DNA of 64,000 nucleotides from Tautonia marina. Lineage in GTDB: Bacteria > Planctomycetota > Planctomycetia > Isosphaerales > Isosphaeraceae. The DNA is taken from assembly GCF_009177065.1 (NCBI RefSeq), contig NZ_WEZF01000001.1, positions 372,001-436,000 on the forward strand, read 5' to 3'. Below are positions 1 to 64,000 of this stretch, in pieces. Both the position numbers and the translations under genes were made by a program. Positions within the stretch are counted from its first letter, which is position 1. Every line of letters begins with the position of its first letter. The notes beneath the pieces were generated by a model. The model had not been told where the DNA came from. It ran no database searches and worked only from the letters and a program-made list of their open reading frames with translations.

Positions 1-1
1 G

Positions 2-301
2 CTGGCCGCGCCGACCGTCTCGGGCTTGCTCTCGCGGTCGGTCGCGCCGAGCCGACAGGGGGCCATCTTTGGGGCCTTGCTCTCAGCTCAAACGTTTGCT
101 CGATTGGTGAATTATCAAACCGCGAATGAGTTGCTCGGTCGCTACGGCCCCTCGGCCCCGTACTGGGAAGGCGCGGCGATCGCCCTCTTGGCCTTGCTCT
201 TGTCTGGCTGGGCGATCCGCGCGGCCCGCTCCTCGGGCCATCCTGCCGGTGAAGCCCATCTGGCAGGCGTGGCCTCCGACAGCGACGATCGTGAAGTCTG
301 A
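2..301 (+). CDS. MFS transporter, C-terminal fragment
   Basis: This is the 3' end of a gene that starts before the window; the open frame runs from base 2 to the TGA at 299-301 (99 codons). The residues before the first Met are in frame and read as a loop and helix of an MFS carrier. The segment RQGAIFGALLSAQTFAR is typical of the Tet/drug-efflux branch (GxxxG-like helix followed by a polar turn). A last hydrophobic helix (AIALLALLLSGWAI) is followed by a basic and acidic cytoplasmic tail. The substrate cannot be deduced. The alternative is a related 12-TM permease, but MFS fits best. Confidence 0.7.
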   Translation: MAAPTVSGLLSRSVAPSRQGAIFGALLSAQTFARLVNYQTANELLGRYGPSAPYWEGAAIALLALLLSGWAIRAARSSGHPAGEAHLAGVASDSDDREV

Positions 302-454
302 ACCCCCCTCGACCGCGCGATCCCTTGCCTTTATGCCGACTGATCCGACCGACGGAACCGCGGCGGTTGATTCGAACGGGGCTCCGCGGTAGCCTCAAGA
401 GCCGATTGGCCCGAGTTTCCCGAACCAACCCGCAGCACCGAGGATTACCCGATC

Positions 455-916
455 ATGGGCGCCGACGCTCGCATCGAAGAACTGAAGCTGGAACTGCCCA
501 AGGCCCCGAAACCGGTGGCAACCTACGTGACGGCGAACCGTCACGGTGACCTGCTCTATGTCTCGGGCCACGGCCCGCTGAAGCCCGACGGGTCCATGTA
601 TACCGGCAAGCTCGGGGCCGAGCTTGACCTGGAAGCCGGCAAGGTCGCCGCGCGTCAGGTCGGCCTGGCGATTCTGGCCACCTTGCGAGCCCACCTGGGG
701 ACCCTCGACAAGGTCGAGCGGCTCATCAAGACCCTCGCCCTGGTCAACTGCACGAGTGAATTCGCCCAGCAACCTCAGGTGATTAACGGCTACTCCGACC
801 TGATGCGCGACGTGTTCGGCGACGCAGGCGTCGGGGCCCGAAGCGCCCTGGGAACGAACTCGTTGCCTGGCAACATCGCTGTCGAGATCGAAGCGATCTT
901 CCAGGTCAAGGACTGA
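455..916 (+). CDS. RidA family protein (YjgF/YER057c/UK114)
   Basis: The protein has 153 residues, the usual length of the longer RidA subgroup. RidA proteins form trimers, and the archetype hydrolyses reactive enamines/imines released by PLP enzymes. The fold signature is visible: YVSGHGPL near residues 35-42, and the C-terminal GARSALGTNSLPG with Arg129, equivalent to the catalytic Arg105 of RidA, followed by the strand VEIEAIF. Members of this subgroup sometimes keep the Arg but act on other substrates, so the exact activity is inferred. A perfect 13-bp hairpin follows the stop codon, which suggests a single-gene transcript. Confidence 0.9.
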   Translation: MGADARIEELKLELPKAPKPVATYVTANRHGDLLYVSGHGPLKPDGSMYTGKLGAELDLEAGKVAARQVGLAILATLRAHLGTLDKVERLIKTLALVNCTSEFAQQPQVINGYSDLMRDVFGDAGVGARSALGTNSLPGNIAVEIEAIFQVKD

Positions 917-931
917 TGTCGCAGACCCGCC

Positions 932-964
932 CATCCCGTTTTCGAGTGATCCGAAAACGGGATG
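932..964 (+). terminator. Hairpin terminator after the RidA gene
   Basis: A perfect 13-bp inverted repeat (932-944 with 952-964) encloses a 7-nt loop and lies 16 bases after the RidA stop codon. There is no U-tract, so it may be a processing or pausing hairpin rather than a classical intrinsic terminator. Confidence 0.6.
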
Positions 965-1016
965 GATTCCCAATCAATAATCATGCCGCCCTTGGATTTT
1001 GAGGAATGGAAATTCA

Positions 1017-1250
1017 TTGAAAAACAAAACGTCAGAATATCGCTATGTCATCCTTGACTACAACGGCAATTGCTGGTTGGTTCAGGACAACGCCACACAG
1101 AAGACCTCCGGCCTGCCGTCGATGCTGGACGAGGGTTGGGTTCCCGTCCGGGAAACGCCCTTTCATACGGAAGGAACAGTGACTCCTTACGTCTTGATTC
1201 TTCTCGAACGAGATGGCGCAGGGGCAGGCAATGACTTCGGTTTCGCCTGA
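1017..1250 (+). CDS. Small hypothetical protein
   Basis: I do not recognise this family. The reading frame encodes 77 residues from TTG 1017, about 11 bases after a GAGGA sequence. A TTG at 999 would add six residues. The visible features are SEYRYVILDYNGNCWLVQ and a closing strand YVLILLER, which look like a small alpha/beta or beta-sheet domain, and an acidic, glycine-rich tail. It sits between a terminator hairpin and the SDR gene, on the same strand as both. Codon bias is weaker than in its neighbours, so it might be non-coding, but the strand-like protein pattern supports a real small gene. Confidence 0.4.
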   Translation: MKNKTSEYRYVILDYNGNCWLVQDNATQKTSGLPSMLDEGWVPVRETPFHTEGTVTPYVLILLERDGAGAGNDFGFA

Positions 1251-1283
1251 CCCACGCGGGGGGACCAACCGGGAGACGGCACC

Positions 1284-2126
1284 GTGACCCGACCAGGAGG
1301 ACGACTCGACGGCCGATCCTGCCTGATCGTGGGCGGAACCGGTGGCATTGGCCTGGCAACAGCCGAACGCTTCCTGGCTGAAGGGGCACGCGTTGTCGTT
1401 TCGGGCAAGACCGCGGGGGAGGCGGGCGAGGCGTTGACCAGGCTAGGCCCGCTGGGCCCGGCCCAAAGCATCCAGGCGGATGCTGCTGTCGAATCCTCGG
1501 TCATTGCCTTGTTCGATCAGGCGATGGGGTGGCTCGGCGGTCGGCTCGATGTGCTGGTGCATGTGGCCGGGATCAGTGGCCGGCGCTTCGGCGATGGCCC
1601 ACTCGACGCCTGCTCGCTCGACGGTTGGGAAACGGTCATGGGAGTCAACGCGCGAGGAGTTTTCCTGACGAATCGAGAAGCGGTCAAGCGTATGCTGATG
1701 AAAGAACCGGAAACGATTCCCGAATCGGTGGTAGGTGCGCGGGGGGCTATCGTCAATGTTGGCTCGGTGCTCGCCAGGTCTCCTGCTCCCGTGCATTTCG
1801 GCACCATTGCCTACGCGGCGAGCAAGGGAGCGGTCGAAGCAATGACGCGAGCCGCAGCGGCGCGCTACGCAAGCGATGGGATCCGGATCAATCTGGTCGC
1901 CCCCGGTCTGATCGAAACGCCGATGGCCGCCCGAGCCGTCACCGACCCGGCCATCCGCCACTACCTGCGGACGAAGCAACCGATGGTCGGTGGCCCTGGA
2001 TCGGCCGGCGACGTGGCCGAGGCCGCCCTCTTTCTGGCCGAACCGGCCAATCGATTCGTGACGGGAGTCGTGCTGGAGGTCGATGGCGGTTGGTCGCTTT
2101 CCGATGGTCAACATTTGGGTGAGTGA
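1284..2126 (+). CDS. SDR family NAD(P)-dependent oxidoreductase
   Basis: The protein has 280 residues and is a classical short-chain dehydrogenase/reductase with a cytosolic Rossmann fold. The cofactor loop GGTGGIG is at residues 17-23, the HVAG motif (usually NNAG) near 93, catalytic Ser161 in NVGSV, and Tyr177/Lys181 in YAASK. The C-terminal VLEVDGGWSLS is also typical. It starts at GTG 1284 with a GGGAG sequence about 8 bases upstream. Its stop lies four bases before the next gene's start, so the two are probably co-translated. The substrate is unknown; pairing with a sugar-phosphate-binding SIS protein hints at sugar metabolism, which is inference. Confidence 0.9.
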   Translation: MTRPGGRLDGRSCLIVGGTGGIGLATAERFLAEGARVVVSGKTAGEAGEALTRLGPLGPAQSIQADAAVESSVIALFDQAMGWLGGRLDVLVHVAGISGRRFGDGPLDACSLDGWETVMGVNARGVFLTNREAVKRMLMKEPETIPESVVGARGAIVNVGSVLARSPAPVHFGTIAYAASKGAVEAMTRAAAARYASDGIRINLVAPGLIETPMAARAVTDPAIRHYLRTKQPMVGGPGSAGDVAEAALFLAEPANRFVTGVVLEVDGGWSLSDGQHLGE

Positions 2127-2130
2127 AAAA

Positions 2131-2919
2131 ATGTCAGCCATTGAAGATGAGAACGTGTTTTCCCAATATCTGGGCGCGGCCCGATCGGCGCTCGACGCGA
2201 TCGAGGCGACGCAGCTCGACCCCATTCGGGAGGTTTCCCGACGGTTTACGGAGGCGATTCTGGCGGATCGCCTGGTTCATGTCTTTGGCACCGGACACTC
2301 GCGAATGGCGGTGGAGGAGATGTTCCCTCGGTACGGCTCGTTTCCCGGATTCCATCCGATTGTCGAGCTATCCATGACTTTTCATAACCCGGTCGTGGGA
2401 GCCAACGGTCAGCGGCAGGCGATGTTTCTGGAGAATGTGCAGGGGTTTGGCCCCGTTCTTTGGCGGAACTTTGTCACCGACCCGAGCGACTGCTTGCTTG
2501 CCATCTCCACCAGCGGCTGTAACGCCGTGACGATCGACGTGGCGATCGAGGCGAAACGCCTGGGGATGACGGTCGTTGCTCTGACATCGCTGGCGCATAG
2601 TGCCGCCTCCACCTCGCGGCATGAGTCGGGCAAGAAGCTGCATGAGGTGGCGGATCTGGTGCTCGACCAGAAGGCTCCGGCTGGGGATTCGAGTGTCTGG
2701 ATTTCGGGGCTGGAAACACCGGTCGCGCCGATTTCATCGGTCACGGGTTGCACCATCATCAACCTCGTGAAGGCCGAGGTGGCCCGACTGCTCACCGAGG
2801 CCGGTCGGCCGCCAAAAGTGTTGACCGCCGCGTGTCACGTCGGGGCGGAGCGGGCGAAGGCTCTGTTTGAGGAAACGTACGACGACTATCGAAGACGAGT
2901 CGGCGTCCTCTATCGCTGA
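2131..2919 (+). CDS. SIS domain-containing protein (UPF0309-like)
   Basis: The protein has 262 residues from ATG 2131, which has a GGTGAG sequence 6-7 bases upstream and sits just after the SDR stop. An in-frame GTG at 2119 is a weaker alternative. The sugar isomerase (SIS) fold is seen in LVHVFGTGHSRMAVEEMFPR and in the phosphate-binding ISTSGCNAVTIDVA. The length and the acidic N-terminal helix match the UPF0309 subgroup of proteins that bind phosphosugars. No catalytic assignment is possible from sequence alone. The convergent arsS gene begins its stop only 55 bases downstream. Confidence 0.85.
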   Translation: MSAIEDENVFSQYLGAARSALDAIEATQLDPIREVSRRFTEAILADRLVHVFGTGHSRMAVEEMFPRYGSFPGFHPIVELSMTFHNPVVGANGQRQAMFLENVQGFGPVLWRNFVTDPSDCLLAISTSGCNAVTIDVAIEAKRLGMTVVALTSLAHSAASTSRHESGKKLHEVADLVLDQKAPAGDSSVWISGLETPVAPISSVTGCTIINLVKAEVARLLTEAGRPPKVLTAACHVGAERAKALFEETYDDYRRRVGVLYR

Positions 2920-2941
2920 GGGAAGGGGAAAGGAGTTGTTT

Positions 2942-2961
2942 AAAATTTAAGTGTAAATTTT
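2942..2961. terminator. AT-only hairpin between convergent genes
   Basis: A perfect 8-bp inverted repeat of only A and T (2942-2949 with 2954-2961), loop AGTG, lies between the SIS gene (+) and arsS (-). Such an AT stretch is conspicuous in this GC-rich DNA. It may act as a weak bidirectional terminator because it gives a U-run on both strands. Confidence 0.35.
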
Positions 2962-2974
2962 TGTTAGTGCGTTG

Positions 2975-4006
2975 TCATTGGGCCACCTGACCTCCGCAGC
3001 TGGAGCCGGAGCCGGCTGTGCAGCCGTAGCAGTGCAGGCCGGTCACGATGGGCTCGGCGATGAGGTGGTCGAGGTCGAAGTCGGCAATGTGCCGCGGGGA
3101 GGTGGGAAGGTCAAGCTGTTGGTTGAAGTCGCAGTCGTACAGGGTGCCGTCCCAGGAGACGGACAGCAACGAGCGGCACATCACCCCTTCCGCGGCGGTC
3201 GGGTTGTAGGAAGCAATCAATCGAGTCATATAGGATTCATACTGATTTGTTCGAATCAAAAATTCGAGAAATCGGTTGATCGGCATGTTTGTGATCACGT
3301 AGAGGTGGTTGAATGTAATCTCATAGCGGTTTTTGAGCTCACGGCGAAAGTCAGCTTCGATTGACGATTGTTTCGGAGGAAGAAACGCACCGGTGGGGTT
3401 GTAGACGAGATTGAGCAGCAATCCGGAGTCGGGGAGTCCGTAGCCGAGCCTGTTGAGCCGACGGAGAGCGGTGATCGAGTCCTCGAAGACACCGTCGCCG
3501 CGCTGGGCGTTGGTCGAGCGCGGGAGGTAGGAGGGGAGGCTGGCGACGATCTCGACTCGGTGCCGGGCGAGAAATTCGGGAAGCGCTTTGAAACGAGGGA
3601 CAGTGAGGATGGTGAGGTTGCAGCGGTCGATCAAATGGCGGCCGAGCGTGCGGATTTGTTCAACGAACCAGGAAAAATGAGGATTCAGTTCGGGAGCGCC
3701 GCCGGTGAGATCAACCCTGGGGATGCCGGTGGTTTCGAGGACTCGCAGACAGTGCGTCATGGTCTCCCGAGTCATGATCTCGGTGCGGTCGGGGCCAGCA
3801 TCAACGTGGCAATGTTTGCACGTTTGATTACACATCTTGCCGAGGTTGATCTGCAAGGTGTCGATCTTGGTGCGCGTCAGGGGGTGGAGTCCGTGCGAGG
3901 CGAGAGATTCCTCGAATGGACGAAAGTTGCCTGATGGTCGAAGGATCCGGAGTTGCTCGTCGATGGTCGCCAGGGGGTGTCCCTGGCCGAGGAGACTTCG
4001 GGGCAT
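2975..4006 (-). CDS. arsS: Arsenosugar biosynthesis radical SAM protein ArsS
   Basis: The protein has 343 residues from ATG 4006; an in-frame GTG at 4090 would add 28 residues rich in Pro, Asp and Arg that family members normally lack. The radical SAM cluster motif CNQTCKHC is at residues 59-66, followed by HVDAGPDR and the SAM-binding LTGGAPELNPHF. The C-terminal Cys-rich HCYGCTAGSGSSCGG is diagnostic of ArsS, which transfers the 5'-deoxyadenosyl group to dimethylated arsenic on the path to arsenosugars. Some family members carry selenocysteine; this one has Cys codons throughout. It is the last gene of a minus-strand run with glutamate decarboxylase and the associated CMD protein. No arsM methyltransferase is in the window. 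Confidence 0.9.
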   Translation of the reverse strand: MPRSLLGQGHPLATIDEQLRILRPSGNFRPFEESLASHGLHPLTRTKIDTLQINLGKMCNQTCKHCHVDAGPDRTEIMTRETMTHCLRVLETTGIPRVDLTGGAPELNPHFSWFVEQIRTLGRHLIDRCNLTILTVPRFKALPEFLARHRVEIVASLPSYLPRSTNAQRGDGVFEDSITALRRLNRLGYGLPDSGLLLNLVYNPTGAFLPPKQSSIEADFRRELKNRYEITFNHLYVITNMPINRFLEFLIRTNQYESYMTRLIASYNPTAAEGVMCRSLLSVSWDGTLYDCDFNQQLDLPTSPRHIADFDLDHLIAEPIVTGLHCYGCTAGSGSSCGGQVAQ

Positions 4007-4119
4007 GGCAGGCTCGCGAGTCGGGTCGAGGGACGATCGAGGGTCGTCTTGATCGTACCAAGAGCCTCGCGGAAATGGGACCTCTCGCACGATCGGGGTG
4101 TTCAGCGGAGCAGGTAGGA

Positions 4120-5505
4120 TCAGCAGACACCGTGCGGGCGGCTGTCGGAAGCAGGGGGCAGATGCACGGCGCGAAGGCGATCGACCTTGGCCAGTGCTGC
4201 TTTGAGGTCGCTAACGAACAGTTCGGCAAGGTCTCGGCTGAAGTTTTCTCGGACGACGGCACGCAGCACGCGAATTTCCTGCGCATTGGGAGGAAGAGGA
4301 TAGGCGGGAACGATCCAACCCCGTTCGCGGAGCGTCTCGGAAAGAAGGTCGAGCGTTTCGGAAGGCTCGGAAGGGTCGGCGAGGGTCAGGGCGACGACAG
4401 GAATGGCTCGGGTGTCGCCGAGGCGTCGAAAGCGGCCGAGGGAATCGATTCGCTCCTGAAGATACGTGGCGTTCTCCATGATGTTGCCGATGATTCGGGA
4501 ATATCCGGCAACACCGAGGCGGAGGAAGTTGAAATACTGAAGCAAGACGGGAGCACTGGCCCGAGAGAAGTTGAGGCTGTAGTTTGACATCTCGCCGCCG
4601 AGGTAGCTGATCTTGAACACAAGCTCGTCGGGGAGGTCGGTCGTGTCTCGGAAGACGACGGTGCCGATGCCAGGGTAGACAAGGCCAAACTTGTGATTCG
4701 AAACGTTGATGGACCGGACGCGTTCGAGGCGGAAGTCCCAGGCAAGTTCCGGATTGACGAAGGGGACGACAAACCCACCGCTTGCTGCGTCGACATGAAT
4801 GGGAATGTTCCATCCCTTTTCGGCCTGGAGCTGGTCGAGCAGGGTGGCGATCTCAGCGATCGGGTCAATCTGGCCGGTAAAGGTTGTGCCGAGGACGCAG
4901 CCGACGGCGATCGTGTTTTCGTCGACTCGGTCGGCCACGCCTTGTGGCGTGAGGATGTGGCAGTCGGGTGAGAGCGGGGCGATTCGGGCTTCGACGTCGA
5001 AATACCTCGTGAACTTTTCCCAGCAGGTATGAACATCTGCGCCGAAGACAACGTTGGGGCGATCGGTGGGTGCCCCTTGAGATTCGCGTCGCTTCCGCCA
5101 GGCCCATTTGTGGGCCAGGAGCCCGAGCATGATCGCCTCGGACGATCCGACCGTGCAGGTGCCGACGGGTGTGGCGTCGTCGGGAGCGTGAAAGAGGCGA
5201 CCGATCATGCTGACGACGCGGCGGTGGATCTCGTCCGTCTGGGGGTATTCGTCCTGATCGATCAGATTTTTGTTCAGAACATCTCCCACCAACCGATCGG
5301 CTTCGGGCTCCATCCAGGTGGTGACGAAACTGGCGAGATTTAACGCGGGGTTTCCGTCGAGCTGCAACTCATCGCGGACGAGCTGGGCCGCGACCTCGGC
5401 GGGCATGCCGTCGTGGGGGATGCGGTCACGGGGAATGGACCGAGCGAAGTCTCGGGAGGCGTAGGTCGGTGCCAGTTCGGCATCGGTGTGGCGAATCCGT
5501 TTCAT
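4120..5505 (-). CDS. gad: Glutamate decarboxylase (PLP-dependent)
   Basis: The protein has 461 residues, the normal size of bacterial Gad. It converts L-glutamate to GABA, consuming a proton. The group II decarboxylase features are clear: VGTCTVGSSEAIMLG at 114-128, HVDAASGGFVVPF at 238-250 with the PLP-pairing Asp, and SINVSNHKFGLVYPG with the Schiff-base Lys272. The C-terminus (HGVC) ends in the plug region that closes the site at neutral pH in the E. coli enzyme, though here it is not the usual His-Thr ending. It lies between the arsenosugar peroxidase-like gene and arsS, 33 bases from the former, an unusual neighbourhood. Confidence 0.93.
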   Translation of the reverse strand: MKRIRHTDAELAPTYASRDFARSIPRDRIPHDGMPAEVAAQLVRDELQLDGNPALNLASFVTTWMEPEADRLVGDVLNKNLIDQDEYPQTDEIHRRVVSMIGRLFHAPDDATPVGTCTVGSSEAIMLGLLAHKWAWRKRRESQGAPTDRPNVVFGADVHTCWEKFTRYFDVEARIAPLSPDCHILTPQGVADRVDENTIAVGCVLGTTFTGQIDPIAEIATLLDQLQAEKGWNIPIHVDAASGGFVVPFVNPELAWDFRLERVRSINVSNHKFGLVYPGIGTVVFRDTTDLPDELVFKISYLGGEMSNYSLNFSRASAPVLLQYFNFLRLGVAGYSRIIGNIMENATYLQERIDSLGRFRRLGDTRAIPVVALTLADPSEPSETLDLLSETLRERGWIVPAYPLPPNAQEIRVLRAVVRENFSRDLAELFVSDLKAALAKVDRLRAVHLPPASDSRPHGVC

Positions 5506-5538
5506 CAGCCTCGGAACCTCGCTCGGAAGATGGGGTGA

Positions 5539-5874
5539 CTACATCGAGAGGGAGTCGTGGATGTCTTTCATCTGCACGCCGTGAACCAAGGCAACCCCGG
5601 CCCGCAAGGCGGCGGCGACCTGAACGGCTTCGGTCATCTGTTCGAGGTTTGAACCATTTTCCAGACAACTGCGTGTGTAGGCGTCGATGCAATACGGGCA
5701 GCGTTCGTTGTGGGCAACGGCCAGGGCAATGAGGGCTTTCTCACGAGCCGAGAGGGCTCCGTCCTCGAAGACGGCGCCATACCACTGCTGAAACTTTTCC
5801 CAAAGGGCGGGGGCGCCTTCGGCGATTTCCGGGAATCGGGGGAGGTCCTCGGGGTTGTAATAGGACGAGGGCAT
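5539..5874 (-). CDS. Arsenosugar biosynthesis-associated CMD peroxidase-like protein
   Basis: The protein has 111 residues and one carboxymuconolactone decarboxylase/AhpD-type domain. The redox motif C59-P-Y-C62 follows LIALAVAHNER, and a His/Asp pattern follows in IDAYTRSC. The N-terminal MPSSYYNPEDLPRFPEIAEG is characteristic of the small family found beside arsS. It is presumed to act as a peroxidase or thiol-redox partner in arsenosugar formation; the reaction itself has not been shown in this sequence. It precedes gad and arsS on the same strand, so a single transcript is plausible. Confidence 0.85.
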   Translation of the reverse strand: MPSSYYNPEDLPRFPEIAEGAPALWEKFQQWYGAVFEDGALSAREKALIALAVAHNERCPYCIDAYTRSCLENGSNLEQMTEAVQVAAALRAGVALVHGVQMKDIHDSLSM

Positions 5875-5942
5875 GGGGCTGTCAACTCCTTTTTCTTCGA
5901 GGACGGGGAATCATGATGATGCCGTAACTCGTCGATCGAATG

Positions 5943-8147
5943 TCACGAGGGGAGCGGCGTGAGTCGGACCCGGGCAAAAAGGGCCGAGAGGACGTAGAAG
6001 CCGACGGCAACCCAGATGAGATTGTTGAATCCGAGGGCCAGTGACAGGTTCTCACTGAGGCCGCCCACCACCACCCCGGCCACGTTGGCGCCCAACGCAA
6101 GGTCGGGGCGGGCTCGGTCGCGGAAGGCGGACGCGAAGATGATGCCGGCAAAGAAGACTGGCAGGAAGACCACCGTGCAGGAGACCACCACCCGGAGGAC
6201 GTCGGGCAGGGCGAGGTAGGTTTCCAGAGGGACCACCACATTTGCCAGCAAGGCGAGTACCAAGGCCACGTAAAAGGGCCACTGGCGTGTTGGCTTCATC
6301 CGGATGACCCAGAGATTGGCCAGGAGGACCATGACCAGGATCGCGCCGAAGACGATCGAGTTGACGGCCCAGGTTGATCCGAAAAGAAGTGCCATATGAA
6401 CGACCCCCTTGGTTTCAAGGAGCATGAAACCGGCTCCAAGAAAGAACATCTGGATGTCGGGTCGTCCGCGTTTGATCGGGGCGAAGCCAAGGAGCAGGGC
6501 GATCGAGAGGATGCCGACGATCGCCATTCCCCGGAGGTTGAGGTTGGGGATCGAAGGGTCTTTCAGGTACAGGAAGGGCCAGGAATCCGTGGGAACGCGG
6601 GAGATGCCTTCGGTGATGACGCTGGCGGGTCGAAGGGCATCATTGGGCGCACGGGTTCGAGGGGCAAAAACTCCGTCGGCGACGCCCGTTTCAGGGTCGA
6701 GGGATGTGTCGAGAACCTGATCGTTCGCAAAGCGTTCACGGGCCTGTTCGATTGCAGGTGTCGTCCCATTGCCGGCCATGAGAAAGGTGATGTGATTGCT
6801 TTGTGAGGCGTCGGGGCGGATTTCGTCTTGAGGGGGCAGCGAGAAGACGACCGGTGGCGCGCCGAAGGCGGCATCGATCATCAGGTCGATCCGTCCCACG
6901 ACCCAACCTTGACGATAGTAATTGTAGGCCGCGAAGACTCCACCGGGTTTGAGGCGGGCCTGGATGTCTCGCATCGCCTGATCGGTGAACAGAAAACTTT
7001 CCAGCCGGAGGCTCGAATAGCCGGAATGAAGGACAAGTGAATCAACAAGCGCGTAAATGATGAGATCGTATTTTTTGTCGGTGGTGCGTAGGAATCCCCG
7101 GCCGTCGGTGAGGTGGACGGTGACGCGGGGGTCTTGATAGGGGCGATTCGGGTGGTGCTGCTGCCCGAGTCGCTGAAGGGTGGGATCGATCTCGACCGCG
7201 TCGATTTGTTCGGCGCCGAATTGCAAGGCCGAGGCCACGTCGTTACCCGACCCGGCCCCGATGATCAGGACATCCTTGAAGGCGTCGCCACCACCGGCCC
7301 GATTCAAGAGGTGTGGGAGCCAGTAGGCTCGGCCGGTCGTCTCGACATCGACCATTTGCTGATGGCCAATATTGTTGGTTTCGATGAGTCGAGCATCGCT
7401 TGAGTACTCGACCTTGTAGTAGGGCGACCAGAAGGTGCGGGCTTCGTTGCCCGGCCCGAAGGCGGAAATGGCGGCGATGTAGAGCAAGCCGATCAGGCTT
7501 CCGATCTGGAGGATTGATCGCTTGCACAAAAGCGCGATGAAAACTCCAGATGCCACGGCGAACCACAGGAGCGGTGTCGTTTCAAAACGCGAGGCGAGCG
7601 CGAAGCCTGCAATTCCGACCAGACTACCGGCGATGTCGGTGGAATAGGCCGCGACTCGTTGGGGAATGGCGTTGAAGCGACGGCCCATCACCTGGCCGAT
7701 ACCGATGAACATGATGGCGATCAGGACGAAAAAGCCCCCAGCCAGGACCTCGATGGGGATGACCCAGGCAAACGGATCGCGCGCGAGGTATTCCGTTCCA
7801 AAATAGATTTGTTGCGGCGATCCCCGCCCTCCCACCTCGACCATGATCCCACTGCCGGTTCGGTGGGCAGAGAGGAGCCATTGCGCCAGCAGGGCGGCGA
7901 CTAGTCCGACCGGAAGGGTCAGGCGGGAATAGTCTCTGGGAGATGATGCCGCCAGCAGCCCGACCGACAGCCCGAGAAAGCAGGCCATCAGCACCAGGTT
8001 TGTGAAGAACGTCAGGAATGCGACCGTCGCCCCGAACCATCGAATGCAGGCCAACTCCAGGAACAGGGCGACGAAGCTGATGAGGAACAGCTCAACATAG
8101 GCCCGTCTCGTGGTGATGGTCGGGTCAGAGAGTGTTGGAGATTCCAT
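5943..8147 (-). CDS. Membrane protein with spermidine-synthase-like methyltransferase-fold domain
   Basis: The protein has 734 residues: six or seven N-terminal membrane helices (about 17-230), a central Rossmann-like domain, and another six C-terminal helices (about 545-725). The central domain has IGAGSGND (296-303), VEIDP (318-322) and HLTDGRGFL, the pattern of spermidine synthase and related aminopropyl/methyl transferases. Both membrane flanks match the SpeE-like transmembrane family. A true polyamine role is uncertain, because membrane forms often lack the full active-site set. It is co-oriented with the arsenosugar genes, 68 bases upstream of the CMD gene. Confidence 0.75.
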   Translation of the reverse strand: MESPTLSDPTITTRRAYVELFLISFVALFLELACIRWFGATVAFLTFFTNLVLMACFLGLSVGLLAASSPRDYSRLTLPVGLVAALLAQWLLSAHRTGSGIMVEVGGRGSPQQIYFGTEYLARDPFAWVIPIEVLAGGFFVLIAIMFIGIGQVMGRRFNAIPQRVAAYSTDIAGSLVGIAGFALASRFETTPLLWFAVASGVFIALLCKRSILQIGSLIGLLYIAAISAFGPGNEARTFWSPYYKVEYSSDARLIETNNIGHQQMVDVETTGRAYWLPHLLNRAGGGDAFKDVLIIGAGSGNDVASALQFGAEQIDAVEIDPTLQRLGQQHHPNRPYQDPRVTVHLTDGRGFLRTTDKKYDLIIYALVDSLVLHSGYSSLRLESFLFTDQAMRDIQARLKPGGVFAAYNYYRQGWVVGRIDLMIDAAFGAPPVVFSLPPQDEIRPDASQSNHITFLMAGNGTTPAIEQARERFANDQVLDTSLDPETGVADGVFAPRTRAPNDALRPASVITEGISRVPTDSWPFLYLKDPSIPNLNLRGMAIVGILSIALLLGFAPIKRGRPDIQMFFLGAGFMLLETKGVVHMALLFGSTWAVNSIVFGAILVMVLLANLWVIRMKPTRQWPFYVALVLALLANVVVPLETYLALPDVLRVVVSCTVVFLPVFFAGIIFASAFRDRARPDLALGANVAGVVVGGLSENLSLALGFNNLIWVAVGFYVLSALFARVRLTPLPS

Positions 8148-8188
8148 GCGTTCTGATCTTCCAGCCGAGAAATCGAGGGACGAGTTGG

Positions 8189-9562
8189 TCAGGACGGGGT
8201 CTCTGATTCGGTGGTGTTCGAGGGGGTGGGGGCACGGGCTGATTCCTCGGTGGGTTCGGGGTGGATCGGCTCGACCCGGACCCGTCTGACCCGGTTGGGT
8301 TCGGCATGGAGGACGATCAGGCGGTGCTGACCGACGACCACGGTGTCGCCTTCGGTCGCCAGGCGTCCGAGTAACTCGACGACGAGCCCGCCGGTGGTTC
8401 GGGAGTCGATTTCCTCGGGCACGGCCACGCCGTTCGCCTCTCGAAGTTCGTCGACCGGATAAACGCCATCGACTTCAAAGGCGCCTCCATCCTTGGATTC
8501 GACGCGAGGAGGCTCGCGGTCGAATTCGTCCTGGATCTGACCCACGAGCTTTTCCAGCACCGTTTCAAGTGTGACCATGCCGACGACATCACCATGTTCG
8601 TTGAGGAGCATTGCGAGGTGGATTTGATTGCGCTGAAATTCGAGCAGGAGGAGGTCGAGCTGCATCGTCTCGGGCAGGAAGGGAACCGTTCGAGCGAGGC
8701 GCCGCAGGTCGGGACGCCCGTCATCCGAACCGCTCGAACGGAAAAGGTCCTTCACATGAATGAATCCAACGACCGTGGTGAGATCGTCTTCGCAGAGAGG
8801 GAATCGGGTGTGACCGGCCCGGCGGGCGATGCGCAGATTTTCCTCAACGGAGCGAGCGAGGCTGAGGTAGACGATGTCGATTCGAGGGACCATCGCATCT
8901 TCAGCGGTTTTTTCTTCGAGATTGAGCACATTCTCAATCATGACGCGTTCGAATCGGGAGAGGTGGCCCCCCTGGTTGCTCTCGGAGAGAATGTGCCTGA
9001 GTTCTTCCTCGGTGTGGGCGAGTGCTTCGTGGTCGAGGGTGCCGATGCCGGCCAACCGAAGCACGAGATCGCTGAAGCCGTTGAGTAACCAGATGACCGG
9101 GAAGAACAGGTAGTAAAATGCCATCAAGGGCGGAGCGGTGATCAGGGCCATTGGCTTCGCCGCTCGGATGGCCAGGCTTTTCGGAACAAGTTCTCCAATG
9201 CTGATATGGAGGAACGTGACAAAGACGAAGGCGAATGCGGGGATGATGGGGATGCGCTGCCCTTGAATTTCCAGGGCGTGTTCCGGCAGTCCGATCGAGT
9301 GGAGCAGCGCCTCAATGCCCGGCTCGACCGACCGTTCGATGACAAAGCCCAGCCCGAGGCTTGCCAGGGTGATCCCGAATTGGGAGGCGGACAGGTAGGC
9401 GTCGAGGTGGTCAAGCAGCCGGCCCGTGACCTTCGCCGCCCAGTCTCCCTGGCCGGCCAGTTCGTCAATCTGACTGACGCGAACCTTGACCAGCGCGAAC
9501 TCGGCTGCGACGAAAAAGGCGTTGGCCAGCAGCAACCCGGCCACAACCAGAAATTCGACCAT
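8189..9562 (-). CDS. CNNM/CorC (HlyC) family membrane protein with CBS pair
   Basis: The protein has 457 residues. The start ATG 9562 is chosen because a GAGG lies six bases upstream; frames extend to 9640 but that adds a Pro/His/Arg-rich stretch before the first helix. The DUF21 membrane domain (about 1-190) begins MVEFLVVAGLLLANAFFVAAE, quoted here only as its first helix region. Then come two CBS motifs (PRIDIVYLSLA and MQLDLLLLEFQRN regions) and a CorC/HlyC C-terminal domain near 355-430. Family members export or help exchange Mg2+/Co2+ or other cations. The tail is Pro/Glu/Thr-rich. Confidence 0.88.
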   Translation of the reverse strand: MVEFLVVAGLLLANAFFVAAEFALVKVRVSQIDELAGQGDWAAKVTGRLLDHLDAYLSASQFGITLASLGLGFVIERSVEPGIEALLHSIGLPEHALEIQGQRIPIIPAFAFVFVTFLHISIGELVPKSLAIRAAKPMALITAPPLMAFYYLFFPVIWLLNGFSDLVLRLAGIGTLDHEALAHTEEELRHILSESNQGGHLSRFERVMIENVLNLEEKTAEDAMVPRIDIVYLSLARSVEENLRIARRAGHTRFPLCEDDLTTVVGFIHVKDLFRSSGSDDGRPDLRRLARTVPFLPETMQLDLLLLEFQRNQIHLAMLLNEHGDVVGMVTLETVLEKLVGQIQDEFDREPPRVESKDGGAFEVDGVYPVDELREANGVAVPEEIDSRTTGGLVVELLGRLATEGDTVVVGQHRLIVLHAEPNRVRRVRVEPIHPEPTEESARAPTPSNTTESETPS

Positions 9563-9982
9563 GCCCATCCTCGGGCCTGTGCGATGATGGCGGACTCCGG
9601 GGTGATCTCCGCGCGAAGGGGAGCCCGGATGCGTCCCCACCGCCGATCGACCCAGAGGCCCTGTCTTGACCTCTCGATCTTACTCGAACCGGATGGCCCT
9701 CGCACGTTGCTTCTGCCCCAGCTCGGCCGATTCACCCATCCCGCCCGGCGTCATGACCCGTTCCGCCTTCTCCCCCACCTTCGATCGAGCCGAGCGTTCA
9801 TCATGAAGTCCATTGGAGTTCCGCCCTTGCGGTGACCTTGTGGCTTTCCAGCGGTGTTCTGGCGCTCCTTCCTGCTCGCCGGCCGTCCGACACCTTTCAT
9901 CCTCGTCACTCATCGATCTTCCTGAGTTACTCGCTTTCCCCGCTCGTTTGCCTCGTTCCCGTCACACCGGGAAATTTTCACC
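9563..9982. other. Gene-free stretch upstream of the CNNM gene and tRNA-Val
   Basis: About 420 bases without a convincing reading frame. It should hold the promoter of the CNNM gene (-). I saw no repeat or RNA gene here apart from the tRNA promoter listed next to it. Confidence 0.5.
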
Positions 9983-10011
9983 TTGAACCTGGCCACCCCG
10001 CCCGGTAAGTT
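9983..10011 (+). promoter_or_regulatory. Sigma-70-like promoter of tRNA-Val
   Basis: A TTGAAC box at 9983-9988 and a TAAGTT box at 10006-10011 are separated by exactly 17 bases. The predicted start point is about 18 bases before the tRNA 5' end. The match is by eye. Confidence 0.45.
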
Positions 10012-10035
10012 GATTGAGTTCTCACTGCATTTGAC

Positions 10036-10111
<76 letters not shown>

Positions 10112-10219
10112 TGCTCTAAGTGTGACCGATAGCCGAACTTAGGCTAACCCGATGTTTGACGTCGGGGCGGTTCCGAAAGTCCCAAACCGGAATGTCTTCC
10201 GGTTTACGGAGTTTGGACC

Positions 10220-11443
10220 ATGCCCCGTCTCGTCCATGCCCTGCCCAAATACTCCCGACACAAGCAAAGCGGTCGGGCCATTGTGAGGTTTGCCCACCGG
10301 GACGTGTTGCTCCCCGGACCCTACGGGTCTCCGGAGTCCCGAGCGGCCTATGATGCCACCGTTGCCCAATGGTTGGCGAACGGACGGAAGCTCCCCGACG
10401 CTCCGAGCCCGAGCGGATCGGGCCCCGGGGCTCCGAGCCCGACCGGGGCCAGCGTCCCGGCGGACTTGACGATCGCGGAGTTGATCGTCCGTTACATTGC
10501 GTTCGCGGATGTTCACTACCCGAAGCGGATCGGGACAACGGAAGTCCAGAATCTCCGGGACACGCTCCGACCCTTGAACGAGATGTTCGGGACGGTCCCC
10601 GTTCGCCAGTTTGGACCCAAGAGTCTCCGGGCCCTCCAAGACCGCTTGATCCGGGACGGGTTGGCTCGGGGGACGATCAACTCCCGAATCGGTCGGATCA
10701 AGCGGATGTTCAAATGGGCGACGGCGGACGAGTTGATCGGGCCCGAGATTCCGTCCGCCCTGGCAACGGTCCCGGGCTTGCGCCGGGGCTATTCCGGAGC
10801 GAAAGAGACCGAGCCCGTGGGGCCCGTCCCGGACGAACACGTGGACGCGGTCCGGTCCTACGTCTCCAAGCAAGTTTGGGCCATGATCGAACTCCAACGA
10901 TGGACCGGGGCTCGTCCCGGGGAGATCGTGGCCATGAGGACCCGGGACTTGGAGATGACGGGCCCGGTTTGGACCTATCGGCCCGAGCGTCATAAGACGT
11001 GGGCTCGGGGAAAGGCCCGGGTGATCTATCTGGGGCCCCGAGCCCAAGAGATCGTCAAACCGTGGCTCCGGGCCCGACGGGACGAACCGCTCTTTCAACC
11101 CCGGGAAGCGGACGAGTCCCGGAAAGCGGAGATGAGACGGGCCCGTCGGTCTCGGGTCCAACCCTCGCAAGCGGACCGCTCCCGACCCGACGCGGTTCGC
11201 AAGCCCAGAGAATGCTACACGGTGGCGTCCTACGGGAAAGCGGTTCGTCGGGCGTGTGAAGCGGCGGGGGTCCCCGTTTGGAGCCCGAACCGACTCCGAC
11301 ACGCGACGGGGACCCGGGTCCGGAAGCTCTTTGGCGTGGAAGGGGCCCAAGTGATCTTGGGCCATGCTCGGGCCGACGTGACCCAAGTCTACGCGGAGCG
11401 GAATGAGACCCTTGCAATGGAGATCGCCCAACGGGTCGGATAG
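10220..11443 (+). CDS. Tyrosine-type site-specific integrase
   Basis: The protein has 407 residues. An N-terminal arm-binding part is followed by a Pro/Ser linker (about 60-80), a SAM-like core-binding domain (83-185) and the catalytic domain. Catalytic residues visible are Arg232 in GARPGEIVAMR, Arg360-His361 in NRLRHATGTR (the first His of the usual HxxR box is Asn357, as in many planctomycete integrases I recall), His382 in ILGHARADV and the nucleophile Tyr391 in QVYAER. It lies 111 bases inside attL and reads inward. It should catalyse insertion into, and with a partner excision from, tRNA-Val. Fragments of its 3' end are repeated at 11498 and 12336. Confidence 0.95.
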   Translation: MPRLVHALPKYSRHKQSGRAIVRFAHRDVLLPGPYGSPESRAAYDATVAQWLANGRKLPDAPSPSGSGPGAPSPTGASVPADLTIAELIVRYIAFADVHYPKRIGTTEVQNLRDTLRPLNEMFGTVPVRQFGPKSLRALQDRLIRDGLARGTINSRIGRIKRMFKWATADELIGPEIPSALATVPGLRRGYSGAKETEPVGPVPDEHVDAVRSYVSKQVWAMIELQRWTGARPGEIVAMRTRDLEMTGPVWTYRPERHKTWARGKARVIYLGPRAQEIVKPWLRARRDEPLFQPREADESRKAEMRRARRSRVQPSQADRSRPDAVRKPRECYTVASYGKAVRRACEAAGVPVWSPNRLRHATGTRVRKLFGVEGAQVILGHARADVTQVYAERNETLAMEIAQRVG

Positions 11444-11517
11444 GCGTAAGACCGGACAGGGCGTCCGATATGTCCGGCGAGAAAAAGAAAGGGGCGACCA
11501 ACGGGTCGGATAGGCGT
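11428..11517 (+). repeat. 20-bp duplication of the integrase 3' end
   Basis: The 20 bases 11428-11447, which cover the last integrase codons and its stop, recur exactly at 11498-11517, offset 70. It is probably a scar of a past duplication of the integrase end. Confidence 0.75.
11452..11477 (+). terminator. Hairpin after integrase
   Basis: Inverted repeat CCGGACA (11452-11458) and TGTCCGG (11471-11477) with a 12-nt loop, starting eight bases after the integrase stop. There is no U-tract, but an A-rich stretch follows. Confidence 0.35.
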
Positions 11518-11548
11518 GTGGCCGGACGGAGAGACGGGGCCCGAGTGG

Positions 11549-11640
11549 ACACCTAAAAAGGGCCCCGGTAGGGTGCGACTGCACACCTAAAAAGCGGTTT
11601 AGGTCGTCCACAAAATCGCGACACCCTACACCTAAAAAAG
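11549..11640 (+). repeat. Three copies of an ACACCTAAAAAG direct repeat
   Basis: Copies lie at 11549-11560, 11583-11594 and 11628-11640 (the last with one extra A), in the 313-base gap between the integrase and the next gene. An inverted partial copy (TTTAGG) follows the second. Short A-rich direct repeats beside an integrase are typical of arm-type integrase/excisionase sites or replication iterons. Which one applies is not decided by the sequence. Confidence 0.6.
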
Positions 11641-11756
11641 AGCATGCCCGACGGGTCACAAGTGGTCACAAAGGGGCGGTCCCTTTCCGTGAAAAATGGA
11701 TAGGAAATGGAAACGTCAAGTCGGTCCGGCTCGGTCCGCTCTAGGTAGGTAACAAG

Positions 11757-12314
11757 ATGACCCATGCCCCATGTCCTTCGTGCGGAAATCGGGTTTGGAA
11801 GTTCGCGACGAAATGCGTCCATTGCGACCGCGATCTCTGGGGACCGCCCGTTCACTTCATTGTTGACCGCGATCCACCCAGGGGAGATAGCGGGGTCCAT
11901 CGGTCCCCTTCGGGAGCCGGGTGGCTACTCGATCCGTGGACAGGTGCCGACATCGACGCGGGAGATTGGTTGAAGCTCCGAGACTCGGACATCGGAAACG
12001 AGTCCGATTCCCGTGTTCAAGCCGATGACGTGGTCGGCGAAGCGTTCACGGGCGACCCGAACGCGTTGTCCGTGGACGGGGACCGGGTCACGTTCCGGGG
12101 AGAGACCCACGTCGTGGACGATGACATTGCGGGGTTCGTCGGGGGACTCGTCCGGGCCGGACGCGGGGTTTGGGTCTCGGGCCCGGAACTCTCCCCGTTA
12201 ATCCAAACCCGACCCGACCGGACGTTCAGAAAGCTCCGGGGCCGACTCCCCGAGCTTTGGGCGGAGATCGAATCCAAGACCGGGGCGGGCTATCGGCTCC
12301 GACCCTTGGCGTAA
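11757..12314 (+). CDS. Zinc-ribbon protein with OmpR-like winged-helix tail
   Basis: The protein has 185 residues. An N-terminal zinc ribbon is shown by CPSCG (6-10) and CVHCD. A low-complexity middle follows, and then a C-terminal domain of about 85 residues, SVDGDRVTFRGETHVVDDD through IESKTGAGYRL. That tail ends with the IxxxxGxGYRL pattern of OmpR/PhoB winged helices and is clearly homologous to the tail of the protein at 13061-13852. A DNA-binding regulatory role within the element is inferred. Whether it also binds RNA or protein through the ribbon is unknown. A frame beginning exactly at ATG 11757 is the only sensible start. Confidence 0.75.
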   Translation: MTHAPCPSCGNRVWKFATKCVHCDRDLWGPPVHFIVDRDPPRGDSGVHRSPSGAGWLLDPWTGADIDAGDWLKLRDSDIGNESDSRVQADDVVGEAFTGDPNALSVDGDRVTFRGETHVVDDDIAGFVGGLVRAGRGVWVSGPELSPLIQTRPDRTFRKLRGRLPELWAEIESKTGAGYRLRPLA

Positions 12315-12335
12315 CGTGGGATAGCTACATCAAAA

Positions 12336-12376
12336 AGACCCTTGCAATCGAGATCGCCCAAGTGATCTTGGGCCAT
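12336..12376 (+). pseudogene. Scrambled fragment of an integrase 3' end
   Basis: Bases 12336-12360 repeat integrase bases near 11406-11430 with few mismatches, and 12361-12376 repeat integrase bases 11350-11365. The order is therefore reversed compared with the gene. The junction is at a shared GCCCA. In frame it reads LAIEIAQVILGHTRSH, so this is the remnant of a duplicated integrase end that recombined through microhomology. Confidence 0.6.
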
Positions 12377-12390
12377 ACCCGGTCTCACTT

Positions 12391-12830
12391 GCTCGGGTCC
12401 TTTTCGGGCTCGGACGATCGGGCTTGCTCGGGGAACCGTCCCCGAACGGGTTTGAATTTCCCCGGGCCGTACGTACTTTCCGGAGTGTAGAGTCTCCGGG
12501 TCCTTCCGGGGCCCGTCGTCCGGGACTGGATCGGGAACGACCGGGGTGATCCGTACACTAGATAGATCGAGTCGGGTCCTTTCGGGGCGGTTTTGCTCCG
12601 AGCGGTGGGGAGAACCGTCCCGGAAGCGGTTTGAATCGTCCCGGGCCCGCTCCGACACGGGGCGTAGGTTCTCTGGGGACGTTTCGGTTCGGGCCCGAAC
12701 ACGGAAGCGTCCCGGGCCCGGGGAGTCTTACTAACAACTGGCGTCGGGTCCTTCCGGGGCGGTTTTCTTCGGGCTTGGGAGGGGAACCGTTCCGGAACCC
12801 ATCTAAGTTTCTTTCATGGAGCGTAGGTTC
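12391..12830 (+). repeat. Three diverged ~90-bp noncoding repeats
   Basis: Related units begin near 12391, 12570 and 12742, with their TCGGGTCC boxes at 12393, 12572 and 12744 (spacing 179 and 172). Each has TCGGGTCCTTTCGGGGCGG-like DNA, then a GGGGAACCGTCCCC-like hairpin. Units 1 and 2 then have a TTTGAAT box, and units 2 and 3 end with GCGTAGGTTCTC. The central hairpin stem differs between units: GGGGA/TCCCC in the first and GGAA/TTCC in the third. This fills most of a 746-base gap without a gene. It could be an origin with iterons, or repeated structured RNA. Confidence 0.55.
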
Positions 12831-13060
12831 TCCCGAACCGCTCGGGCTCGGGTTGGAAGGGGGGACCGCCCCGGGATTAGGTTGGCTGTATTGTGGACCG
12901 ACCCGGACGGTCCGCCGACGGGCCGGGCTCCGAGAGCGGAGCGGTCCCGTGGTAACATGTCGAAACGGTGGGGAGTCATGACCCCACCAAGAGTCGGACC
13001 GGCCCGTGGGCTTTCCGTCGGCCCCGGGTCGGTCCGGCCGACTCCGACGGGGACAACACG

Positions 13061-13852
13061 ATGGACGATACCGGCCCAAATTTGGCCTATGGGTTGGCTC
13101 TGTGCGTCAATGCTGGGGCCTATGCGTCGGTTTTGAGCAATCTCGCGTTCTACGTGACGTGTCCGGAGCCAGACTGGCATCCGGACCCGGACGCATTCGA
13201 GAACGCAACGCGGGGAGACGTCCATCGGGAATATCGGCTCTTGTCCAAACTGGCCCGAGACCCGGGGCTTGTTCCGTGGTTGCGGCGGGCCGGACGTGAT
13301 CCGGTCGAATTCTCGGAGCGGTTGGAATCGGGGAAAACCGAAGCGTTGAGTCTTATCTCCGCGTTGGTATTCGGCGGGGTCTTGGGCCAGAACCTCCAAG
13401 CGTTGGGGGAGCATCCGGTCCGGGCCAACGTCGTCCATGTCGATCAACATGGGCGATGGTTCCGGGACTTGGCAAACGCGTTGAGCGGAGAGATTGATCG
13501 GGTGAAAGCCGAACGCGGGGCCGATCCCGAGTGGACACGTCCCGAAGCTCCGAATGGATTGGCCGGTCTCTCGGCTCCGTCTCCGAGCATTCCCGAGCCC
13601 GACCCGAATGTATTGTCCGTGGACGGGAACCGGATCACGCTCCGGGGAGAGACCTACGTTGTGGACGATGACGAAGCGGCGTTCGTCCAAACGTTCGTCC
13701 GGGCCGGACCGGGGAAAACGGTTCGGCCGAGAGACTATCCCGAGCTAGTGGGAGACCGTCCCGATCGGACGTTCAAGAAACTGAAAAGGCGGTTCCCGGA
13801 GATCGCGGAGTTGATCGACAGTGACACGACGGGACGGTGGCTCAAAGGGTGA
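13061..13852 (+). CDS. Element protein with OmpR-like winged-helix C-terminus
   Basis: The protein has 263 residues from ATG 13061, with a GGGGA eight bases upstream; an in-frame ATG at 12968 would add 31 unlikely Arg/Pro-rich residues. The N-terminal 180 residues are mostly helical and unfamiliar (DVHREYRLLSKLARD, LISALVFGGVLGQNLQALGE). The last 85 residues, SVDGNRITLRGETYVVDDD onward, match the tail of the zinc-ribbon protein at 11757-12314 at most positions. The two genes therefore share a duplicated winged-helix domain, attached to different N-termini. A DNA-binding function inside the element is inferred. Confidence 0.7.
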   Translation: MDDTGPNLAYGLALCVNAGAYASVLSNLAFYVTCPEPDWHPDPDAFENATRGDVHREYRLLSKLARDPGLVPWLRRAGRDPVEFSERLESGKTEALSLISALVFGGVLGQNLQALGEHPVRANVVHVDQHGRWFRDLANALSGEIDRVKAERGADPEWTRPEAPNGLAGLSAPSPSIPEPDPNVLSVDGNRITLRGETYVVDDDEAAFVQTFVRAGPGKTVRPRDYPELVGDRPDRTFKKLKRRFPEIAELIDSDTTGRWLKG

Positions 13853-13907
13853 CATAGGTACGCCATATTTTGTCCGTAGCTACGCCATAGGCATATTTCT
13901 AAATTTG

Positions 13908-13948
13908 CTCCCGAGCATTGCGAGCAATTGGGCCCGCTTGCTCGGGAG
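13908..13948 (+). promoter_or_regulatory. Inverted repeat covering the ribosome-binding site of the DUF1580 gene
   Basis: Perfect 10-bp arms CTCCCGAGCA (13908-13917) and TGCTCGGGAG (13939-13948), with a smaller nested inverted repeat ATTGC-GA-GCAAT. The right arm contains the GGGAG that serves GTG 13958. If the stem forms in the mRNA, it would hide the ribosome-binding site. It could instead be a repressor operator or the terminator of the upstream gene. Confidence 0.5.
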
Positions 13949-13957
13949 TTCGCGTAA

Positions 13958-14350
13958 GTGTCTATCACACTTTCTGAAAACGTGATCGCATTGGCCGACG
14001 TCCCGGGAATCCTGCCCAAGCGTCGGGGCGGTCGGAAAGTCCACACGTCCACGGTCTGGCGTTGGGCGATGAAAGGCTATCGGGGGACCCGATTGGAGAC
14101 GCTCCGGGTCGGGGGGACGCTGTGTACGTCCCGGGAAGCGTTGGAGCGGTTTTTTGGGCGGATCGACACGGACCCGGGCTCGGAGCCGACGTCCGGGGGC
14201 TCGGGTCGGGCTCGGGAGATTCGGGACGCGGTGGCTCGGGCGGAGACGATGCTCCGACCCGGCTCCAAGCGTCGGGCTCCAGTGGCGGACGTGGACGCGG
14301 TCGGGGCGGTCTCCGTCTCGTCCCGAGCCAAGAGGGGGGCCCGGTCATGA
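13958..14350 (+). CDS. DUF1580 family DNA-binding protein
   Basis: The protein has 130 residues from GTG 13958 with GGGAG nine bases upstream. The N-terminal half (VIALADVPGILPKR, then VHTSTVWRWAMKGYRG, then GTLCTSREALERFF) is the DUF1580 helix-turn-helix pattern, a family mostly seen in planctomycete genomes and mobile elements. The C-terminal half is Gly/Ser/Arg-rich and probably disordered. It overlaps the next start codon (ATGA at 14347-14350). A MerR/excisionase-like DNA-bending or regulatory role is inferred from the fold and the neighbour. Confidence 0.8.
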   Translation: MSITLSENVIALADVPGILPKRRGGRKVHTSTVWRWAMKGYRGTRLETLRVGGTLCTSREALERFFGRIDTDPGSEPTSGGSGRAREIRDAVARAETMLRPGSKRRAPVADVDAVGAVSVSSRAKRGARS

Positions 14351-14571
14351 TCGACGTCTGCCCGGAGTTCAAACTCGAATCGGCCCCGGCTCGGTTGGTC
14401 CCCGCGTCGGAGTTCGCGGACGCGTTGGGGGTCTCCCCGAGCGGTCTCCGCTATCTCGTCCAACGGGGGACCATCAACCCGCCGATCCGGGTTGGCAAGC
14501 GGCGGGGTTGGGCCCCGTCGATTGTCGCGTTCCACGTCCAGCAACGGGCCCGACGTATGGGCAAGTCCTGA
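14347..14571 (+). CDS. Excisionase-like small helix-turn-helix protein
   Basis: The protein has 74 residues from ATG 14347, which overlaps the previous stop codon. The helix-turn-helix ASEFADALGVSPSGLRYLVQ followed by the wing PIRVGKRRGWAP resembles MerR/Xis-type DNA-binding domains (helix, turn, helix, then a basic wing). Translational coupling to the DUF1580 gene suggests the two act together, probably as recombination directionality factor or as switch regulators of the element. The longer upstream frame overlaps the DUF1580 gene and is not used. Confidence 0.7.
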   Translation: MIDVCPEFKLESAPARLVPASEFADALGVSPSGLRYLVQRGTINPPIRVGKRRGWAPSIVAFHVQQRARRMGKS

Positions 14572-14637
14572 AACGGAAACGGACCGGACCCGGTGACGCG
14601 GGTCGGTCCGCCAACCTCGAAAGGTTTGGTGATCTTC

Positions 14638-15357
14638 GTGGCAACGAAAAATCACAATGATGATTCTCCCCGGAAACCGCTTCCGGGACAACAATCCTTC
14701 CCGGGGATCGGGGACGCTCCCGACTCCCCACGTCCCGAGCCGGACCCGACTCCGAGCCCGGAACCAAGCCCAAGCCCGAGTCCGGGGACCGACGCTCCCG
14801 ACCCGTTCGACCCGAACCGCTTTCGGCTTGGGACGAATTACGCGGCGATGCTCGGCTCCGAGTCTCACCTTTTGGAGATTCCGGTCCGCAAGCCCGGGAA
14901 AGAGGCATGGTTCCGGGTCCATCCGGAATTCAAGATGGAATCGGCCCTCTTGGAGATCGGGGACGAGACCGGGGACCGGGAGACGTTCCTTGTCGATCCG
15001 CCGTTGTGGCCCCGTCTGGCGTCGGAGACGACGTTCGGGCCCCGGCTCTTGGTTGTCACCATGACCAAGTCCGGGGTTGTCGGGCTCTGGCCGATCAAGC
15101 TCCCGAGAGACGGGGAGAAGATCAACCCGTGGACGCGGTCCGCATTGACGGCGGTTTCCATCGCGGAATCCCGTTGGGTCCGGCTCCAATCGGATCGGGC
15201 GTTGGGAGCGTATCGGGCGGAGACCGCGTCCGGGTTCACGGATGATCCGGTCTGGCCTGAATACTCGTTCGGGGAGATTCTCAAGATCGCGTTCCGAGAT
15301 CGTTTAATCACGTCTTGGGATCATCCGATCTTGAAGCAACTCCGGGGAGACGCGTAA
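14638..15357 (+). CDS. Conserved mobile-element protein next to PolA
   Basis: The protein has 239 residues from GTG 14638; GTG 14593 is an in-frame alternative and neither has a strong ribosome-binding site. A Pro/Ser-rich spacer (about 25-50) precedes the conserved part: EIPVRKPGKEAWFRVHPEF, ETFLVDPPLWPRL, VVGLWPIKLP and SWDHPILKQL. I recall proteins with this pattern as widespread hypotheticals on integrative elements of several phyla, often beside a family A polymerase, as here (the polymerase starts five bases after the stop). The function is unknown. A polymerase accessory or nucleic-acid-binding role is plausible from the linkage only. Confidence 0.7.
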   Translation: MATKNHNDDSPRKPLPGQQSFPGIGDAPDSPRPEPDPTPSPEPSPSPSPGTDAPDPFDPNRFRLGTNYAAMLGSESHLLEIPVRKPGKEAWFRVHPEFKMESALLEIGDETGDRETFLVDPPLWPRLASETTFGPRLLVVTMTKSGVVGLWPIKLPRDGEKINPWTRSALTAVSIAESRWVRLQSDRALGAYRAETASGFTDDPVWPEYSFGEILKIAFRDRLITSWDHPILKQLRGDA

Positions 15358-15361
15358 CGCT

Positions 15362-17128
15362 ATGCTCTCCGGACCCGACGCGTTCGGGTCGATCTGGGTT
15401 CTCGATTTCGAGTTCGTGGCCCGACCGGGCGATCGGCCCGAGCCGGTTTGCTTGGTCGGTCACGAACTCCGAACGGGCCAGACGGTCCGACTCTGGCAAG
15501 ATCAACTCCGGGCCCGTCGGGACGCTCCGTTCCCGGTCGGGCCCGACGCGTTACACGTGACGTTCTTCGGATCGGCGGAATGGACGTGTTACTTGGCTCT
15601 GGGTTGGGAACTCCCCGTCCGAGTCGTGGACTTGTTCGCGGAGCATCGACTCCAGACGAATTACGCGGTCCCCAAAGCGGTGCGACGGGGCTTGGTCCCG
15701 ATGGGAGACGGGTTGGTCGGGGCGTGCCGATCCCGAGGCGTCCCCGTGATCGACCCGGGGACCAAGCTAACGGAACGGGAATTGATCATGCGAGGGGGCC
15801 CGTGGACTCCGGACGAACGGGCCCGGATCGTGGCCTATTGTGAGTCGGACGTCCAAGCAACGGCGGACTTGTTCCGAGCGATGGCTCCGGGCTTGGACTG
15901 GCCCCGAGCCTTGATCCGGGGACGCTACACGTCGGCCGTTGCGAGGATGGAACACGTCGGGGTCCCGATCGACGTCCCCACGTTCGAACGGCTCCGGGAC
16001 CGTTGGGACGAGATCAAGCTCCGGATCGTGACCGGGGAAGATCGGCTCGGGTTGTTCGACGGGGTCTCATTCCGGGAAGAGACGTTCGACGCGTGGCTCC
16101 GGGCCCGGGGCTATGTCTGGCCCCGGTTCCCGTCGGGCCGACTCCGCTTGGACGATGACGTGTTCAAGGCGATGACGTCCCGATACCCGGAACTCGGCTC
16201 GGTCCGCAAGGTTCGCCAACTGCTCTCCGAGACCCGGCTCTTTCGAGCGTTGGCGGTCGGAGCGGACGGACGGAATCGGACGCTCTTGGGCCCGTTCGCC
16301 ACGTCCACGGGTCGGAACGCTCCGTCAAACTCGAAATTCATTTTCGGCCCGAGCGGTTGGGCCCGGGGCTTGATCCAACCCGAGCCCGGGACCGCGTTGG
16401 CCTATGTCGATTTCACGTCCCAAGAGTTCGGGATCGGGGCCTATCTCTCCGGGGACCGGGCGATGATCGCGGCCTACGAATCGGACCAAGACGTCTATAT
16501 CACGTTCGGGGTCCGAGCCGGGTTGATCCCGTCCGACGCGTTGACGATGGACGCGGAGACCGCGAAAGCTCGATTCGGGGCCGAACGAAAGCTCTTGAAA
16601 GCGGCGGTTCTCGGGTCTCAATACGGGCTCGGGGCCGATGGACTGGCCCAACGGATCGGGACGTCTCGGACGGAAGCGTCGGGGCTCTTGGACGCGGTCC
16701 GCCAAGCAAGCCCGAGCTATTGGGCGTGGATCGACGGGGCGGTCCGATACGCCAATTGGACCGGGACGCTTCACACGTGTCTCGGTTGGCAAACGATCCT
16801 CCGACCCGAGACCAAGCCAACGTCCCTCTTGAATTGGCCGATCCAAGCCCACGGGGCGGAGATTCTCCGCTTGGCGTGTTCCATGCTGACGGAACGCGGG
16901 GTCCGGGTTTGCTGTCCCGTCCACGACGCGGTCTTGATCGAAGCGGACGCGGACCGGATCGGGGACGCGGTGGCGGAGACCCAAGCGGTCTTGGCGGACG
17001 CATCGGGAATCGTCCTAGGCGGGCCCGTGTTGCGTTCCGACTCCAAGACCGTCCATTCTCCCGATCGGCTCTTGGAAGGCGATTCTGGGGCGTTCTGGGG
17101 CCGCTTAATGGGCTATCTCGGGGAGTGA
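15362..17128 (+). CDS. Family A DNA polymerase (PolA-like) with 3'-5' exonuclease domain
   Basis: The protein has 588 residues and lacks the 5' nuclease of cellular Pol I. The exonuclease signature is Asp15/Glu17 in VLDFEFVA and Tyr159-Asp163 in YCESD. The polymerase palm and fingers show TGRNAPSNSKFIFG (317-329), motif A with Asp350 in YVDFTSQEFGIG, motif B with Arg409, Lys413 and Tyr421 in RKLLKAAVLGSQYG, and motif C with His521-Asp522 in PVHDAVLIEA. All catalytic acids are present, so it should be active. It belongs with mobile-element PolA enzymes, in line with autonomous replication of the excised circle. No primase is seen nearby. Confidence 0.92.
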   Translation: MLSGPDAFGSIWVLDFEFVARPGDRPEPVCLVGHELRTGQTVRLWQDQLRARRDAPFPVGPDALHVTFFGSAEWTCYLALGWELPVRVVDLFAEHRLQTNYAVPKAVRRGLVPMGDGLVGACRSRGVPVIDPGTKLTERELIMRGGPWTPDERARIVAYCESDVQATADLFRAMAPGLDWPRALIRGRYTSAVARMEHVGVPIDVPTFERLRDRWDEIKLRIVTGEDRLGLFDGVSFREETFDAWLRARGYVWPRFPSGRLRLDDDVFKAMTSRYPELGSVRKVRQLLSETRLFRALAVGADGRNRTLLGPFATSTGRNAPSNSKFIFGPSGWARGLIQPEPGTALAYVDFTSQEFGIGAYLSGDRAMIAAYESDQDVYITFGVRAGLIPSDALTMDAETAKARFGAERKLLKAAVLGSQYGLGADGLAQRIGTSRTEASGLLDAVRQASPSYWAWIDGAVRYANWTGTLHTCLGWQTILRPETKPTSLLNWPIQAHGAEILRLACSMLTERGVRVCCPVHDAVLIEADADRIGDAVAETQAVLADASGIVLGGPVLRSDSKTVHSPDRLLEGDSGAFWGRLMGYLGE

Positions 17129-17203
17129 TCCGGGCCCCGAGTCCGGAGACGGAGACCCGTCTCGGGGGACGCGTCCGGGCTCCGTCGGGGGACCCGAGAG
17201 ACC

Positions 17204-17254
17204 GAGAATGAACAAAACGCGTCCGGGACTCCGGGGGAGAATGAACAAAACGCG
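17204..17254 (+). repeat. 18-bp direct repeat GAGAATGAACAAAACGCG, two copies
   Basis: Exact copies at 17204-17221 and 17237-17254 (offset 33), just before a pyrimidine-rich AT-richer tract (17262-17297). A short frame from ATG 17208 to TAA 17297 (29 codons) contains the repeat twice as MNKTRP. This may be a leader peptide, or the repeats may be iterons of an origin beside the tandem winged-helix gene. Confidence 0.6.
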
Positions 17255-17314
17255 ACCCCCTGCCTACTATTCTTCTCTTCTTACTATCTCTTCATAACAA
17301 GAGGGTAAGGGAAT

Positions 17315-18004
17315 ATGGGAGCGTCCATCTTGCACACGTTCGATATGGAGCGGTTCCGACTCCCATGTCACCACGTCGGGGACTTGGGCGGAAAAGAGTA
17401 TGTCGTCCGGCCCGACGTCTATTGGTCGAACATCCGGGGCCCGATCCCTTGGGCTTGGGTGATCCGAGCAAGCGGACTCCCCGGGCCCGGGTTGGTTGTG
17501 GCTCTGGGGTCTTGGTATCTCGTCCGACGCTTTCGGGGACACTATCGGGCCAGTGGGGAACGGTTGGCGGACGTCTGGGGACTCGGACCGACGTCCGTCA
17601 AGCTCGGGCTCCGCTTGGCGGAATCGGCGGGTCTCGTCCACGTCCAACGCTCCCCGGGACAGAAGCTCGAATTGACGCTCCGGGAAGTCCCCGAGCCCGG
17701 ACGAACGCGGAAACCGCTCCGGGGCCCGATCCCGTGGGCATGGTGGGAGACCGCGTCCAAGTTGGGTCCCGGTCCGGCTCGGGTCGGGATCGTGTGTTGG
17801 GCGGTCTCGGGTTGGGAGCATTCCCGGACGTTCGTCTTGGACCGGACCGCTTGGGCCGACGTGGGCTTGTCCCCGTGGACCGTGACTCGGGGCTTGGTTG
17901 AACTCGCATCGGCCGGACTGGTCACGTTGGACCGTTCTCGGGGACGCTCCCCGGTCGTCCGGCTCCAAGAGCGTAAACCGGAATTCCGGTTTCCTATGCA
18001 ATGA
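17315..18004 (+). CDS. Protein with two tandem winged-helix-like repeats; possible replication initiator
   Basis: The protein has 229 residues with an internal duplication. Repeat 1 (about 41-122) and repeat 2 (about 136-217) each begin RGPIPWAW and end in a winged-helix pattern: VWGLGPTSVKLGLRLAESAG in repeat 1, VGLSPWTVTRGLVELASAG in repeat 2, followed by a basic hairpin. Pairs of winged helices are typical of Rep initiators of plasmids, and the gene follows iteron-like repeats and the polymerase gene. Initiation of replication is therefore a reasonable guess, but sequence identity to known Rep proteins cannot be claimed. GAGGGTAAGGGA precedes ATG 17315. Confidence 0.65.
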   Translation: MGASILHTFDMERFRLPCHHVGDLGGKEYVVRPDVYWSNIRGPIPWAWVIRASGLPGPGLVVALGSWYLVRRFRGHYRASGERLADVWGLGPTSVKLGLRLAESAGLVHVQRSPGQKLELTLREVPEPGRTRKPLRGPIPWAWWETASKLGPGPARVGIVCWAVSGWEHSRTFVLDRTAWADVGLSPWTVTRGLVELASAGLVTLDRSRGRSPVVRLQERKPEFRFPMQ

Positions 18005-18049
18005 CATGCAACGGTAGGCACTAGACGATAAGCGTCGGACCTAGTAAAT

Positions 18050-18071
18050 TCCGCGATAGAACGCGGATTTT
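18050..18071 (+). terminator. Intrinsic terminator at the right end of the element
   Basis: Stem TCCGCG/CGCGGA (18050-18055 and 18062-18067) with loop ATAGAA, followed directly by TTTT. It would end the element's plus-strand transcription before attR. Confidence 0.6.
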
Positions 18072-18101
18072 CCCGGTTTGATTCGTGTTCGCGGAGCCGT
18101 T

Positions 18102-18145
<44 letters not shown>

Positions 18146-18612
18146 CACCTTAAGTTCGACGCCGAACACGATTTGCGTGGATCTTCTGTCTGGTGGGTTT
18201 GTCGGAACGTGGGAAAACGACGAGCGAGGATCATCGCGGAGTCGTGTTTCGGTTCTCCCCATCGTGTCGGGTCTCGGGAAGGGGAATCGAGGTGATCGGT
18301 TCCTGCGGCATTCGGCGTGGCCGACGGCCGAGGCATCGAATCGTTTGCGGGGAGATGGAGGTCGGTGGAGGCGGTCGTGCCGTGATCACCACCTCGAAAT
18401 CGCCGGCCAAGGGCGGCGACCGATGAAATGGGTTGCTTCGCTCGGGCAGTCGAGAGGTGACCGACGCCGGTTATTGGTGTGACCTCGATTGCCGCGATGG
18501 CCGGGAGGGCGAGCGTTCGGGGCGAGAAGGGCCATGCGTCGCGGCGGCCAGTCGGGTAGGCTGGAGGTCGACGGATGGGTTCTGATCGACCGAGCAGGGC
18601 GATGAGGCGAGC
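18146..18612. other. Gene-free stretch downstream of attR
   Basis: About 470 bases with no frame I would call a gene; the open frames lack a recognisable protein pattern. Before integration this would have been the DNA directly downstream of tRNA-Val. Confidence 0.45.
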
Positions 18613-19482
18613 ATGAGGAACACTCGGTGGCTGGTGCGAGCCAGTTGTTCTGGGTTCGTGCCGGCGTTGATGGTCGCGGTGGGAATCATCCTCTGCCCAA
18701 CCGCCGCCACCAAAGGTCAAGACGAAGCATCCTTGGCGCGGGGTGACGAGCCGTCGAAGGAACTCCCGATGCCTGGGGAGGTGTTCCGAGTCGAGGGCCA
18801 GACCGCCTTCCTCATCCTGCCGGAGGGGCCAAAGGCAACCGACGCGATGCCGTGGGTCTGGTATGCCCCGACCCTGCCGGGCTTGCCGGGGACCGAAGAG
18901 CGCTGGATGTTTGAGCGGTTCCTCAAGGCCGGAATTGCCGTCGCGGGGATCGACGTGGGAGAGTCGTTCGGGAGCCCGGAGGGTCGGGCTCGGTACACCT
19001 CCTTTTATGAAACACTTGTTCAGAAGCGGGGGCTTTCCCCGCGGCCCTGTCTGGTGGCGAGGAGCCGCGGTGGCTTGATGCTCTACAACTGGGCGGTCGA
19101 GCATCCCGAGTCGGTGGCGTGCATTGCCGGCATCTACCCGGTCTGCGACCTCCGCAGCTATCCCGGGCTCGACAGGGCGGCTATCGCGTATGGCATGACT
19201 CCGGAAGAACTGGCCGAACGCCTCCCGATGCACAATCCCGTGGACCGGGTCGAGGCGCTGGCGAAGGCGGGGGTGCCGATCTTCCACCTTCATGGAGACG
19301 CCGACACGGTCGTGCCGATCGAGGCGAATTCCGCCGCACTGGCTCAGCGCTACCGCGAATTTGGCGGTGAGATGACGCTGCGAGTGGTTGAGGGAGGCGG
19401 GCATACCATGTGGCACGGCTGGTTTCAGAGCCCGGAGCTTGTTGAGTTCGTGATTGCTCATGCTCCCGCAACATCAGAATGA
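18613..19482 (+). CDS. Secreted alpha/beta hydrolase
   Basis: The protein has 289 residues with an N-terminal signal peptide (basic start, hydrophobic LMVAVGIILC, then small residues), so it acts outside the cytoplasm. The catalytic triad can be placed at Ser in LVARSRGGLM (a variant of the GxSxG elbow), Asp in HGDADTVVPI and His in EGGGHTMWHG. The fold is that of the prolyl-oligopeptidase/dienelactone-hydrolase group. WMFERFLKAGIAVAGIDVG matches planctomycete hydrolases often found with polysaccharide or sulfatase genes, though none is adjacent here. The start ATG 18613 has GAGG nearby. Confidence 0.82.
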   Translation: MRNTRWLVRASCSGFVPALMVAVGIILCPTAATKGQDEASLARGDEPSKELPMPGEVFRVEGQTAFLILPEGPKATDAMPWVWYAPTLPGLPGTEERWMFERFLKAGIAVAGIDVGESFGSPEGRARYTSFYETLVQKRGLSPRPCLVARSRGGLMLYNWAVEHPESVACIAGIYPVCDLRSYPGLDRAAIAYGMTPEELAERLPMHNPVDRVEALAKAGVPIFHLHGDADTVVPIEANSAALAQRYREFGGEMTLRVVEGGGHTMWHGWFQSPELVEFVIAHAPATSE

Positions 19483-19668
19483 GGCGTGGTGATCGGGCTC
19501 AGAGTGGGGATCCTGACGAGACCGAGAGGACGGGGGCGATGAGGGGGACGCTCGGGCCGACCGATCGGCTCCCGGGGTGAAGGAGGGGGTTGCCTGGGTC
19601 CAGATCATGGTAGAGTGGTCGCAGGACCGTCTCGCAGGGTGGACGCCCAAGTTCTCAGGAGCATGATG

Positions 19669-21090
19669 ATGCGACGATGGAAGACGCTGCTGGCCGCCTG
19701 TGCCGCCGTGGTTGTGGGCGGATCGTCGGGCGTGTCCGGGGCCGAGACCCCTCAGGTCGGACAGCGGTATCCGGATTTCGTGCTGCCGAGCATCGAAGGG
19801 GGCGCTCCGGTTTCGCTCTCGCAGTTTCGGGGCAAGAAGGTGTTGTTGATCCAGTTCGCGTCGTGGTGAGCGGGCTGCCGCAAGCACGTGCCGGTCTGGC
19901 ACGACTCGACCCGAAGGTGGGTGGACGACGGACGCCTGGTCCTGCTCGGCGTGACCCAGGAACAGCATGCCGACCGGTGCCGCCTGTTCGCTCGTTGGCA
20001 GAAGTTCGAGTTCCCGATCCTTCACGACCCGATCAACGTTCTCCGGTCGCAGGCCGTGCCCATCCTTACCGCCATCGACGAGCACGGCATCGTGCGAAAC
20101 CTTCAGCCTCGTCTGGAGACGTTCGAGGCGGAATTCCTTGATCGCTCCTTCCCGGCCGAGACGGCCGAGGCCGAGAGTTCTCCTCCCCAACCGCCCGACC
20201 TTGACGCGTTGAAGGATCAAGTCCGACGAACCCGGACGGCCGACGCCTGGCGAAGCCTGGGTGATGCCCTTGTCCTGTGGGGGGGAATCGATCGGATCGA
20301 CGAGGCCATTGACGCCTATGAGCATGTCCTCGGACTTCGACCGGACGACGCCGACAGCCACTTCCGGCTTGGTGTTTGCTTCCGATTGCGGTTCGAATCG
20401 TCCCATCGACGACCCGGCGACTTCCAGGCGGCCGTCGATGCCTGGGGCGAGGCGCTCGATCGGGAACCGAACCAGTACATCTGGCGACGCCGGATCGAGC
20501 AGTACGGCCCTCGCCTGGCGAAACCGTATCCGTTTTACGACTGGGTCGACCAGGCCACTGCGGATCTTGCCACGCGAGGCGAGCCGCCGGTCCACCTGGC
20601 CGTCATGCCCACGGGAGCCGAGATTGCCCAGCCTTCACGCGAGTTCGAGGCGCTCGATCCGGTCCAACAGTCGCCCGATCCTCAGGGGCGAATCCATCGC
20701 GATCGGCTTGGACTCGTCGAGGCTGAGGTCGCCGTCGTCCCGGCGAAGGTCGGCGCTGGGGAAACCGCTCGGGTCCACGTGACCTTCCTGCCCAACGCAA
20801 TACGCAAGGCTCACTGGAATAACGAGTCCACGCCCTTGCGAATCTGGATTGATCCCCCCGAGGGCTGGCGCGTCTCTAATCGGTTGCTCTCCGCCCCTCA
20901 GGGGGACCGGCCCGAAACCAATGAGGTGCGCCGCCTCGACTTCGAGGTCGAGGTTCCCTCGACGGCAAGCGGCGTGACCCGGATCCCCGCTTTTGCGCTC
21001 TACAATGTTTGCGAGGATCTGGGGGGCGTCTGCCTCTTTCTCCGGCAGGATCTCGTCATCGAGGTCGAGGTGATGCAGGACGCGCCTTGA
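19669..21090 (+). CDS. Probable selenoprotein: redoxin domain with U-x-x-C, TPR and DsbD-alpha-like region
   Basis: Read through the TGA at 19867-19869 as selenocysteine, the frame encodes 473 residues. ATG 19669 is chosen because AGGAG lies seven bases upstream (two further ATGs precede it). Order: signal peptide (1-22), redoxin/TlpA-like domain (about 27-150) with FASW-U67-AGC70-RKH in place of the usual C-x-x-C and a cis-Pro at AVPILTAID, TPR-like helices (about 180-280), and a C-terminal beta domain resembling the DsbD alpha region (about 345-470). The sequence downstream of the TGA stays open for 1.2 kb in the same frame with normal codon bias. A GGUCU-loop hairpin follows the UGA. It is presumably an exported thiol/selenol oxidoreductase or peroxidase. 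Confidence 0.85.
19870..19913 (+). promoter_or_regulatory. Bacterial SECIS element
   Basis: Immediately after the in-frame TGA, CGTGCC (19887-19892) pairs with GGCACG (19898-19903) around the loop GGTCT (19893-19897). That is the same apical loop as in the E. coli fdhF SECIS. A lower stem, CGGG (19871-19874) with CCCG (19910-19913), completes the hairpin. The first loop G is 24 bases after the TGA, which is in the range accepted for bacterial SECIS elements. It would recruit SelB for selenocysteine insertion. Confidence 0.82.
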
Positions 21091-21115
21091 GCCGGCCTCC
21101 CTGGAAATTGCGAGA

Positions 21116-21817
21116 ATGTCGATGCGATTCAAGCGGCCTGGGATGAGCGTGGTGGTCCTCCTCGTCAGTGCCGAGAACGCGTGGGCAGGGATGCCCTCGA
21201 TCACCCTGACCGACCTGGCCAGGATGCGGATTCAGACGCTCTCATTCTTTCTGCTCGGAATCCTCATCTGCTCCTGGATTGTGCAGCGCATCTGGAACGG
21301 GCTGAGCAAGGAGTTCTCGTGGCTCCCTCGCCTGACGTTTGGCAAGGCGCTCGGCCTCATCACGCTTTGGGGGTTTCTGTTCGTCCTCATCCTCACCATG
21401 ATCTCCGGCGCCCGGGAATTGATGACTCCAGGCGCCTGGGAAAAGCAGGGGTTGACGTATACGATTGCCGATGAGTCTGCCTCGGAGGTTCCTCCCGATC
21501 CGCTCATGGAGGAACGCCGCCGGGTGCTCGATCGGCTTCGGATCGCCCTCTGGAGCTATGCCCGCAGCCACGACGGTCGCTTCCCGTCCCAGGAGGATCA
21601 GACCGCCATCCCGGACGAGGCGTGGCAGGTGCCCGACCCCTGCGGGATGCGGTATCGCTACGTGCCCGGACAGTTCGCCGACGAGGGGCACGAGCCGCTT
21701 GTCTATGAACCTGGGCTTTTTGGCCTCGATTGCCTGGTGCTGCTGACCGATGGTCGGATCGTCGTGATGAGCCTCGACGCAATTGAGCAAACGCTCGACG
21801 AGGAGCAAACCCCATGA
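21116..21817 (+). CDS. Hypothetical membrane protein
   Basis: I do not recognise a named family. The 233 residues contain a signal-like first segment ending in NAWAG, two clear membrane helices (about 41-60 and 80-99), then a soluble domain with WSYARSHDGRFPSQED and a CGMRYRYVPGQ segment. The soluble part resembles the pseudopilin-like YYxxxGxFP regions found in planctomycete proteins (DGRFPSQ), which usually sit in the periplasm. It follows the selenoprotein gene by 25 bases and overlaps the DUF1559 gene by four bases, so the three are likely one transcript. Confidence 0.65.
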   Translation: MSMRFKRPGMSVVVLLVSAENAWAGMPSITLTDLARMRIQTLSFFLLGILICSWIVQRIWNGLSKEFSWLPRLTFGKALGLITLWGFLFVLILTMISGARELMTPGAWEKQGLTYTIADESASEVPPDPLMEERRRVLDRLRIALWSYARSHDGRFPSQEDQTAIPDEAWQVPDPCGMRYRYVPGQFADEGHEPLVYEPGLFGLDCLVLLTDGRIVVMSLDAIEQTLDEEQTP

Positions 21818-22845
21818 GACGCTCGATCATCGTGGGCTCGATCATGCTCCTGCTCTTCGTTGCCCTTGCCGTCATCGGCCTGGTTGTGCCGCTTGACGTG
21901 ATGATCGCCCTGAGCTTGGGCTGGGTCTTCTTCCTCGGCCGGGTGCTGCCGGAGGTCACCATTGCCTGGGATGGGGTGGTTACGGCAGTGGTTTGCCTGG
22001 TTGTTTTCGTGGTTGGTGCCCATGCCTTTCTTCGCTGGATTGCGCAGCAGCGGATCGCGGAAGGCTCAGCAAACGCTCGACCCTGGCCGTTCCGATGGAC
22101 TGTGTCGATGATGGGGGTGATTGTCGTCATGTTCCTCGCCGGGATCGCGGCGACCGGGGTCGTCCATCAGGTCGGCTGGCTGTTGACCTCGCGCGAGCCG
22201 ATCGTGGGCTTCGTCAGTGTGGCCGCGCAGCGTGCTCAGTCCTCGAACAATCTCAAGGTGATCGGCATTGGTTTGTACAACTACCACGACTCGCACGGCA
22301 CCTTCCCGCCCGGCGGGACGTTTGATGATCGCGGCCGACCGCTCCACGGTTGGCAGGCGATGCTCTTGCCTTATGTCGATCATCAGGCGATTTACGACCA
22401 AATAACCTTCGAACTGCCCTGGAATGATCCCGCCAATCGCGACCCGTTTCAGACCGAGGTGTTGATGTTTCTCAACCCCGGAAACCCCGATCGGAGTGAT
22501 GCGACCGGGTATGCCCTCAGCCATTATGCCGGGAACGCTCGCATTCTCGGTGGGGACATGCCCCGAAGTCTGACCGACCTGACGGATGGGGCCTCCACCA
22601 CGATTCTGGCCGGCGAGGTGGTGAGCGATTTCCTTGCCTGGGGCCATCCGACCCAGTGGCGGGACCCGGCGCTCGGCATCAACCGCTCTCCCCGAGGCTT
22701 TGGAAGCTCGTTTCCCCCTGGAGGGGCGAATTTTGTGTTCGCCGATGGCTCGGTCCGGTTCGTGAAGGACTCGGTCGCTCCTCAGGTTCTCAAGGCGTTG
22801 AGTACTCCAGCCGGAAACGAAGCGATTTCCAATGGAATGTACTGA
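21814..22845 (+). CDS. DUF1559 domain-containing protein
   Basis: The protein has 343 residues. Three N-terminal membrane helices replace the single pilin-like helix of most DUF1559 members. The domain itself is standard: SSNNLKVIGIGLYNYHDSHG, FPPGG, GWQAMLLPYVDHQAIYDQI, and the C-terminal H-X9-DG-type ending GGANFVFADGSVRFVKDS. DUF1559 proteins are numerous in planctomycetes and are thought to form surface or pseudopilus-like structures. The start overlaps the upstream stop (ATGA at 21814-21817), which points to translational coupling. Confidence 0.88.
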   Translation: MRRSIIVGSIMLLLFVALAVIGLVVPLDVMIALSLGWVFFLGRVLPEVTIAWDGVVTAVVCLVVFVVGAHAFLRWIAQQRIAEGSANARPWPFRWTVSMMGVIVVMFLAGIAATGVVHQVGWLLTSREPIVGFVSVAAQRAQSSNNLKVIGIGLYNYHDSHGTFPPGGTFDDRGRPLHGWQAMLLPYVDHQAIYDQITFELPWNDPANRDPFQTEVLMFLNPGNPDRSDATGYALSHYAGNARILGGDMPRSLTDLTDGASTTILAGEVVSDFLAWGHPTQWRDPALGINRSPRGFGSSFPPGGANFVFADGSVRFVKDSVAPQVLKALSTPAGNEAISNGMY

Positions 22846-22923
22846 CGACGATGTGTTCGTCGCAGCTGACCTTGCCCAGTCTCACTCGACGAGCAGCACG
22901 TCCGAGACGAACAATAAACGAAA

Positions 22924-23721
22924 ATGTGGTCTTCGCTCATGTTTGGATATTTCGAAACCAAGCGGCAACGCCGGAACCGGATTCGTTCCCAGCCCTTTCC
23001 CAATGATTGGGATGCGATCCTGCACAGGCAGGTTCCGCTTTATCAACACCTCTCCGACCAGGATCGTCAGGAACTTCAAGGGCTCATCCAGATCTTTGTC
23101 GATGAGAAACACTTCGAGGGATGCGGCGGCTTGACGTTGAACGACGCCATCCGCGTGACGATCGCTGCGCAGGCATGCATCCTCCTCTTGCATCGCGAGA
23201 CGGACCTCTACCCTCGACTGATTTCCATTCTCGTCTATCCGAGTACCTACGTGGCCCAGGCACGCCAGCCGATCGGCGGAGGGATGGTTCTCGAAGGCGA
23301 AATTGCCCGCCTCGGCGAGGCATGGAAGGACGGGGTGGTGGTGCTGTCCTGGGACGATGTCCTCGCCGGAGCCTCAGACATTCACGACGGCCACAACGTC
23401 GTGCTGCACGAGTTCGCCCACCAGCTTGACCAGGAGAATGGTCCCGCGGACGGGGCGCCGGTCCTTGAACAGCGCAGTCAGTACGTCTCCTGGGCTCGCG
23501 TGCTCGGCAACGAATACGAGCAACTTCGCCAAGATGCCTCGCTGGGGAGACCGAGTGTGCTGGATCGGTATGGCGCGACCAATCCGGCGGAGTTCTTCGC
23601 GGTGGCGACCGAGTGTTACTTCGAAAAGCCCAAGGAACTTCAACGCTCGCATCCCGAGTTGTTCGAAGAACTCAGGGCGTACTACCACTTTGACCCGACG
23701 GAGATTCGGGAGTTGGGTTAA
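22924..23721 (+). CDS. MtfA-like zinc peptidase (M90 family)
   Basis: The protein has 265 residues, the usual MtfA length. The zinc-binding HEFAH motif lies in VVLHEFAHQLDQ, and the downstream Glu ligand is likely in NPAEFFAVATECYF. Also typical are FPNDWDAILHRQVPLYQHL near the N-terminus and LYPRLISILVYPSTYV. MtfA of E. coli is a cytosolic aminopeptidase that interacts with the repressor Mlc; whether that partner exists here is unknown. The start is uncertain (ATG 22924 or 22939). No signal peptide is seen. Confidence 0.88.
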   Translation: MWSSLMFGYFETKRQRRNRIRSQPFPNDWDAILHRQVPLYQHLSDQDRQELQGLIQIFVDEKHFEGCGGLTLNDAIRVTIAAQACILLLHRETDLYPRLISILVYPSTYVAQARQPIGGGMVLEGEIARLGEAWKDGVVVLSWDDVLAGASDIHDGHNVVLHEFAHQLDQENGPADGAPVLEQRSQYVSWARVLGNEYEQLRQDASLGRPSVLDRYGATNPAEFFAVATECYFEKPKELQRSHPELFEELRAYYHFDPTEIRELG

Positions 23722-23851
23722 GGGCGGCTTGCGTCTTCAATGCCCGTGGCCAGCATCGCCAAGGTCTGCAAGGTCACGTGCAGGAGACCCTTGCGTGACC
23801 CACGAGCAGGGAATTCTCAGGATTCTGATGACACCTGCCAGGATTCTGCGG

Positions 23852-23931
23852 TCGGTCATACCGCAATTGACCGATTTGAGGCTCATCACGCCCGGTACGA
23901 TCGTTTCGAAACGGTTTGGCACGCCCCTTGC
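23852..23931 (+). promoter_or_regulatory. Sigma-54 promoter with upstream palindromes
   Basis: TGGCAC (23917-23922), five bases, then TTGC (23928-23931) matches the -24/-12 consensus exactly. A perfect 12-bp palindrome CGTTTCGAAACG lies at 23902-23913, directly before the -24 box, and an inverted repeat TCGGTC/GACCGA at 23852-23857/23869-23874 is a candidate activator site. The only downstream gene is the 66-residue protein starting at 23964. Confidence 0.8.
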
Positions 23932-23963
23932 GAATGAGTCACTCAAGAAATGAGGGACTCATC

Positions 23964-24164
23964 ATGAATGACAGAACCTATTTCGAGCGATTGATGGCCT
24001 CTGCCGAGCGGGTTGCACACCACGCCTGGCATCCGGGGAAGGACCAGGCGATTGTGCAGTGCATCGAGGAGATCGAGATGATTGCACTCGACGGACTTAT
24101 CAGCGACGAGCAATGTGAGGTGCTCCGGACCATCCTTCAAAGCGGTTGCTCGATCGCCGCCTGA
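23964..24164 (+). CDS. Small hypothetical protein under sigma-54 control
   Basis: The protein has 66 residues and I do not recognise it. The start ATG 23964 has GAGGG seven bases upstream. It looks like a compact helical protein: RTYFERLMASAERVAHHAW, then DQAIVQCIEEIEMIALDG, then ISDEQCEVLRTILQSGCS, with two Cys residues and a His pair. It has no membrane segment or signal peptide. It stands alone behind a consensus sigma-54 promoter and is convergent with the gene at 24185, which suggests an activator-dependent stress or nutrient role. That role is inference. Confidence 0.65.
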   Translation: MNDRTYFERLMASAERVAHHAWHPGKDQAIVQCIEEIEMIALDGLISDEQCEVLRTILQSGCSIAA

Positions 24165-24184
24165 AGAGAGGGGATTCGCCCGGC

Positions 24185-25867
24185 TCAAGGAATGGGTTGA
24201 TCGAGCTGCCGTAGAATTCGCTCGGCTCGGTAGACGATCTCAAGGTCCTGATGATCCAGAGCCGTCTTCAGCGCGGGGATGGCGACCGGGCCGAGGGTCA
24301 GCAGTTCACGCTCGGCCGCCTCTCGGACACTCGGGGAAGGATCGCCAAGCTGGGGCACCAGCAGCGCTGCCTGATCGGAAAGGCTTGGGTCGATTCCGGA
24401 GATGATCACGGTCGCCACACGGACGGTTCGATCGACCGGAGGAAACACGTCCAGCGGCACGAGTTCGTCGATCGCTGCTCGGTCGAGGTGGGCCAGCACG
24501 ATGAGACGATCGGGTCGGAACAAATGGTCGCCCAGTTCGTCGAGGGTGGTCCTCGCCCGATCCTCACGAATCCCTTGGCTCACGAGACGTCGCAACAATT
24601 CACGGGCCGAAACCTCGGCATAGGCTGGGTCCGAGTCGGTGAACACGTCTGAAAGGGTCAGCGTGACGGGAGGGCCCTTCACCTGCGCCGGGGAAGCGTC
24701 GGAGGCCGCTTCCAACCGCTCAGAGGTACTGAGGAAGAGCGAACCGTCCTCGGTGATCCGGTAACTCAGCCCTGACTTGCCGAGCATGTCGGCCAGCACG
24801 TCACGCGCCGGTCGGATTCCGGCGGTGAGGTCTGCCGGAGTCGTATCGAGGTCGATCTCGGCGTCGGCAAGTGTTCGATCGTCCCGCACCGTTTGCAAGC
24901 CGGTTTGATTGCGGATGAGTTGGAGCACGTCGGCCACCGGCCTGGCGGAGCCGTTGAGCGTGACGCTCTGGTTCAGACGTTGCTCGATACGTGCTCGAAC
25001 GGCCGCATCGGCCTCGGCGGGCACCGGCGAAGGCGGCGGAGTGGCTCGGGATTCGGGATCATCCCCGTTCTCGTCGTCGAAGACATCGAGCGCGGGGTCT
25101 CGGTTCGAATCGTCCTGAGCATTGGACTCCGAGTCCGAATCGTTATCCTCCTTGATCGGCTCCTCCGAGGACTGGGGCTGTTCTGCGGGCAGCTCGTCGA
25201 GCCAGCCGATCCGGTAACCGCCATCCGTCGGAACGATCACGGCGAGATCATGCAACGAATGGAAAGACAGGTTTTGAAGCGTGTAATCATCGGGGCCGTC
25301 CTGGAGTGTTAGCGGAATGGGGAGGGCCAGTTCTGCGTCGTATGCGAGAAATCGTTCCGCCCGGCCTTCGACCTCGATGACCAACGAGTCGTCCAGTTCG
25401 CGGAGGGCTCGAAACGGGTGAGATTCCGAGAGGAAGACCAGCGGGTGGTCAGCGGGAGGGTTTTGAGAGAGGTTCGCCCCGAACCATCGAAGGCTGTCCA
25501 CCCGTTCCCGAGCCGGAGGCCAGTGAGACAGGAACGTGCCCGACGAGAGCCGGATCTCGAGATCGAAGTCTTCGATCGGTTTACCCAAAAAGCGAACCAC
25601 CGAAACCGGCGCGATGGGTAAGCCCCACGGTCCAGGGTTCTCCTGCTTCGGACGGGCTGTGCCGACCACGCTCGGCATTGCATTCCCGGCCGCGTTTCGA
25701 TCGTTGATCCGTTCCTGAGCCGGAGAGCCGACCCAGATCGACCATTCCTCGACAGTGACCGGCAGAACCTCCTGCGCGACGCTGGAAGGCAAGACCTCAG
25801 GAACGGACACAAGCGCAAGGATCACCAGGATCATGAGCGGCGCGATCCGAGTTGAAGGACGATTCAT
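24185..25867 (-). CDS. Secreted protein with STN-like domain and HEAT repeats
   Basis: The protein has 560 residues with a signal peptide (LMILVILALVSVPEVLPSSVAQ). A first half of unknown fold (about 35-225) is followed by an acidic Asp/Ser/Glu linker (about 235-280). Then come a region resembling the secretin/TonB short N-terminal domain (RIEQRLNQSVTLNGSARPVADVL to SLFLSTSERL, about 292-390) and C-terminal HEAT-type repeats (AALLVPQLGDPSPSVREAAE, AIPALKTALDHQDLEIVYRAE). STN-like domains in planctomycetes often occur in solitary periplasmic proteins. It is last in a minus-strand series, 63 bases after the NPCBM gene. Confidence 0.65.
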   Translation of the reverse strand: MNRPSTRIAPLMILVILALVSVPEVLPSSVAQEVLPVTVEEWSIWVGSPAQERINDRNAAGNAMPSVVGTARPKQENPGPWGLPIAPVSVVRFLGKPIEDFDLEIRLSSGTFLSHWPPARERVDSLRWFGANLSQNPPADHPLVFLSESHPFRALRELDDSLVIEVEGRAERFLAYDAELALPIPLTLQDGPDDYTLQNLSFHSLHDLAVIVPTDGGYRIGWLDELPAEQPQSSEEPIKEDNDSDSESNAQDDSNRDPALDVFDDENGDDPESRATPPPSPVPAEADAAVRARIEQRLNQSVTLNGSARPVADVLQLIRNQTGLQTVRDDRTLADAEIDLDTTPADLTAGIRPARDVLADMLGKSGLSYRITEDGSLFLSTSERLEAASDASPAQVKGPPVTLTLSDVFTDSDPAYAEVSARELLRRLVSQGIREDRARTTLDELGDHLFRPDRLIVLAHLDRAAIDELVPLDVFPPVDRTVRVATVIISGIDPSLSDQAALLVPQLGDPSPSVREAAERELLTLGPVAIPALKTALDHQDLEIVYRAERILRQLDQPIP

Positions 25868-25930
25868 ACCAGGTGCTCGGCAAAAGAAACGAATCGTTTT
25901 GTGCGAGTGTGTTGTGGCCGAAGGGGCTCG

Positions 25931-28615
25931 TTATTCGTCTAGAGGATCGCGGATCAGGCGAGCATTGGCCCAGATCAGGCGGTCGCCGGTATCCTGATCG
26001 GAGCCGTAGTCAACCACGAGCCGAAGCGTCTGTGCACCCGCAATGGGCAGGCGAAGCGGCGTGGCCGGGGCATCGGCTCGAAGGTCGGTCGCGGCGAAGA
26101 TCTCCTCCTCGTCGGCAAACACCCGGCAATCCACCCGCCCGAGGTCGCTCGCCTCGTCGTCGAAGCCGACCAGGGCCTCGAACGTCTCGAAGCGTCCGTT
26201 CAGGTCGTAGGTCAGCGCGCAGTAGGAGTGAACGGCGATCCCTCGTTCGAAGGTTTGGCCATCGATTCGCAGCGGTCCCCCGCTGAGCGAGGTGTCTCGG
26301 CTCCAGGGAACCAGACGCCCAAAATAGGAGACTTGCTCGACCTGAGAGGGTTCGAGGTCGGAGAGGTACGTCATCCGAGTCCCTCGGAACCGGACCGATT
26401 GCACGTCCGAGGCGGGGACCTTGAGTGTCGCTCCCCAGACCGTTTCGAGCGTCCAGGTCGTCTCGTCGATCGCTCGGCAGAAGCCGGAGATGGTCTGGTT
26501 GTCGGTCAGTGACACGCGCGCGATCGGCTCGTCAAGCTCGGGTTCGCCTGGCGACGGGCCTTCGGCAAACACGATGCCCTCCACCAACCGGAGGGGAACG
26601 GTGCGGTGTTGCTCCTGGTAGAGCATCCGAAGGCGGTCTCCCTCCATTCCTTCCAGAATCCCGGCCACGGGCACGAGTTCACCGGCTCGGGTGCGGGCGA
26701 GCAGCACGTCTTCGGCGCCTCGGGCTTCGAGGCGATCCGAAAACTCGTCCGCCGCCTCGATCCGGTCGAACGTCTCGACGCGAACCCCTCGGAGCCGGGC
26801 AAACGGGATCAAGATCGCCTCGTGGTCGGTCCAAACCGGTAAAAGGGTCAGTGATTCCTCATTCATTGCGTCGAGTGTACCGGAAAGTTCCTGGCCATCG
26901 TCAAGGAAGAGTCGCACCTCGAACCCCGACGAGGAGGCTGGCTGATCGGCTTCGAAGGCCCGCTCCGGGGCGGTGCTTTGATCAGCTTGCACTGACAGGG
27001 ACGCAGCGTTCTGATCCGCATAGGTGAGGTTGATCTGGAACGTCTTTTCCTTGCAGTCACCGGCCGGAGGTTCGAGGAACAGATCGGCGCGAGGACGATC
27101 GCCCGAGCGTCGCAGGACAAGCGGCCAGTCGGTGGATCCGCTGGTGTCGAGGCGCCAACGGGTCTCGCCCTCGTCGGTTTGGCACGAGACGACGACCTGG
27201 GTGAGCTTGGCGGTTCGAAGACCGGAAAGATTGATGCGAAGATCACGGATGCCGTTCGGTTCCGGTTCCGCCCGAGGCGTCTGGGAAGCCCTTGCGGACG
27301 AGGCCGTTCGTGTGGTCGTCGGAACCACCGTTCCCGGCGGGGGTGGCGGTTGATCGGCCTCCGGAGCTCCTTCTTCGGTAGCGTCCTCCGGACGGTTCGG
27401 TTCGTCTTCCCTTGCCTTCGACGGATGCGGGCCGGTCACATCCACATTCGGTTGACCAAGAAAATGACCCGACAACGAGACAGTACGCTCGAATCGAATG
27501 ACGTCGATCTCATTGAGGGGGATGATTGCCTTCGGCTCGGGAGGCGCAGCATCGTCGTTCGCGGGTTCATGCGATGTGGCAGGGGAGTCTTCAGGGGCTG
27601 GCACGGCAGAATCGGCATGGTCAGCCGGCGCCGCGGCGATCGTCCCATTGAGCACTCCCTCTACCACGATGGGAGCGTCCCCGCCAATGACCACGTTCTC
27701 CTGCACGATCACCCGTGCTCTTTGAACCAGACGCTCCCCCTCGATGGTTTGCATCTCGGCGGTTGGCGACGATGATTTCGATGCGTCAGCAACCTGCGAA
27801 GGGTGTGCGGGGCCGACCAGCAGTGAGCCATCCTTCAGCCCGATCGGCTCACCGTAGACGACCTGGCCGTCGATGGTCCGCACGGCCGTGCCGAGTCCTC
27901 GAAGCTGGTCGGCATGAAGCGTGACGGATTTGATCATCACATCGACATCTTCGGCGCCGTTGCGGTTCAGGGCAAACACCTTCACGCCGATCAGATCGCT
28001 GGTGCCGAAGGTCATCTGTCCGAGGTCGCGAGGCGTGTCGGACGCGGCATCGAGCACTCGATAGCGCAGGGTCGATCCGTCGCGCTGAAGCATCAAGGAG
28101 AAGGTCTTACCCTCGGCCGGGTAGGTGGGGCGGGGGGGCTTTGCGTCGCGGGCGGCCGGATTGATGCCAGGGGCAACCATCCGCATCTGGCTTGGCCGTT
28201 GCGGGAGGTTCCTGGGCTGATTGACCAGGCGATACCGGGCCGAACCATCGGGCTCGGTCACGCGGACCAGGGTGGCGTCGGGCTGATCAAGGCTCTGCGA
28301 GGCGACGGAAATCCCGACCGCCACGCCGTCCTCCTGCTCGGGGGTCGGCAGCGATTGCACCACAATTTCGACACGGATGGTGACATTGCCACCGATTCGA
28401 AGGGTTGTGGGCGACTTCCAGCCGGTTTCCTCGGTTCCCGGTTTGAGACGAAGTCGAAGGCCCTCGGGCTCAATTGTCACGGCCTCTTCCAGGCCGTAAC
28501 GTTCCGGGGCGAGCGTCTCCGGGGCGATCGCATCGCCTTCGAACGATCGAGAGTAGTCGTCGAAGGGACCGGCAATCAGACCGGCCCCCGTTACGAGAAT
28601 CGCCGTGAGCCACAT
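25931..28615 (-). CDS. Secreted protein with C-terminal NPCBM/NEW2 domain
   Basis: The protein has 894 residues with a short signal peptide (ILVTGAGLIAGPFDD). A beta-rich N-terminal region has a laminin/LamG-like look (NVTIRVEIVVQSLP, TLRYRVLDA), and a Pro/Glu/Ala-rich disordered stretch follows (about 330-430). The C-terminal about 140 residues form an NPCBM carbohydrate-binding domain: TFERGIAVHSYCALTYDL, FVGFDDEA-like VGFDDEASDLGRV and LRLVVDYGSDQDTGDRL. It probably binds extracellular polysaccharide. It is located at the downstream end of the VWA/MoxR gene series. Confidence 0.78.
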   Translation of the reverse strand: MWLTAILVTGAGLIAGPFDDYSRSFEGDAIAPETLAPERYGLEEAVTIEPEGLRLRLKPGTEETGWKSPTTLRIGGNVTIRVEIVVQSLPTPEQEDGVAVGISVASQSLDQPDATLVRVTEPDGSARYRLVNQPRNLPQRPSQMRMVAPGINPAARDAKPPRPTYPAEGKTFSLMLQRDGSTLRYRVLDAASDTPRDLGQMTFGTSDLIGVKVFALNRNGAEDVDVMIKSVTLHADQLRGLGTAVRTIDGQVVYGEPIGLKDGSLLVGPAHPSQVADASKSSSPTAEMQTIEGERLVQRARVIVQENVVIGGDAPIVVEGVLNGTIAAAPADHADSAVPAPEDSPATSHEPANDDAAPPEPKAIIPLNEIDVIRFERTVSLSGHFLGQPNVDVTGPHPSKAREDEPNRPEDATEEGAPEADQPPPPPGTVVPTTTRTASSARASQTPRAEPEPNGIRDLRINLSGLRTAKLTQVVVSCQTDEGETRWRLDTSGSTDWPLVLRRSGDRPRADLFLEPPAGDCKEKTFQINLTYADQNAASLSVQADQSTAPERAFEADQPASSSGFEVRLFLDDGQELSGTLDAMNEESLTLLPVWTDHEAILIPFARLRGVRVETFDRIEAADEFSDRLEARGAEDVLLARTRAGELVPVAGILEGMEGDRLRMLYQEQHRTVPLRLVEGIVFAEGPSPGEPELDEPIARVSLTDNQTISGFCRAIDETTWTLETVWGATLKVPASDVQSVRFRGTRMTYLSDLEPSQVEQVSYFGRLVPWSRDTSLSGGPLRIDGQTFERGIAVHSYCALTYDLNGRFETFEALVGFDDEASDLGRVDCRVFADEEEIFAATDLRADAPATPLRLPIAGAQTLRLVVDYGSDQDTGDRLIWANARLIRDPLDE

Positions 28616-28707
28616 GAGTAGAACATCCTCGGTCGTCAGCCCCGACGTTTCAGGGATCGAGGTTCAATCATTCCAAAACAAACGTGTGTGGACGAGCAAA
28701 AGCTCGT

Positions 28708-29220
28708 TTATGGTGTGTTGGGTGATCCCTCGGTTGGCGCGGTTGTGGGGGTGGATTCCGTGGTGGTTTCTTCGGCAAGACGCCGGTAGTAGCGTTCCAG
28801 CACGGTGCGGTATTCGGGGGGGAACCCCTCGGACATTGACTGGAGGATGCGATCACGCTCTCGGGCGGAGAGATTCGCCCAGTCTTTCTGGCTGGCGTTC
28901 GGGTCGGTCTGGTCACCGATGCCGCCAGTCCCCTTGCCGATTGTCGAATCGGCCAGGGGGTTGGTCGGGTTGTTCCTTCGCATGCCGTTCTGACAGGCGG
29001 CACACTCTTTTTCCAGTTCAGCAATGAGTTTATCCAGATCTTGGAGAATGCCTTGCTGTCGATTCTGAACCGGCTCGCCGGTCTGAGTCTCCTCCAGGTC
29101 TCGAACGACCCGGCCCATCTTGACGGCAATCCCGGTAATCGGAGCCTGAGCGTTGGAATCGTTGCCGGCCAGGCCGACCACACAGGCCACGCTGAGCAGA
29201 CGAGTGACGAGTCGCATCAT
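28708..29220 (-). CDS. Secreted small hypothetical protein
   Basis: The protein has 170 residues with a signal peptide (LLSVACVVGLAGNDSNAQA). After it, coiled-coil-like helices (QNRQQGILQDLDKLIAELEKECAAC, shown here only by its core LDKLIAELEKEC) carry a CxxC, and a later helix reads FPPEYRTVLERYYRRLAEE. The tail is Thr/Pro-rich. The REYYRxLA-type ending is a pattern I recall from small planctomycete proteins that accompany VWA/MoxR operons. Its function is unknown. It lies 66 bases downstream of the coiled-coil gene. Confidence 0.65.
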   Translation of the reverse strand: MMRLVTRLLSVACVVGLAGNDSNAQAPITGIAVKMGRVVRDLEETQTGEPVQNRQQGILQDLDKLIAELEKECAACQNGMRRNNPTNPLADSTIGKGTGGIGDQTDPNASQKDWANLSARERDRILQSMSEGFPPEYRTVLERYYRRLAEETTTESTPTTAPTEGSPNTP

Positions 29221-29286
29221 TGAAGACCTCGAAACGAAGGAAATCGCGGATTCAGCCTCGGCACGACAACCGATTGTTCCGATCGA

Positions 29287-31215
29287 TCAGAGATCGACCT
29301 GGCCGCCAAGACCGGGAGGTTCCAGTTGTCGACCGATCTTGGAGAGGGATTCGCGGATCTCGTCCTGATTGTTGCGAAGGGCGTCAATCTCGCGGCGAAG
29401 TTCGGCCGAAAGGGGAGAATCTTCGGGCCGCGTTTCATCCACGATTACGGTTTCATCATTCAATCGTGTTTGAAGCATGCGGATCATTTTGAGCTCCGCC
29501 ACCAGGCGATTCAGCTCGCGTTCCCGATCACGAGGCTCGCTGGGCAATGGAGTGCCGGGGGGAGGCGGGGTCGAAGGTGGCAGGCGTCGCATGGCCTGGA
29601 TGAGGCCGAGCAGGTCTTCCTCGATTCTGCGTTCCAGGTCGATCGTGGATTGAGTGGCGTCACCCGCCTTGAGCAACGCCTCGACCGCCAGCATCTCGCG
29701 TCCCAGAACCCGCAGCGAGGTCGGCAAGGCAATGCCGAACTCGGTGATCTCAACCAGGTCTGTCAATTGCTCGATACGGGCTGCCAGTTCGGATTCGCTT
29801 TTGGCCAGCCCGGCCAGAGCAATGAGCGCTGTGCGTGACTGCTCTGCGGCCCTGGGAGCCTGGGCCTCGGTCGATTCCCGAATGGCGACCTGGGCTTCGT
29901 ACATTTCAGTCAAATCGGCAATGATTTGCGCCTGCAATTCGGTGCGCAATTCGACGAGCAATTCTTCCAGGGCTCCGGCCAATGTCTCGCGCGATTCCAG
30001 CAACTTTTTCAGGGCATCGAGCTGATCGGTGGCCGCAGGTTCGGGCTCGGTCTGGGCGAGGTTCCCCTCGGCGTCTCGCATCGAGCCGCTGGCGTCGATC
30101 AGATTTTTCTGAAGCGCGATCCCGGCGTCTCCCAGCCGAGATGAAACGCGGGAAAGGGCGTCAGTCGCATCTCGGTTGCGGTTCTGATCGCGTTCAAACT
30201 GGCGGAACTGATCCTCGGAGATGGCGGCCTCCGCCTCGGCGATTCGCTCATCGAGCCGATCGCGTTCCTTGAGAAACAGGTCGAGCGCCTGCTGGCCAGC
30301 GTCGAGGGCCGGATCGAGTTTGCCGGTTTCCAGATGGGTGGTCGTATCGTCCACGTGAGGGATCGCTTGCTTGATCCAGGCAGGCTCACGATCGGCAACG
30401 AGGGGATCGGCTGCCAGGGCACCCGCCGCCTCTCGGACACCGGCCTCTCCCGCGATGGCGCTGGCGACCGCCTTGCCTCGATCCTCGGGAGTGGAGGCTT
30501 CCTTGCCCGAGTTGGTTGTCTCAATGACGTCTTGTTGATTGCGGATGATCGATTCCAGGTCGTCCCGGAGCGAGCGGAGACGACTGGCCTCGGCCTGGGT
30601 TTCGATCGCCTCGCGCGACCAGGCCAGCTCGCGCTGCTCTTCCTTGATGATCCGCTCCAGCTGCGCGAGGGTCTCACGGAGCTGGCGAAGCCGGGCGAGC
30701 TTCAGTTCAAAATCGAGATCCTCGGCGAGCAAGACATTGCGAAGATGTTCGAGTTTTGCCAGAAGCTGACGGACTTCCGTCTCCGCCTTGCTGAGCTGGG
30801 CCTCCTCAAGCAACGCCTGCGTATCGCGCATTTGCTGGAGAATCAGCTCCTCGCGTGAGAACTTGAGCGCCAACCGCAGACGCGAGGCGTTCTCGGGTTC
30901 GAGGTTCAGCAGCGCCTCGGAGAGCCGGAACATGCGCTCCTCCAGTTCGGCCATCTGCGCGGCCACATTCTCCTGGGTAAAGCCGATCCGGCCGCGATCA
31001 CGAGCCAGGGGGCTGGGGTCCACGGTGCTCGAAGGGGACGAGGTCGGGGTGGAAGCGTCCGGCTTGGCTTGGGTCGAGGGTTTCGACGCGGGAGGGTCGA
31101 AGATGTCGTCGATGCCGTCCTGAGCGACGGCAGCACGCGAAGGCGCCATCGAGGCCAGGAGGACGAGGAGCATCAGCGGCAACCGCCAGAGGCACTGGCT
31201 AGGGAAGCTCATCAA
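29287..31215 (-). CDS. Secreted long coiled-coil protein
   Basis: The protein has 642 residues. A signal peptide (LPLMLLVLLASMAPSRAAVAQ) is followed by a low-complexity Ser/Pro/Asp stretch and then almost continuous heptad-rich helices from about 80 to 630 (for example LARLRQLRETLAQLERIIKE). No enzymatic motif is visible. The protein presumably spans or organises the periplasm together with the DUF4175-like membrane protein, whose gene overlaps its start by 17 bases. The overlap suggests translational coupling. Confidence 0.72.
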   Translation of the reverse strand: MMSFPSQCLWRLPLMLLVLLASMAPSRAAVAQDGIDDIFDPPASKPSTQAKPDASTPTSSPSSTVDPSPLARDRGRIGFTQENVAAQMAELEERMFRLSEALLNLEPENASRLRLALKFSREELILQQMRDTQALLEEAQLSKAETEVRQLLAKLEHLRNVLLAEDLDFELKLARLRQLRETLAQLERIIKEEQRELAWSREAIETQAEASRLRSLRDDLESIIRNQQDVIETTNSGKEASTPEDRGKAVASAIAGEAGVREAAGALAADPLVADREPAWIKQAIPHVDDTTTHLETGKLDPALDAGQQALDLFLKERDRLDERIAEAEAAISEDQFRQFERDQNRNRDATDALSRVSSRLGDAGIALQKNLIDASGSMRDAEGNLAQTEPEPAATDQLDALKKLLESRETLAGALEELLVELRTELQAQIIADLTEMYEAQVAIRESTEAQAPRAAEQSRTALIALAGLAKSESELAARIEQLTDLVEITEFGIALPTSLRVLGREMLAVEALLKAGDATQSTIDLERRIEEDLLGLIQAMRRLPPSTPPPPGTPLPSEPRDRERELNRLVAELKMIRMLQTRLNDETVIVDETRPEDSPLSAELRREIDALRNNQDEIRESLSKIGRQLEPPGLGGQVDL

Positions 31216-33442
31216 AAACCTCCTCGGTCCGGGAATCCCGGACTTGCTCGGTGGCTTCGAGAATGGATTGTTGCATCTTAATCACTTCGGCCACCTGATT
31301 CACGACATCGACAAAACTTTCCCACTGAGACATCTGTTCGAGAATGGTGTTCATCTGTGCGACAATCGTCTCGTGCAAGGCTCGGGCGGTGTCCGCATCG
31401 GCTCCCTCGCGGGGAGTGCCACCGCCGAGCGTTTGCAACACGTCGCGCAGGTCGGTCATCGGTCCCGCGCTGAGCGAGCGAATGGGGGTGATGACCCCGT
31501 CCTGAAGTAATCGGTGCGACTTGACCGAACCGATCTGGTTCAGTTGCATTTCTACGAGCGTATCGGCAATGCGTCCGCCGATCTGTTCGAGCTGCCTCGT
31601 CTGGGTCACGATCACCCGAAGGGCTCCAAGATACGCGTCACGATCCGGGGTTTCCGCCAGGGATTCACGTTGACTGGTCACCGCCTCCAGGGCTGTCACG
31701 AACTTCGCCCGTTCGGCTCGCTGACGGATCAGAATTTCGTAAAACAATTCCTCGTGCGAGACGACCTGGAACCGGAGCGCTCCCGACTGCCCGCGCTGGG
31801 CGCCTCGGGTTGAGGTATCCTCGGCCTCTGCGATCATCACGAAGGTTGTTCCCAGGGCCGGCGGCTGGGCGAGCAGATCCACATCGTGCCTTGCCTGATG
31901 GTCGAGGACGGCGCGATCATCGCCGGAAGGAATCGCGATCGGAACGGTCTGCCGATCGGGACGATCTGCCTCGGGTGCCTCCTGCTCGCCCGCCTGAGCC
32001 GGGGCGATCCGATCGATCTGAAGCCGTACCGATGCCAGTCCCAGGTCGTCGGTGGCTGCCAGGCTGAGGGGAATCGTTGCCACTGGGGTGACTCGCGATC
32101 CCACGCCCAGGGCTCTCAACGTCACTCGAGGTTCTCGGTCGCGGAGCAGGGCGATCGAGAGAAACGCTGGTCGGGATTCGAGGCCCGTCGGCTCGGAGGT
32201 GAGTCGGAGTTCCAGCGTCGTCGCCTCCTCCAGTGTCCAACGGGTTGCGAAGGACCGCTTGTCAATCCGATCGGGGGAAGGAACCGCGCCGGGCTGGGCG
32301 TCGAGCCTCAGGTCGGCGAGGGGTTCCGACCCGGTCAGGGTCAACTCGATCTCGGTGTCGGGGAGAAAGGTCAAGAGCTGCCGCGGATTTTCAATGGTGC
32401 GGAAGGTGTTGCTCGGTGTGCCCGGCTCTCGCACCCGCAGGCGAATGGACGCGAGGTTGGGACGATCGACCCGCTCAATGGCGATCGGTCCCAGCCAGTC
32501 GTCCCCGCCTCGCAGGTCGAAGCGAGACGATTCATCCGATGCGGGGATCTCGAAGCGAAACCGCGATGGTTCCACCGCGGTCATCACACCGTCGCGTCGG
32601 CCCCTTCCATTGGTCCACTCGCGAATGCTCACGCGATCGGGTGATTGGGGCGATTGCGGAACCGATCGAAGAAGCAAGGGCTCTCCACGCCCCGAAACGT
32701 GCCATCGGTCCCCGACCTCGACCATCTCGGGCAGGTCCGATCGGACCTCGATCACAAACGGCTCGTCTCTCGGAGCGATCAGCCGGTTCCCATCACCGAG
32801 GCCGACGACACTCAGGTACGTCTGCTGGGGCCATCGCTCCGACGACCCGAACAGCCAGCGATCAACGCTCAACCGTGCCGCGCTGGGAGCAACCAGTGCA
32901 AAGGCGAGGGGCACCAGCACACAGCCCACCAGTCCGGCAAGGCGCGAGGCGGTTCGCCTGCGATTCCAGAGCAAATGCCAGTCGGAATCGCTCAGTGCTT
33001 CGCAGGCTCGCCGCACCGCCAGGCGGACCATTGCCGGCGAGGCCGACTCGGAAGGATCGCCCAGCAAGCCGGGAAGTTGAAGCACGTCGGCCACGCGCTG
33101 CCCGGTTCCGGGGCGGAAGCGATCGACGGTCATCGCCAGGGCCAGGTCGTCGAGCCGGCTGGCCTGCCAACGATGCCAGATTCGCCAACCGATCGCGAGC
33201 AGCACCAGCGGGCCGATGATCCCCAGGAGAACGAGCCGGGTGCTTGTGCCGATTCGCCATTGCCAGTCGAGCAGGACGAGCAAGGTCGCCACGCCCGTCA
33301 GGATCAGGGCTGCCTCGACGAGCGATTCCAGTGCAGACTGCAAGGTCAGCCGCCGTCGAAGCCGGGCCAGCCGATCGCGGAGCCGCTGCTGCTCCTGGCC
33401 CAGCGATTCGAGATCGGGAAGCTCTTCAGTCGCGATCGTCAC
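31199..33442 (-). CDS. DUF4175-like membrane-anchored protein
   Basis: The protein has 747 residues. A cytoplasmic coiled coil (LGQEQQRLRDRLARLRRRL) is followed by two adjacent membrane helices (about 39-80) and a third near 165-185. A large periplasmic portion follows, with beta-sandwich-like segments and C-terminal helices. The pattern (paired helices, then VPLAFALVAPSAARLSVDRW, then extracytoplasmic repeats) is that of the DUF4175 family of planctomycete and alphaproteobacterial envelope proteins of unknown role. It is encoded between the VWA protein and the coiled-coil protein. Confidence 0.65.
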   Translation of the reverse strand: MTIATEELPDLESLGQEQQRLRDRLARLRRRLTLQSALESLVEAALILTGVATLLVLLDWQWRIGTSTRLVLLGIIGPLVLLAIGWRIWHRWQASRLDDLALAMTVDRFRPGTGQRVADVLQLPGLLGDPSESASPAMVRLAVRRACEALSDSDWHLLWNRRRTASRLAGLVGCVLVPLAFALVAPSAARLSVDRWLFGSSERWPQQTYLSVVGLGDGNRLIAPRDEPFVIEVRSDLPEMVEVGDRWHVSGRGEPLLLRSVPQSPQSPDRVSIREWTNGRGRRDGVMTAVEPSRFRFEIPASDESSRFDLRGGDDWLGPIAIERVDRPNLASIRLRVREPGTPSNTFRTIENPRQLLTFLPDTEIELTLTGSEPLADLRLDAQPGAVPSPDRIDKRSFATRWTLEEATTLELRLTSEPTGLESRPAFLSIALLRDREPRVTLRALGVGSRVTPVATIPLSLAATDDLGLASVRLQIDRIAPAQAGEQEAPEADRPDRQTVPIAIPSGDDRAVLDHQARHDVDLLAQPPALGTTFVMIAEAEDTSTRGAQRGQSGALRFQVVSHEELFYEILIRQRAERAKFVTALEAVTSQRESLAETPDRDAYLGALRVIVTQTRQLEQIGGRIADTLVEMQLNQIGSVKSHRLLQDGVITPIRSLSAGPMTDLRDVLQTLGGGTPREGADADTARALHETIVAQMNTILEQMSQWESFVDVVNQVAEVIKMQQSILEATEQVRDSRTEEVFDELP

Positions 33443-33487
33443 GATGAGGCGTCCTTCGGGGGCAGAGGGAAGATCGGGAGAATCCCA

Positions 33488-35938
33488 TTAGACCATGCGA
33501 ACCAGTTTGCGAATGATCCATTCGCTCGTCAGGGCGATCATGAGCAGCGCGGCCAGCAGCGGGGCGTTCCAGAGTTCCTGGCGAGCTTCGAGAGTCCGCG
33601 TCACCTCTCGCATTGAAATAAGCTCATCCAGGCGTTCGATGTCGGTGAGTTCGAGTACCTGACCGCCGGTCAGGCGGGCCAGATCGTCGAGCAAGGGGCG
33701 GTTGAGGCTCGGTTCATCGACTTCTCGACGCGGGGGATCGACCCGAAAGGTCGTGGTCGAAACCCGAACGCCGGCCCCCGGATCCCCCGTCGTTGCCGGG
33801 ACGATCCGAAGCGTGTAAGCCCCGGCCGGATCGGCCGGGAAGGAGGCGGCCAGGGCGGCCGGATCGCTCGGGTCGCGTTCGAAGCGAATCGGCTCAGAAG
33901 GTTCACCGGCCCGCTCCAGTTCGGCGATCAGGTCGGACCCCTCGGCAATCGCCGATTCATCGGTGAACCGGACTTGCACGGCCACCGTTTCGCCCACGCG
34001 GTAGCTCTCCTTGCCCAGGACCACCTGAAACGGGAAGCGGCCCCCAAGGGCCTTGTTCCGTCCGACCCGGTCGATCAATCGGGCCCAGAACCCATCGAAA
34101 TAATCTTCCGAGAGATAACGCCACCGATAGGTGCTGTCGAATCCGAGGAACACCGTCCTTCCCGGCCCATACAGTTGCGAGGCGAGCAGGACATGCCGAC
34201 CGTACTGGTTCTGCATCCTCGGGTCGCCGTGCCGCGCGAGAACGGTTGCTCCGGGGCGGGCTCGGGTGACAGGGAAGCTCCAGTACATCCCCGGCAGACT
34301 GCTGAGAATGGCTCGGTTGCGGATCGGGTCAGGGTGGAAGGCAAAGATCGGATCGGCTCGTCCTTCATTGGTGAGATCGAGGACATACGTCCTCGCCGAG
34401 CTGAGCCGAACCTCGGCTTCGGTCCGATACAAGCCCGGATCACGAACAACCGGCAGAATGCGCGTCCACGACTCGCCGGGCACCACGCCTGCGTCCTCGT
34501 CGAACAGTTGCTGGGAATACAATTCACCCGCCACGAAGATGAGGCCGCCGGCATCGTTGCCCACGAAGTCGACGATCATCTGCTCCCACTCGGGGCCGAG
34601 CGCTTTCATATCAGGATCGACAAGCACCAGGGCGTCATACTTCGACAACTCCTCCCGCGAATTCGGGAGGCGAAGGATTGGCCGGTCACCGACCTGGCGA
34701 TAGCCCGGATCGGCGTGCTGAAGCCAGGCTACGAACTCAACCTGAGCGTCGCGTTGCATCGCATTGCGCAGGAACTGGATCTCCGGCGACGGCCCGCCGG
34801 CAATCAGCAAGACGCGAATCTGTTGCCGGACCACTCGAACGGCCGCGGCCGCGGTGTTGTCGTCGAGGGTCAGCTCCGGCCCGGCGTCCTTGATGCGAGC
34901 GCGAAACTCATACGAGCCGACTACATTTGGAGTAATCTGGAAGAGTTCCCGTGTCAACTGGCCGTCCTCGCCGAGCGCAACCCGACGTTCCTCAACCGCC
35001 TCCCACTCCCCTTGATTCATCCGGCGTTCGAGCGTGAGCGTGGCCTCGGCATCCTGCAATCCGCTGGCATCCACCACGGCGGCCAGGGTCATCGGGTCTC
35101 GGACGAAGGCGACGGGGCTGACCTCCAGGTCGGCCAGGCGAACGTTCCTCGGGCCTTCCTCCGATCCGGCTGCCACGGCAAAAATGGGAATCCCTTGATT
35201 CGCTGCCGCCTCGGCCACGCGAACGGGGTCTTCGCCCGCATTGGATCGGCCATCGCTGATGAGGACCACCCCCGCAACCGGCCGTCCCCGGTAGCGTGTC
35301 AGGACGCCCCGCAACGCATCACCAAGCGGAGAAATTGCACGATCGGCCTCGATCGCATCCAGCGAGTCCGGCCGATCCGGTGACGAGGCCGCCGCCTGGC
35401 CGGCCGACTCCAGGGTGTCGAGCGATACCGAACGACCCTCGCCCAGCCGATCCAGATGAGGAGCCAACGCCCTGCGCACGAGGTCGATACGAGGCGTTTC
35501 CCGAAGTCGATCGGCCGGCGCCTTGCCTCCTTCCGAGGTGATCCCGAGCAACGTTGCGACCGACGATGCCCGTGCCTCATCCGAGTACGGATCAGAAAAG
35601 CGCATGCTTTCTGAATGATCCACAATCATCAAGAGATGCGAGGGAATGGTCTCGCGGCGGCTGGTGATCAGAACCGGTTCGGTGAGCATGGCCACGACCG
35701 CCAGCAAGGCCACCGTGCGCAGGCCAACGATCACGGCTCGCCGGGATCGGCTCAGATCGCTGCGTTCCCGTCGGGCCAGGAACCAGATTGCCACCATGAT
35801 TCCCGGCAGCACCAGCGCCAGGAACAGGAGGCTCCCGCCTCCCGGCAGGGCCGAAAGCTCCAGCCGAGCCTCGCCGACCATCTCGGCCCCCGGCGACGGT
35901 TCGATGCCCAGCATGTGCTGCCAGAGACTGCGGTTCAT
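33488..35938 (-). CDS. VWA-domain membrane protein with glutamine-amidotransferase-like region
   Basis: The protein has 816 residues from ATG 35938 (a TTG at 35974 is possible but leaves a polar lead). Two N-terminal helices enclose a basic loop. Next comes a von Willebrand A domain with the MIDAS motif DHSES in LLMIVDHSESMRF and the VAGVVLISDGRSNAGEDP segment. A beta-rich middle is followed by an amidotransferase-like fold (IRVLLIAGGPSPEIQFLRNAM, YDALVLVDPDMKALG). A final membrane helix (PLLAALLMIALTSEWIIRKL) ends the protein. It resembles BatA-linked proteins of the Bat/MoxR stress systems. It probably binds Mg2+ and a partner subunit. Confidence 0.78.
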   Translation of the reverse strand: MNRSLWQHMLGIEPSPGAEMVGEARLELSALPGGGSLLFLALVLPGIMVAIWFLARRERSDLSRSRRAVIVGLRTVALLAVVAMLTEPVLITSRRETIPSHLLMIVDHSESMRFSDPYSDEARASSVATLLGITSEGGKAPADRLRETPRIDLVRRALAPHLDRLGEGRSVSLDTLESAGQAAASSPDRPDSLDAIEADRAISPLGDALRGVLTRYRGRPVAGVVLISDGRSNAGEDPVRVAEAAANQGIPIFAVAAGSEEGPRNVRLADLEVSPVAFVRDPMTLAAVVDASGLQDAEATLTLERRMNQGEWEAVEERRVALGEDGQLTRELFQITPNVVGSYEFRARIKDAGPELTLDDNTAAAAVRVVRQQIRVLLIAGGPSPEIQFLRNAMQRDAQVEFVAWLQHADPGYRQVGDRPILRLPNSREELSKYDALVLVDPDMKALGPEWEQMIVDFVGNDAGGLIFVAGELYSQQLFDEDAGVVPGESWTRILPVVRDPGLYRTEAEVRLSSARTYVLDLTNEGRADPIFAFHPDPIRNRAILSSLPGMYWSFPVTRARPGATVLARHGDPRMQNQYGRHVLLASQLYGPGRTVFLGFDSTYRWRYLSEDYFDGFWARLIDRVGRNKALGGRFPFQVVLGKESYRVGETVAVQVRFTDESAIAEGSDLIAELERAGEPSEPIRFERDPSDPAALAASFPADPAGAYTLRIVPATTGDPGAGVRVSTTTFRVDPPRREVDEPSLNRPLLDDLARLTGGQVLELTDIERLDELISMREVTRTLEARQELWNAPLLAALLMIALTSEWIIRKLVRMV

Positions 35939-35981
35939 GACGGATTCGTGTCGAGAGGAATGGTTTTGACTCAAACGCGTG

Positions 35982-38156
35982 TTAGCGCGATCGGCCGATC
36001 CAGGCGGTCAGCATCGGCTCGGCAATCATCAAGGCCAGCAATCCCCAGGCGAGGGCTCGCCAGAGTTCCCGTCCCGTCGGAGCCAGGAGAGCGTCGGTTC
36101 CACTTCGAGCCGAGGCAAGCTCCACCTCCAGCGGGCTGAGCAGTTGCGTCAGTTCGTCGCGGCCGATCCGGTCGAGTTCGCTCTCGATCGGGTCGGGGTT
36201 TGCGGCCGAGAGATCACTCTGAGCACCAAGTGGCCCCTCGCTCCAGGTGATGCGGTACAGGCCGGCGCGGCGGGTGTCGAGAACATCAATGGCAAGGGAT
36301 GTGCTGGGGCTCTCGTCCGCCGATGCGTTGATCGGGACGGCGTTCAGTACCCGGGGCTCGGCATCATTGGGTGGGAACAGGCGAATGTCGCTGAGCGACT
36401 GGCTCGACTCGACCACGTTCCGGATCGGTTCGCCGGCCGTGACGATCTTCGCCAGCGGGGTGGCCCGCGCGGTTCCTCGGACGGCTTCTCGAATCGCAAG
36501 GACAAAGCTCGGCTCGACCGGCCAGTCGTTACCGTCGCGGTCGGCCGTGGTGGTCCAGAGCAAGACCCGCCCCTCGCCAACGATCCGCTCGATCACCGCC
36601 GGCGATCGCTCGGGATCGTTCCAACGAGCGAGAACTCGAACGTCACCCTCGGAATCCTCCGCCGATTCCTCGACCGTCATGATTTGCCGCGCTGCCACCC
36701 GCTCCAGGGCCGAGGGCCGAAGCTCCAGCAATGCTTCCAGCGGAGACGGTCGCACGGGCTCGATGATGACCCCGCGAATCTCCTGATCGACCATGGCCCG
36801 CATCCGAGCGGGTAGCAGGCGGGCCTCGTCGCGATCGAGCAGATCATGATACGAGCCAACGTCCATCCGAGCGCCCGCAAAGATCATCAGGCCCATGCCG
36901 TCCCGCACCAAGCGGATCAGCCGGTCGGCCTGCTCGGGAGTCGGTGCGGCGACATTGGCAAGAATGAGGACATCAGGAAGTTCTAGCCGGTTCGACAGAA
37001 AATCGTCCTCCTGTACCACCTCAACCCGCCAGGCGTCCGCGTCTCCCACGCCGATCGAAAGCGGAGCGGCCAGGTAATCGACCTCGCCTCCAAACGGTTC
37101 CGAGGACGGCTCGCCGTCGACCAGACGGATGCGAAGCGCTTCCTTCACCTCCACCGCGGCCCAGCGGCGGTTGTCGCCGGGCATGGAGTCCTCGGGCAGC
37201 TCGATGGCCAGGTCGTGCGGGCCGGGGCCGGGGAATCGGACGGTGATCGGCACGCGGGCGACCGAATTCGGGGCGATCTCCGGCAAGGGGAACTCGGTCG
37301 GGGCGTCATCGACGCGGAGGATCGCCGAGACTCCCGCGATGGTTCGCGGTGAATCGTTCCGGATCGTCGCCTCCCATCGGCTCTCGGCATCGGCCAGGAT
37401 CGTCCGGTCCATCGGTTCCAGGGCCTCCACCGCGAGGTTCCCCGCACGATCGCCGTCGTCTCCGACGTCCACGATCCGGACAACGAGCCCGCGCTCCTGC
37501 CACGCTCGGGCGATCGGCCCGACCCCCTCGTCCCAGCCCGATCGACGTAAATCCGTAATGATCGTCAGTTGCTGCGTCGGGAACGTGCACGATTCCAGGA
37601 CTCCGTTCAGACCTTCGAACACGGCGGGCCAGGCCGTGTGCGTCTCGGTCGGGCTGAGGCCCAGGGCGGCGTTCGCCAGTTCGTCCTGACGACTGCCTTC
37701 CACTTCGAGCAGGACCGGAACCCCCGGCATCGAGGTCGTCACCAGCGAGCAGCGGTCCTGCGGCCTTGCCTGGGAGAGCAGGGCCGCGGCGACCTCTCGG
37801 GCCTGTTGAAACGCCGGAGGGCCTTCGCCGACGTATCCCATGCTCAAGGAATCATCCACCAGCACGATCCGGCTCGTCCGGCTTCCCGGCCCGGCCCAGC
37901 CTTCCAGGCCGGTCGGGTCGAGGATCGGCCGCGCGAGCATGAGAAAAAGAAGAATTGGCAACGCTATGCGCAAAAGCAAAAGCAGCCACTGTTCGATCTG
38001 GAGCCGACGCCGGTTGCGGCGTACCGTCAGCTTCAGCAGGCGCATCGGTGCCCAATCCACACGGCGGAACCGGCGGCGGTTCAAGAGGTGGATGATGAGC
38101 GGGACCGCGCCCAGCAAGGTTCCCCAAAGGAGCAGGGGGGTGAGGAAGGTCATCAT
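35982..38156 (-). CDS. BatA-domain and VWA-containing membrane protein
   Basis: The protein has 724 residues. The first about 80 residues are the aerotolerance BatA N-terminal domain: FLTPLLLWGTLLGAVPLIIH, then LLNRRRFRRVDWAPMRLLK, then a second helix. A VWA domain with MIDAS DDSLS in IVLVDDSLSMGYVG follows, then beta-rich repeats and a C-terminal helix (LWRALAWGLLALMIAEPMLT). Such proteins associate with DUF58 and MoxR subunits, whose genes follow immediately (3 bases separate it from DUF58). The upstream start is clear because no other in-frame initiator precedes the BatA domain. Confidence 0.85.
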   Translation of the reverse strand: MMTFLTPLLLWGTLLGAVPLIIHLLNRRRFRRVDWAPMRLLKLTVRRNRRRLQIEQWLLLLLRIALPILLFLMLARPILDPTGLEGWAGPGSRTSRIVLVDDSLSMGYVGEGPPAFQQAREVAAALLSQARPQDRCSLVTTSMPGVPVLLEVEGSRQDELANAALGLSPTETHTAWPAVFEGLNGVLESCTFPTQQLTIITDLRRSGWDEGVGPIARAWQERGLVVRIVDVGDDGDRAGNLAVEALEPMDRTILADAESRWEATIRNDSPRTIAGVSAILRVDDAPTEFPLPEIAPNSVARVPITVRFPGPGPHDLAIELPEDSMPGDNRRWAAVEVKEALRIRLVDGEPSSEPFGGEVDYLAAPLSIGVGDADAWRVEVVQEDDFLSNRLELPDVLILANVAAPTPEQADRLIRLVRDGMGLMIFAGARMDVGSYHDLLDRDEARLLPARMRAMVDQEIRGVIIEPVRPSPLEALLELRPSALERVAARQIMTVEESAEDSEGDVRVLARWNDPERSPAVIERIVGEGRVLLWTTTADRDGNDWPVEPSFVLAIREAVRGTARATPLAKIVTAGEPIRNVVESSQSLSDIRLFPPNDAEPRVLNAVPINASADESPSTSLAIDVLDTRRAGLYRITWSEGPLGAQSDLSAANPDPIESELDRIGRDELTQLLSPLEVELASARSGTDALLAPTGRELWRALAWGLLALMIAEPMLTAWIGRSR

Positions 38157-39054
38157 GGGTCAGGACCGCCCCGCCTGTCGGGCCGCTCGATCGGCGTCCA
38201 ATCGCGAATGCAGGAAGATGCTCAAAGCGTCGGCCAGTGGCTCGTCGGTGACGAACCGTACATGGTCATAGCCCCGCTGGCCGCATTCACGACGCACGTT
38301 CTCCAGAAACTCCTCCATCGCCTTGCGGTACTCGCGGCGAAAGCCCCACGGCTCGGCGAACAGTTCCTCGTCCCCCTCGATGTCCTTGAAAATGGTCGGC
38401 CCATCGAAGGGTAAGTCCAGCTCGTCACGGTCGAGGATCTGAAGGATCAGGGCCTCGTGCCCCTGAAATCGTAGACGATTGAGGCTGTCGTACAATCCTT
38501 CGGGATCGGTGAATAGATCGGAAACCACCACGACGACGCTCCGCCGCTTGAGCTGCCCGGCGAGCGATCGCAGCAAGCCGCCCAGGTCGGTTGTGCGGCT
38601 CGGGGCGCAGCGTTCGAGTTGCGCCGTCATCGCCACGATCTGCGCCTGGGTGGCGTTCGGCGGCAGGGTTTCGGTGGCCTTCTCATCGAACAGGACCAGG
38701 CCGACCGGGTCTTGTTGCTTGACCAGGAGCAAGGCGAGCGAGACGACCAGGGTGGCTGCGTAGTCGAACTTGGAGAGCGCCGCCCGAGTCCCTTTGTACG
38801 CCATCGATGCGCTCGCATCGACGACAAAGGTCACGCGTACATTGCTTTCCTGTTCGTATTGCTTGATGTAGTGTCGATCGGATCGAGCGAAGACGCGCCA
38901 GTCGAGCCGCCGGAGGTCCTCGCCGGGCGAGTATTCGCGGTACGAGGCGAACTCGATGTTGAAGCCGAGGAACGGGCTGCGGTGCTGACCGCTGATCGCT
39001 CCTTCGGCCAGGCGTCGGGAGCGGAGCGTCAGGTCGGCGATCCGGGCGATCGCG

Positions 39055-40101
<1,047 letters not shown>

Positions 40102-40134
40102 GAGGCCGTCCCTTTCGTCGGAAATCCCATCCGT

Positions 40135-41238
40135 TCAACGCTGGAAGACGGGAAGATATTTGAACGGAAGTTGCAGGATGATGGTGGCGATCGACGTCCC
40201 GTAGACCTCGCCGATCCCGTCGCCGTTCCACGAGCCGTCGTCGCCTTGCAGGCCCATCAGGTGGTCGCGCGTCTCGGGAAAATAGTCATCCCAGTAGTCA
40301 TCACCAGCCATGTAGAACGCCTGGGCGGCGTAGAGGTGGGCGTAATACGTGTGCCCGCCCCCCTTATGCCAGGCGTCAGTCGCCTGGAAGGCGTCCCAAA
40401 CATACTTGAGACAATCGGTGGCGATCGGGCTGTCGAACTGCCCCGAGTTGTACAGGGTGGCCACTGCCGCGGCCGAGATGGGCAGGCGGGGACCTCCCCC
40501 CGAGCCGAGCGAGTAGGCAATGCCCCCCTCCGGCGTCCGGCACTTTTCCAGGTAGTTCCCTGCTTCCTCGATGACCGCAGGCGGTACGACGAACCCGGCG
40601 TTATGGGCCGCCCGAAGGGCCTGAACCTGGGTGACGGTCACCGAACCTTCGTCGCCGGTGCCGGGCACGTAGGTCCAGCCGCCGTGGATGCTCTGCCCTC
40701 GGGCGGTCAGGATCACCGCCTTGCGGATCGCCTCGCGGACCTCGCGCCGGAGCGATTCCTTGGTGATCATGCCGTACACCGACGCCAGAAACATCAAGGC
40801 AAAGCCGTGCCCGTGCATCGGCTGGCCGTTGTCCTGGCTCGGTCCGGTGAGGAGGCCCGAGGGGGTCGAGCAGCGCACCAGGAACTCGACCGCTCCTTGC
40901 ACGTGCTTCGCGTACGGGCCTCGCGTGGGCGAATCGCCATGAGCCAGAAACGCCGTGCCCGCCAGGCCGGTCATGGCCACCGGATACGCCTGGCCGCCGC
41001 CGATGATCCACGAGCCGTCGTCGGCCTGGGTGCTGGCCAGGTAATCGGTTCCTCGTTCCACGGCACGGAGGGTTTCGGGCGTCAGGTGTTTGGGCAAGAC
41101 CTGCCCACTGTCCTGGCCCCTGGCGATCCGCCCTGCGAGCCCTCCGGCGATCAGCCCTCCCAGGCATTGACCAAGGAACGCACGACGATCGGCGGGTGGT
41201 TGTAGGTGCATGTCATGATTCGCCGATCGCTTGCTCAT
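40135..41238 (-). CDS. Prenyltransferase/squalene oxidase repeat protein (Tat signal)
   Basis: The protein has 367 residues. It begins with a twin-arginine-type leader (DRRAFLGQCLGGLIAGGLAG). The rest is an alpha/alpha barrel repeat of the squalene-cyclase/prenyltransferase type, with motifs such as YLASTQADDGSWIIGGGQAY, ALRAAHNAGFVVPP and LMGLQGDDGSWNGDG. Catalytic DXDD or Zn-ligand sets are not evident, so it may bind rather than convert a substrate. Such proteins recur beside MoxR/VWA operons in planctomycetes, as far as I recall. Its start overlaps the SIMPL gene by four bases. Confidence 0.82.
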   Translation of the reverse strand: MSKRSANHDMHLQPPADRRAFLGQCLGGLIAGGLAGRIARGQDSGQVLPKHLTPETLRAVERGTDYLASTQADDGSWIIGGGQAYPVAMTGLAGTAFLAHGDSPTRGPYAKHVQGAVEFLVRCSTPSGLLTGPSQDNGQPMHGHGFALMFLASVYGMITKESLRREVREAIRKAVILTARGQSIHGGWTYVPGTGDEGSVTVTQVQALRAAHNAGFVVPPAVIEEAGNYLEKCRTPEGGIAYSLGSGGGPRLPISAAAVATLYNSGQFDSPIATDCLKYVWDAFQATDAWHKGGGHTYYAHLYAAQAFYMAGDDYWDDYFPETRDHLMGLQGDDGSWNGDGIGEVYGTSIATIILQLPFKYLPVFQR

Positions 41239-42125
41239 GGCGTGTCGGCTCCCTCGTCCTCGGCGGGGCGAAGTTGGAACCGCACGAGCAATTCGACCCG
41301 TACAGGAACGTCTTGCAACCGGTTCGATTCGAGCCGCCCCTCGCGTGGGGGCTCCTCGTTCGGGAGCACGACCCGGGTGACGTTGGCGATTGGATCGCCC
41401 GGCCTTGAGAGTTCCTGGATCGCGACGATCGGGCCTAGCTCGGTCTCGCTCAGACGGGCGATCCGCTCGGCGCGGGCCCTGGCGTCGGCGATAGCTGCCT
41501 CATAGGCCTGTTCCTGCACCGCGTCGAAATCCTCGACGACGAACCGGACGAGGCTCAGGTCGATCCCCCGGGAGCTGTACTGATACGGATTGACCCCCGG
41601 AGGAGGGCCGACGATCCCCCCGGCATCCTGCGCCACGTCGAGCAGGCGGGCGACGAGCTGCAACAACTCCTCCTCGTCGCGTCCTTCAATCGCGGAGCAG
41701 CGCACGACGAGCTTCCGGGAAAGCTGTACCTCGGGCTTGGCGCTCAGGGTCGCTCGGGGGTCGATGCCGCCGTACTGGTTTGGGGACGGCCCTTTCTGAT
41801 CAACGAGCAATCCGAGTTCCGCGACCTCAACCTGATCGAGCTTCAGGTTCTCGAACGCCTCCTCGATCCGCGCCTTGGCGTCTCGGTACTTGACGATCGC
41901 GTCGGCTGTCAGCTCCGAGGCCGAGGCGACCTGGAGGTCGATCTCCATCAGGTCCGGCCGGGCATAGGCGGTCGCCTTGCCCGAGACGGTGATCCCCTCG
42001 ATGTTCTCGGTTGTTTGGGTGCGCCGAGTCTGGGCCACCTGGCCGAGGACGTCGCGGGCCTCCAGGCCCAGGCCGATCATCATGATGAGGACCGCGGCCG
42101 TCACGACCGATCGCGTTGTTCGCAT
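41235..42125 (-). CDS. SIMPL (DUF541) domain protein
   Basis: The protein has 296 residues from ATG 42125, which has AGGAG about nine bases upstream and directly follows the propeller gene's stop. An N-terminal signal segment (VVTAAVLIMMIGLGLEARDVLG) precedes the SIMPL/DUF541 domain: NIEGITVSGKATAYARPDLM, LQVASASELTADAI and the C-terminal AIADARARAERIARL. The family is envelope-located and linked to oxidative stress and signalling (YggE-like), with no known enzyme activity. Confidence 0.83.
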   Translation of the reverse strand: MRTTRSVVTAAVLIMMIGLGLEARDVLGQVAQTRRTQTTENIEGITVSGKATAYARPDLMEIDLQVASASELTADAIVKYRDAKARIEEAFENLKLDQVEVAELGLLVDQKGPSPNQYGGIDPRATLSAKPEVQLSRKLVVRCSAIEGRDEEELLQLVARLLDVAQDAGGIVGPPPGVNPYQYSSRGIDLSLVRFVVEDFDAVQEQAYEAAIADARARAERIARLSETELGPIVAIQELSRPGDPIANVTRVVLPNEEPPREGRLESNRLQDVPVRVELLVRFQLRPAEDEGADTP

Positions 42126-42126
42126 C

Positions 42127-44313
42127 TCACTGCTCTCCTTCGTCGGTCGTTTGCGCAGAGGCATCGTCGAGGTTCAAGTCGAGATCCTTCTCACGGGGGC
42201 GACGCTCGTAGGCCGCAATCGTTCGGTTCGACACTGCGATGAGCAAGCGATCGGTCAGCAGCAGATCGCCGCCGATCGATCCAGTGTCGTCTCCCCGGAC
42301 GATCCGCCGCACGCGGCCGGTCTGCGGGTCCAGCTCGAAGATGCCCCGAGGGGTCAGGTGCCAGATGCCGTCGTCTCGAATGATCGGGCGGCCGTCGTAG
42401 CTGCCGCCGGGCAATCGGATCGACCACTGCAACCTCTCGGAATCGACATCAAGCGCATCGACTTCCGGCCCTCCGAGGATCACCGAGCGTCCGACCGCTC
42501 CCAGCAATCGGGCCGATTGGGACATCGGCCGGTCCCACCGCAGGGTCATCCGGTCCGGGTCGATGGCGGCGATCCGGCCCGACTTGGCCCCTTTCACCAC
42601 GAGCGCTCCGTCGACCTCGATCGGACGACCCGCGACCGTCACCGGGTCCGGCACGCGGTTCGAGGAAAAGAAGACTCGCCCGCCGGTTCCCGACACCGGC
42701 TCGGTCTCATAGGCATAGCCCCAGGCCAGATCCCCCGTCTCGGCGTCCAGCCGAACGAGCACTCCCGCGTGGGTGTCGAGAAAGACCGCCCCCCCTCGGT
42801 GCACGAGCTGCGGCTGAGCCTCCTGAAACGGCATTCCGTAATAAATCCGCTGCTGGCCTTGCCGAAGCGTGCCGACCTCGGCCTTCCAGAGGACCGTGCC
42901 GTCGCTCGGCTCGATCGCCAGCACGAACAGGCCCGGCCCCTGCTGGGGTTGCTGGTTCGTCGCCGACCTGGCGACGATGAAGACCCGATCGCCGACGGGC
43001 AGGGGGGGGCCGATCGGGTCGAGGTTGGCCATCTCCGTCAGGTCGGTCGATTGCCAGACCACGTCTCCCGAGTCCGCTCGACGGCACACCAGGCGATACG
43101 GCGCATTGTAACTCTGGTCACGGACGTCCCGTTCGAGACTCAGCACCCGCTCACCCACGGCGACAATCAGATAGCGGGTGGGGTCGATGACTCTCCCTTG
43201 ATTCTGTGAGACCGCCGCATTCAGGTCGTGAAACGGGGCCGATCGCCAGAGCATCTTGCCGGTGTCCAGATCCACCGCGAAGAGGTGGCTCAGGTAATTC
43301 ACAAACAGCCGAGATCCGTCCGTTGCCGTTCCCGGCACCGCCAGGCTGAACGGGTTGGCCTTCCACTGTTGCAGCTCTTGCTCCGACATCCCGGCGACGA
43401 CCGAATCGCCGAACCGCACCTGCCAGGCCGCCTCTTGCAATTCGCCGAGAACCGGCGCGGCCTCCTCGGCATTGGCCGAAGGGGAGCGCTCTGCCGCTTC
43501 CTCCGTCATGACCTGATCGAGGAACACGTTGGGATCGACCCTCGACCCGGCAATGAGCACCTGCTCGCCGGCGTATCGATCCCGGATCTCCTGGCGAAGC
43601 TCCTCTGCCTCCGAGGCTCGCCCCGCCCGGTGCAGCGCCAGGGCCGCTTTCACGGCGATCTGGGCCGGAGGGAGGTCGGAATCGGGATACTCCCGGAGGA
43701 TCGCCAGCCAGCACCCGGCCGCCCGATCGAACCGCCCGTCTTCAAAATACAGGTCACCCAGCCGATCAGCCGCGTCATCTCCGGCCGAGGTGAGGAACGA
43801 GGCGGCAAAGAGCCGTTCGAGCGTCTCCTGCTCGGCGTCGCCGACGGCCTGATCGAGCAGACGTTGCGCCTCGGCATCGGCGAACAGACGGTAGGCTTCG
43901 CGTCCTTCGGGGGGAAGGGTCGCCAGCAAGGCGCGCCGACGCTCGGAGACTCGGATGATGAAGCCATCGTCCCGATCGACGAACCGTTTGTTCTGCTCGT
44001 CGGGAATGCCGTCGAGCGCTTTGAAGGCCCGTTCCCAGGCCGATCGACGGGCAAACCGTTCGAAGTCGTCGATCGCTTCCTTCACCTCGGTCGAGGCCGG
44101 TGGAAGCTGGATCGGCCGCCCCGGCTCCTCGTTCGAGAGCGGCGGGGCCACCATCTCCATCATGACCTGGCCGAGTGCCGAGCTCGCCCCGAACCCGAGT
44201 CCAGTCCCGAGGGCGCCCACCACGCACCCCAGGGCAAGCCAGCCTTTCCGCTTCGGCGTCGTTCGGAAGCAATCGACCGACCGGGACCAACCATACCGGA
44301 ATCGTCGAATCAC
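42127..44313 (-). CDS. PQQ-like beta-propeller protein (BamB-like)
   Basis: The protein has 728 residues from GTG 44313, chosen because GGGGA lies seven bases upstream; longer starts give an Arg-rich lead without a signal. A signal peptide (LALGCVVGALGTGLGFGASSALG) is followed by helical TPR-like repeats (about 30-300). Then come beta-propeller blades with repeats such as LAWGYAYETEP, GRIAAIDPDRMTLRWDRP and SDVVWQST-like AGSDGVVWQST-type cores ending in Trp. Binding of a quinone cofactor is not indicated; a scaffold role in the envelope is more likely. It is the first gene of the minus-strand series. Confidence 0.78.
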   Translation of the reverse strand: MIRRFRYGWSRSVDCFRTTPKRKGWLALGCVVGALGTGLGFGASSALGQVMMEMVAPPLSNEEPGRPIQLPPASTEVKEAIDDFERFARRSAWERAFKALDGIPDEQNKRFVDRDDGFIIRVSERRRALLATLPPEGREAYRLFADAEAQRLLDQAVGDAEQETLERLFAASFLTSAGDDAADRLGDLYFEDGRFDRAAGCWLAILREYPDSDLPPAQIAVKAALALHRAGRASEAEELRQEIRDRYAGEQVLIAGSRVDPNVFLDQVMTEEAAERSPSANAEEAAPVLGELQEAAWQVRFGDSVVAGMSEQELQQWKANPFSLAVPGTATDGSRLFVNYLSHLFAVDLDTGKMLWRSAPFHDLNAAVSQNQGRVIDPTRYLIVAVGERVLSLERDVRDQSYNAPYRLVCRRADSGDVVWQSTDLTEMANLDPIGPPLPVGDRVFIVARSATNQQPQQGPGLFVLAIEPSDGTVLWKAEVGTLRQGQQRIYYGMPFQEAQPQLVHRGGAVFLDTHAGVLVRLDAETGDLAWGYAYETEPVSGTGGRVFFSSNRVPDPVTVAGRPIEVDGALVVKGAKSGRIAAIDPDRMTLRWDRPMSQSARLLGAVGRSVILGGPEVDALDVDSERLQWSIRLPGGSYDGRPIIRDDGIWHLTPRGIFELDPQTGRVRRIVRGDDTGSIGGDLLLTDRLLIAVSNRTIAAYERRPREKDLDLNLDDASAQTTDEGEQ

Positions 44314-44593
44314 GAGGCTTCCCCGAATGGATACACACTCATGAAGGCTCAAGACAGCACTGTTGTATCGAGGTTGTCCCCGAGTGAGCAAGCGAATTCT
44401 TTCGGATTTCCTTGCAGTCATGGTCGCCCTGATTCGCGCCTGCGTCCTTTCACGCCAGACGGGCTCACCGCTCGACCGATTCGATCTCACCTCGTATGAT
44501 CGCGCCGACGTGGCTCGGCCTTGCCTCCGGCCCCTTGGGTCTCGAAATCCGGCACTCGAACGTTGGTCGCAGAGTTTTTAAGGAATTCGTCCG

Positions 44594-45688
44594 ATGAAAA
44601 TCGCCCGCGTCGATTCGTTCGCTGTCGAGGTGCCGCAAAAACCCCCGATCGCCCCCTATCACAGCCGGTATCGCGGTGCCTCGTCCACCTTCTCCATTCT
44701 CATCCGCCTGGAAACCGAGACCGGCCTCGAAGGCTGGGGAGAAACCCCCCAGGTTTACCTCGGCACCCAACTCACCGGACGAGAGGCCGAAGGGCTTCGC
44801 TCGATGCTCCTGGGAATCGATCCCACGAACATCATGGCCGTGTATGAAGACTTGAAGTTCGATCACATCTACATTCAGAGCGCCGTCGAGATGGCCCTCT
44901 GGGATCTGACCGGAAAGATCTACGCCTTGCCTCTGTTCCGCCTGCTCGGCGGCCCTTACCGGCGCGAGATTGAGCTGGCCGCCTGCATGGGCATCCAATC
45001 GTATGAACGCGCCGGTGAAATCGCGAAGCTTTACGTCGAGATGGGCTTCTCGACCCTCAAGACCAAGGCCGGGCGTGATCCCGAGGAAGATCTGGCGATG
45101 GTTCGCGGCGTTCGAGACGCCGTCGGCGACCGCCTGGAGCTGCGCATCGACCCCAACACCGGCTATTCCCCCGAGGTCTGCGAGCAACTCGCCAAGGATC
45201 TCGAACCGTACCGGCTTCAATATTTCGAACAGCCGATGCCCGAGGATCTGATCGACGACTCGGCCCGCATCCGGACCCTCACCTCGACCCCGCTGGCGCT
45301 GAACGAGTCGGTCACGACCCTGGCCCGCGTCCGTACGATCCTTGAAAAACAGGCGGCCGACGTGCTCTTGCCCGACACCTACCAGTGCGGCGGCATCTGG
45401 GCCACGAAGCTGGTGGCCGAGGTCGCCGCGTCGGCCGGGGTCCCTTGCGTCGTCCACTGCTCGCACGACCTGGGGCCGAAGACCGCCGCCATGCTGCACC
45501 TGGCCGCCAGTACGCCGAATTTTCCCCTGGCCAACGATTGTACGTATTACGGACTGGTTGATGATGTGATTACCCATCCCTTTTCGATCGAGTCGGGCCG
45601 CATGGCGGTTCCCGAAGCTCCGGGCCTCGGCATCGAGGTCGATCTGGAAAAGGTTCGCAAGTATCAACTCGACGCTTCGTCATCCTGA
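44594..45688 (+). CDS. Mandelate racemase/muconate lactonizing family enzyme
   Basis: The protein has 364 residues, normal for the enolase superfamily. The catalytic set is complete: Lys156 and Lys158 in TLKTKAG, metal ligands Asp186 (RIDPNTG), Glu212 (YFEQPMP) and Glu238 (LNESVT), and a His-containing C-terminal end (SHDLGPK) typical of the mandelate racemase/muconate cycloisomerase branch. The actual substrate cannot be told. It is divergent from the propeller gene and followed at 165 bases by gcvT; no functional link is obvious. Confidence 0.9.
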   Translation: MKIARVDSFAVEVPQKPPIAPYHSRYRGASSTFSILIRLETETGLEGWGETPQVYLGTQLTGREAEGLRSMLLGIDPTNIMAVYEDLKFDHIYIQSAVEMALWDLTGKIYALPLFRLLGGPYRREIELAACMGIQSYERAGEIAKLYVEMGFSTLKTKAGRDPEEDLAMVRGVRDAVGDRLELRIDPNTGYSPEVCEQLAKDLEPYRLQYFEQPMPEDLIDDSARIRTLTSTPLALNESVTTLARVRTILEKQAADVLLPDTYQCGGIWATKLVAEVAASAGVPCVVHCSHDLGPKTAAMLHLAASTPNFPLANDCTYYGLVDDVITHPFSIESGRMAVPEAPGLGIEVDLEKVRKYQLDASSS

Positions 45689-45853
45689 CCGGCTTGTGGC
45701 CGGGCAGGGCGCGGTTGTCGCCGGGCGGCCGGCTTCGCTAGAATCGCCCCAACCCCGGCACGGCCGCGTCGAGCTGAGATCCTAATGAAACAACAATTCC
45801 ACCGGCCGTGACCCGTTCGCGTGCTGATTCCTGATGCTGAGGTTCTGCTTCCG

Positions 45854-46963
45854 ATGTCCACCGTCGAACTCCTGAAAACCCCCCTCTACGACTGGCACAA
45901 GGCCCACCGCGGCCGGCTGGTTGAGTTCGGCGGCTGGGCGATGCCGGTCCAGTATTCGAGCATCGTCGAGGAACACCAGGCCGTCCGTCAGCGTGTCGGC
46001 CTGTTCGACATCAGCCACATGGGCCGCCTCAGCTTCAATGGTCCCGACGCCCTGGCCTGGCTCCAGCGTGTGACGACCAACGACGTCGCCCGCCTCGCCC
46101 CCGGCCGCATTCAATACAGCCTGATTTGCGATGACGAGGGGGGAATCCTCGACGACGTCCTTGTCTACCACCTGACCGAAGGCGACGCCTACGGCCTTGT
46201 CTGCAACGCCTCGAACCGCCTTCGCGTGGTCGAGCAGTTCGAGCAGAACCGCGGCTCCTTCAACGCGACGATGGCCGATTCGACCCTCGACACCGCCATG
46301 ATCGCCATTCAAGGGCCGGCCGCGCTGCTGACCCTTCAGGAACTGTTCGAAGGGCCTCCCCTCGCCGAACAAGGCTACTACAGCCACACCTCCGGCCAGG
46401 TGCTCGGCACCCGAGCCTCGGCCAGCCGAACCGGATACACCGGCGAAGACGGCTTCGAGCTGATCGTCCACCGCGACGTGGTCGAGGCCGCCTGGCTCGA
46501 ACTGCTCGAATGCGGCCTCAATCGCGGCATCCGCCCCTGCGGCCTCGGCGCCCGAGACACGCTCCGCTTCGAGGCCGCCATGCCCCTCTACGGCCACGAG
46601 CTGAGCGAATCGGTCAACCCCTTCGCCGCCGGCCTCGCCCCGTTCGTGAAGCTCGACAAGGGTGACTTCGTCGGCCGAGACGCCCTGGCTCGCCTGAAGG
46701 ATGCCCCCGGCGCCGCCCGGATCGGCCTGAAGCTTCCGGGCCGCAAGATCGCTCGCCAGGGCTGCGGCGTCCTTCAGCAAGGCACCCTGATCGGTACCGT
46801 CACCTCCGGTACCTTCGCCCCGACCCTCCAACAGAGCCTCGCCATGGCCCTCGTCACCCCCGAGGCTCCTCCGATCGGCACCGAGCTTGTGGTCGAGATC
46901 CGCGGCCACCGCGAACCGGCCGAGGTTGTGGAATTGCCCTTCTACCGCCGCCCCCGATCCTGA
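45854..46963 (+). CDS. gcvT: Aminomethyltransferase (glycine cleavage T protein)
   Basis: The protein has 369 residues from ATG 45854 (the GTG at 45821 adds an unconserved lead). It has the folate-binding GcvT motifs VEFGGWAMPVQY, VGLFDISHMGR, DVARLAPGRIQYSL, and SRTGYTGEDGFELI with GLGARDTLRFEA. It transfers the aminomethyl carbon of glycine from lipoyl-GcvH to tetrahydrofolate. It heads the glycine cleavage cluster: gcvH follows at 79 bases, then gcvPA and gcvPB further on. Confidence 0.96.
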   Translation: MSTVELLKTPLYDWHKAHRGRLVEFGGWAMPVQYSSIVEEHQAVRQRVGLFDISHMGRLSFNGPDALAWLQRVTTNDVARLAPGRIQYSLICDDEGGILDDVLVYHLTEGDAYGLVCNASNRLRVVEQFEQNRGSFNATMADSTLDTAMIAIQGPAALLTLQELFEGPPLAEQGYYSHTSGQVLGTRASASRTGYTGEDGFELIVHRDVVEAAWLELLECGLNRGIRPCGLGARDTLRFEAAMPLYGHELSESVNPFAAGLAPFVKLDKGDFVGRDALARLKDAPGAARIGLKLPGRKIARQGCGVLQQGTLIGTVTSGTFAPTLQQSLAMALVTPEAPPIGTELVVEIRGHREPAEVVELPFYRRPRS

Positions 46964-47041
46964 TTCACACGTCCCCGACGGATTGATTGCCTCAATCTCC
47001 CCCAACCCGACCGCCTTCCGTTCCAAGGAGCCCCGACGATC

Positions 47042-47437
47042 ATGGACCCCAAGGATCTCAAGTACGCCCCCACTCACGAATGGGTCTCGATCGACGGTGA
47101 CGTGGCGACCGTCGGCCTCTCGACCTTCGCCGTCGAGCAGCTCACCGACCTCATCATGATCGACCTCTCCCACGCCACTCCTGGCACCACCCTTTCCGCT
47201 GGCGACTCCTTCGGCGAGGTCGAGAGCGTCAAGTCCGTCAACGACCTCTACTCCCCCCTCTCCGGCGAGGTCATCGAGGTCAACGCCTCCGTCGCCGACG
47301 ACGTCAACCAGATCGCCCAGGACCCCCTCGGCTCCGGCTGGATCCTCAAGCTTCGCCCCTCCAATCCCGACGCCGAGCTCCCCAAGCTCCTCGACTACGA
47401 CGCCTATCAGAAGAAGGTCGCCGAGGATTCGCACTGA
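47042..47437 (+). CDS. gcvH: Glycine cleavage system H protein
   Basis: The protein has 131 residues, the standard length. The lipoyl attachment Lys64 is in GEVESVKSVNDLYSP, and the other conserved segments are THEWVSIDGD and SGEVIEVNASV. It carries the aminomethyl intermediate between GcvP and GcvT. ATG 47042 gives the usual N-terminus MDPKDLKYAPTHEW. The lipoylation enzyme is encoded at 52909. A toxin/partner pair lies just downstream. Confidence 0.96.
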   Translation: MDPKDLKYAPTHEWVSIDGDVATVGLSTFAVEQLTDLIMIDLSHATPGTTLSAGDSFGEVESVKSVNDLYSPLSGEVIEVNASVADDVNQIAQDPLGSGWILKLRPSNPDAELPKLLDYDAYQKKVAEDSH

Positions 47438-47514
47438 TCGGGAACTTCAAGAATGCTTCGAGCATTCTCAGGACTGCTGATCCCCTCTCCGCGATCAAGC
47501 GGTAAAATGGTGCC

Positions 47515-48006
47515 ATGAAGCCCAGGGTTTACCTTGAGACCACTCTGCCCAGCTATCTGACCGCATGGCCGAGCCGCGATCTGGTGCGGGCGGCCCATCA
47601 GCAGATCACCCGAGAATGGTGGACGGGGCGGGACGCGTTCGACTTGTACACGTCCCGGCTCGTCTTGCTGGAGTGTCAAGCCGGTGATCCCCAGGCTGCG
47701 GCGGCTCGCGTCTCTTCGCTCGATGGAATCCCTCTGCTGGAGCAGACGCCCGAGGTTGCGACGTTGGCGCAATCTTTAATCAGTGAGGTGCCCCTTCCCG
47801 AACGGGCGGCGGCTGATGCGATCCACATCGCCCTTGCGGCATTCCACGGCCTGGACTACCTCCTAACCTGGAATTGCAAACACATTGCGAATGTGACATT
47901 GCGACCACAAATCGAAGCAGTTTGCCGCGCTTCCGGGTACGAACCTCCGCTGATCTGCACACCCGAAGAATTACCCACCGGAGGCCAAGACGATGAAGGA
48001 AGATAG
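47515..48006 (+). CDS. PIN domain toxin (VapC-like)
   Basis: The protein has 163 residues. The PIN-type acidic residues are visible as Glu8 in YLETTLPSYL, Glu in LVLLECQAGD, and Asp in AAADAIHIALAAFHG with the following Asp-Tyr. The family (YLETTxPSYL plus TWNCKHIAN) is a ribonuclease toxin group frequent in planctomycetes and cyanobacteria. It overlaps the next small gene by 14 bases, with the toxin first, the order seen for this family. The region has lower GC than the gcv genes, which fits acquisition. Confidence 0.82.
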   Translation: MKPRVYLETTLPSYLTAWPSRDLVRAAHQQITREWWTGRDAFDLYTSRLVLLECQAGDPQAAAARVSSLDGIPLLEQTPEVATLAQSLISEVPLPERAAADAIHIALAAFHGLDYLLTWNCKHIANVTLRPQIEAVCRASGYEPPLICTPEELPTGGQDDEGR

Positions 48007-48202
48007 TGTGTTGGAGGAGGTCTGGGCGGCCCGGGACGCCTATGCCAAGGTCTTCGGTTACGACGTTCATGCCATGGTGGCAGACCTTCGGGCGCGAGAC
48101 GAGCGTGATCCCCGGACGATCGTAAGCCTTTCTCCTCGCAAGCCGTGCGATCGGCGCGTTCCCGAAGTGTCCGGTACGACCCGCAACAGTACCGAGGGCT
48201 GA
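47993..48202 (+). CDS. Small partner of the PIN toxin (putative antitoxin)
   Basis: The protein has 69 residues, with a helical N-terminus (DSVLEEVWAARDAYAKVFGYDVHAMVADL, of which VWAARDAYAKVFGYD is the core) and the conserved end RTIVSLSPRKP. Proteins of this type accompany PIN toxins of the same subgroup and are presumed antitoxins. Unlike classic VapB it has no obvious DNA-binding domain. It overlaps the toxin gene, so translation is coupled. Confidence 0.68.
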   Translation: MKEDSVLEEVWAARDAYAKVFGYDVHAMVADLRARDERDPRTIVSLSPRKPCDRRVPEVSGTTRNSTEG

Positions 48203-48266
48203 TCATGTCCGAGTGTGTCCAGGCAGCCCACCGAAACGTTCCAAAGGGAGACGAGGTGTTTTCTCG

Positions 48267-48902
48267 ATGGCGTTAGTGACCTCGCTGGAGCAAAACCAAA
48301 AGGTACGTCATTCGGTCCACCGCCCAACCCGCTGTCTCTACGCAATCGTCGATGGCAGCGCAGGCGAACGCTATCTTCAGCTTGATACGGTTGGATCAGC
48401 AGATCGTGAGATTCCGGATAAAGTCAGTCAGTCCATTCAATTCGACCGACAAGCTGCGGGTCAGCTCTTGGGGCTCCTGCTCAAGGCGTTTCCGGATTTG
48501 GCCTCCTCAATCGACGAGATCTCGGACACTGAGGAACCCAGCAGCGATGACAGTGAGGAGGAAGGATTCGAAGGCCGGACACAGCTCATACTGCATCGCT
48601 CCAAAGAGCGAAACCCACGATTAATCCGTCGAAAGAAACGGCGAATTCTTACTGAAACAGGTAAGCTTCTCTGCGAAGTATGTGGGTTCGACTTTACTCT
48701 TGTATACGGGCATCTTGGGTCTGGGTTTGCGGAGTGTCATCACCGCGTTCCCATCGCGACTCTCAATGGTGAAACTCCGACTCGCTTAAGTGATTTGGCG
48801 ATTGTTTGCGCGAATTGTCACCGCATGCTCCATCGTCCTCCTGGTCACACGATCGAGCAATTACGAGCGATTGTTCGGGAGTGTCGGAACAAGATTTCGT
48901 AA
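48267..48902 (+). CDS. HNH endonuclease
   Basis: The protein has 211 residues from ATG 48267; a GTG/ATG lead from 48213 is possible but lacks conserved sequence. A C-terminal HNH module is plain: zinc ligands Cys136/Cys139 in CEVCG, the catalytic FAECHHR with His158-His159, and CANCH (181-185) with the later His. The N-terminal 130 residues are a helical and acidic region of unknown fold. Neighbours are the PIN toxin pair, so this may be a defence or mobile cargo. Its codon use is weaker and AT-richer than that of the flanking gcv genes. Confidence 0.82.
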   Translation: MALVTSLEQNQKVRHSVHRPTRCLYAIVDGSAGERYLQLDTVGSADREIPDKVSQSIQFDRQAAGQLLGLLLKAFPDLASSIDEISDTEEPSSDDSEEEGFEGRTQLILHRSKERNPRLIRRKKRRILTETGKLLCEVCGFDFTLVYGHLGSGFAECHHRVPIATLNGETPTRLSDLAIVCANCHRMLHRPPGHTIEQLRAIVRECRNKIS

Positions 48903-49109
48903 GTCACCACCCGGCGAGCCTCTGAACAGCAGATTCCATGAATCTGCCCTCCTTGGATGATCTTTCTCATACCTTAAAGAGTTGCCCCGGAAGTCGCCTC
49001 GTCGCTCGATCCCCCGTCTCGTAGAATAAGCGCCTACAATCATCCTGTGGGCCGGGCGATCGCGCGCCGGCCCTTGCGCCGCCCGATCCTCCGAACCCCT
49101 TGGCTGGCA

Positions 49110-50465
<1,356 letters not shown>

Positions 50466-50537
50466 TCGATTGCTGCGTGCGAGTCGAAGGCGTCGGACCC
50501 CCTCTCCGCACACGCGAGCGAGGGTTGATTTCCAACT

Positions 50538-50565
50538 CCCTCTCCCCCGTTCGCGGGGGTGAGGG
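50538..50565 (+). repeat. TTCG-loop hairpin, extragenic repeat type
   Basis: CCCTC-T-CCCCCG (50538-50549) pairs with CGGGGG-T-GAGGG (50554-50565) around a TTCG loop, with one T-T mismatch. It is followed by GCCGGGGTGAGGGGG-type DNA, a form of dispersed extragenic repeat in many GC-rich genomes. A related but degraded run lies near 59120-59160. Confidence 0.5.
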
Positions 50566-50707
50566 CCGGGGTGAGGGGGGGCTCCTCGCCCTCAATCGCC
50601 GCTCGAACCACCGGCGACGAGGGAACAAAGAACACGAACCCCTTGCCTCAGCTCACGCCCTGGCGCCCGACCGTCCCGGCCCCTTCATCCTCCCGGAGCC
50701 GAATCCC

Positions 50708-50881
50708 ATGTCCACCCGCACCCGCCCGATGACGAGCGACGAGCTGCTCCGGTTCGACGACCCGTCGGTGCGGGTCGAGCTGGACCGCGGAGCGTTGATC
50801 ACCATGCCCTTACCCGGTGGCGGTGATGCTTTGCCCGGTGTCCGCGCCCGTGTGGCCGATCTGTTCGACGGAGGAGGCTGA
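50708..50881 (+). pseudogene. Uma2-type endonuclease remnant
   Basis: The frame encodes only 57 residues. MTSDELLRFDDPSVRVELDRGALITMPLPGG matches the start of Uma2 (DUF820) family proteins, shown here by its core SVRVELDRGALITM. The family is usually 180-200 residues, with the PD-(D/E)XK core further on. Here the frame ends in a Gly-rich tail after the conserved N-terminus, so the catalytic part is missing. It is a probable decayed copy between gcvPA and the small membrane protein. Confidence 0.5.
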
Positions 50882-50884
50882 GCG

Positions 50885-51166
50885 ATGCAGAAACGCGACG
50901 CGGCCCGACGCCATCGGCGAGCGGTCGTCATCATCGCGGCGATGGCCGGCGCCCTGCTCGTCCTGCTGGCCTCGGTCGTCCCCTGGGCCAGAACACAGTA
51001 CGACGCGAAAGGGATCGAACCGTCTCCCGCGGTCGAGGTGATTTTCCGCATCAGTGAGATGGTGACCGATCGTCTGATGCTCGTTCTCTTGCTCGTTGCG
51101 GTCCTCATCGGCCTGCTCTGGACCTCCTTCGGCCTGCTCGATCGCGCCTCGCGGTCGCGGGCCTGA
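50885..51166 (+). CDS. Small membrane protein
   Basis: The protein has 93 residues with two membrane helices: VVIIAAMAGALLVLLASVV (about 15-33) and LMLVLLLVAVLIGLLW (about 65-80). They are joined by an extracytoplasmic loop, and the N-terminus is basic (in). The family is unknown. It starts three bases after the Uma2 remnant's stop and may have been its partner, or may simply share the transcript of gcvPB, whose start lies 104 bases downstream. Confidence 0.6.
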   Translation: MQKRDAARRHRRAVVIIAAMAGALLVLLASVVPWARTQYDAKGIEPSPAVEVIFRISEMVTDRLMLVLLLVAVLIGLLWTSFGLLDRASRSRA

Positions 51167-51269
51167 TCACAGAAACGTTCACTTGCACCTGCCATTGCTC
51201 CCCTCTGTTGGAACCCAGGACCGACCGCCCCGCACGGACCTTTTTTCCCCTTGGAATCGGCGACGACTC

Positions 51270-52799
51270 ATGTTGAAGAAAGACCAACCCCCGCTTCTGT
51301 TCGAATCGTCTCGCCCCGGTCGTCGCGTGCGGATCGTCCCCCCCTCGGACGTGCCCGACCGGCCGATCGACGACCTTATCCCGGCCGAACACCGCGCCGA
51401 CGCTCCCCCTCCGTTGCCCGAGCTGGGCGAGCTGGACGTCGTCCGCCACTACACGAACCTCTCGACGTTCAACATGGCGATCGACGCCAATTTCTACCCC
51501 CTCGGGTCGTGTACGATGAAGTACAACCCGAAGCGCAACGAGCGGCTCGCCTCGCTGCCCGGCATGGCGGGCCTGCATCCGTATCAGGACGAATCCACGA
51601 TTCAGGGGATGTTGCAGCTCTTGTTCGAGGTCCAGCACGATCTCGGCGAGATTGCCGGCCTGCCCGCCGTCAGCCTTCAACCGGCCGCCGGTGCGCAAGG
51701 CGAGCTGACCGCCCTGATGGTTGCCGCCGCGGCCTTCCGCGACCGCGGCGAGCACCGCACGACCGTCCTCGTCCCCGACAGCGCACACGGCACCAATCCC
51801 GCCTCGGCCCAGCTGGCCGGGTTCAAGGCCGTGACGGTCAAGAGCGACCCGCGCGGCCTCGTCGACCTCGACGACTTCAAGGCGAAGCTCAACGACGAGG
51901 TCGGCGTGTTCATGATCACCAACCCGAACACCGTCGGCCTGTTCGACGAGCAGATCACCCAGATCGCCGAGTTACTTCACGAGCGCGGGGCTTTGCTCTA
52001 CCTCGACGGGGCCAACATGAACGCCATCCTCGGCGTCGTCCGGCCCGGTGACATGGGGGTCGACCTCATGCACTACAACCCGCACAAGACCTTCTCCGGC
52101 CCTCACGGTGGCGGCGGTCCCGGCGCTGGGCCGATCGCTGTGCGCGACCACCTCGCCCCCTATCTTCCCGCTCCCACCGTCGGCCGACGCGACGACGGCA
52201 CCTACTTCCTCGACCACGACCGCCCGAAGGCGATCGGCCGGGTCCGGTCCTTCTTCGGCAACGTCGGCGTGCTCGTCCGCGCGTATTGCTACATCCGATC
52301 GCAAGGCCCCGAGGGGCTCAAGGCGGTCGCCCAGTACGCGGTCTTGAATGCGAACTATTTGCTCGCCCTGGTCAAGCATGCCTACCCCGTGCCGATGGGC
52401 GAGCGCTGCATGCACGAGTTCGTCGCCTCGGCCCGCTCGATGGCACGCGATCGCGGCGTCCGTGCGATGGACATTGGCAAGCGGCTGATTGACTACGGCT
52501 TCCATGCCCCGACGGTCTATTTCCCTCTGATCGTCTCCGAGGCGTTGATGATCGAGCCGACCGAAACCGAGAGCAAGGAAACCCTCGACGCCTTCGCCCG
52601 CGCCCTGCTTGCCATCGCCGAGGAAGCCCCCGACCTGCTCCACGCCGCTCCCGTCACCACCCCCATCAGCCGTCCCGACGAGGTCGCCGCCGCCAAGCGT
52701 CCGATCCTCCGCTGGACCCCCGACGCCTCAACCATTCCCCCGTCCTCAACCCCTCCCGTTCCCTCGGCCGACCGGGGGACGCTCGTGACCCCTGCCTAA
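51270..52799 (+). CDS. gcvPB: Glycine dehydrogenase (decarboxylating) subunit 2
   Basis: The protein has 509 residues from ATG 51270. The PLP Lys is Lys273 in HYNPHKTFSGPHGGGGPG, and other family segments are PLGSCTMKYNPKRNE and TVLVPDSAHGTNPASA. It forms the catalytic half of the heterodimeric P protein with GcvPA. Its C-terminus (about 455-509) is Pro/Ser-rich and probably disordered, longer than in most relatives. It is followed by the LipM/LplA-type gene at 109 bases, in line with a shared role in lipoyl-dependent glycine cleavage. Confidence 0.95.
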   Translation: MLKKDQPPLLFESSRPGRRVRIVPPSDVPDRPIDDLIPAEHRADAPPPLPELGELDVVRHYTNLSTFNMAIDANFYPLGSCTMKYNPKRNERLASLPGMAGLHPYQDESTIQGMLQLLFEVQHDLGEIAGLPAVSLQPAAGAQGELTALMVAAAAFRDRGEHRTTVLVPDSAHGTNPASAQLAGFKAVTVKSDPRGLVDLDDFKAKLNDEVGVFMITNPNTVGLFDEQITQIAELLHERGALLYLDGANMNAILGVVRPGDMGVDLMHYNPHKTFSGPHGGGGPGAGPIAVRDHLAPYLPAPTVGRRDDGTYFLDHDRPKAIGRVRSFFGNVGVLVRAYCYIRSQGPEGLKAVAQYAVLNANYLLALVKHAYPVPMGERCMHEFVASARSMARDRGVRAMDIGKRLIDYGFHAPTVYFPLIVSEALMIEPTETESKETLDAFARALLAIAEEAPDLLHAAPVTTPISRPDEVAAAKRPILRWTPDASTIPPSSTPPVPSADRGTLVTPA

Positions 52800-52908
52800 C
52801 CCCCGCGCCTCCTGTCCTGGGGCCGCCAATGGCCCCAGGCCCCTTCGCCGACTGCCGCTTCCCTCTGCCCGCTGCCTACCGCCTCCTGCCCCCAGGGAGT
52901 CCTGCTCC

Positions 52909-53658
52909 ATGCAATGCCGCGTCCTTCCTCACGAGTCGGGGGATGGGCCGTGGAACATGGCCGTCGATCAATGGATGCTTGATTCGGTCGTCGCCGACCC
53001 GAGCACGGCCATGCTTCGCACCTATGAATGGTCGGTCCCGACCCTGAGCCTTGGTTACTTTCAGCATCGGGCCGAGGCCGAGGCCGACCCCCGATGGCGC
53101 GGGGCGGCTCTGGTGCGTCGGGCCACCGGCGGCGGGGCAATCTGGCACGATCGGGAACTGACCTACGCCCTGGTTCTCCCCGCCGATCACCCCTTGACCC
53201 GACGCTCGAAGGACCTCTATCACGCGGTCCATCTTGCTATTGTTGGCTTGCTGGCCGAGCGGGGGATCGTGGCCCGCCGTCGTGGCGAGGCCGAGGCCCG
53301 CGTCGGGCGCGATCGCCCCTTGCTCTGCTTCCTCGATCGCGACGCCGAAGACCTTGTCGTGGCCGGTTCCAAGGTGCTGGGCAGTGCCCAGCGGCGTCGA
53401 GCCGGGGCCTTGTTGCAACACGGATCGCTCTTGCTCGAAACCTCCGAGCGCACGCCCGAACTCCCCGGCCTCACCTCCCTCGCGCCCGAGGCTCCCATCG
53501 ATCCCCCAGATGCCTGGGCCGCTCCGGTTCAGAAGGCGCTTTTCAAGGCGATCGGACTTGAGCCCACCGATCATGTGTTCATGGATGCTGAGCGGGCCGC
53601 CGCCGCTCGCGTTGCCGAGGAGATTTACCGGTCTCCAAGCTGGACCGATCGCCGTTGA
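52909..53658 (+). CDS. Lipoate/octanoate protein transferase (LplA/LipM family)
   Basis: The protein has 249 residues, compact like octanoyltransferase LipM. The motif RRATGGGAIWH (70-80) and GSKVLGSAQRR with Lys155 are shared by the family. Cys140 in LLCFLDRDAEDL sits where LipM has its acyl-enzyme cysteine, which favours octanoyl transfer from acyl carrier protein over ATP-dependent lipoate ligation. The accessory C-terminal domain of LplA is missing. Being next to gcvPB, it most likely lipoylates GcvH in this cluster. Biochemical type remains inference. Confidence 0.85.
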   Translation: MQCRVLPHESGDGPWNMAVDQWMLDSVVADPSTAMLRTYEWSVPTLSLGYFQHRAEAEADPRWRGAALVRRATGGGAIWHDRELTYALVLPADHPLTRRSKDLYHAVHLAIVGLLAERGIVARRRGEAEARVGRDRPLLCFLDRDAEDLVVAGSKVLGSAQRRRAGALLQHGSLLLETSERTPELPGLTSLAPEAPIDPPDAWAAPVQKALFKAIGLEPTDHVFMDAERAAAARVAEEIYRSPSWTDRR

Positions 53659-53974
53659 TTCCGTACGGTTGCCGCTTGAAACTCTTGCAAAGGACTCACG
53701 GGCTGGTAAGCTCAACGTCGATAATGGACGTGATCTGTTCTCACATCCGTGGACCTGAACCGGCCTTGAATCCTTGCCTTACGGCAGGACGGGTTACAAT
53801 TCCTCCTGGAATGGTCTTCCGGACGGAGCCACGTCGGGTGGGAGCCGGTTGGCCCCATCGAGCGGTGTTTCGATTCATGTCCCACCTTCCGCTCTCGTTG
53901 CTGTTTCTTCCGTCTGCTTCCATTTCTTGGGACCGTCCGGGACGGCCGACGCGCACGCTTGGGGGCGTCTTCGT
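53659..53974 (+). other. Intergenic stretch before the FHA gene
   Basis: 316 bases without a credible gene. A TACAAT hexamer at 53795-53800 preceded 15 bases earlier by TTGCCT could be a promoter for the FHA gene, but the spacing is short. The upstream frame open here runs into the FHA start without protein-like character. Confidence 0.3.
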
Positions 53975-54805
53975 ATGAGCGCGAAAGTCTCGCTGATCGT
54001 CGTTCAAGGCAAGCCCGAGGGGAAGGTCATCCCCTTGGCCACTCCTCTGTTCCGGATCGGACGGGGAGAGGGTTGCCATCTGCGCCCAAACAACGAACAG
54101 GTCAGCCGTAACCACGCCGAGATTGAACAGACCGACCAGGGAGTTGTCCTCCGCGACCTGGGCAGTCGCAACGGCACCTACCTGAATCACCAGCGGCTCG
54201 AAGCCAACACCGATCAGGTTCTCAAAAACAAGGACCTGGTGCAGGTCGGCCCCTTGACCTTCGCCATCTCGATCCAGGGAGCCGTCGCCGCCGCTCCCAC
54301 CACCTCGCCCGACAAGTCGGAACGTGCGATGGCCAAGGCCGCCTCGCTCGACGAGTTGAGCAACGATGACATTGATTCCTGGCTCGTCACCGATAAGGAC
54401 AGCGCCGCTCCTCCCGAACGCCCCTCCGGCGTTTACACCGGCGATACCATGACCTTCTCCTCCTTCCAGGAGGCCAGCAAGTCCGATCATCAGGTTCCCG
54501 CCGCACCGGCCGAGCCCGAGGCCGCGGCCGAACCCGAACTCGCTCCCGAACCCGAGGCGGAGCCCGAAGCCGAGCCCTCCCCGGTCGACGAGGACGATAT
54601 CTACGACAAGCTCGACGATGAATACGACCCCGACGCCCCCGCCGAGGCCGAGGAGTTCATCGACGAGTCGAACCCCTTCTTCGCCGCCAAGAAAGAGGCA
54701 GACGACGCCCCCGCCGCGGCCAAGAAGAAGGAAGAGGTCGATTCCAGCCGGGCCGCCGAGGACATCCTGCGGAAGATGATGGAACGCCGGCGCGCCCCCC
54801 GCTAA
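53975..54805 (+). CDS. FHA domain protein
   Basis: The protein has 276 residues from ATG 53975. A single forkhead-associated domain occupies the first about 100 residues, with the phospho-threonine contact residues FRIGRGEGC, VSRNHAEI and DLGSRNGTYLNH all present. The rest is an acidic, Ala/Pro/Glu-rich disordered tail with a basic end (KKKEEVDSSRAAEDILRKM). It would bind a Thr-phosphorylated partner of a Ser/Thr kinase; no kinase is in the window. A MoxR ATPase gene follows on the same strand. Confidence 0.9.
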   Translation: MSAKVSLIVVQGKPEGKVIPLATPLFRIGRGEGCHLRPNNEQVSRNHAEIEQTDQGVVLRDLGSRNGTYLNHQRLEANTDQVLKNKDLVQVGPLTFAISIQGAVAAAPTTSPDKSERAMAKAASLDELSNDDIDSWLVTDKDSAAPPERPSGVYTGDTMTFSSFQEASKSDHQVPAAPAEPEAAAEPELAPEPEAEPEAEPSPVDEDDIYDKLDDEYDPDAPAEAEEFIDESNPFFAAKKEADDAPAAAKKKEEVDSSRAAEDILRKMMERRRAPR

Positions 54806-55069
54806 TCGGACGGAAGGTCGATCCGTCGGTCCGTGTCCCTCGGCCTTCGATCGATCGTCCCCTCCACCTCGAATCTTCTCGGGGCGAGCCACCGGAGCGA
54901 GGCCAATCCTCCTCGCTCGTTTCTCGGTGCTCGCCCCTGATCGTTGGCCCGCTGACCCTCGCCGACGAGCCGACGCCATGGCTTGCCACTGCAGATCGAT
55001 CGGCCCGGATCTCCCTGGCGACCACCCAGGTGTCCCAGGCCATCGGCCCACCCCCCGAGCGCTCTGCCC

Positions 55070-56044
55070 GTGACCCTCGATCCGCCGTCGCTGCCCAACC
55101 TCGCACCCTTGTTTGATCGCCTGGAAACGCGGGTCGTCGGTCAACGTCCCTTGCTCGATCGGATGGTCATTGCCCTCCTGGCCGGCGGCCATGTGCTCAT
55201 CGAAGGGGTTCCCGGTCTGGCCAAGACCCGCGCCGTTCGGGCCCTGGCCCATGCGCTCGACTTGCCCTTCCGACGCATCCAGTTCACGCCCGACCTCCTC
55301 CCGGCCGACCTGACCGGCACGCAGGTCTACCACCCCCAGACCGGCCGCTTCGACATCAAGCACGGTCCGATCGTCACCAGTGTCCTCCTGGCCGACGAGA
55401 TCAACCGCGCCCCGGCCAAGGTCCAGAGCGCCCTGCTCGAAGCCATGCAGGAGGGGCAGGTCACCATCGGCGACGAGACGATCCGCCTGCCCGACCCCTT
55501 CTTCGTCCTCGCCACCCAGAACCCGATCGAGCAGGAAGGGACCTATCCCTTGCCCGAGGCCCAGCTCGACCGCTTCCTCATGAAGCTCGTGGCCGGCTAT
55601 CCCGACCGAGACGCCGAGCTGGCCATGCTCGACCTGCCCGGCATCACCGACACCCAGACCCCCCTCGACCCCGATCCTCCCATGCTCGGCCCGGCCGAGG
55701 TCCGCGCCCTCCGTGCCGCCACCGGCGCGATCCGGGTCGCCCCGGCCCTGAAGTCGTACATTGTCGACCTGATCCGGGCCACCCGCGATCCCCACGAGTA
55801 CGGCCTCGACCTCGGCCCGCTCATCGAGCTTGGGGCCAGCCCTCGGGCCACCCTCGCCCTGGTCCGCGCCTCCCAGGGGCACGCCCTCATCTCAGGACGC
55901 GACTACGTCACCCCCTTCGACGTCAAGGCCGTCGCTCCCGACGTCCTCCGCCACCGCCTGCTCGTCTCCTACGAGGCCGATGCCGAGGGCCTTTCCCCCG
56001 ACGCCATCCTCCGCCGCGTTCTCGACTCGATTCGCGTCCCCTGA
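55070..56044 (+). CDS. MoxR family AAA+ ATPase (second copy)
   Basis: The protein has 324 residues from GTG 55070; an ATG at 54983 adds a Pro/Arg-rich lead of 29 residues. Walker A is GVPGLAKT and Walker B is LLADEIN, with [19 protein letters not shown] and [19 protein letters not shown] as in the first MoxR. It has no DUF58 or VWA partner beside it in the window. Its partner may be encoded elsewhere or the FHA protein may be involved. Confidence 0.9.
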   Translation: MTLDPPSLPNLAPLFDRLETRVVGQRPLLDRMVIALLAGGHVLIEGVPGLAKTRAVRALAHALDLPFRRIQFTPDLLPADLTGTQVYHPQTGRFDIKHGPIVTSVLLADEINRAPAKVQSALLEAMQEGQVTIGDETIRLPDPFFVLATQNPIEQEGTYPLPEAQLDRFLMKLVAGYPDRDAELAMLDLPGITDTQTPLDPDPPMLGPAEVRALRAATGAIRVAPALKSYIVDLIRATRDPHEYGLDLGPLIELGASPRATLALVRASQGHALISGRDYVTPFDVKAVAPDVLRHRLLVSYEADAEGLSPDAILRRVLDSIRVP

Positions 56045-56142
56045 TCGAATCGCCTGGCCGGTTCCGACCTCTCCCAACCCGCTCTGCCGCTCGCAGGGGA
56101 GTAGCACCGCTTCCATCCTCAACTGACGCGTTGCCCGTGCCG

Positions 56143-56259
56143 TGGGTGGCCCCGGTTGCTCGCCAACCGGGGCGGCGCAGCCGCAAGAGGCGACCTCAGG
56201 CGACCCAGAAACCGCGTGTCGCTCCGCGTCCCCGGTTGGCGAGCAACCGGGGCCACCCA
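56143..56259. repeat. Perfect 30-bp inverted repeat with internal palindromes
   Basis: Arms 56143-56172 and 56230-56259 are exact reverse complements, with a 57-base spacer. Each arm itself forms a hairpin with a 9-bp stem CCCCGGTTG/CAACCGGGG. It sits in the 319-base gap between MoxR (+) and the histidine kinase (-), which are convergent. It looks like a miniature inverted-repeat or REP-type element, and may also act as a strong bidirectional terminator. Confidence 0.8.
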
Positions 56260-56363
56260 AGAAAAACCCGCCATGATTGAGTGGAAGGTCTCGTAGGGTG
56301 GTCGAAGGCCGGGTGAGGGGGGCGATGCGTCCTCGAACCCGGACAGGCATTCAGGAAGTCCCC

Positions 56364-58850
56364 TTAACCGTTGGTCGGCAAGCGCAACCGAAACGTCGCC
56401 CCGCCTCCCGGCGTTTCCTCGACCTCAATCGTCCCGCCGTGGCCGGTGATGATGCTGTGGCTGATCGCCAGCCCCAGGCCCGTTCCCTCACCCACCGGCT
56501 TGGTCGTGAAAAACGGGTCAAACAGCCGAGGCAGATGCTCGGGGGCGATTCCGCCGCCGTTGTCCGCGATCTCGATGACCTGCGAGGAGCCCTCGGCTCG
56601 CAGCCGAATCACGATCCGACCGCCTTCGGGACGGCCCAGATCCTGGATCGACTGGCTCGCGTTGATCAGCAGGTTGAGAATCACCTGCGCAATCTGATTG
56701 GCCACGCAGGGCACGCGGGCCAGGTCTGTCGGCGCATCCACCTCGACCGTGATTTTCGCCTTGCGCAACTGGCCCTGCGCCATCTCCAGGGCCGAGGCCA
56801 CCAGCTCGCCCAGCGGCACCATCTCCTTCGACGGCGGAGCCGTTCGGGCCATGCTCCGCAGGTTCGAGACAATGCTCGCCACCCGCTGCACCCCCTCTCG
56901 GGTCCGGGTGATCAGCCGATCGGTGTTCTTCCGGACGTAGTCCCAGTCCAGATCGGCCTCGACCTCCTCGATCTGGCGGATGGCCTCGGCCTCCATCGCG
57001 GAACGGGCCGCCTCGTAGGTTTCGATCAGGCTGAACACCCCGCGCAGGTCGCGCTCCAGCACCGCCAGGTTGTTGGCCACATACGCCAGGGGGTTATTGA
57101 TCTCGTGCGCCACCCCCGCGCTGAGCAGGCCGATCGACGCCAGCTTCTCGCTCTGGATCAGCATGTCTCGCATCCGCTGGCGTTCGGTCAGATCGCGGAT
57201 CGAGCCGATATACTGCAACTCTTCCCCCTGACCGAACGCATTGAGCGACAGCTCCAGCGGGAACAGTTGCCCCCCCTTGCGCCGCCCTTGCATCTCGACC
57301 GTCCGGCCAACCAGCCGCTCCGCAGGGGCCACGCACGGCTCGCTCTCGCCGCAGTCTCCGGCTTCCGGCAATTCGCCGGGATTAAGCAAGATCAGCGACA
57401 GGGGACGCCCCAGCACCTCCGACGCCTCGAAGCCGAAGGTCCGCTCGGCCGCCGGGTTGAACAGGCTGATTCTCCCGAGACGATCGGCCACAATCACGGC
57501 GTCGAGCGTCGCCTCGGTCAGTTGCCGATAGCGAGCCTCCGATTCGAGCAGCATCCGGTTCTTCTGCGAGAGGATCTCGGCGTTCGTCGCTTGCGCCTCG
57601 GCAAACTTCCGCCGCGTTTCCTCCAGGGTTTTTCGCTCGGTGATGTCGCGGACCACCACCAGCACCGCCGTCTGATCGCCGAGCTGAATCGTCGAGCTGG
57701 TGATCTCGACCGGAATCTCCTGGCCGCTCTTGGCTCGGTGGCGGCCTTCGAACCGCATGTGACCGTCGCGAAGCTGCTGCTCCAGCCGCTCGGAGAACCC
57801 CTCGGCAAACCCCTCGGCGTCGATGTCGAAGGTCGTCAACCGCAACAGCTCGTCTCGGCTGTAGCCGAGCAACCGGCTGGCCGCCGGGTTGGCTTCGAGC
57901 AGCCTTCCCTCGGTGTCGTGCACGAACACCGCGTCTTCAATTCCGTCGAACAACACCTGCGTTCGTTGCCGAGAGGCGACCAGCGCCGCCTCCATCTGCT
58001 TCTGCTCGGTGATGTCCTGCACGGTCGTTCGAATGCCCTGCACCCGACCGTCCGAATCAATCCGCAAGCGTTCGCGGATCATCACGATCAAGGTCCGGCC
58101 ATCCCGCCGCTGATAAATCCGCTCGAACGGCACCAGGAGCCGTCGCCCCGCGATCTTCTCGGCCACGGATTGCCGCGCCAGGTCGCGCTGCGACGGATCG
58201 ACCAGATCGAAGATCGGCCGACCCACCAGCTCCTCGCAGTCGTAGCCGAGCATCTCGCACTCGGCCCGGTTGATGGCCACAATCTGGCCGTCGCAATCAA
58301 TCTCGTGGTAGCCGAACGGGGCCTCGTCGAACAGGTGCCGGAACCGGGATTCCGACTCCCTGAGCGCTCGCTCGGCCTCTTTCTGCTCGCTCAGATCGGT
58401 GATGAACGAGAAAAACGCCATCGGCCGGTCCTCTTCGTCGTAGAGGACATCGGCCACCAGATCGACCGGCACCAGGCGACCGTCGCGCGCCCGGTATTCC
58501 TTCTCGTAGCGGAGCGGACGCCCTTCGGACAGCAAGCGGTTCCGCGCCGCGATCGTCGTCTCGTGCCACCGATCCGAGGTCAGGCCGACGATGGTTCGGC
58601 CGATCAGATCCTCCGGCTCGTAGCCGAGCAGGTCGCAGAACGCCCGGTTGGCCCGCAGCAACGTGCCGGCCAGCTCGATGATGATGAACGGCTGCGCCGA
58701 CCGTTCCAGCAAGGCCAGCGCGAACGGACCAAGGCACCGTGACAGGGCTGCCTCCACCTGTTCACGAGATGGCCAGAGGACCGATTCCGCCGTCACCAGC
58801 TCTGAACCGTCGTGCGGCTGCGGGGTTCCCGTCTGCCCGGCAGACTCCAC
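56364..58850 (-). CDS. PAS-domain sensor histidine kinase
   Basis: The protein has 828 residues and no membrane helix, so it is a soluble sensor. Four PAS repeats lie at about 50-160, 165-290, 295-410 and 437-560, each with the closing DITE/DLTE linker. A coiled-coil linker (KTLEETRRKFAEAQATN) sits between the third and fourth. The phospho-acceptor His582 is in SAGVAHEINNPLAY, and the ATPase domain has NLLINASQSIQD, DNGGGI and GTGLGLAISHSI. No response regulator is adjacent, so the target is unknown. It is convergent with the MoxR gene. Confidence 0.94.
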   Translation of the reverse strand: MESAGQTGTPQPHDGSELVTAESVLWPSREQVEAALSRCLGPFALALLERSAQPFIIIELAGTLLRANRAFCDLLGYEPEDLIGRTIVGLTSDRWHETTIAARNRLLSEGRPLRYEKEYRARDGRLVPVDLVADVLYDEEDRPMAFFSFITDLSEQKEAERALRESESRFRHLFDEAPFGYHEIDCDGQIVAINRAECEMLGYDCEELVGRPIFDLVDPSQRDLARQSVAEKIAGRRLLVPFERIYQRRDGRTLIVMIRERLRIDSDGRVQGIRTTVQDITEQKQMEAALVASRQRTQVLFDGIEDAVFVHDTEGRLLEANPAASRLLGYSRDELLRLTTFDIDAEGFAEGFSERLEQQLRDGHMRFEGRHRAKSGQEIPVEITSSTIQLGDQTAVLVVVRDITERKTLEETRRKFAEAQATNAEILSQKNRMLLESEARYRQLTEATLDAVIVADRLGRISLFNPAAERTFGFEASEVLGRPLSLILLNPGELPEAGDCGESEPCVAPAERLVGRTVEMQGRRKGGQLFPLELSLNAFGQGEELQYIGSIRDLTERQRMRDMLIQSEKLASIGLLSAGVAHEINNPLAYVANNLAVLERDLRGVFSLIETYEAARSAMEAEAIRQIEEVEADLDWDYVRKNTDRLITRTREGVQRVASIVSNLRSMARTAPPSKEMVPLGELVASALEMAQGQLRKAKITVEVDAPTDLARVPCVANQIAQVILNLLINASQSIQDLGRPEGGRIVIRLRAEGSSQVIEIADNGGGIAPEHLPRLFDPFFTTKPVGEGTGLGLAISHSIITGHGGTIEVEETPGGGATFRLRLPTNG

Positions 58851-59251
58851 GGCTCGATCCTCCCTCCGAACCTCCGGCCCTTTGCGCTTCGCTTCGCCCG
58901 GCGCGATCTTGACCGGATCCGCCTCGAAGGACCACCATTGAAGTATACGGACCGCGCCGGTTCATCCTCCATGAAAAACCCGATCCGCGGGCCGATTGTT
59001 CCGCCCCCGAATCCCGCCGTGGGCGTCTGCTTTCCACAGGCGGCTCCGTGAACGGATCGTTGCCCAACGTTTCAGCAGAGTCTCCGCCCGATTCATTGGA
59101 CAAAACGGTACTGCCCTACGCTCCCCGCTCGCTCCCGGAGAGAGGGCCGGGGTGGAGGGGGCCGCGAATCGGGCAGAGGCTCCACCACAATGCAACGCCC
59201 CGTGTTCTTCTTCCGTCCCCCGGTCGAACGCCCCGAGGTCCAACTCCTTCC
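58851..59251. other. Gene-free stretch between the kinase and the 2Fe-2S gene
   Basis: About 400 bases with no supportable gene. The divergent promoters of the kinase and the 2Fe-2S gene must lie here. A degenerate copy of the extragenic GGGCCGGGGTGG repeat is at 59140-59160. Confidence 0.4.
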
Positions 59252-59602
59252 ATGGCCGCGTACTCGCACCATCTGTTCATTTGCGCAAATGTTCGTGATC
59301 CCGGTCATCGCCGTGGCAGTTGCGATCCGACCGGCGACGACGACCTGCGCTCCGCCTTCAAAAAGGCCCTGAAGCGCGCCGGACTCGCCCAGTCGGCCCG
59401 CGCCAACTTTGCCGGTTGCCTCGACCAGTGCGAGCACGGCCCGGTCGTCGTCATCTATCCTCAGGGGATTTGGTACGGTTCCGTGACCGAGGAGGATGTC
59501 CCCCGGATCGTCTCCGAAACGCTGGTCAACGGTCGCATTCTCGACGACCTCGTGATCAGCGACGAGTGCCTGAACAACCCCGACTGCCCCCACCGCTCCT
59601 GA
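59252..59602 (+). CDS. Thioredoxin-like [2Fe-2S] ferredoxin
   Basis: The protein has 116 residues from ATG 59252. Cys11, Cys24, Cys56 and Cys60 (HLFICANVRD, GSCDP, GCLDQCEHG) form the four-cysteine set of thioredoxin-like 2Fe-2S proteins. YPQGIWYGSVTEEDVPRIV is also standard. It is an electron carrier in the cytosol; the partner is not evident. It is followed by panC at 37 bases, on the same strand. Confidence 0.9.
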   Translation: MAAYSHHLFICANVRDPGHRRGSCDPTGDDDLRSAFKKALKRAGLAQSARANFAGCLDQCEHGPVVVIYPQGIWYGSVTEEDVPRIVSETLVNGRILDDLVISDECLNNPDCPHRS

Positions 59603-59639
59603 CCCCGACCCCTCGGGACGAGCCCACCAGACCCCCTCC

Positions 59640-60536
59640 ATGAACACCGCCTCCCCCCCCGTCGTCGTTGCCACCATCGCCGAGTGCCGCCGCCTCGTGG
59701 CCGAGGCTCGCGCCTCGGGCAAGTCGATCGGCTTCGTCCCCACGATGGGAGCCCTGCACGACGGCCACCTTCGCCTCATCGACGCCTGCCGAGCTCATTG
59801 CGATTTCCTCGTGACCTCGATCTTCGTCAACCCCACCCAGTTCGGCCCGAACGAAGACTATCAGCGCTACCCCCGCACCCCCGACGACGACCACCGCCGC
59901 TGCGCCGAGGGGGGCGTTGACCTGATCTTCGAGCCTCCGGTCGCCGAGATGTACCCGAACGGCCCGTCCGCCACCTTCGTCGAGGTGCCGGGCCTCTCGT
60001 CGGTCCTCGAAGGCAAGAGCCGACCGACCCACTTCCGCGGCGTGACGACCGTCGTGGCCAAGCTCTTCGGCATCGTCCAGCCCGACCTGGCCGCCTTCGG
60101 TCGCAAGGACTTCCAGCAACTGGCCGTCATCGCCCGGATGGTCGAGGACCTCAACATGCCCGTCCGCCTGCTGCCGGTCGCCACGCACCGCGAGGCCGAC
60201 GGCCTGGCCATGAGCAGCCGCAACCGCTACCTCTCGGCCGACCAGCGCCGGGCCGCCGTCGTCCTCTCCCGAGCCCTTCAGGCCGCCGCCGAGGCCGTTG
60301 CCTCGGGCGAGCGCTCGGCCGATCGGGTTCGACAGGATCTTGCCCAGGCGATAGAATTGGAGCCGTTGGCCCAACTGGACTACGCCGAAGTCGCCGACGC
60401 CGAGACGCTCGAACCGCTCGACGACCTCGCGGCCGGTCGCCCGGCCGTCGCCCTGGTCGCTGTTCGGTTTGGCGACACCCGGCTCATCGACAACACCCTC
60501 TTGCCGACCGTAACGTCGGAATCTTCATGCAATTGA
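59640..60536 (+). CDS. panC: Pantothenate synthetase
   Basis: The protein has 298 residues. The ATP-binding TMGALHDGH (35-43), DYQRYPRTPDDD, FGRKDFQQLAVI and MSSRNRYL segments are all present. It ligates pantoate and beta-alanine using ATP, as an adenylating enzyme. It overlaps panD by ten bases, so the last two steps (beta-alanine made by PanD, then coupling) are co-expressed. panB is not in the window. Confidence 0.97.
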   Translation: MNTASPPVVVATIAECRRLVAEARASGKSIGFVPTMGALHDGHLRLIDACRAHCDFLVTSIFVNPTQFGPNEDYQRYPRTPDDDHRRCAEGGVDLIFEPPVAEMYPNGPSATFVEVPGLSSVLEGKSRPTHFRGVTTVVAKLFGIVQPDLAAFGRKDFQQLAVIARMVEDLNMPVRLLPVATHREADGLAMSSRNRYLSADQRRAAVVLSRALQAAAEAVASGERSADRVRQDLAQAIELEPLAQLDYAEVADAETLEPLDDLAAGRPAVALVAVRFGDTRLIDNTLLPTVTSESSCN

Positions 60537-60928
60537 AGCTGCTCAAGAGCAAGCTGCACCAGGCCGCCGTCACCGGCTGCGCCTTGCATTATCACGGCAG
60601 CCTGACCCTCGATCCCGAACTGATGGACGCCGTTGGCATCTTGCCGTACGAGTCGATTCTCGTCAGCAACATGGCCACCGGCGATCGGGCCGAGACATAC
60701 GCCATTCCCGGCACTCCCGGTGCCCGGCAGGTCGAGCTGAACGGCTCGATGGCTCGCCTCGGCGCTCCGGGTGACCGTGTGATTGTCATGGCGTTTGCCC
60801 AGCTCGACGCCGACGAGGTCGAGGGCCACCAACCCCGCGTCGTCGCGCTCGACCGCGAGAACCGGATCATCGAGCGGCTCGACGCCCTCTACGTCCCGCT
60901 TGGCCTTCGAGCGGCCGTGGCTCCCTGA
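60527..60928 (+). CDS. panD: Aspartate 1-decarboxylase
   Basis: The protein has 133 residues as an inactive precursor. Self-cleavage occurs between Gly24 and Ser25 in HYHGSLTLD, making the pyruvoyl group. Lys9 and the catalytic LVSNMATGDR region are also visible. It makes beta-alanine for the PanC reaction from its overlapping neighbour. Confidence 0.96.
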   Translation: MQLKLLKSKLHQAAVTGCALHYHGSLTLDPELMDAVGILPYESILVSNMATGDRAETYAIPGTPGARQVELNGSMARLGAPGDRVIVMAFAQLDADEVEGHQPRVVALDRENRIIERLDALYVPLGLRAAVAP

Positions 60929-61027
60929 TCTGATCGTCCGACGCCGGGCGGTGACGATCTTGATTGGTCGCGTCCACCGTTCGGCCAGGTCTTCCCCTCC
61001 CCTCCTCCCCTCAGGACGCCGCCGACC

Positions 61028-61900
61028 ATGTGGCAGGTCCTTTTCGAAATCCCCGGCACCGGATTCCGCGTCCACGGCTTCGGCCTGATGCTGTTTCTGG
61101 CCTTCATCGTGGGGATGAACCTGGCCTCCTGGTTGGCCAAACGCTCCCGGATCGACCCCAACGACGTCTTCGACCTGGCCATCTGGGTCATCGTCGGCGG
61201 CCTGCTCGGTGCCCGAGGCTTCTACGTCGTTCAGCACCGCGAGACGATCAGCACGTTCTGGGATATTTTCAAAATCTGGGAAGGCGGGATCGTCCTCTAC
61301 GGCAGTCTGATTGGCGCGGGGATCGGTTTCACGCTGTTCTGGCGATGGCGGCGCTTTCCGTTCTTGCCGATGCTCGACGTGGTGGCCCCGGCCATTGCCG
61401 TCGGCGTGGCGCTGGGGCGGGTCGGGTGTTTCCTCAACGGTTGCTGTTATGGAGATACGTGTGATCTGCCCTGGGCCGTCCAGTTCCCTGCCGGAACCCT
61501 TCCCTGGCTCGACCAGGTCAGCGGCGGCCTGATCGCCTCCGATGCCCCCCGATCCCTTCCCGTTCACCCGACGCAGTTGTATTCGACCCTCGACGGCCTG
61601 ATTCTAATGGCCTTGCTCCTGGCCTACTTCCCGCTCCGCCGTCGAGACGGCGAGGTCATGGCCCTGCTGCTCGTGACCTACCCGATCACCCGCTTCTTGA
61701 TCGAGCGACTTCGGAACGACGAGGGGGCCATCTTCGCCGGCATGACCATCTCGCAGAACATGAGCATCGTCATCCTGATTGGTGGGCTTGCCTTCTGGGC
61801 CTATCTGCTCGGCCGGCCTCCCGGACGCCTGGTCGATCAGCCCGAACCGACGGCTCCCGCGACCTCGACAACACGCCACTCGCACCGTTCCCGATCCTGA
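61028..61900 (+). CDS. lgt: Prolipoprotein diacylglyceryl transferase
   Basis: The protein has 290 residues with seven membrane helices. The Lgt signature is present as GRVGCFLNGCCYGD, with the N-terminal HGFGLMLFLAFIVG and the later HPTQLYSTLDG. It transfers diacylglycerol from phosphatidylglycerol to the lipobox Cys of prolipoproteins at the cytoplasmic membrane. The start ATG 61028 gives the short periplasmic N-terminus usual for the family. It is followed by an ABC transporter gene. Confidence 0.96.
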   Translation: MWQVLFEIPGTGFRVHGFGLMLFLAFIVGMNLASWLAKRSRIDPNDVFDLAIWVIVGGLLGARGFYVVQHRETISTFWDIFKIWEGGIVLYGSLIGAGIGFTLFWRWRRFPFLPMLDVVAPAIAVGVALGRVGCFLNGCCYGDTCDLPWAVQFPAGTLPWLDQVSGGLIASDAPRSLPVHPTQLYSTLDGLILMALLLAYFPLRRRDGEVMALLLVTYPITRFLIERLRNDEGAIFAGMTISQNMSIVILIGGLAFWAYLLGRPPGRLVDQPEPTAPATSTTRHSHRSRS

Positions 61901-62056
61901 CTCGTGCCGATCCGGCTTCATCGAGCCCGCTGCGCATCCGATACCAAGAAGTGCCCCGTTCATTCCCCTTATCAGCTCGGGGGCAGGGCAGGGCAGAGGA
62001 TGCCGAATCGATCGGTGCTCGGGGGCTGACGGCGCAGCGGAGACGCGAGCGAACTC

Positions 62057-64000
62057 ATGGATCACACGGCGATCAGAGAATCGGCCCTTGAAGCGCTCGA
62101 CGCGATCGCTCAGTCGATGGGCCTCGATCTCGATCTGACCGACGCCATGCGCGCTCTGGCCGAGGCCGAGCGGGCCATTCCCGGCCCCTGGCAAGACACC
62201 TGGGCCGACCGGCTCGAACGGGCCGGGGCCGCGATCGGCCTGCGCATTCAGCGCTCGGACCAGCCGGCCCAGGAGATCCTGACCCGCAGCTACCCCCTGA
62301 CCCCGCTTCTCGCCTACCTCGAACGCGACGACGCCCCGCGCTGGGTCCTGGTCACGGCCTCCGAGGCCGGGCAGGTCCGCTACGCCGTCTTCAACGATCC
62401 AGAGCAGCGCGAACGCCCTCCCAACCGCTGGGCCTCGGCCGAGGAGATCGAGCAGCAGCTCGGACCCGACGCCGATCGCGTTCGGTGGGCCATGGTGCAG
62501 CCGCTCACCCCCCTGGAAGGCATGCGCGGCGGTCGCTTCGAGCGGGAGGTGGCGGTGCCGCTCAAGCCGCTCTCCCGGTTGATTGCCCTGCTCAAGCCCG
62601 AGCGGCAAGATCTGGTCACGATCGTCGTCTTTACCATCGTCATCGCCTTGCTCTCGCTGGCGACTCCGGTGACGGTCGAACGCCTGGTCGTCACCGTTTC
62701 GCTGGGAACAACCTATCAACAGGTTGTCTCGCTCGCGGTGATGCTCTTTCTCGCCTTGCTCGTGTCGATGATCTTCCGGGTCATCGCCTACTACGTCATG
62801 GAGATCATCCAGCGCCGGATTTACGTCCGGATCGTCTCCGACGTCTCCTATCGCCTTCCCCTGGCTCGGCTCGAAGCCTTCGACCGCCGCGACGGGCCCG
62901 AGCTGGTCAATCGGTTCTTCGAGTTCGTCCAGATCCAGAAGCTCACGTCGGTCCTCTTTCTCGACCTGCTCTCACTGATCATCCAGGCGCTGGTCGGCAT
63001 GATCGTGCTGGCCTTCTACCATCCGTTTCTGTTGATCTTCGATGTGGTGCTGATCATCCTCAGCCTCTGGGTCGTGTTCGTCTCGGGCCGAGGGGCGATC
63101 GCCACGGTGCTGGAGGAGTCGCACGAAAAGTACGCCTCGGCGGATTGGCTGGAAGAACTCGCCCGCAACCCGCTGGCCTTTCGCAATCGCGGCGGTCCCG
63201 AACTGGCCCGAGAGCGGGCCGACTCGGTCGCCCGCCACTGGCTCCGGGCGCGTCGCTTCCATTTTCAGATCGTCTTCAATCAGGTCATCAACGCTCACCT
63301 GCTGGCTGTGGCCGCAATCACCGGCATGCTCGCCCTGGGTGGCTGGCTCGTCATGATCGGCGAGATGACGCTCGGCCAGCTCGTGGCCGCCGAGCTGATC
63401 GTCGCCGTCGGCACCAGCTCGTTGATCTCCCTCGCCAAGCACTTCGAGGGCTTCTACGACCTGATGGCGGCGATGCACAAACTCGGATTTCTCACCGACT
63501 TGCCGCTGCATCACGAACAGGGCGAACAGCACCGCGTCGACCCCGCCCGGGGGGCCTCGCTCGTCTTGCACGACGTTTCCTACGACTACCACGACCACCA
63601 CGACCACCACCACGATTCCCACGGCCTCGCCGACCAGGTCCACAACGGCCACCATCACGCCCTCGACGCGATGAACCTGGAGATCGCCTCCGGCGCTCGC
63701 CTTGCCCTGATCGGTCCCGATGCCTCCGGGCGCTCGACCCTCGTCGAGCTGCTGGCCGGCTTGCGCGATCCCTCGACCGGCCGCATCCTCTACGACGGGG
63801 CCGACTACCACGACATCCACCCCCGCCAGCGCCGCGACGAGGTCCAGCTTGTCCGGGAGGTCGAGGTCTTTCACGGATCGCTCGTCGAGAACGTCCGCAT
63901 GGGACGCGAGACCCTCTCGTTCGATGACGTGCAGGAAATCCTCGATCGCGTCGGCCTGCTCCGCGAGCTGGAAGCCTTCCCCCAGGGCATGCAGATTGAG
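62057..64000 (+). CDS. ABC exporter with nonconsensus nucleotide-binding site, 3' end beyond window
   Basis: The open frame starts at ATG 62057 and runs off the window (648 codons seen). The N-terminal about 170 residues resemble the peptidase-like accessory domain of type I secretion exporters, but a catalytic Cys is not seen. Six membrane helices follow (about 195-460), then the nucleotide-binding domain. Walker A reads GPDASGRST with Arg559 in place of the conserved Lys. The Q-loop region (QLVREVEVFHGSLVENV) has Glu where Gln is expected. A His/Asp-rich insert (about 509-534) precedes Walker A. ATPase activity may be low, or Arg may substitute; a partner exporter may lie beyond the window. 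Confidence 0.75.
   Translation, partial: MDHTAIRESALEALDAIAQSMGLDLDLTDAMRALAEAERAIPGPWQDTWADRLERAGAAIGLRIQRSDQPAQEILTRSYPLTPLLAYLERDDAPRWVLVTASEAGQVRYAVFNDPEQRERPPNRWASAEEIEQQLGPDADRVRWAMVQPLTPLEGMRGGRFEREVAVPLKPLSRLIALLKPERQDLVTIVVFTIVIALLSLATPVTVERLVVTVSLGTTYQQVVSLAVMLFLALLVSMIFRVIAYYVMEIIQRRIYVRIVSDVSYRLPLARLEAFDRRDGPELVNRFFEFVQIQKLTSVLFLDLLSLIIQALVGMIVLAFYHPFLLIFDVVLIILSLWVVFVSGRGAIATVLEESHEKYASADWLEELARNPLAFRNRGGPELARERADSVARHWLRARRFHFQIVFNQVINAHLLAVAAITGMLALGGWLVMIGEMTLGQLVAAELIVAVGTSSLISLAKHFEGFYDLMAAMHKLGFLTDLPLHHEQGEQHRVDPARGASLVLHDVSYDYHDHHDHHHDSHGLADQVHNGHHHALDAMNLEIASGARLALIGPDASGRSTLVELLAGLRDPSTGRILYDGADYHDIHPRQRRDEVQLVREVEVFHGSLVENVRMGRETLSFDDVQEILDRVGLLRELEAFPQGMQIE

Follow-up and report, generated by a model that had tools for sequence, protein, structure and literature searches.

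The question raised by this locus is whether the TGA at 19867-19869 of the window (the whole 64,000-nucleotide stretch of Tautonia marina DNA that was analysed; all features given below are on the + strand) ends a gene or encodes selenocysteine (Sec). The frame from ATG 19669 meets this TGA as codon 67, which opens the U-A-G-C part of a W-U-A-G-C motif (FASWUAGC) and takes the place of the first cysteine of a C-x-x-C centre, as the first-pass annotation had stated, and then stays open in the same phase up to the terminal TGA at 21088-21090. The proposed gene (19669-21090) comprises 473 codons with Sec as codon 67; other in-frame ATGs lie at 19663 and 19666, and the AGGAG at 19657-19661 may be its ribosome-binding site. 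Codon bias is normal throughout, as had also been claimed, with a third-position G+C of 0.80 upstream and 0.76 downstream of the internal TGA. The mechanical list of open reading frames splits the gene into 19615-19869 and 19888-21090, and annotation in this genome as a truncated protein starting from GTG 19888 is likely. The reading favoured here, with a probability of roughly 0.88, is that the gene encodes an exported selenoprotein in which UGA 67 is decoded via a downstream hairpin, a redoxin domain is followed by TPR-like and Ig-like regions, and Sec is apparently the only form of the family.

Relatives were collected by a pattern scan of GTDB genomes, from which the best 80 of 134 were kept. 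One locus (L055) was excluded from codon counts because codon 67 lies outside its span; the remaining 79, the window, and two further genomes of the genus make up a set of 82 sequences, which are related and hence not independent. Alignment A2 contained 71 of 83 sequences. By record title the relatives belong mainly to Planctomycetota and Acidobacteriota, then to Gemmatimonadota, with a few Verrucomicrobiota and single loci titled Armatimonadota, Chloroflexota, and Actinomycetota; titles of metagenome-assembled genomes may mislead, and the 'Actinomycetota' locus (L009) falls among Planctomycetota in the tree.

The structure of the read-through protein was predicted with AlphaFold2 using 71 sequences (mean pLDDT 91.3, pTM 0.89). 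Residues 1-25 (19669-19743) resemble a signal peptide, and a hydrophobic segment before the redoxin domain was found by a simple hydropathy window in 76 of the 79 relatives with a readable N-terminus, which supports the export proposed earlier; the protein is probably exported. The ResA/TlpA-like redoxin domain (residues 29-160, 19753-20148, approximate ends) matched Pfam AhpC-TSA at 47.8 bits (cut-off 26) and also Redoxin. In the model this domain has a thioredoxin-like fold with a helix (68-86) directly after Sec67, whose putative partner in the U-x-x-C centre is Cys70 (TGC, 19876-19878), invariant in alignment A2. The TPR-like region that had been proposed is borne out by helices 178-302 of the model (20200-20574) and, at an E threshold of 0.01, by TPR_11 matches in 56/71 members. 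For the window protein itself, every individual TPR model stays below its curated cut-off.

The C-terminal domain (residues 346-469, 20704-21075) was predicted as an Ig-like beta sandwich, and residues 340-473 modelled alone gave a pLDDT of 94.7. It carries a conserved C-x6-C pair (Cys448 and Cys455, 21010-21033), of which Cys448 is invariant and Cys455 at least 90% conserved in alignment A2. By pattern, this spacing was found in 68/72 members; the exceptions have five residues between the cysteines (L062), are cut short (L018), have lost the second cysteine (L027), or are too short for the pattern with the pair present by eye (L092). The first-pass annotation had called this region DsbD-alpha-like, DsbD-alpha being an Ig-like sandwich. 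This label has weak support. The Cys pairs came into register when the C-terminal profile was aligned with DsbD_N by hhalign, a weak match of one profile pair (probability 16.6%, E 0.0015); 5/72 members matched the DsbD_N profile itself within E 0.1, the best of them at 0.0063, general Ig-like sandwiches were among the matches listed by Foldseek and VIA, and the listed fold-search matches contained no DsbD_N chains. With a limit of E 1, the C-terminal profile found no match among solved chains. In another genome of the genus (G042, L092:922-1782), a Prx-like domain with an in-frame TGA (ADW-U-PFC) and a 7-bp hairpin downstream of that TGA is joined to the same C-terminal Cys-pair domain. The occurrence of this domain with selenium redoxins in two settings suggests, without showing it, a joint function.

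The alternative that survives best concerns the reaction and accepts the selenoprotein: its selenium centre could be that of a peroxidase instead of a disulfide reductase. The Pfam AhpC-TSA and Redoxin matches are compatible with a peroxidase, as is the same-genus protein in which a Prx-like Sec domain (UPFC) is joined to this C-terminal domain. On the other side, the N-terminal domain found its best PDB matches mostly among thiol-disulfide proteins of the thioredoxin type, ResA and DsbE among them, while some peroxiredoxins ranked further down, and the motif is UxxC, as against the TxxU given for Sec peroxiredoxin in PMC13188914. A peroxidase is possible, and on this evidence the less probable assignment. 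By homology, the protein of the favoured reading is likely to be a selenol reductase or peroxidase acting outside the cytoplasm.

The hairpin that would steer decoding is located at 19887-19903, 23 nt after the TGA, and has the six-base stem (CGUGCC/GGCACG) and the GGUCU loop (19893-19897) described previously; E. coli fdhF has the identical GGTCT 18 nt past its TGA. A lower CGGG/CCCG stem, described at the same time, was absent from the predicted fold, in which GCGG pairs locally with CCGC. An RNA fold had been proposed as a check, and its outcome was divided: the minimal hairpin had a minimum free energy of -10.3 kcal/mol, and the 64-nt region folded no better than shuffles (z -0.80), so that folding of one sequence alone is unconvincing. 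It is the comparative evidence that carries the claim. Position and form fit the published bacterial SECIS (bSECIS) model, whose rules in PMC13188914 include a loop G and an energy of -7.5 kcal/mol; the loop G was present in 82/82 sequences and both rules held jointly in 76/82, the minimal hairpins of the other 6/82 failing on energy.

A full 5-bp core in either of two registers was found in 81 of the 82 sequences; the remaining one (L077) has an incomplete core with four adjacent pairs by eye. In the usual register (71/82), the core (GUGCC/GGCAC or an equivalent) encloses a loop of 5 nt at 23 nt downstream of the TGA. In 10/82 sequences, the hairpin is moved upstream, with the loop GUGCC 18 nt after the TGA, and in one (L083) both registers are possible. 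The loci concerned are L010-L016, L018, L027, L031, and L083; in a tree from a quick search, the eight of the ten shifted sequences that were present and L083 formed one clade of nine rows (SH-aLRT 100). Compensatory changes within the stem include replacement of the outer pair C-G by U-A in four sequences and of the third core pair G-C by U-A, A-U, or C-G in four; the outer pair is without standard pairing in 6/71 usual-register sequences.

It may be argued that such a hairpin is a mere by-product of the protein sequence and codon bias and no SECIS at all, since it lies within the strongly conserved codons H-V-P-x-W-H and the single-sequence fold of 64 nt is no better than shuffles. A null model, in which the protein was fixed and synonymous codons were drawn from the same genes (500 draws), gave the full core in a mean of 31/82 sequences and a maximum of 43, against 81 observed. 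The Gly codon at position 9 after the TGA is GGG in 37/41 cases, compared with 386/1918 elsewhere in the usual-register genes. One clade, moreover, retains the hairpin in the shifted register. These results make a by-product highly improbable. The register shift accompanies loss of one or both of the hairpin-encoded His residues (H-V-P-x-W-H to mostly A-V-P-A-W-N), and under the selenocysteine reading these residues would be kept partly for the RNA. The shift thus provides an example from nature in which an RNA signal has relocated within a conserved coding sequence.

The codon itself was TGA in 79/79 of the GTDB relatives that cover it and in 82/82 sequences altogether, a count that is not built in because the search patterns were made without codon 67. 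This answers the comparison of homologues suggested with the earlier claim, and with 81 further sequences carrying TGA, a sequencing error at 19867 is very unlikely. One member (L022) has an extra in-frame TAG five codons after the Sec TGA and is otherwise intact; assembly error or decay would account for it. If the TGA were a true stop, the locus would be a broken gene, or two genes with a restart at GTG 19888, and an open reading frame from this GTG to 21090 does exist. A true stop would, however, drift to TAA or TAG, yet TGA is kept in every sequence. Alignment A2 shows no variation at the flanking residues A64, S65, W66, G69, C70, and R71, and its 70 relatives retain 40-84% identity over the read-through protein. 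A true stop or broken gene is rejected as highly improbable.

Whole-genome profile searches, in which the best four or five candidates per genome were scored at E 1e-30 or 1e-20, extended the survey. The family was found in 42/392 Planctomycetota genomes (43 matches minus one distant relative, G102), of which 30 fetched loci and G324 have the TGA located at the motif, and the other 11 rest on an automatic count of one TGA within the match. In the phylum of a Gemmatimonadetes genome, 5/298 genomes matched, and in the phylum of an Acidobacteria genome, 15/297; 12 of these 15 covered nearly the whole profile with one TGA, and the remainder were a sequence that ends after the Sec position (G584), G580, and a distant relative (G666). 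G580 was considered as a Cys form and rejected as an ordinary TlpA-type WCGPC protein outside the family. The two distant relatives (L164 from G102, L163 from G666) show WASWUGCR with a TPR-like continuation. Plasmid records gave 16 matches, none spanning 80% of the query; the eight listed matches span 24-29%.

ASW-U-x-GCR was present in 44/44 loci fetched from the three profile searches; this set overlaps with that of the 82 sequences, sharing with it the window and some other genomes. Neither the 82 sequences nor the 44 fetched loci included a Cys form with the full architecture; as only the best candidates per genome and the best 80 of 134 relatives were taken, Cys relatives could have escaped. 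With this scope the family is apparently Sec-only. Because Sec stands in every sequence examined, it is of a kind that screens can miss, and a Sec-only family could reveal what selenium does and sulfur cannot.

The genome was searched for SelB, SelA, and tRNA-Sec (selC), three of the four selenium genes whose check had been recommended. The window genome (7.07 Mb, 80 contigs) has a SelB match of 367 bits (cut-off 242), an adjoining SelA match of 522 bits, and a tRNA-Sec with anticodon TCA (UCA). Reassignment of TGA to an ordinary amino acid, which would equally account for read-through in this gene, is rejected as the least probable of all the alternatives, being opposed by SelB, SelA, and tRNA-Sec in the genome and by the use of TGA as terminator in the same gene and in 31/79 homologous genes.

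SelB over cut-off was present in 40/41 family-positive Planctomycetota genomes and 13/21 negatives (p 0.0004), where the negatives were a non-random choice by the author from the same genome draw, the split was counted by hand, and the UGC relative G102 was not counted as positive. For the GTDB loci, 50 of the 80 were used, and 44 of the 49 genomes behind them had SelB over cut-off. Six gene-bearing genomes therefore lacked SelB over cut-off, namely G233 and five of the 49; 3/6 have a tRNA-Sec, and none was found in G233, G457, or G471 at E 1e-9 with 150 candidates scored per genome. In G471 (L011), the gene with its TGA lies on a 5.1-Mb record titled chromosome, with no SelB or tRNA-Sec match at the thresholds used. 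Taken together, machinery genes, invariant TGA, and hairpin conservation strongly support, at the level of sequence comparison, the earlier claim that the TGA at 19867 is read as selenocysteine, and none of the three refutations proposed with that claim applies.

In the mechanism proposed for this selenoprotein, UGA codon 67 would be decoded as Sec by SelB and tRNA-Sec, with the hairpin (19887-19903) steering this step. Once mature, the protein would consist of a ResA/TlpA-like redoxin domain with a Sec67-x-x-Cys70 centre, a TPR-like region, and an Ig-like domain with Cys448 and Cys455; outside the cytoplasm, the Sec67 selenolate would attack either a disulfide or a peroxide, and Cys70 would resolve the intermediate. 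Export, reaction, partners, and a possible function of the C-terminal cysteines are inferred, whereas the TGA position, the machinery genes, the conservation of the hairpin, and the class of the predicted fold come directly from the computation. A bolder version, which we regard as unlikely and put forward tentatively, is that of a family of exported enzymes that depend obligately on Sec and nowhere occur in a Cys form; the C-terminal domain with Cys448 and Cys455 would serve as an internal relay, reducing or oxidising the Sec67-Cys70 centre. If true, it would be a one-chain electron-transfer module with chemistry beyond what cysteine allows.

No neighbouring ORF family was found in more than 6/69 loci (crude clustering, many short flanks), so gene context names no function or substrate. 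In the window itself, a membrane-like ORF (21116-21817), without a Pfam match at E 0.001, lies immediately 3' of the gene; a 588-aa ORF at 15362-17128 matches DNA polymerase family A (68 bits), and the ORF at 22924-23721 encodes a Peptidase M90 family protein (311 bits).

Among known systems, the nearest curated model is NF041054 (WAxxUGC_long, NCBIfam), a 'ResA-like WAxxUGC motif-containing protein', which shares the ResA-like redoxin and a UGC motif (Sec by name). Its alignment spans residues 32-275, including the TPR-like part, and 71/71 members of alignment A2 matched it. With 55.9 bits, the window protein stays far short of the model's cut-off of 300. It differs from the model in its motif (U-x-x-C in FASWUAGC, against WAxxUGC) and in continuing into the C-terminal Cys-pair domain, beyond the reach of the match. 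From their sequences, the distant relatives in G102 and G666 are assumed to be of the NF041054 kind.

The 2026 review PMC13188914, whose table covers 119 families or subfamilies by its own statement, includes in Table 1 the rows 'Redoxin family protein' (PF08534, UxxC) and 'Prx-like thiol:disulfide oxidoreductase' (PF00578, UxxC/UxxU), represented by HEU0032618.1 and WP_010940744.1. As described there, both resemble the window family in carrying Sec as part of UxxC within a redoxin-type domain, and neither names a TPR or C-terminal domain, which sets the window family apart by description. No row for a redoxin with TPR was present in two of the three section 7 parts of the table, and 'TPR' and 'tetratricopeptide' are absent from the main text. 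In the GOS paper (PMC2398784), the pfam08534 UxxC group is Prx-like 3, with 2,608 in the last table column; this group is assumed to be the review's 'Redoxin family protein', and the figure is assumed to count Cys homologues, whereas no Cys form was seen in the window family. The family was not named in the covered parts of PMC13188914, PMC9312934, PMC2398784, PMC4807772, PMC12013277, and PMC5029168, supplementary tables lying outside this scope, or in literature searches.

Within these sources, it may be regarded as an unlisted, apparently Sec-only family within the redoxin selenoproteins, although one of the two generic review rows, compared by description, may include it; it stands out in that Cys forms are apparently absent and in that the hairpin shifts register in one clade. 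The DsbD N-terminal (alpha) domain (PF11412) resembles the C-terminal domain in a close Cys pair near the domain end, spaced C-x6-C in the window family and C-x5-C in E. coli DsbD. With the ResA, TlpA, and DsbE thiol-disulfide oxidoreductases, the window protein has, in the predicted model, fold and active-site position in common, and it differs from them in having Sec for the first Cys and two extra domains.
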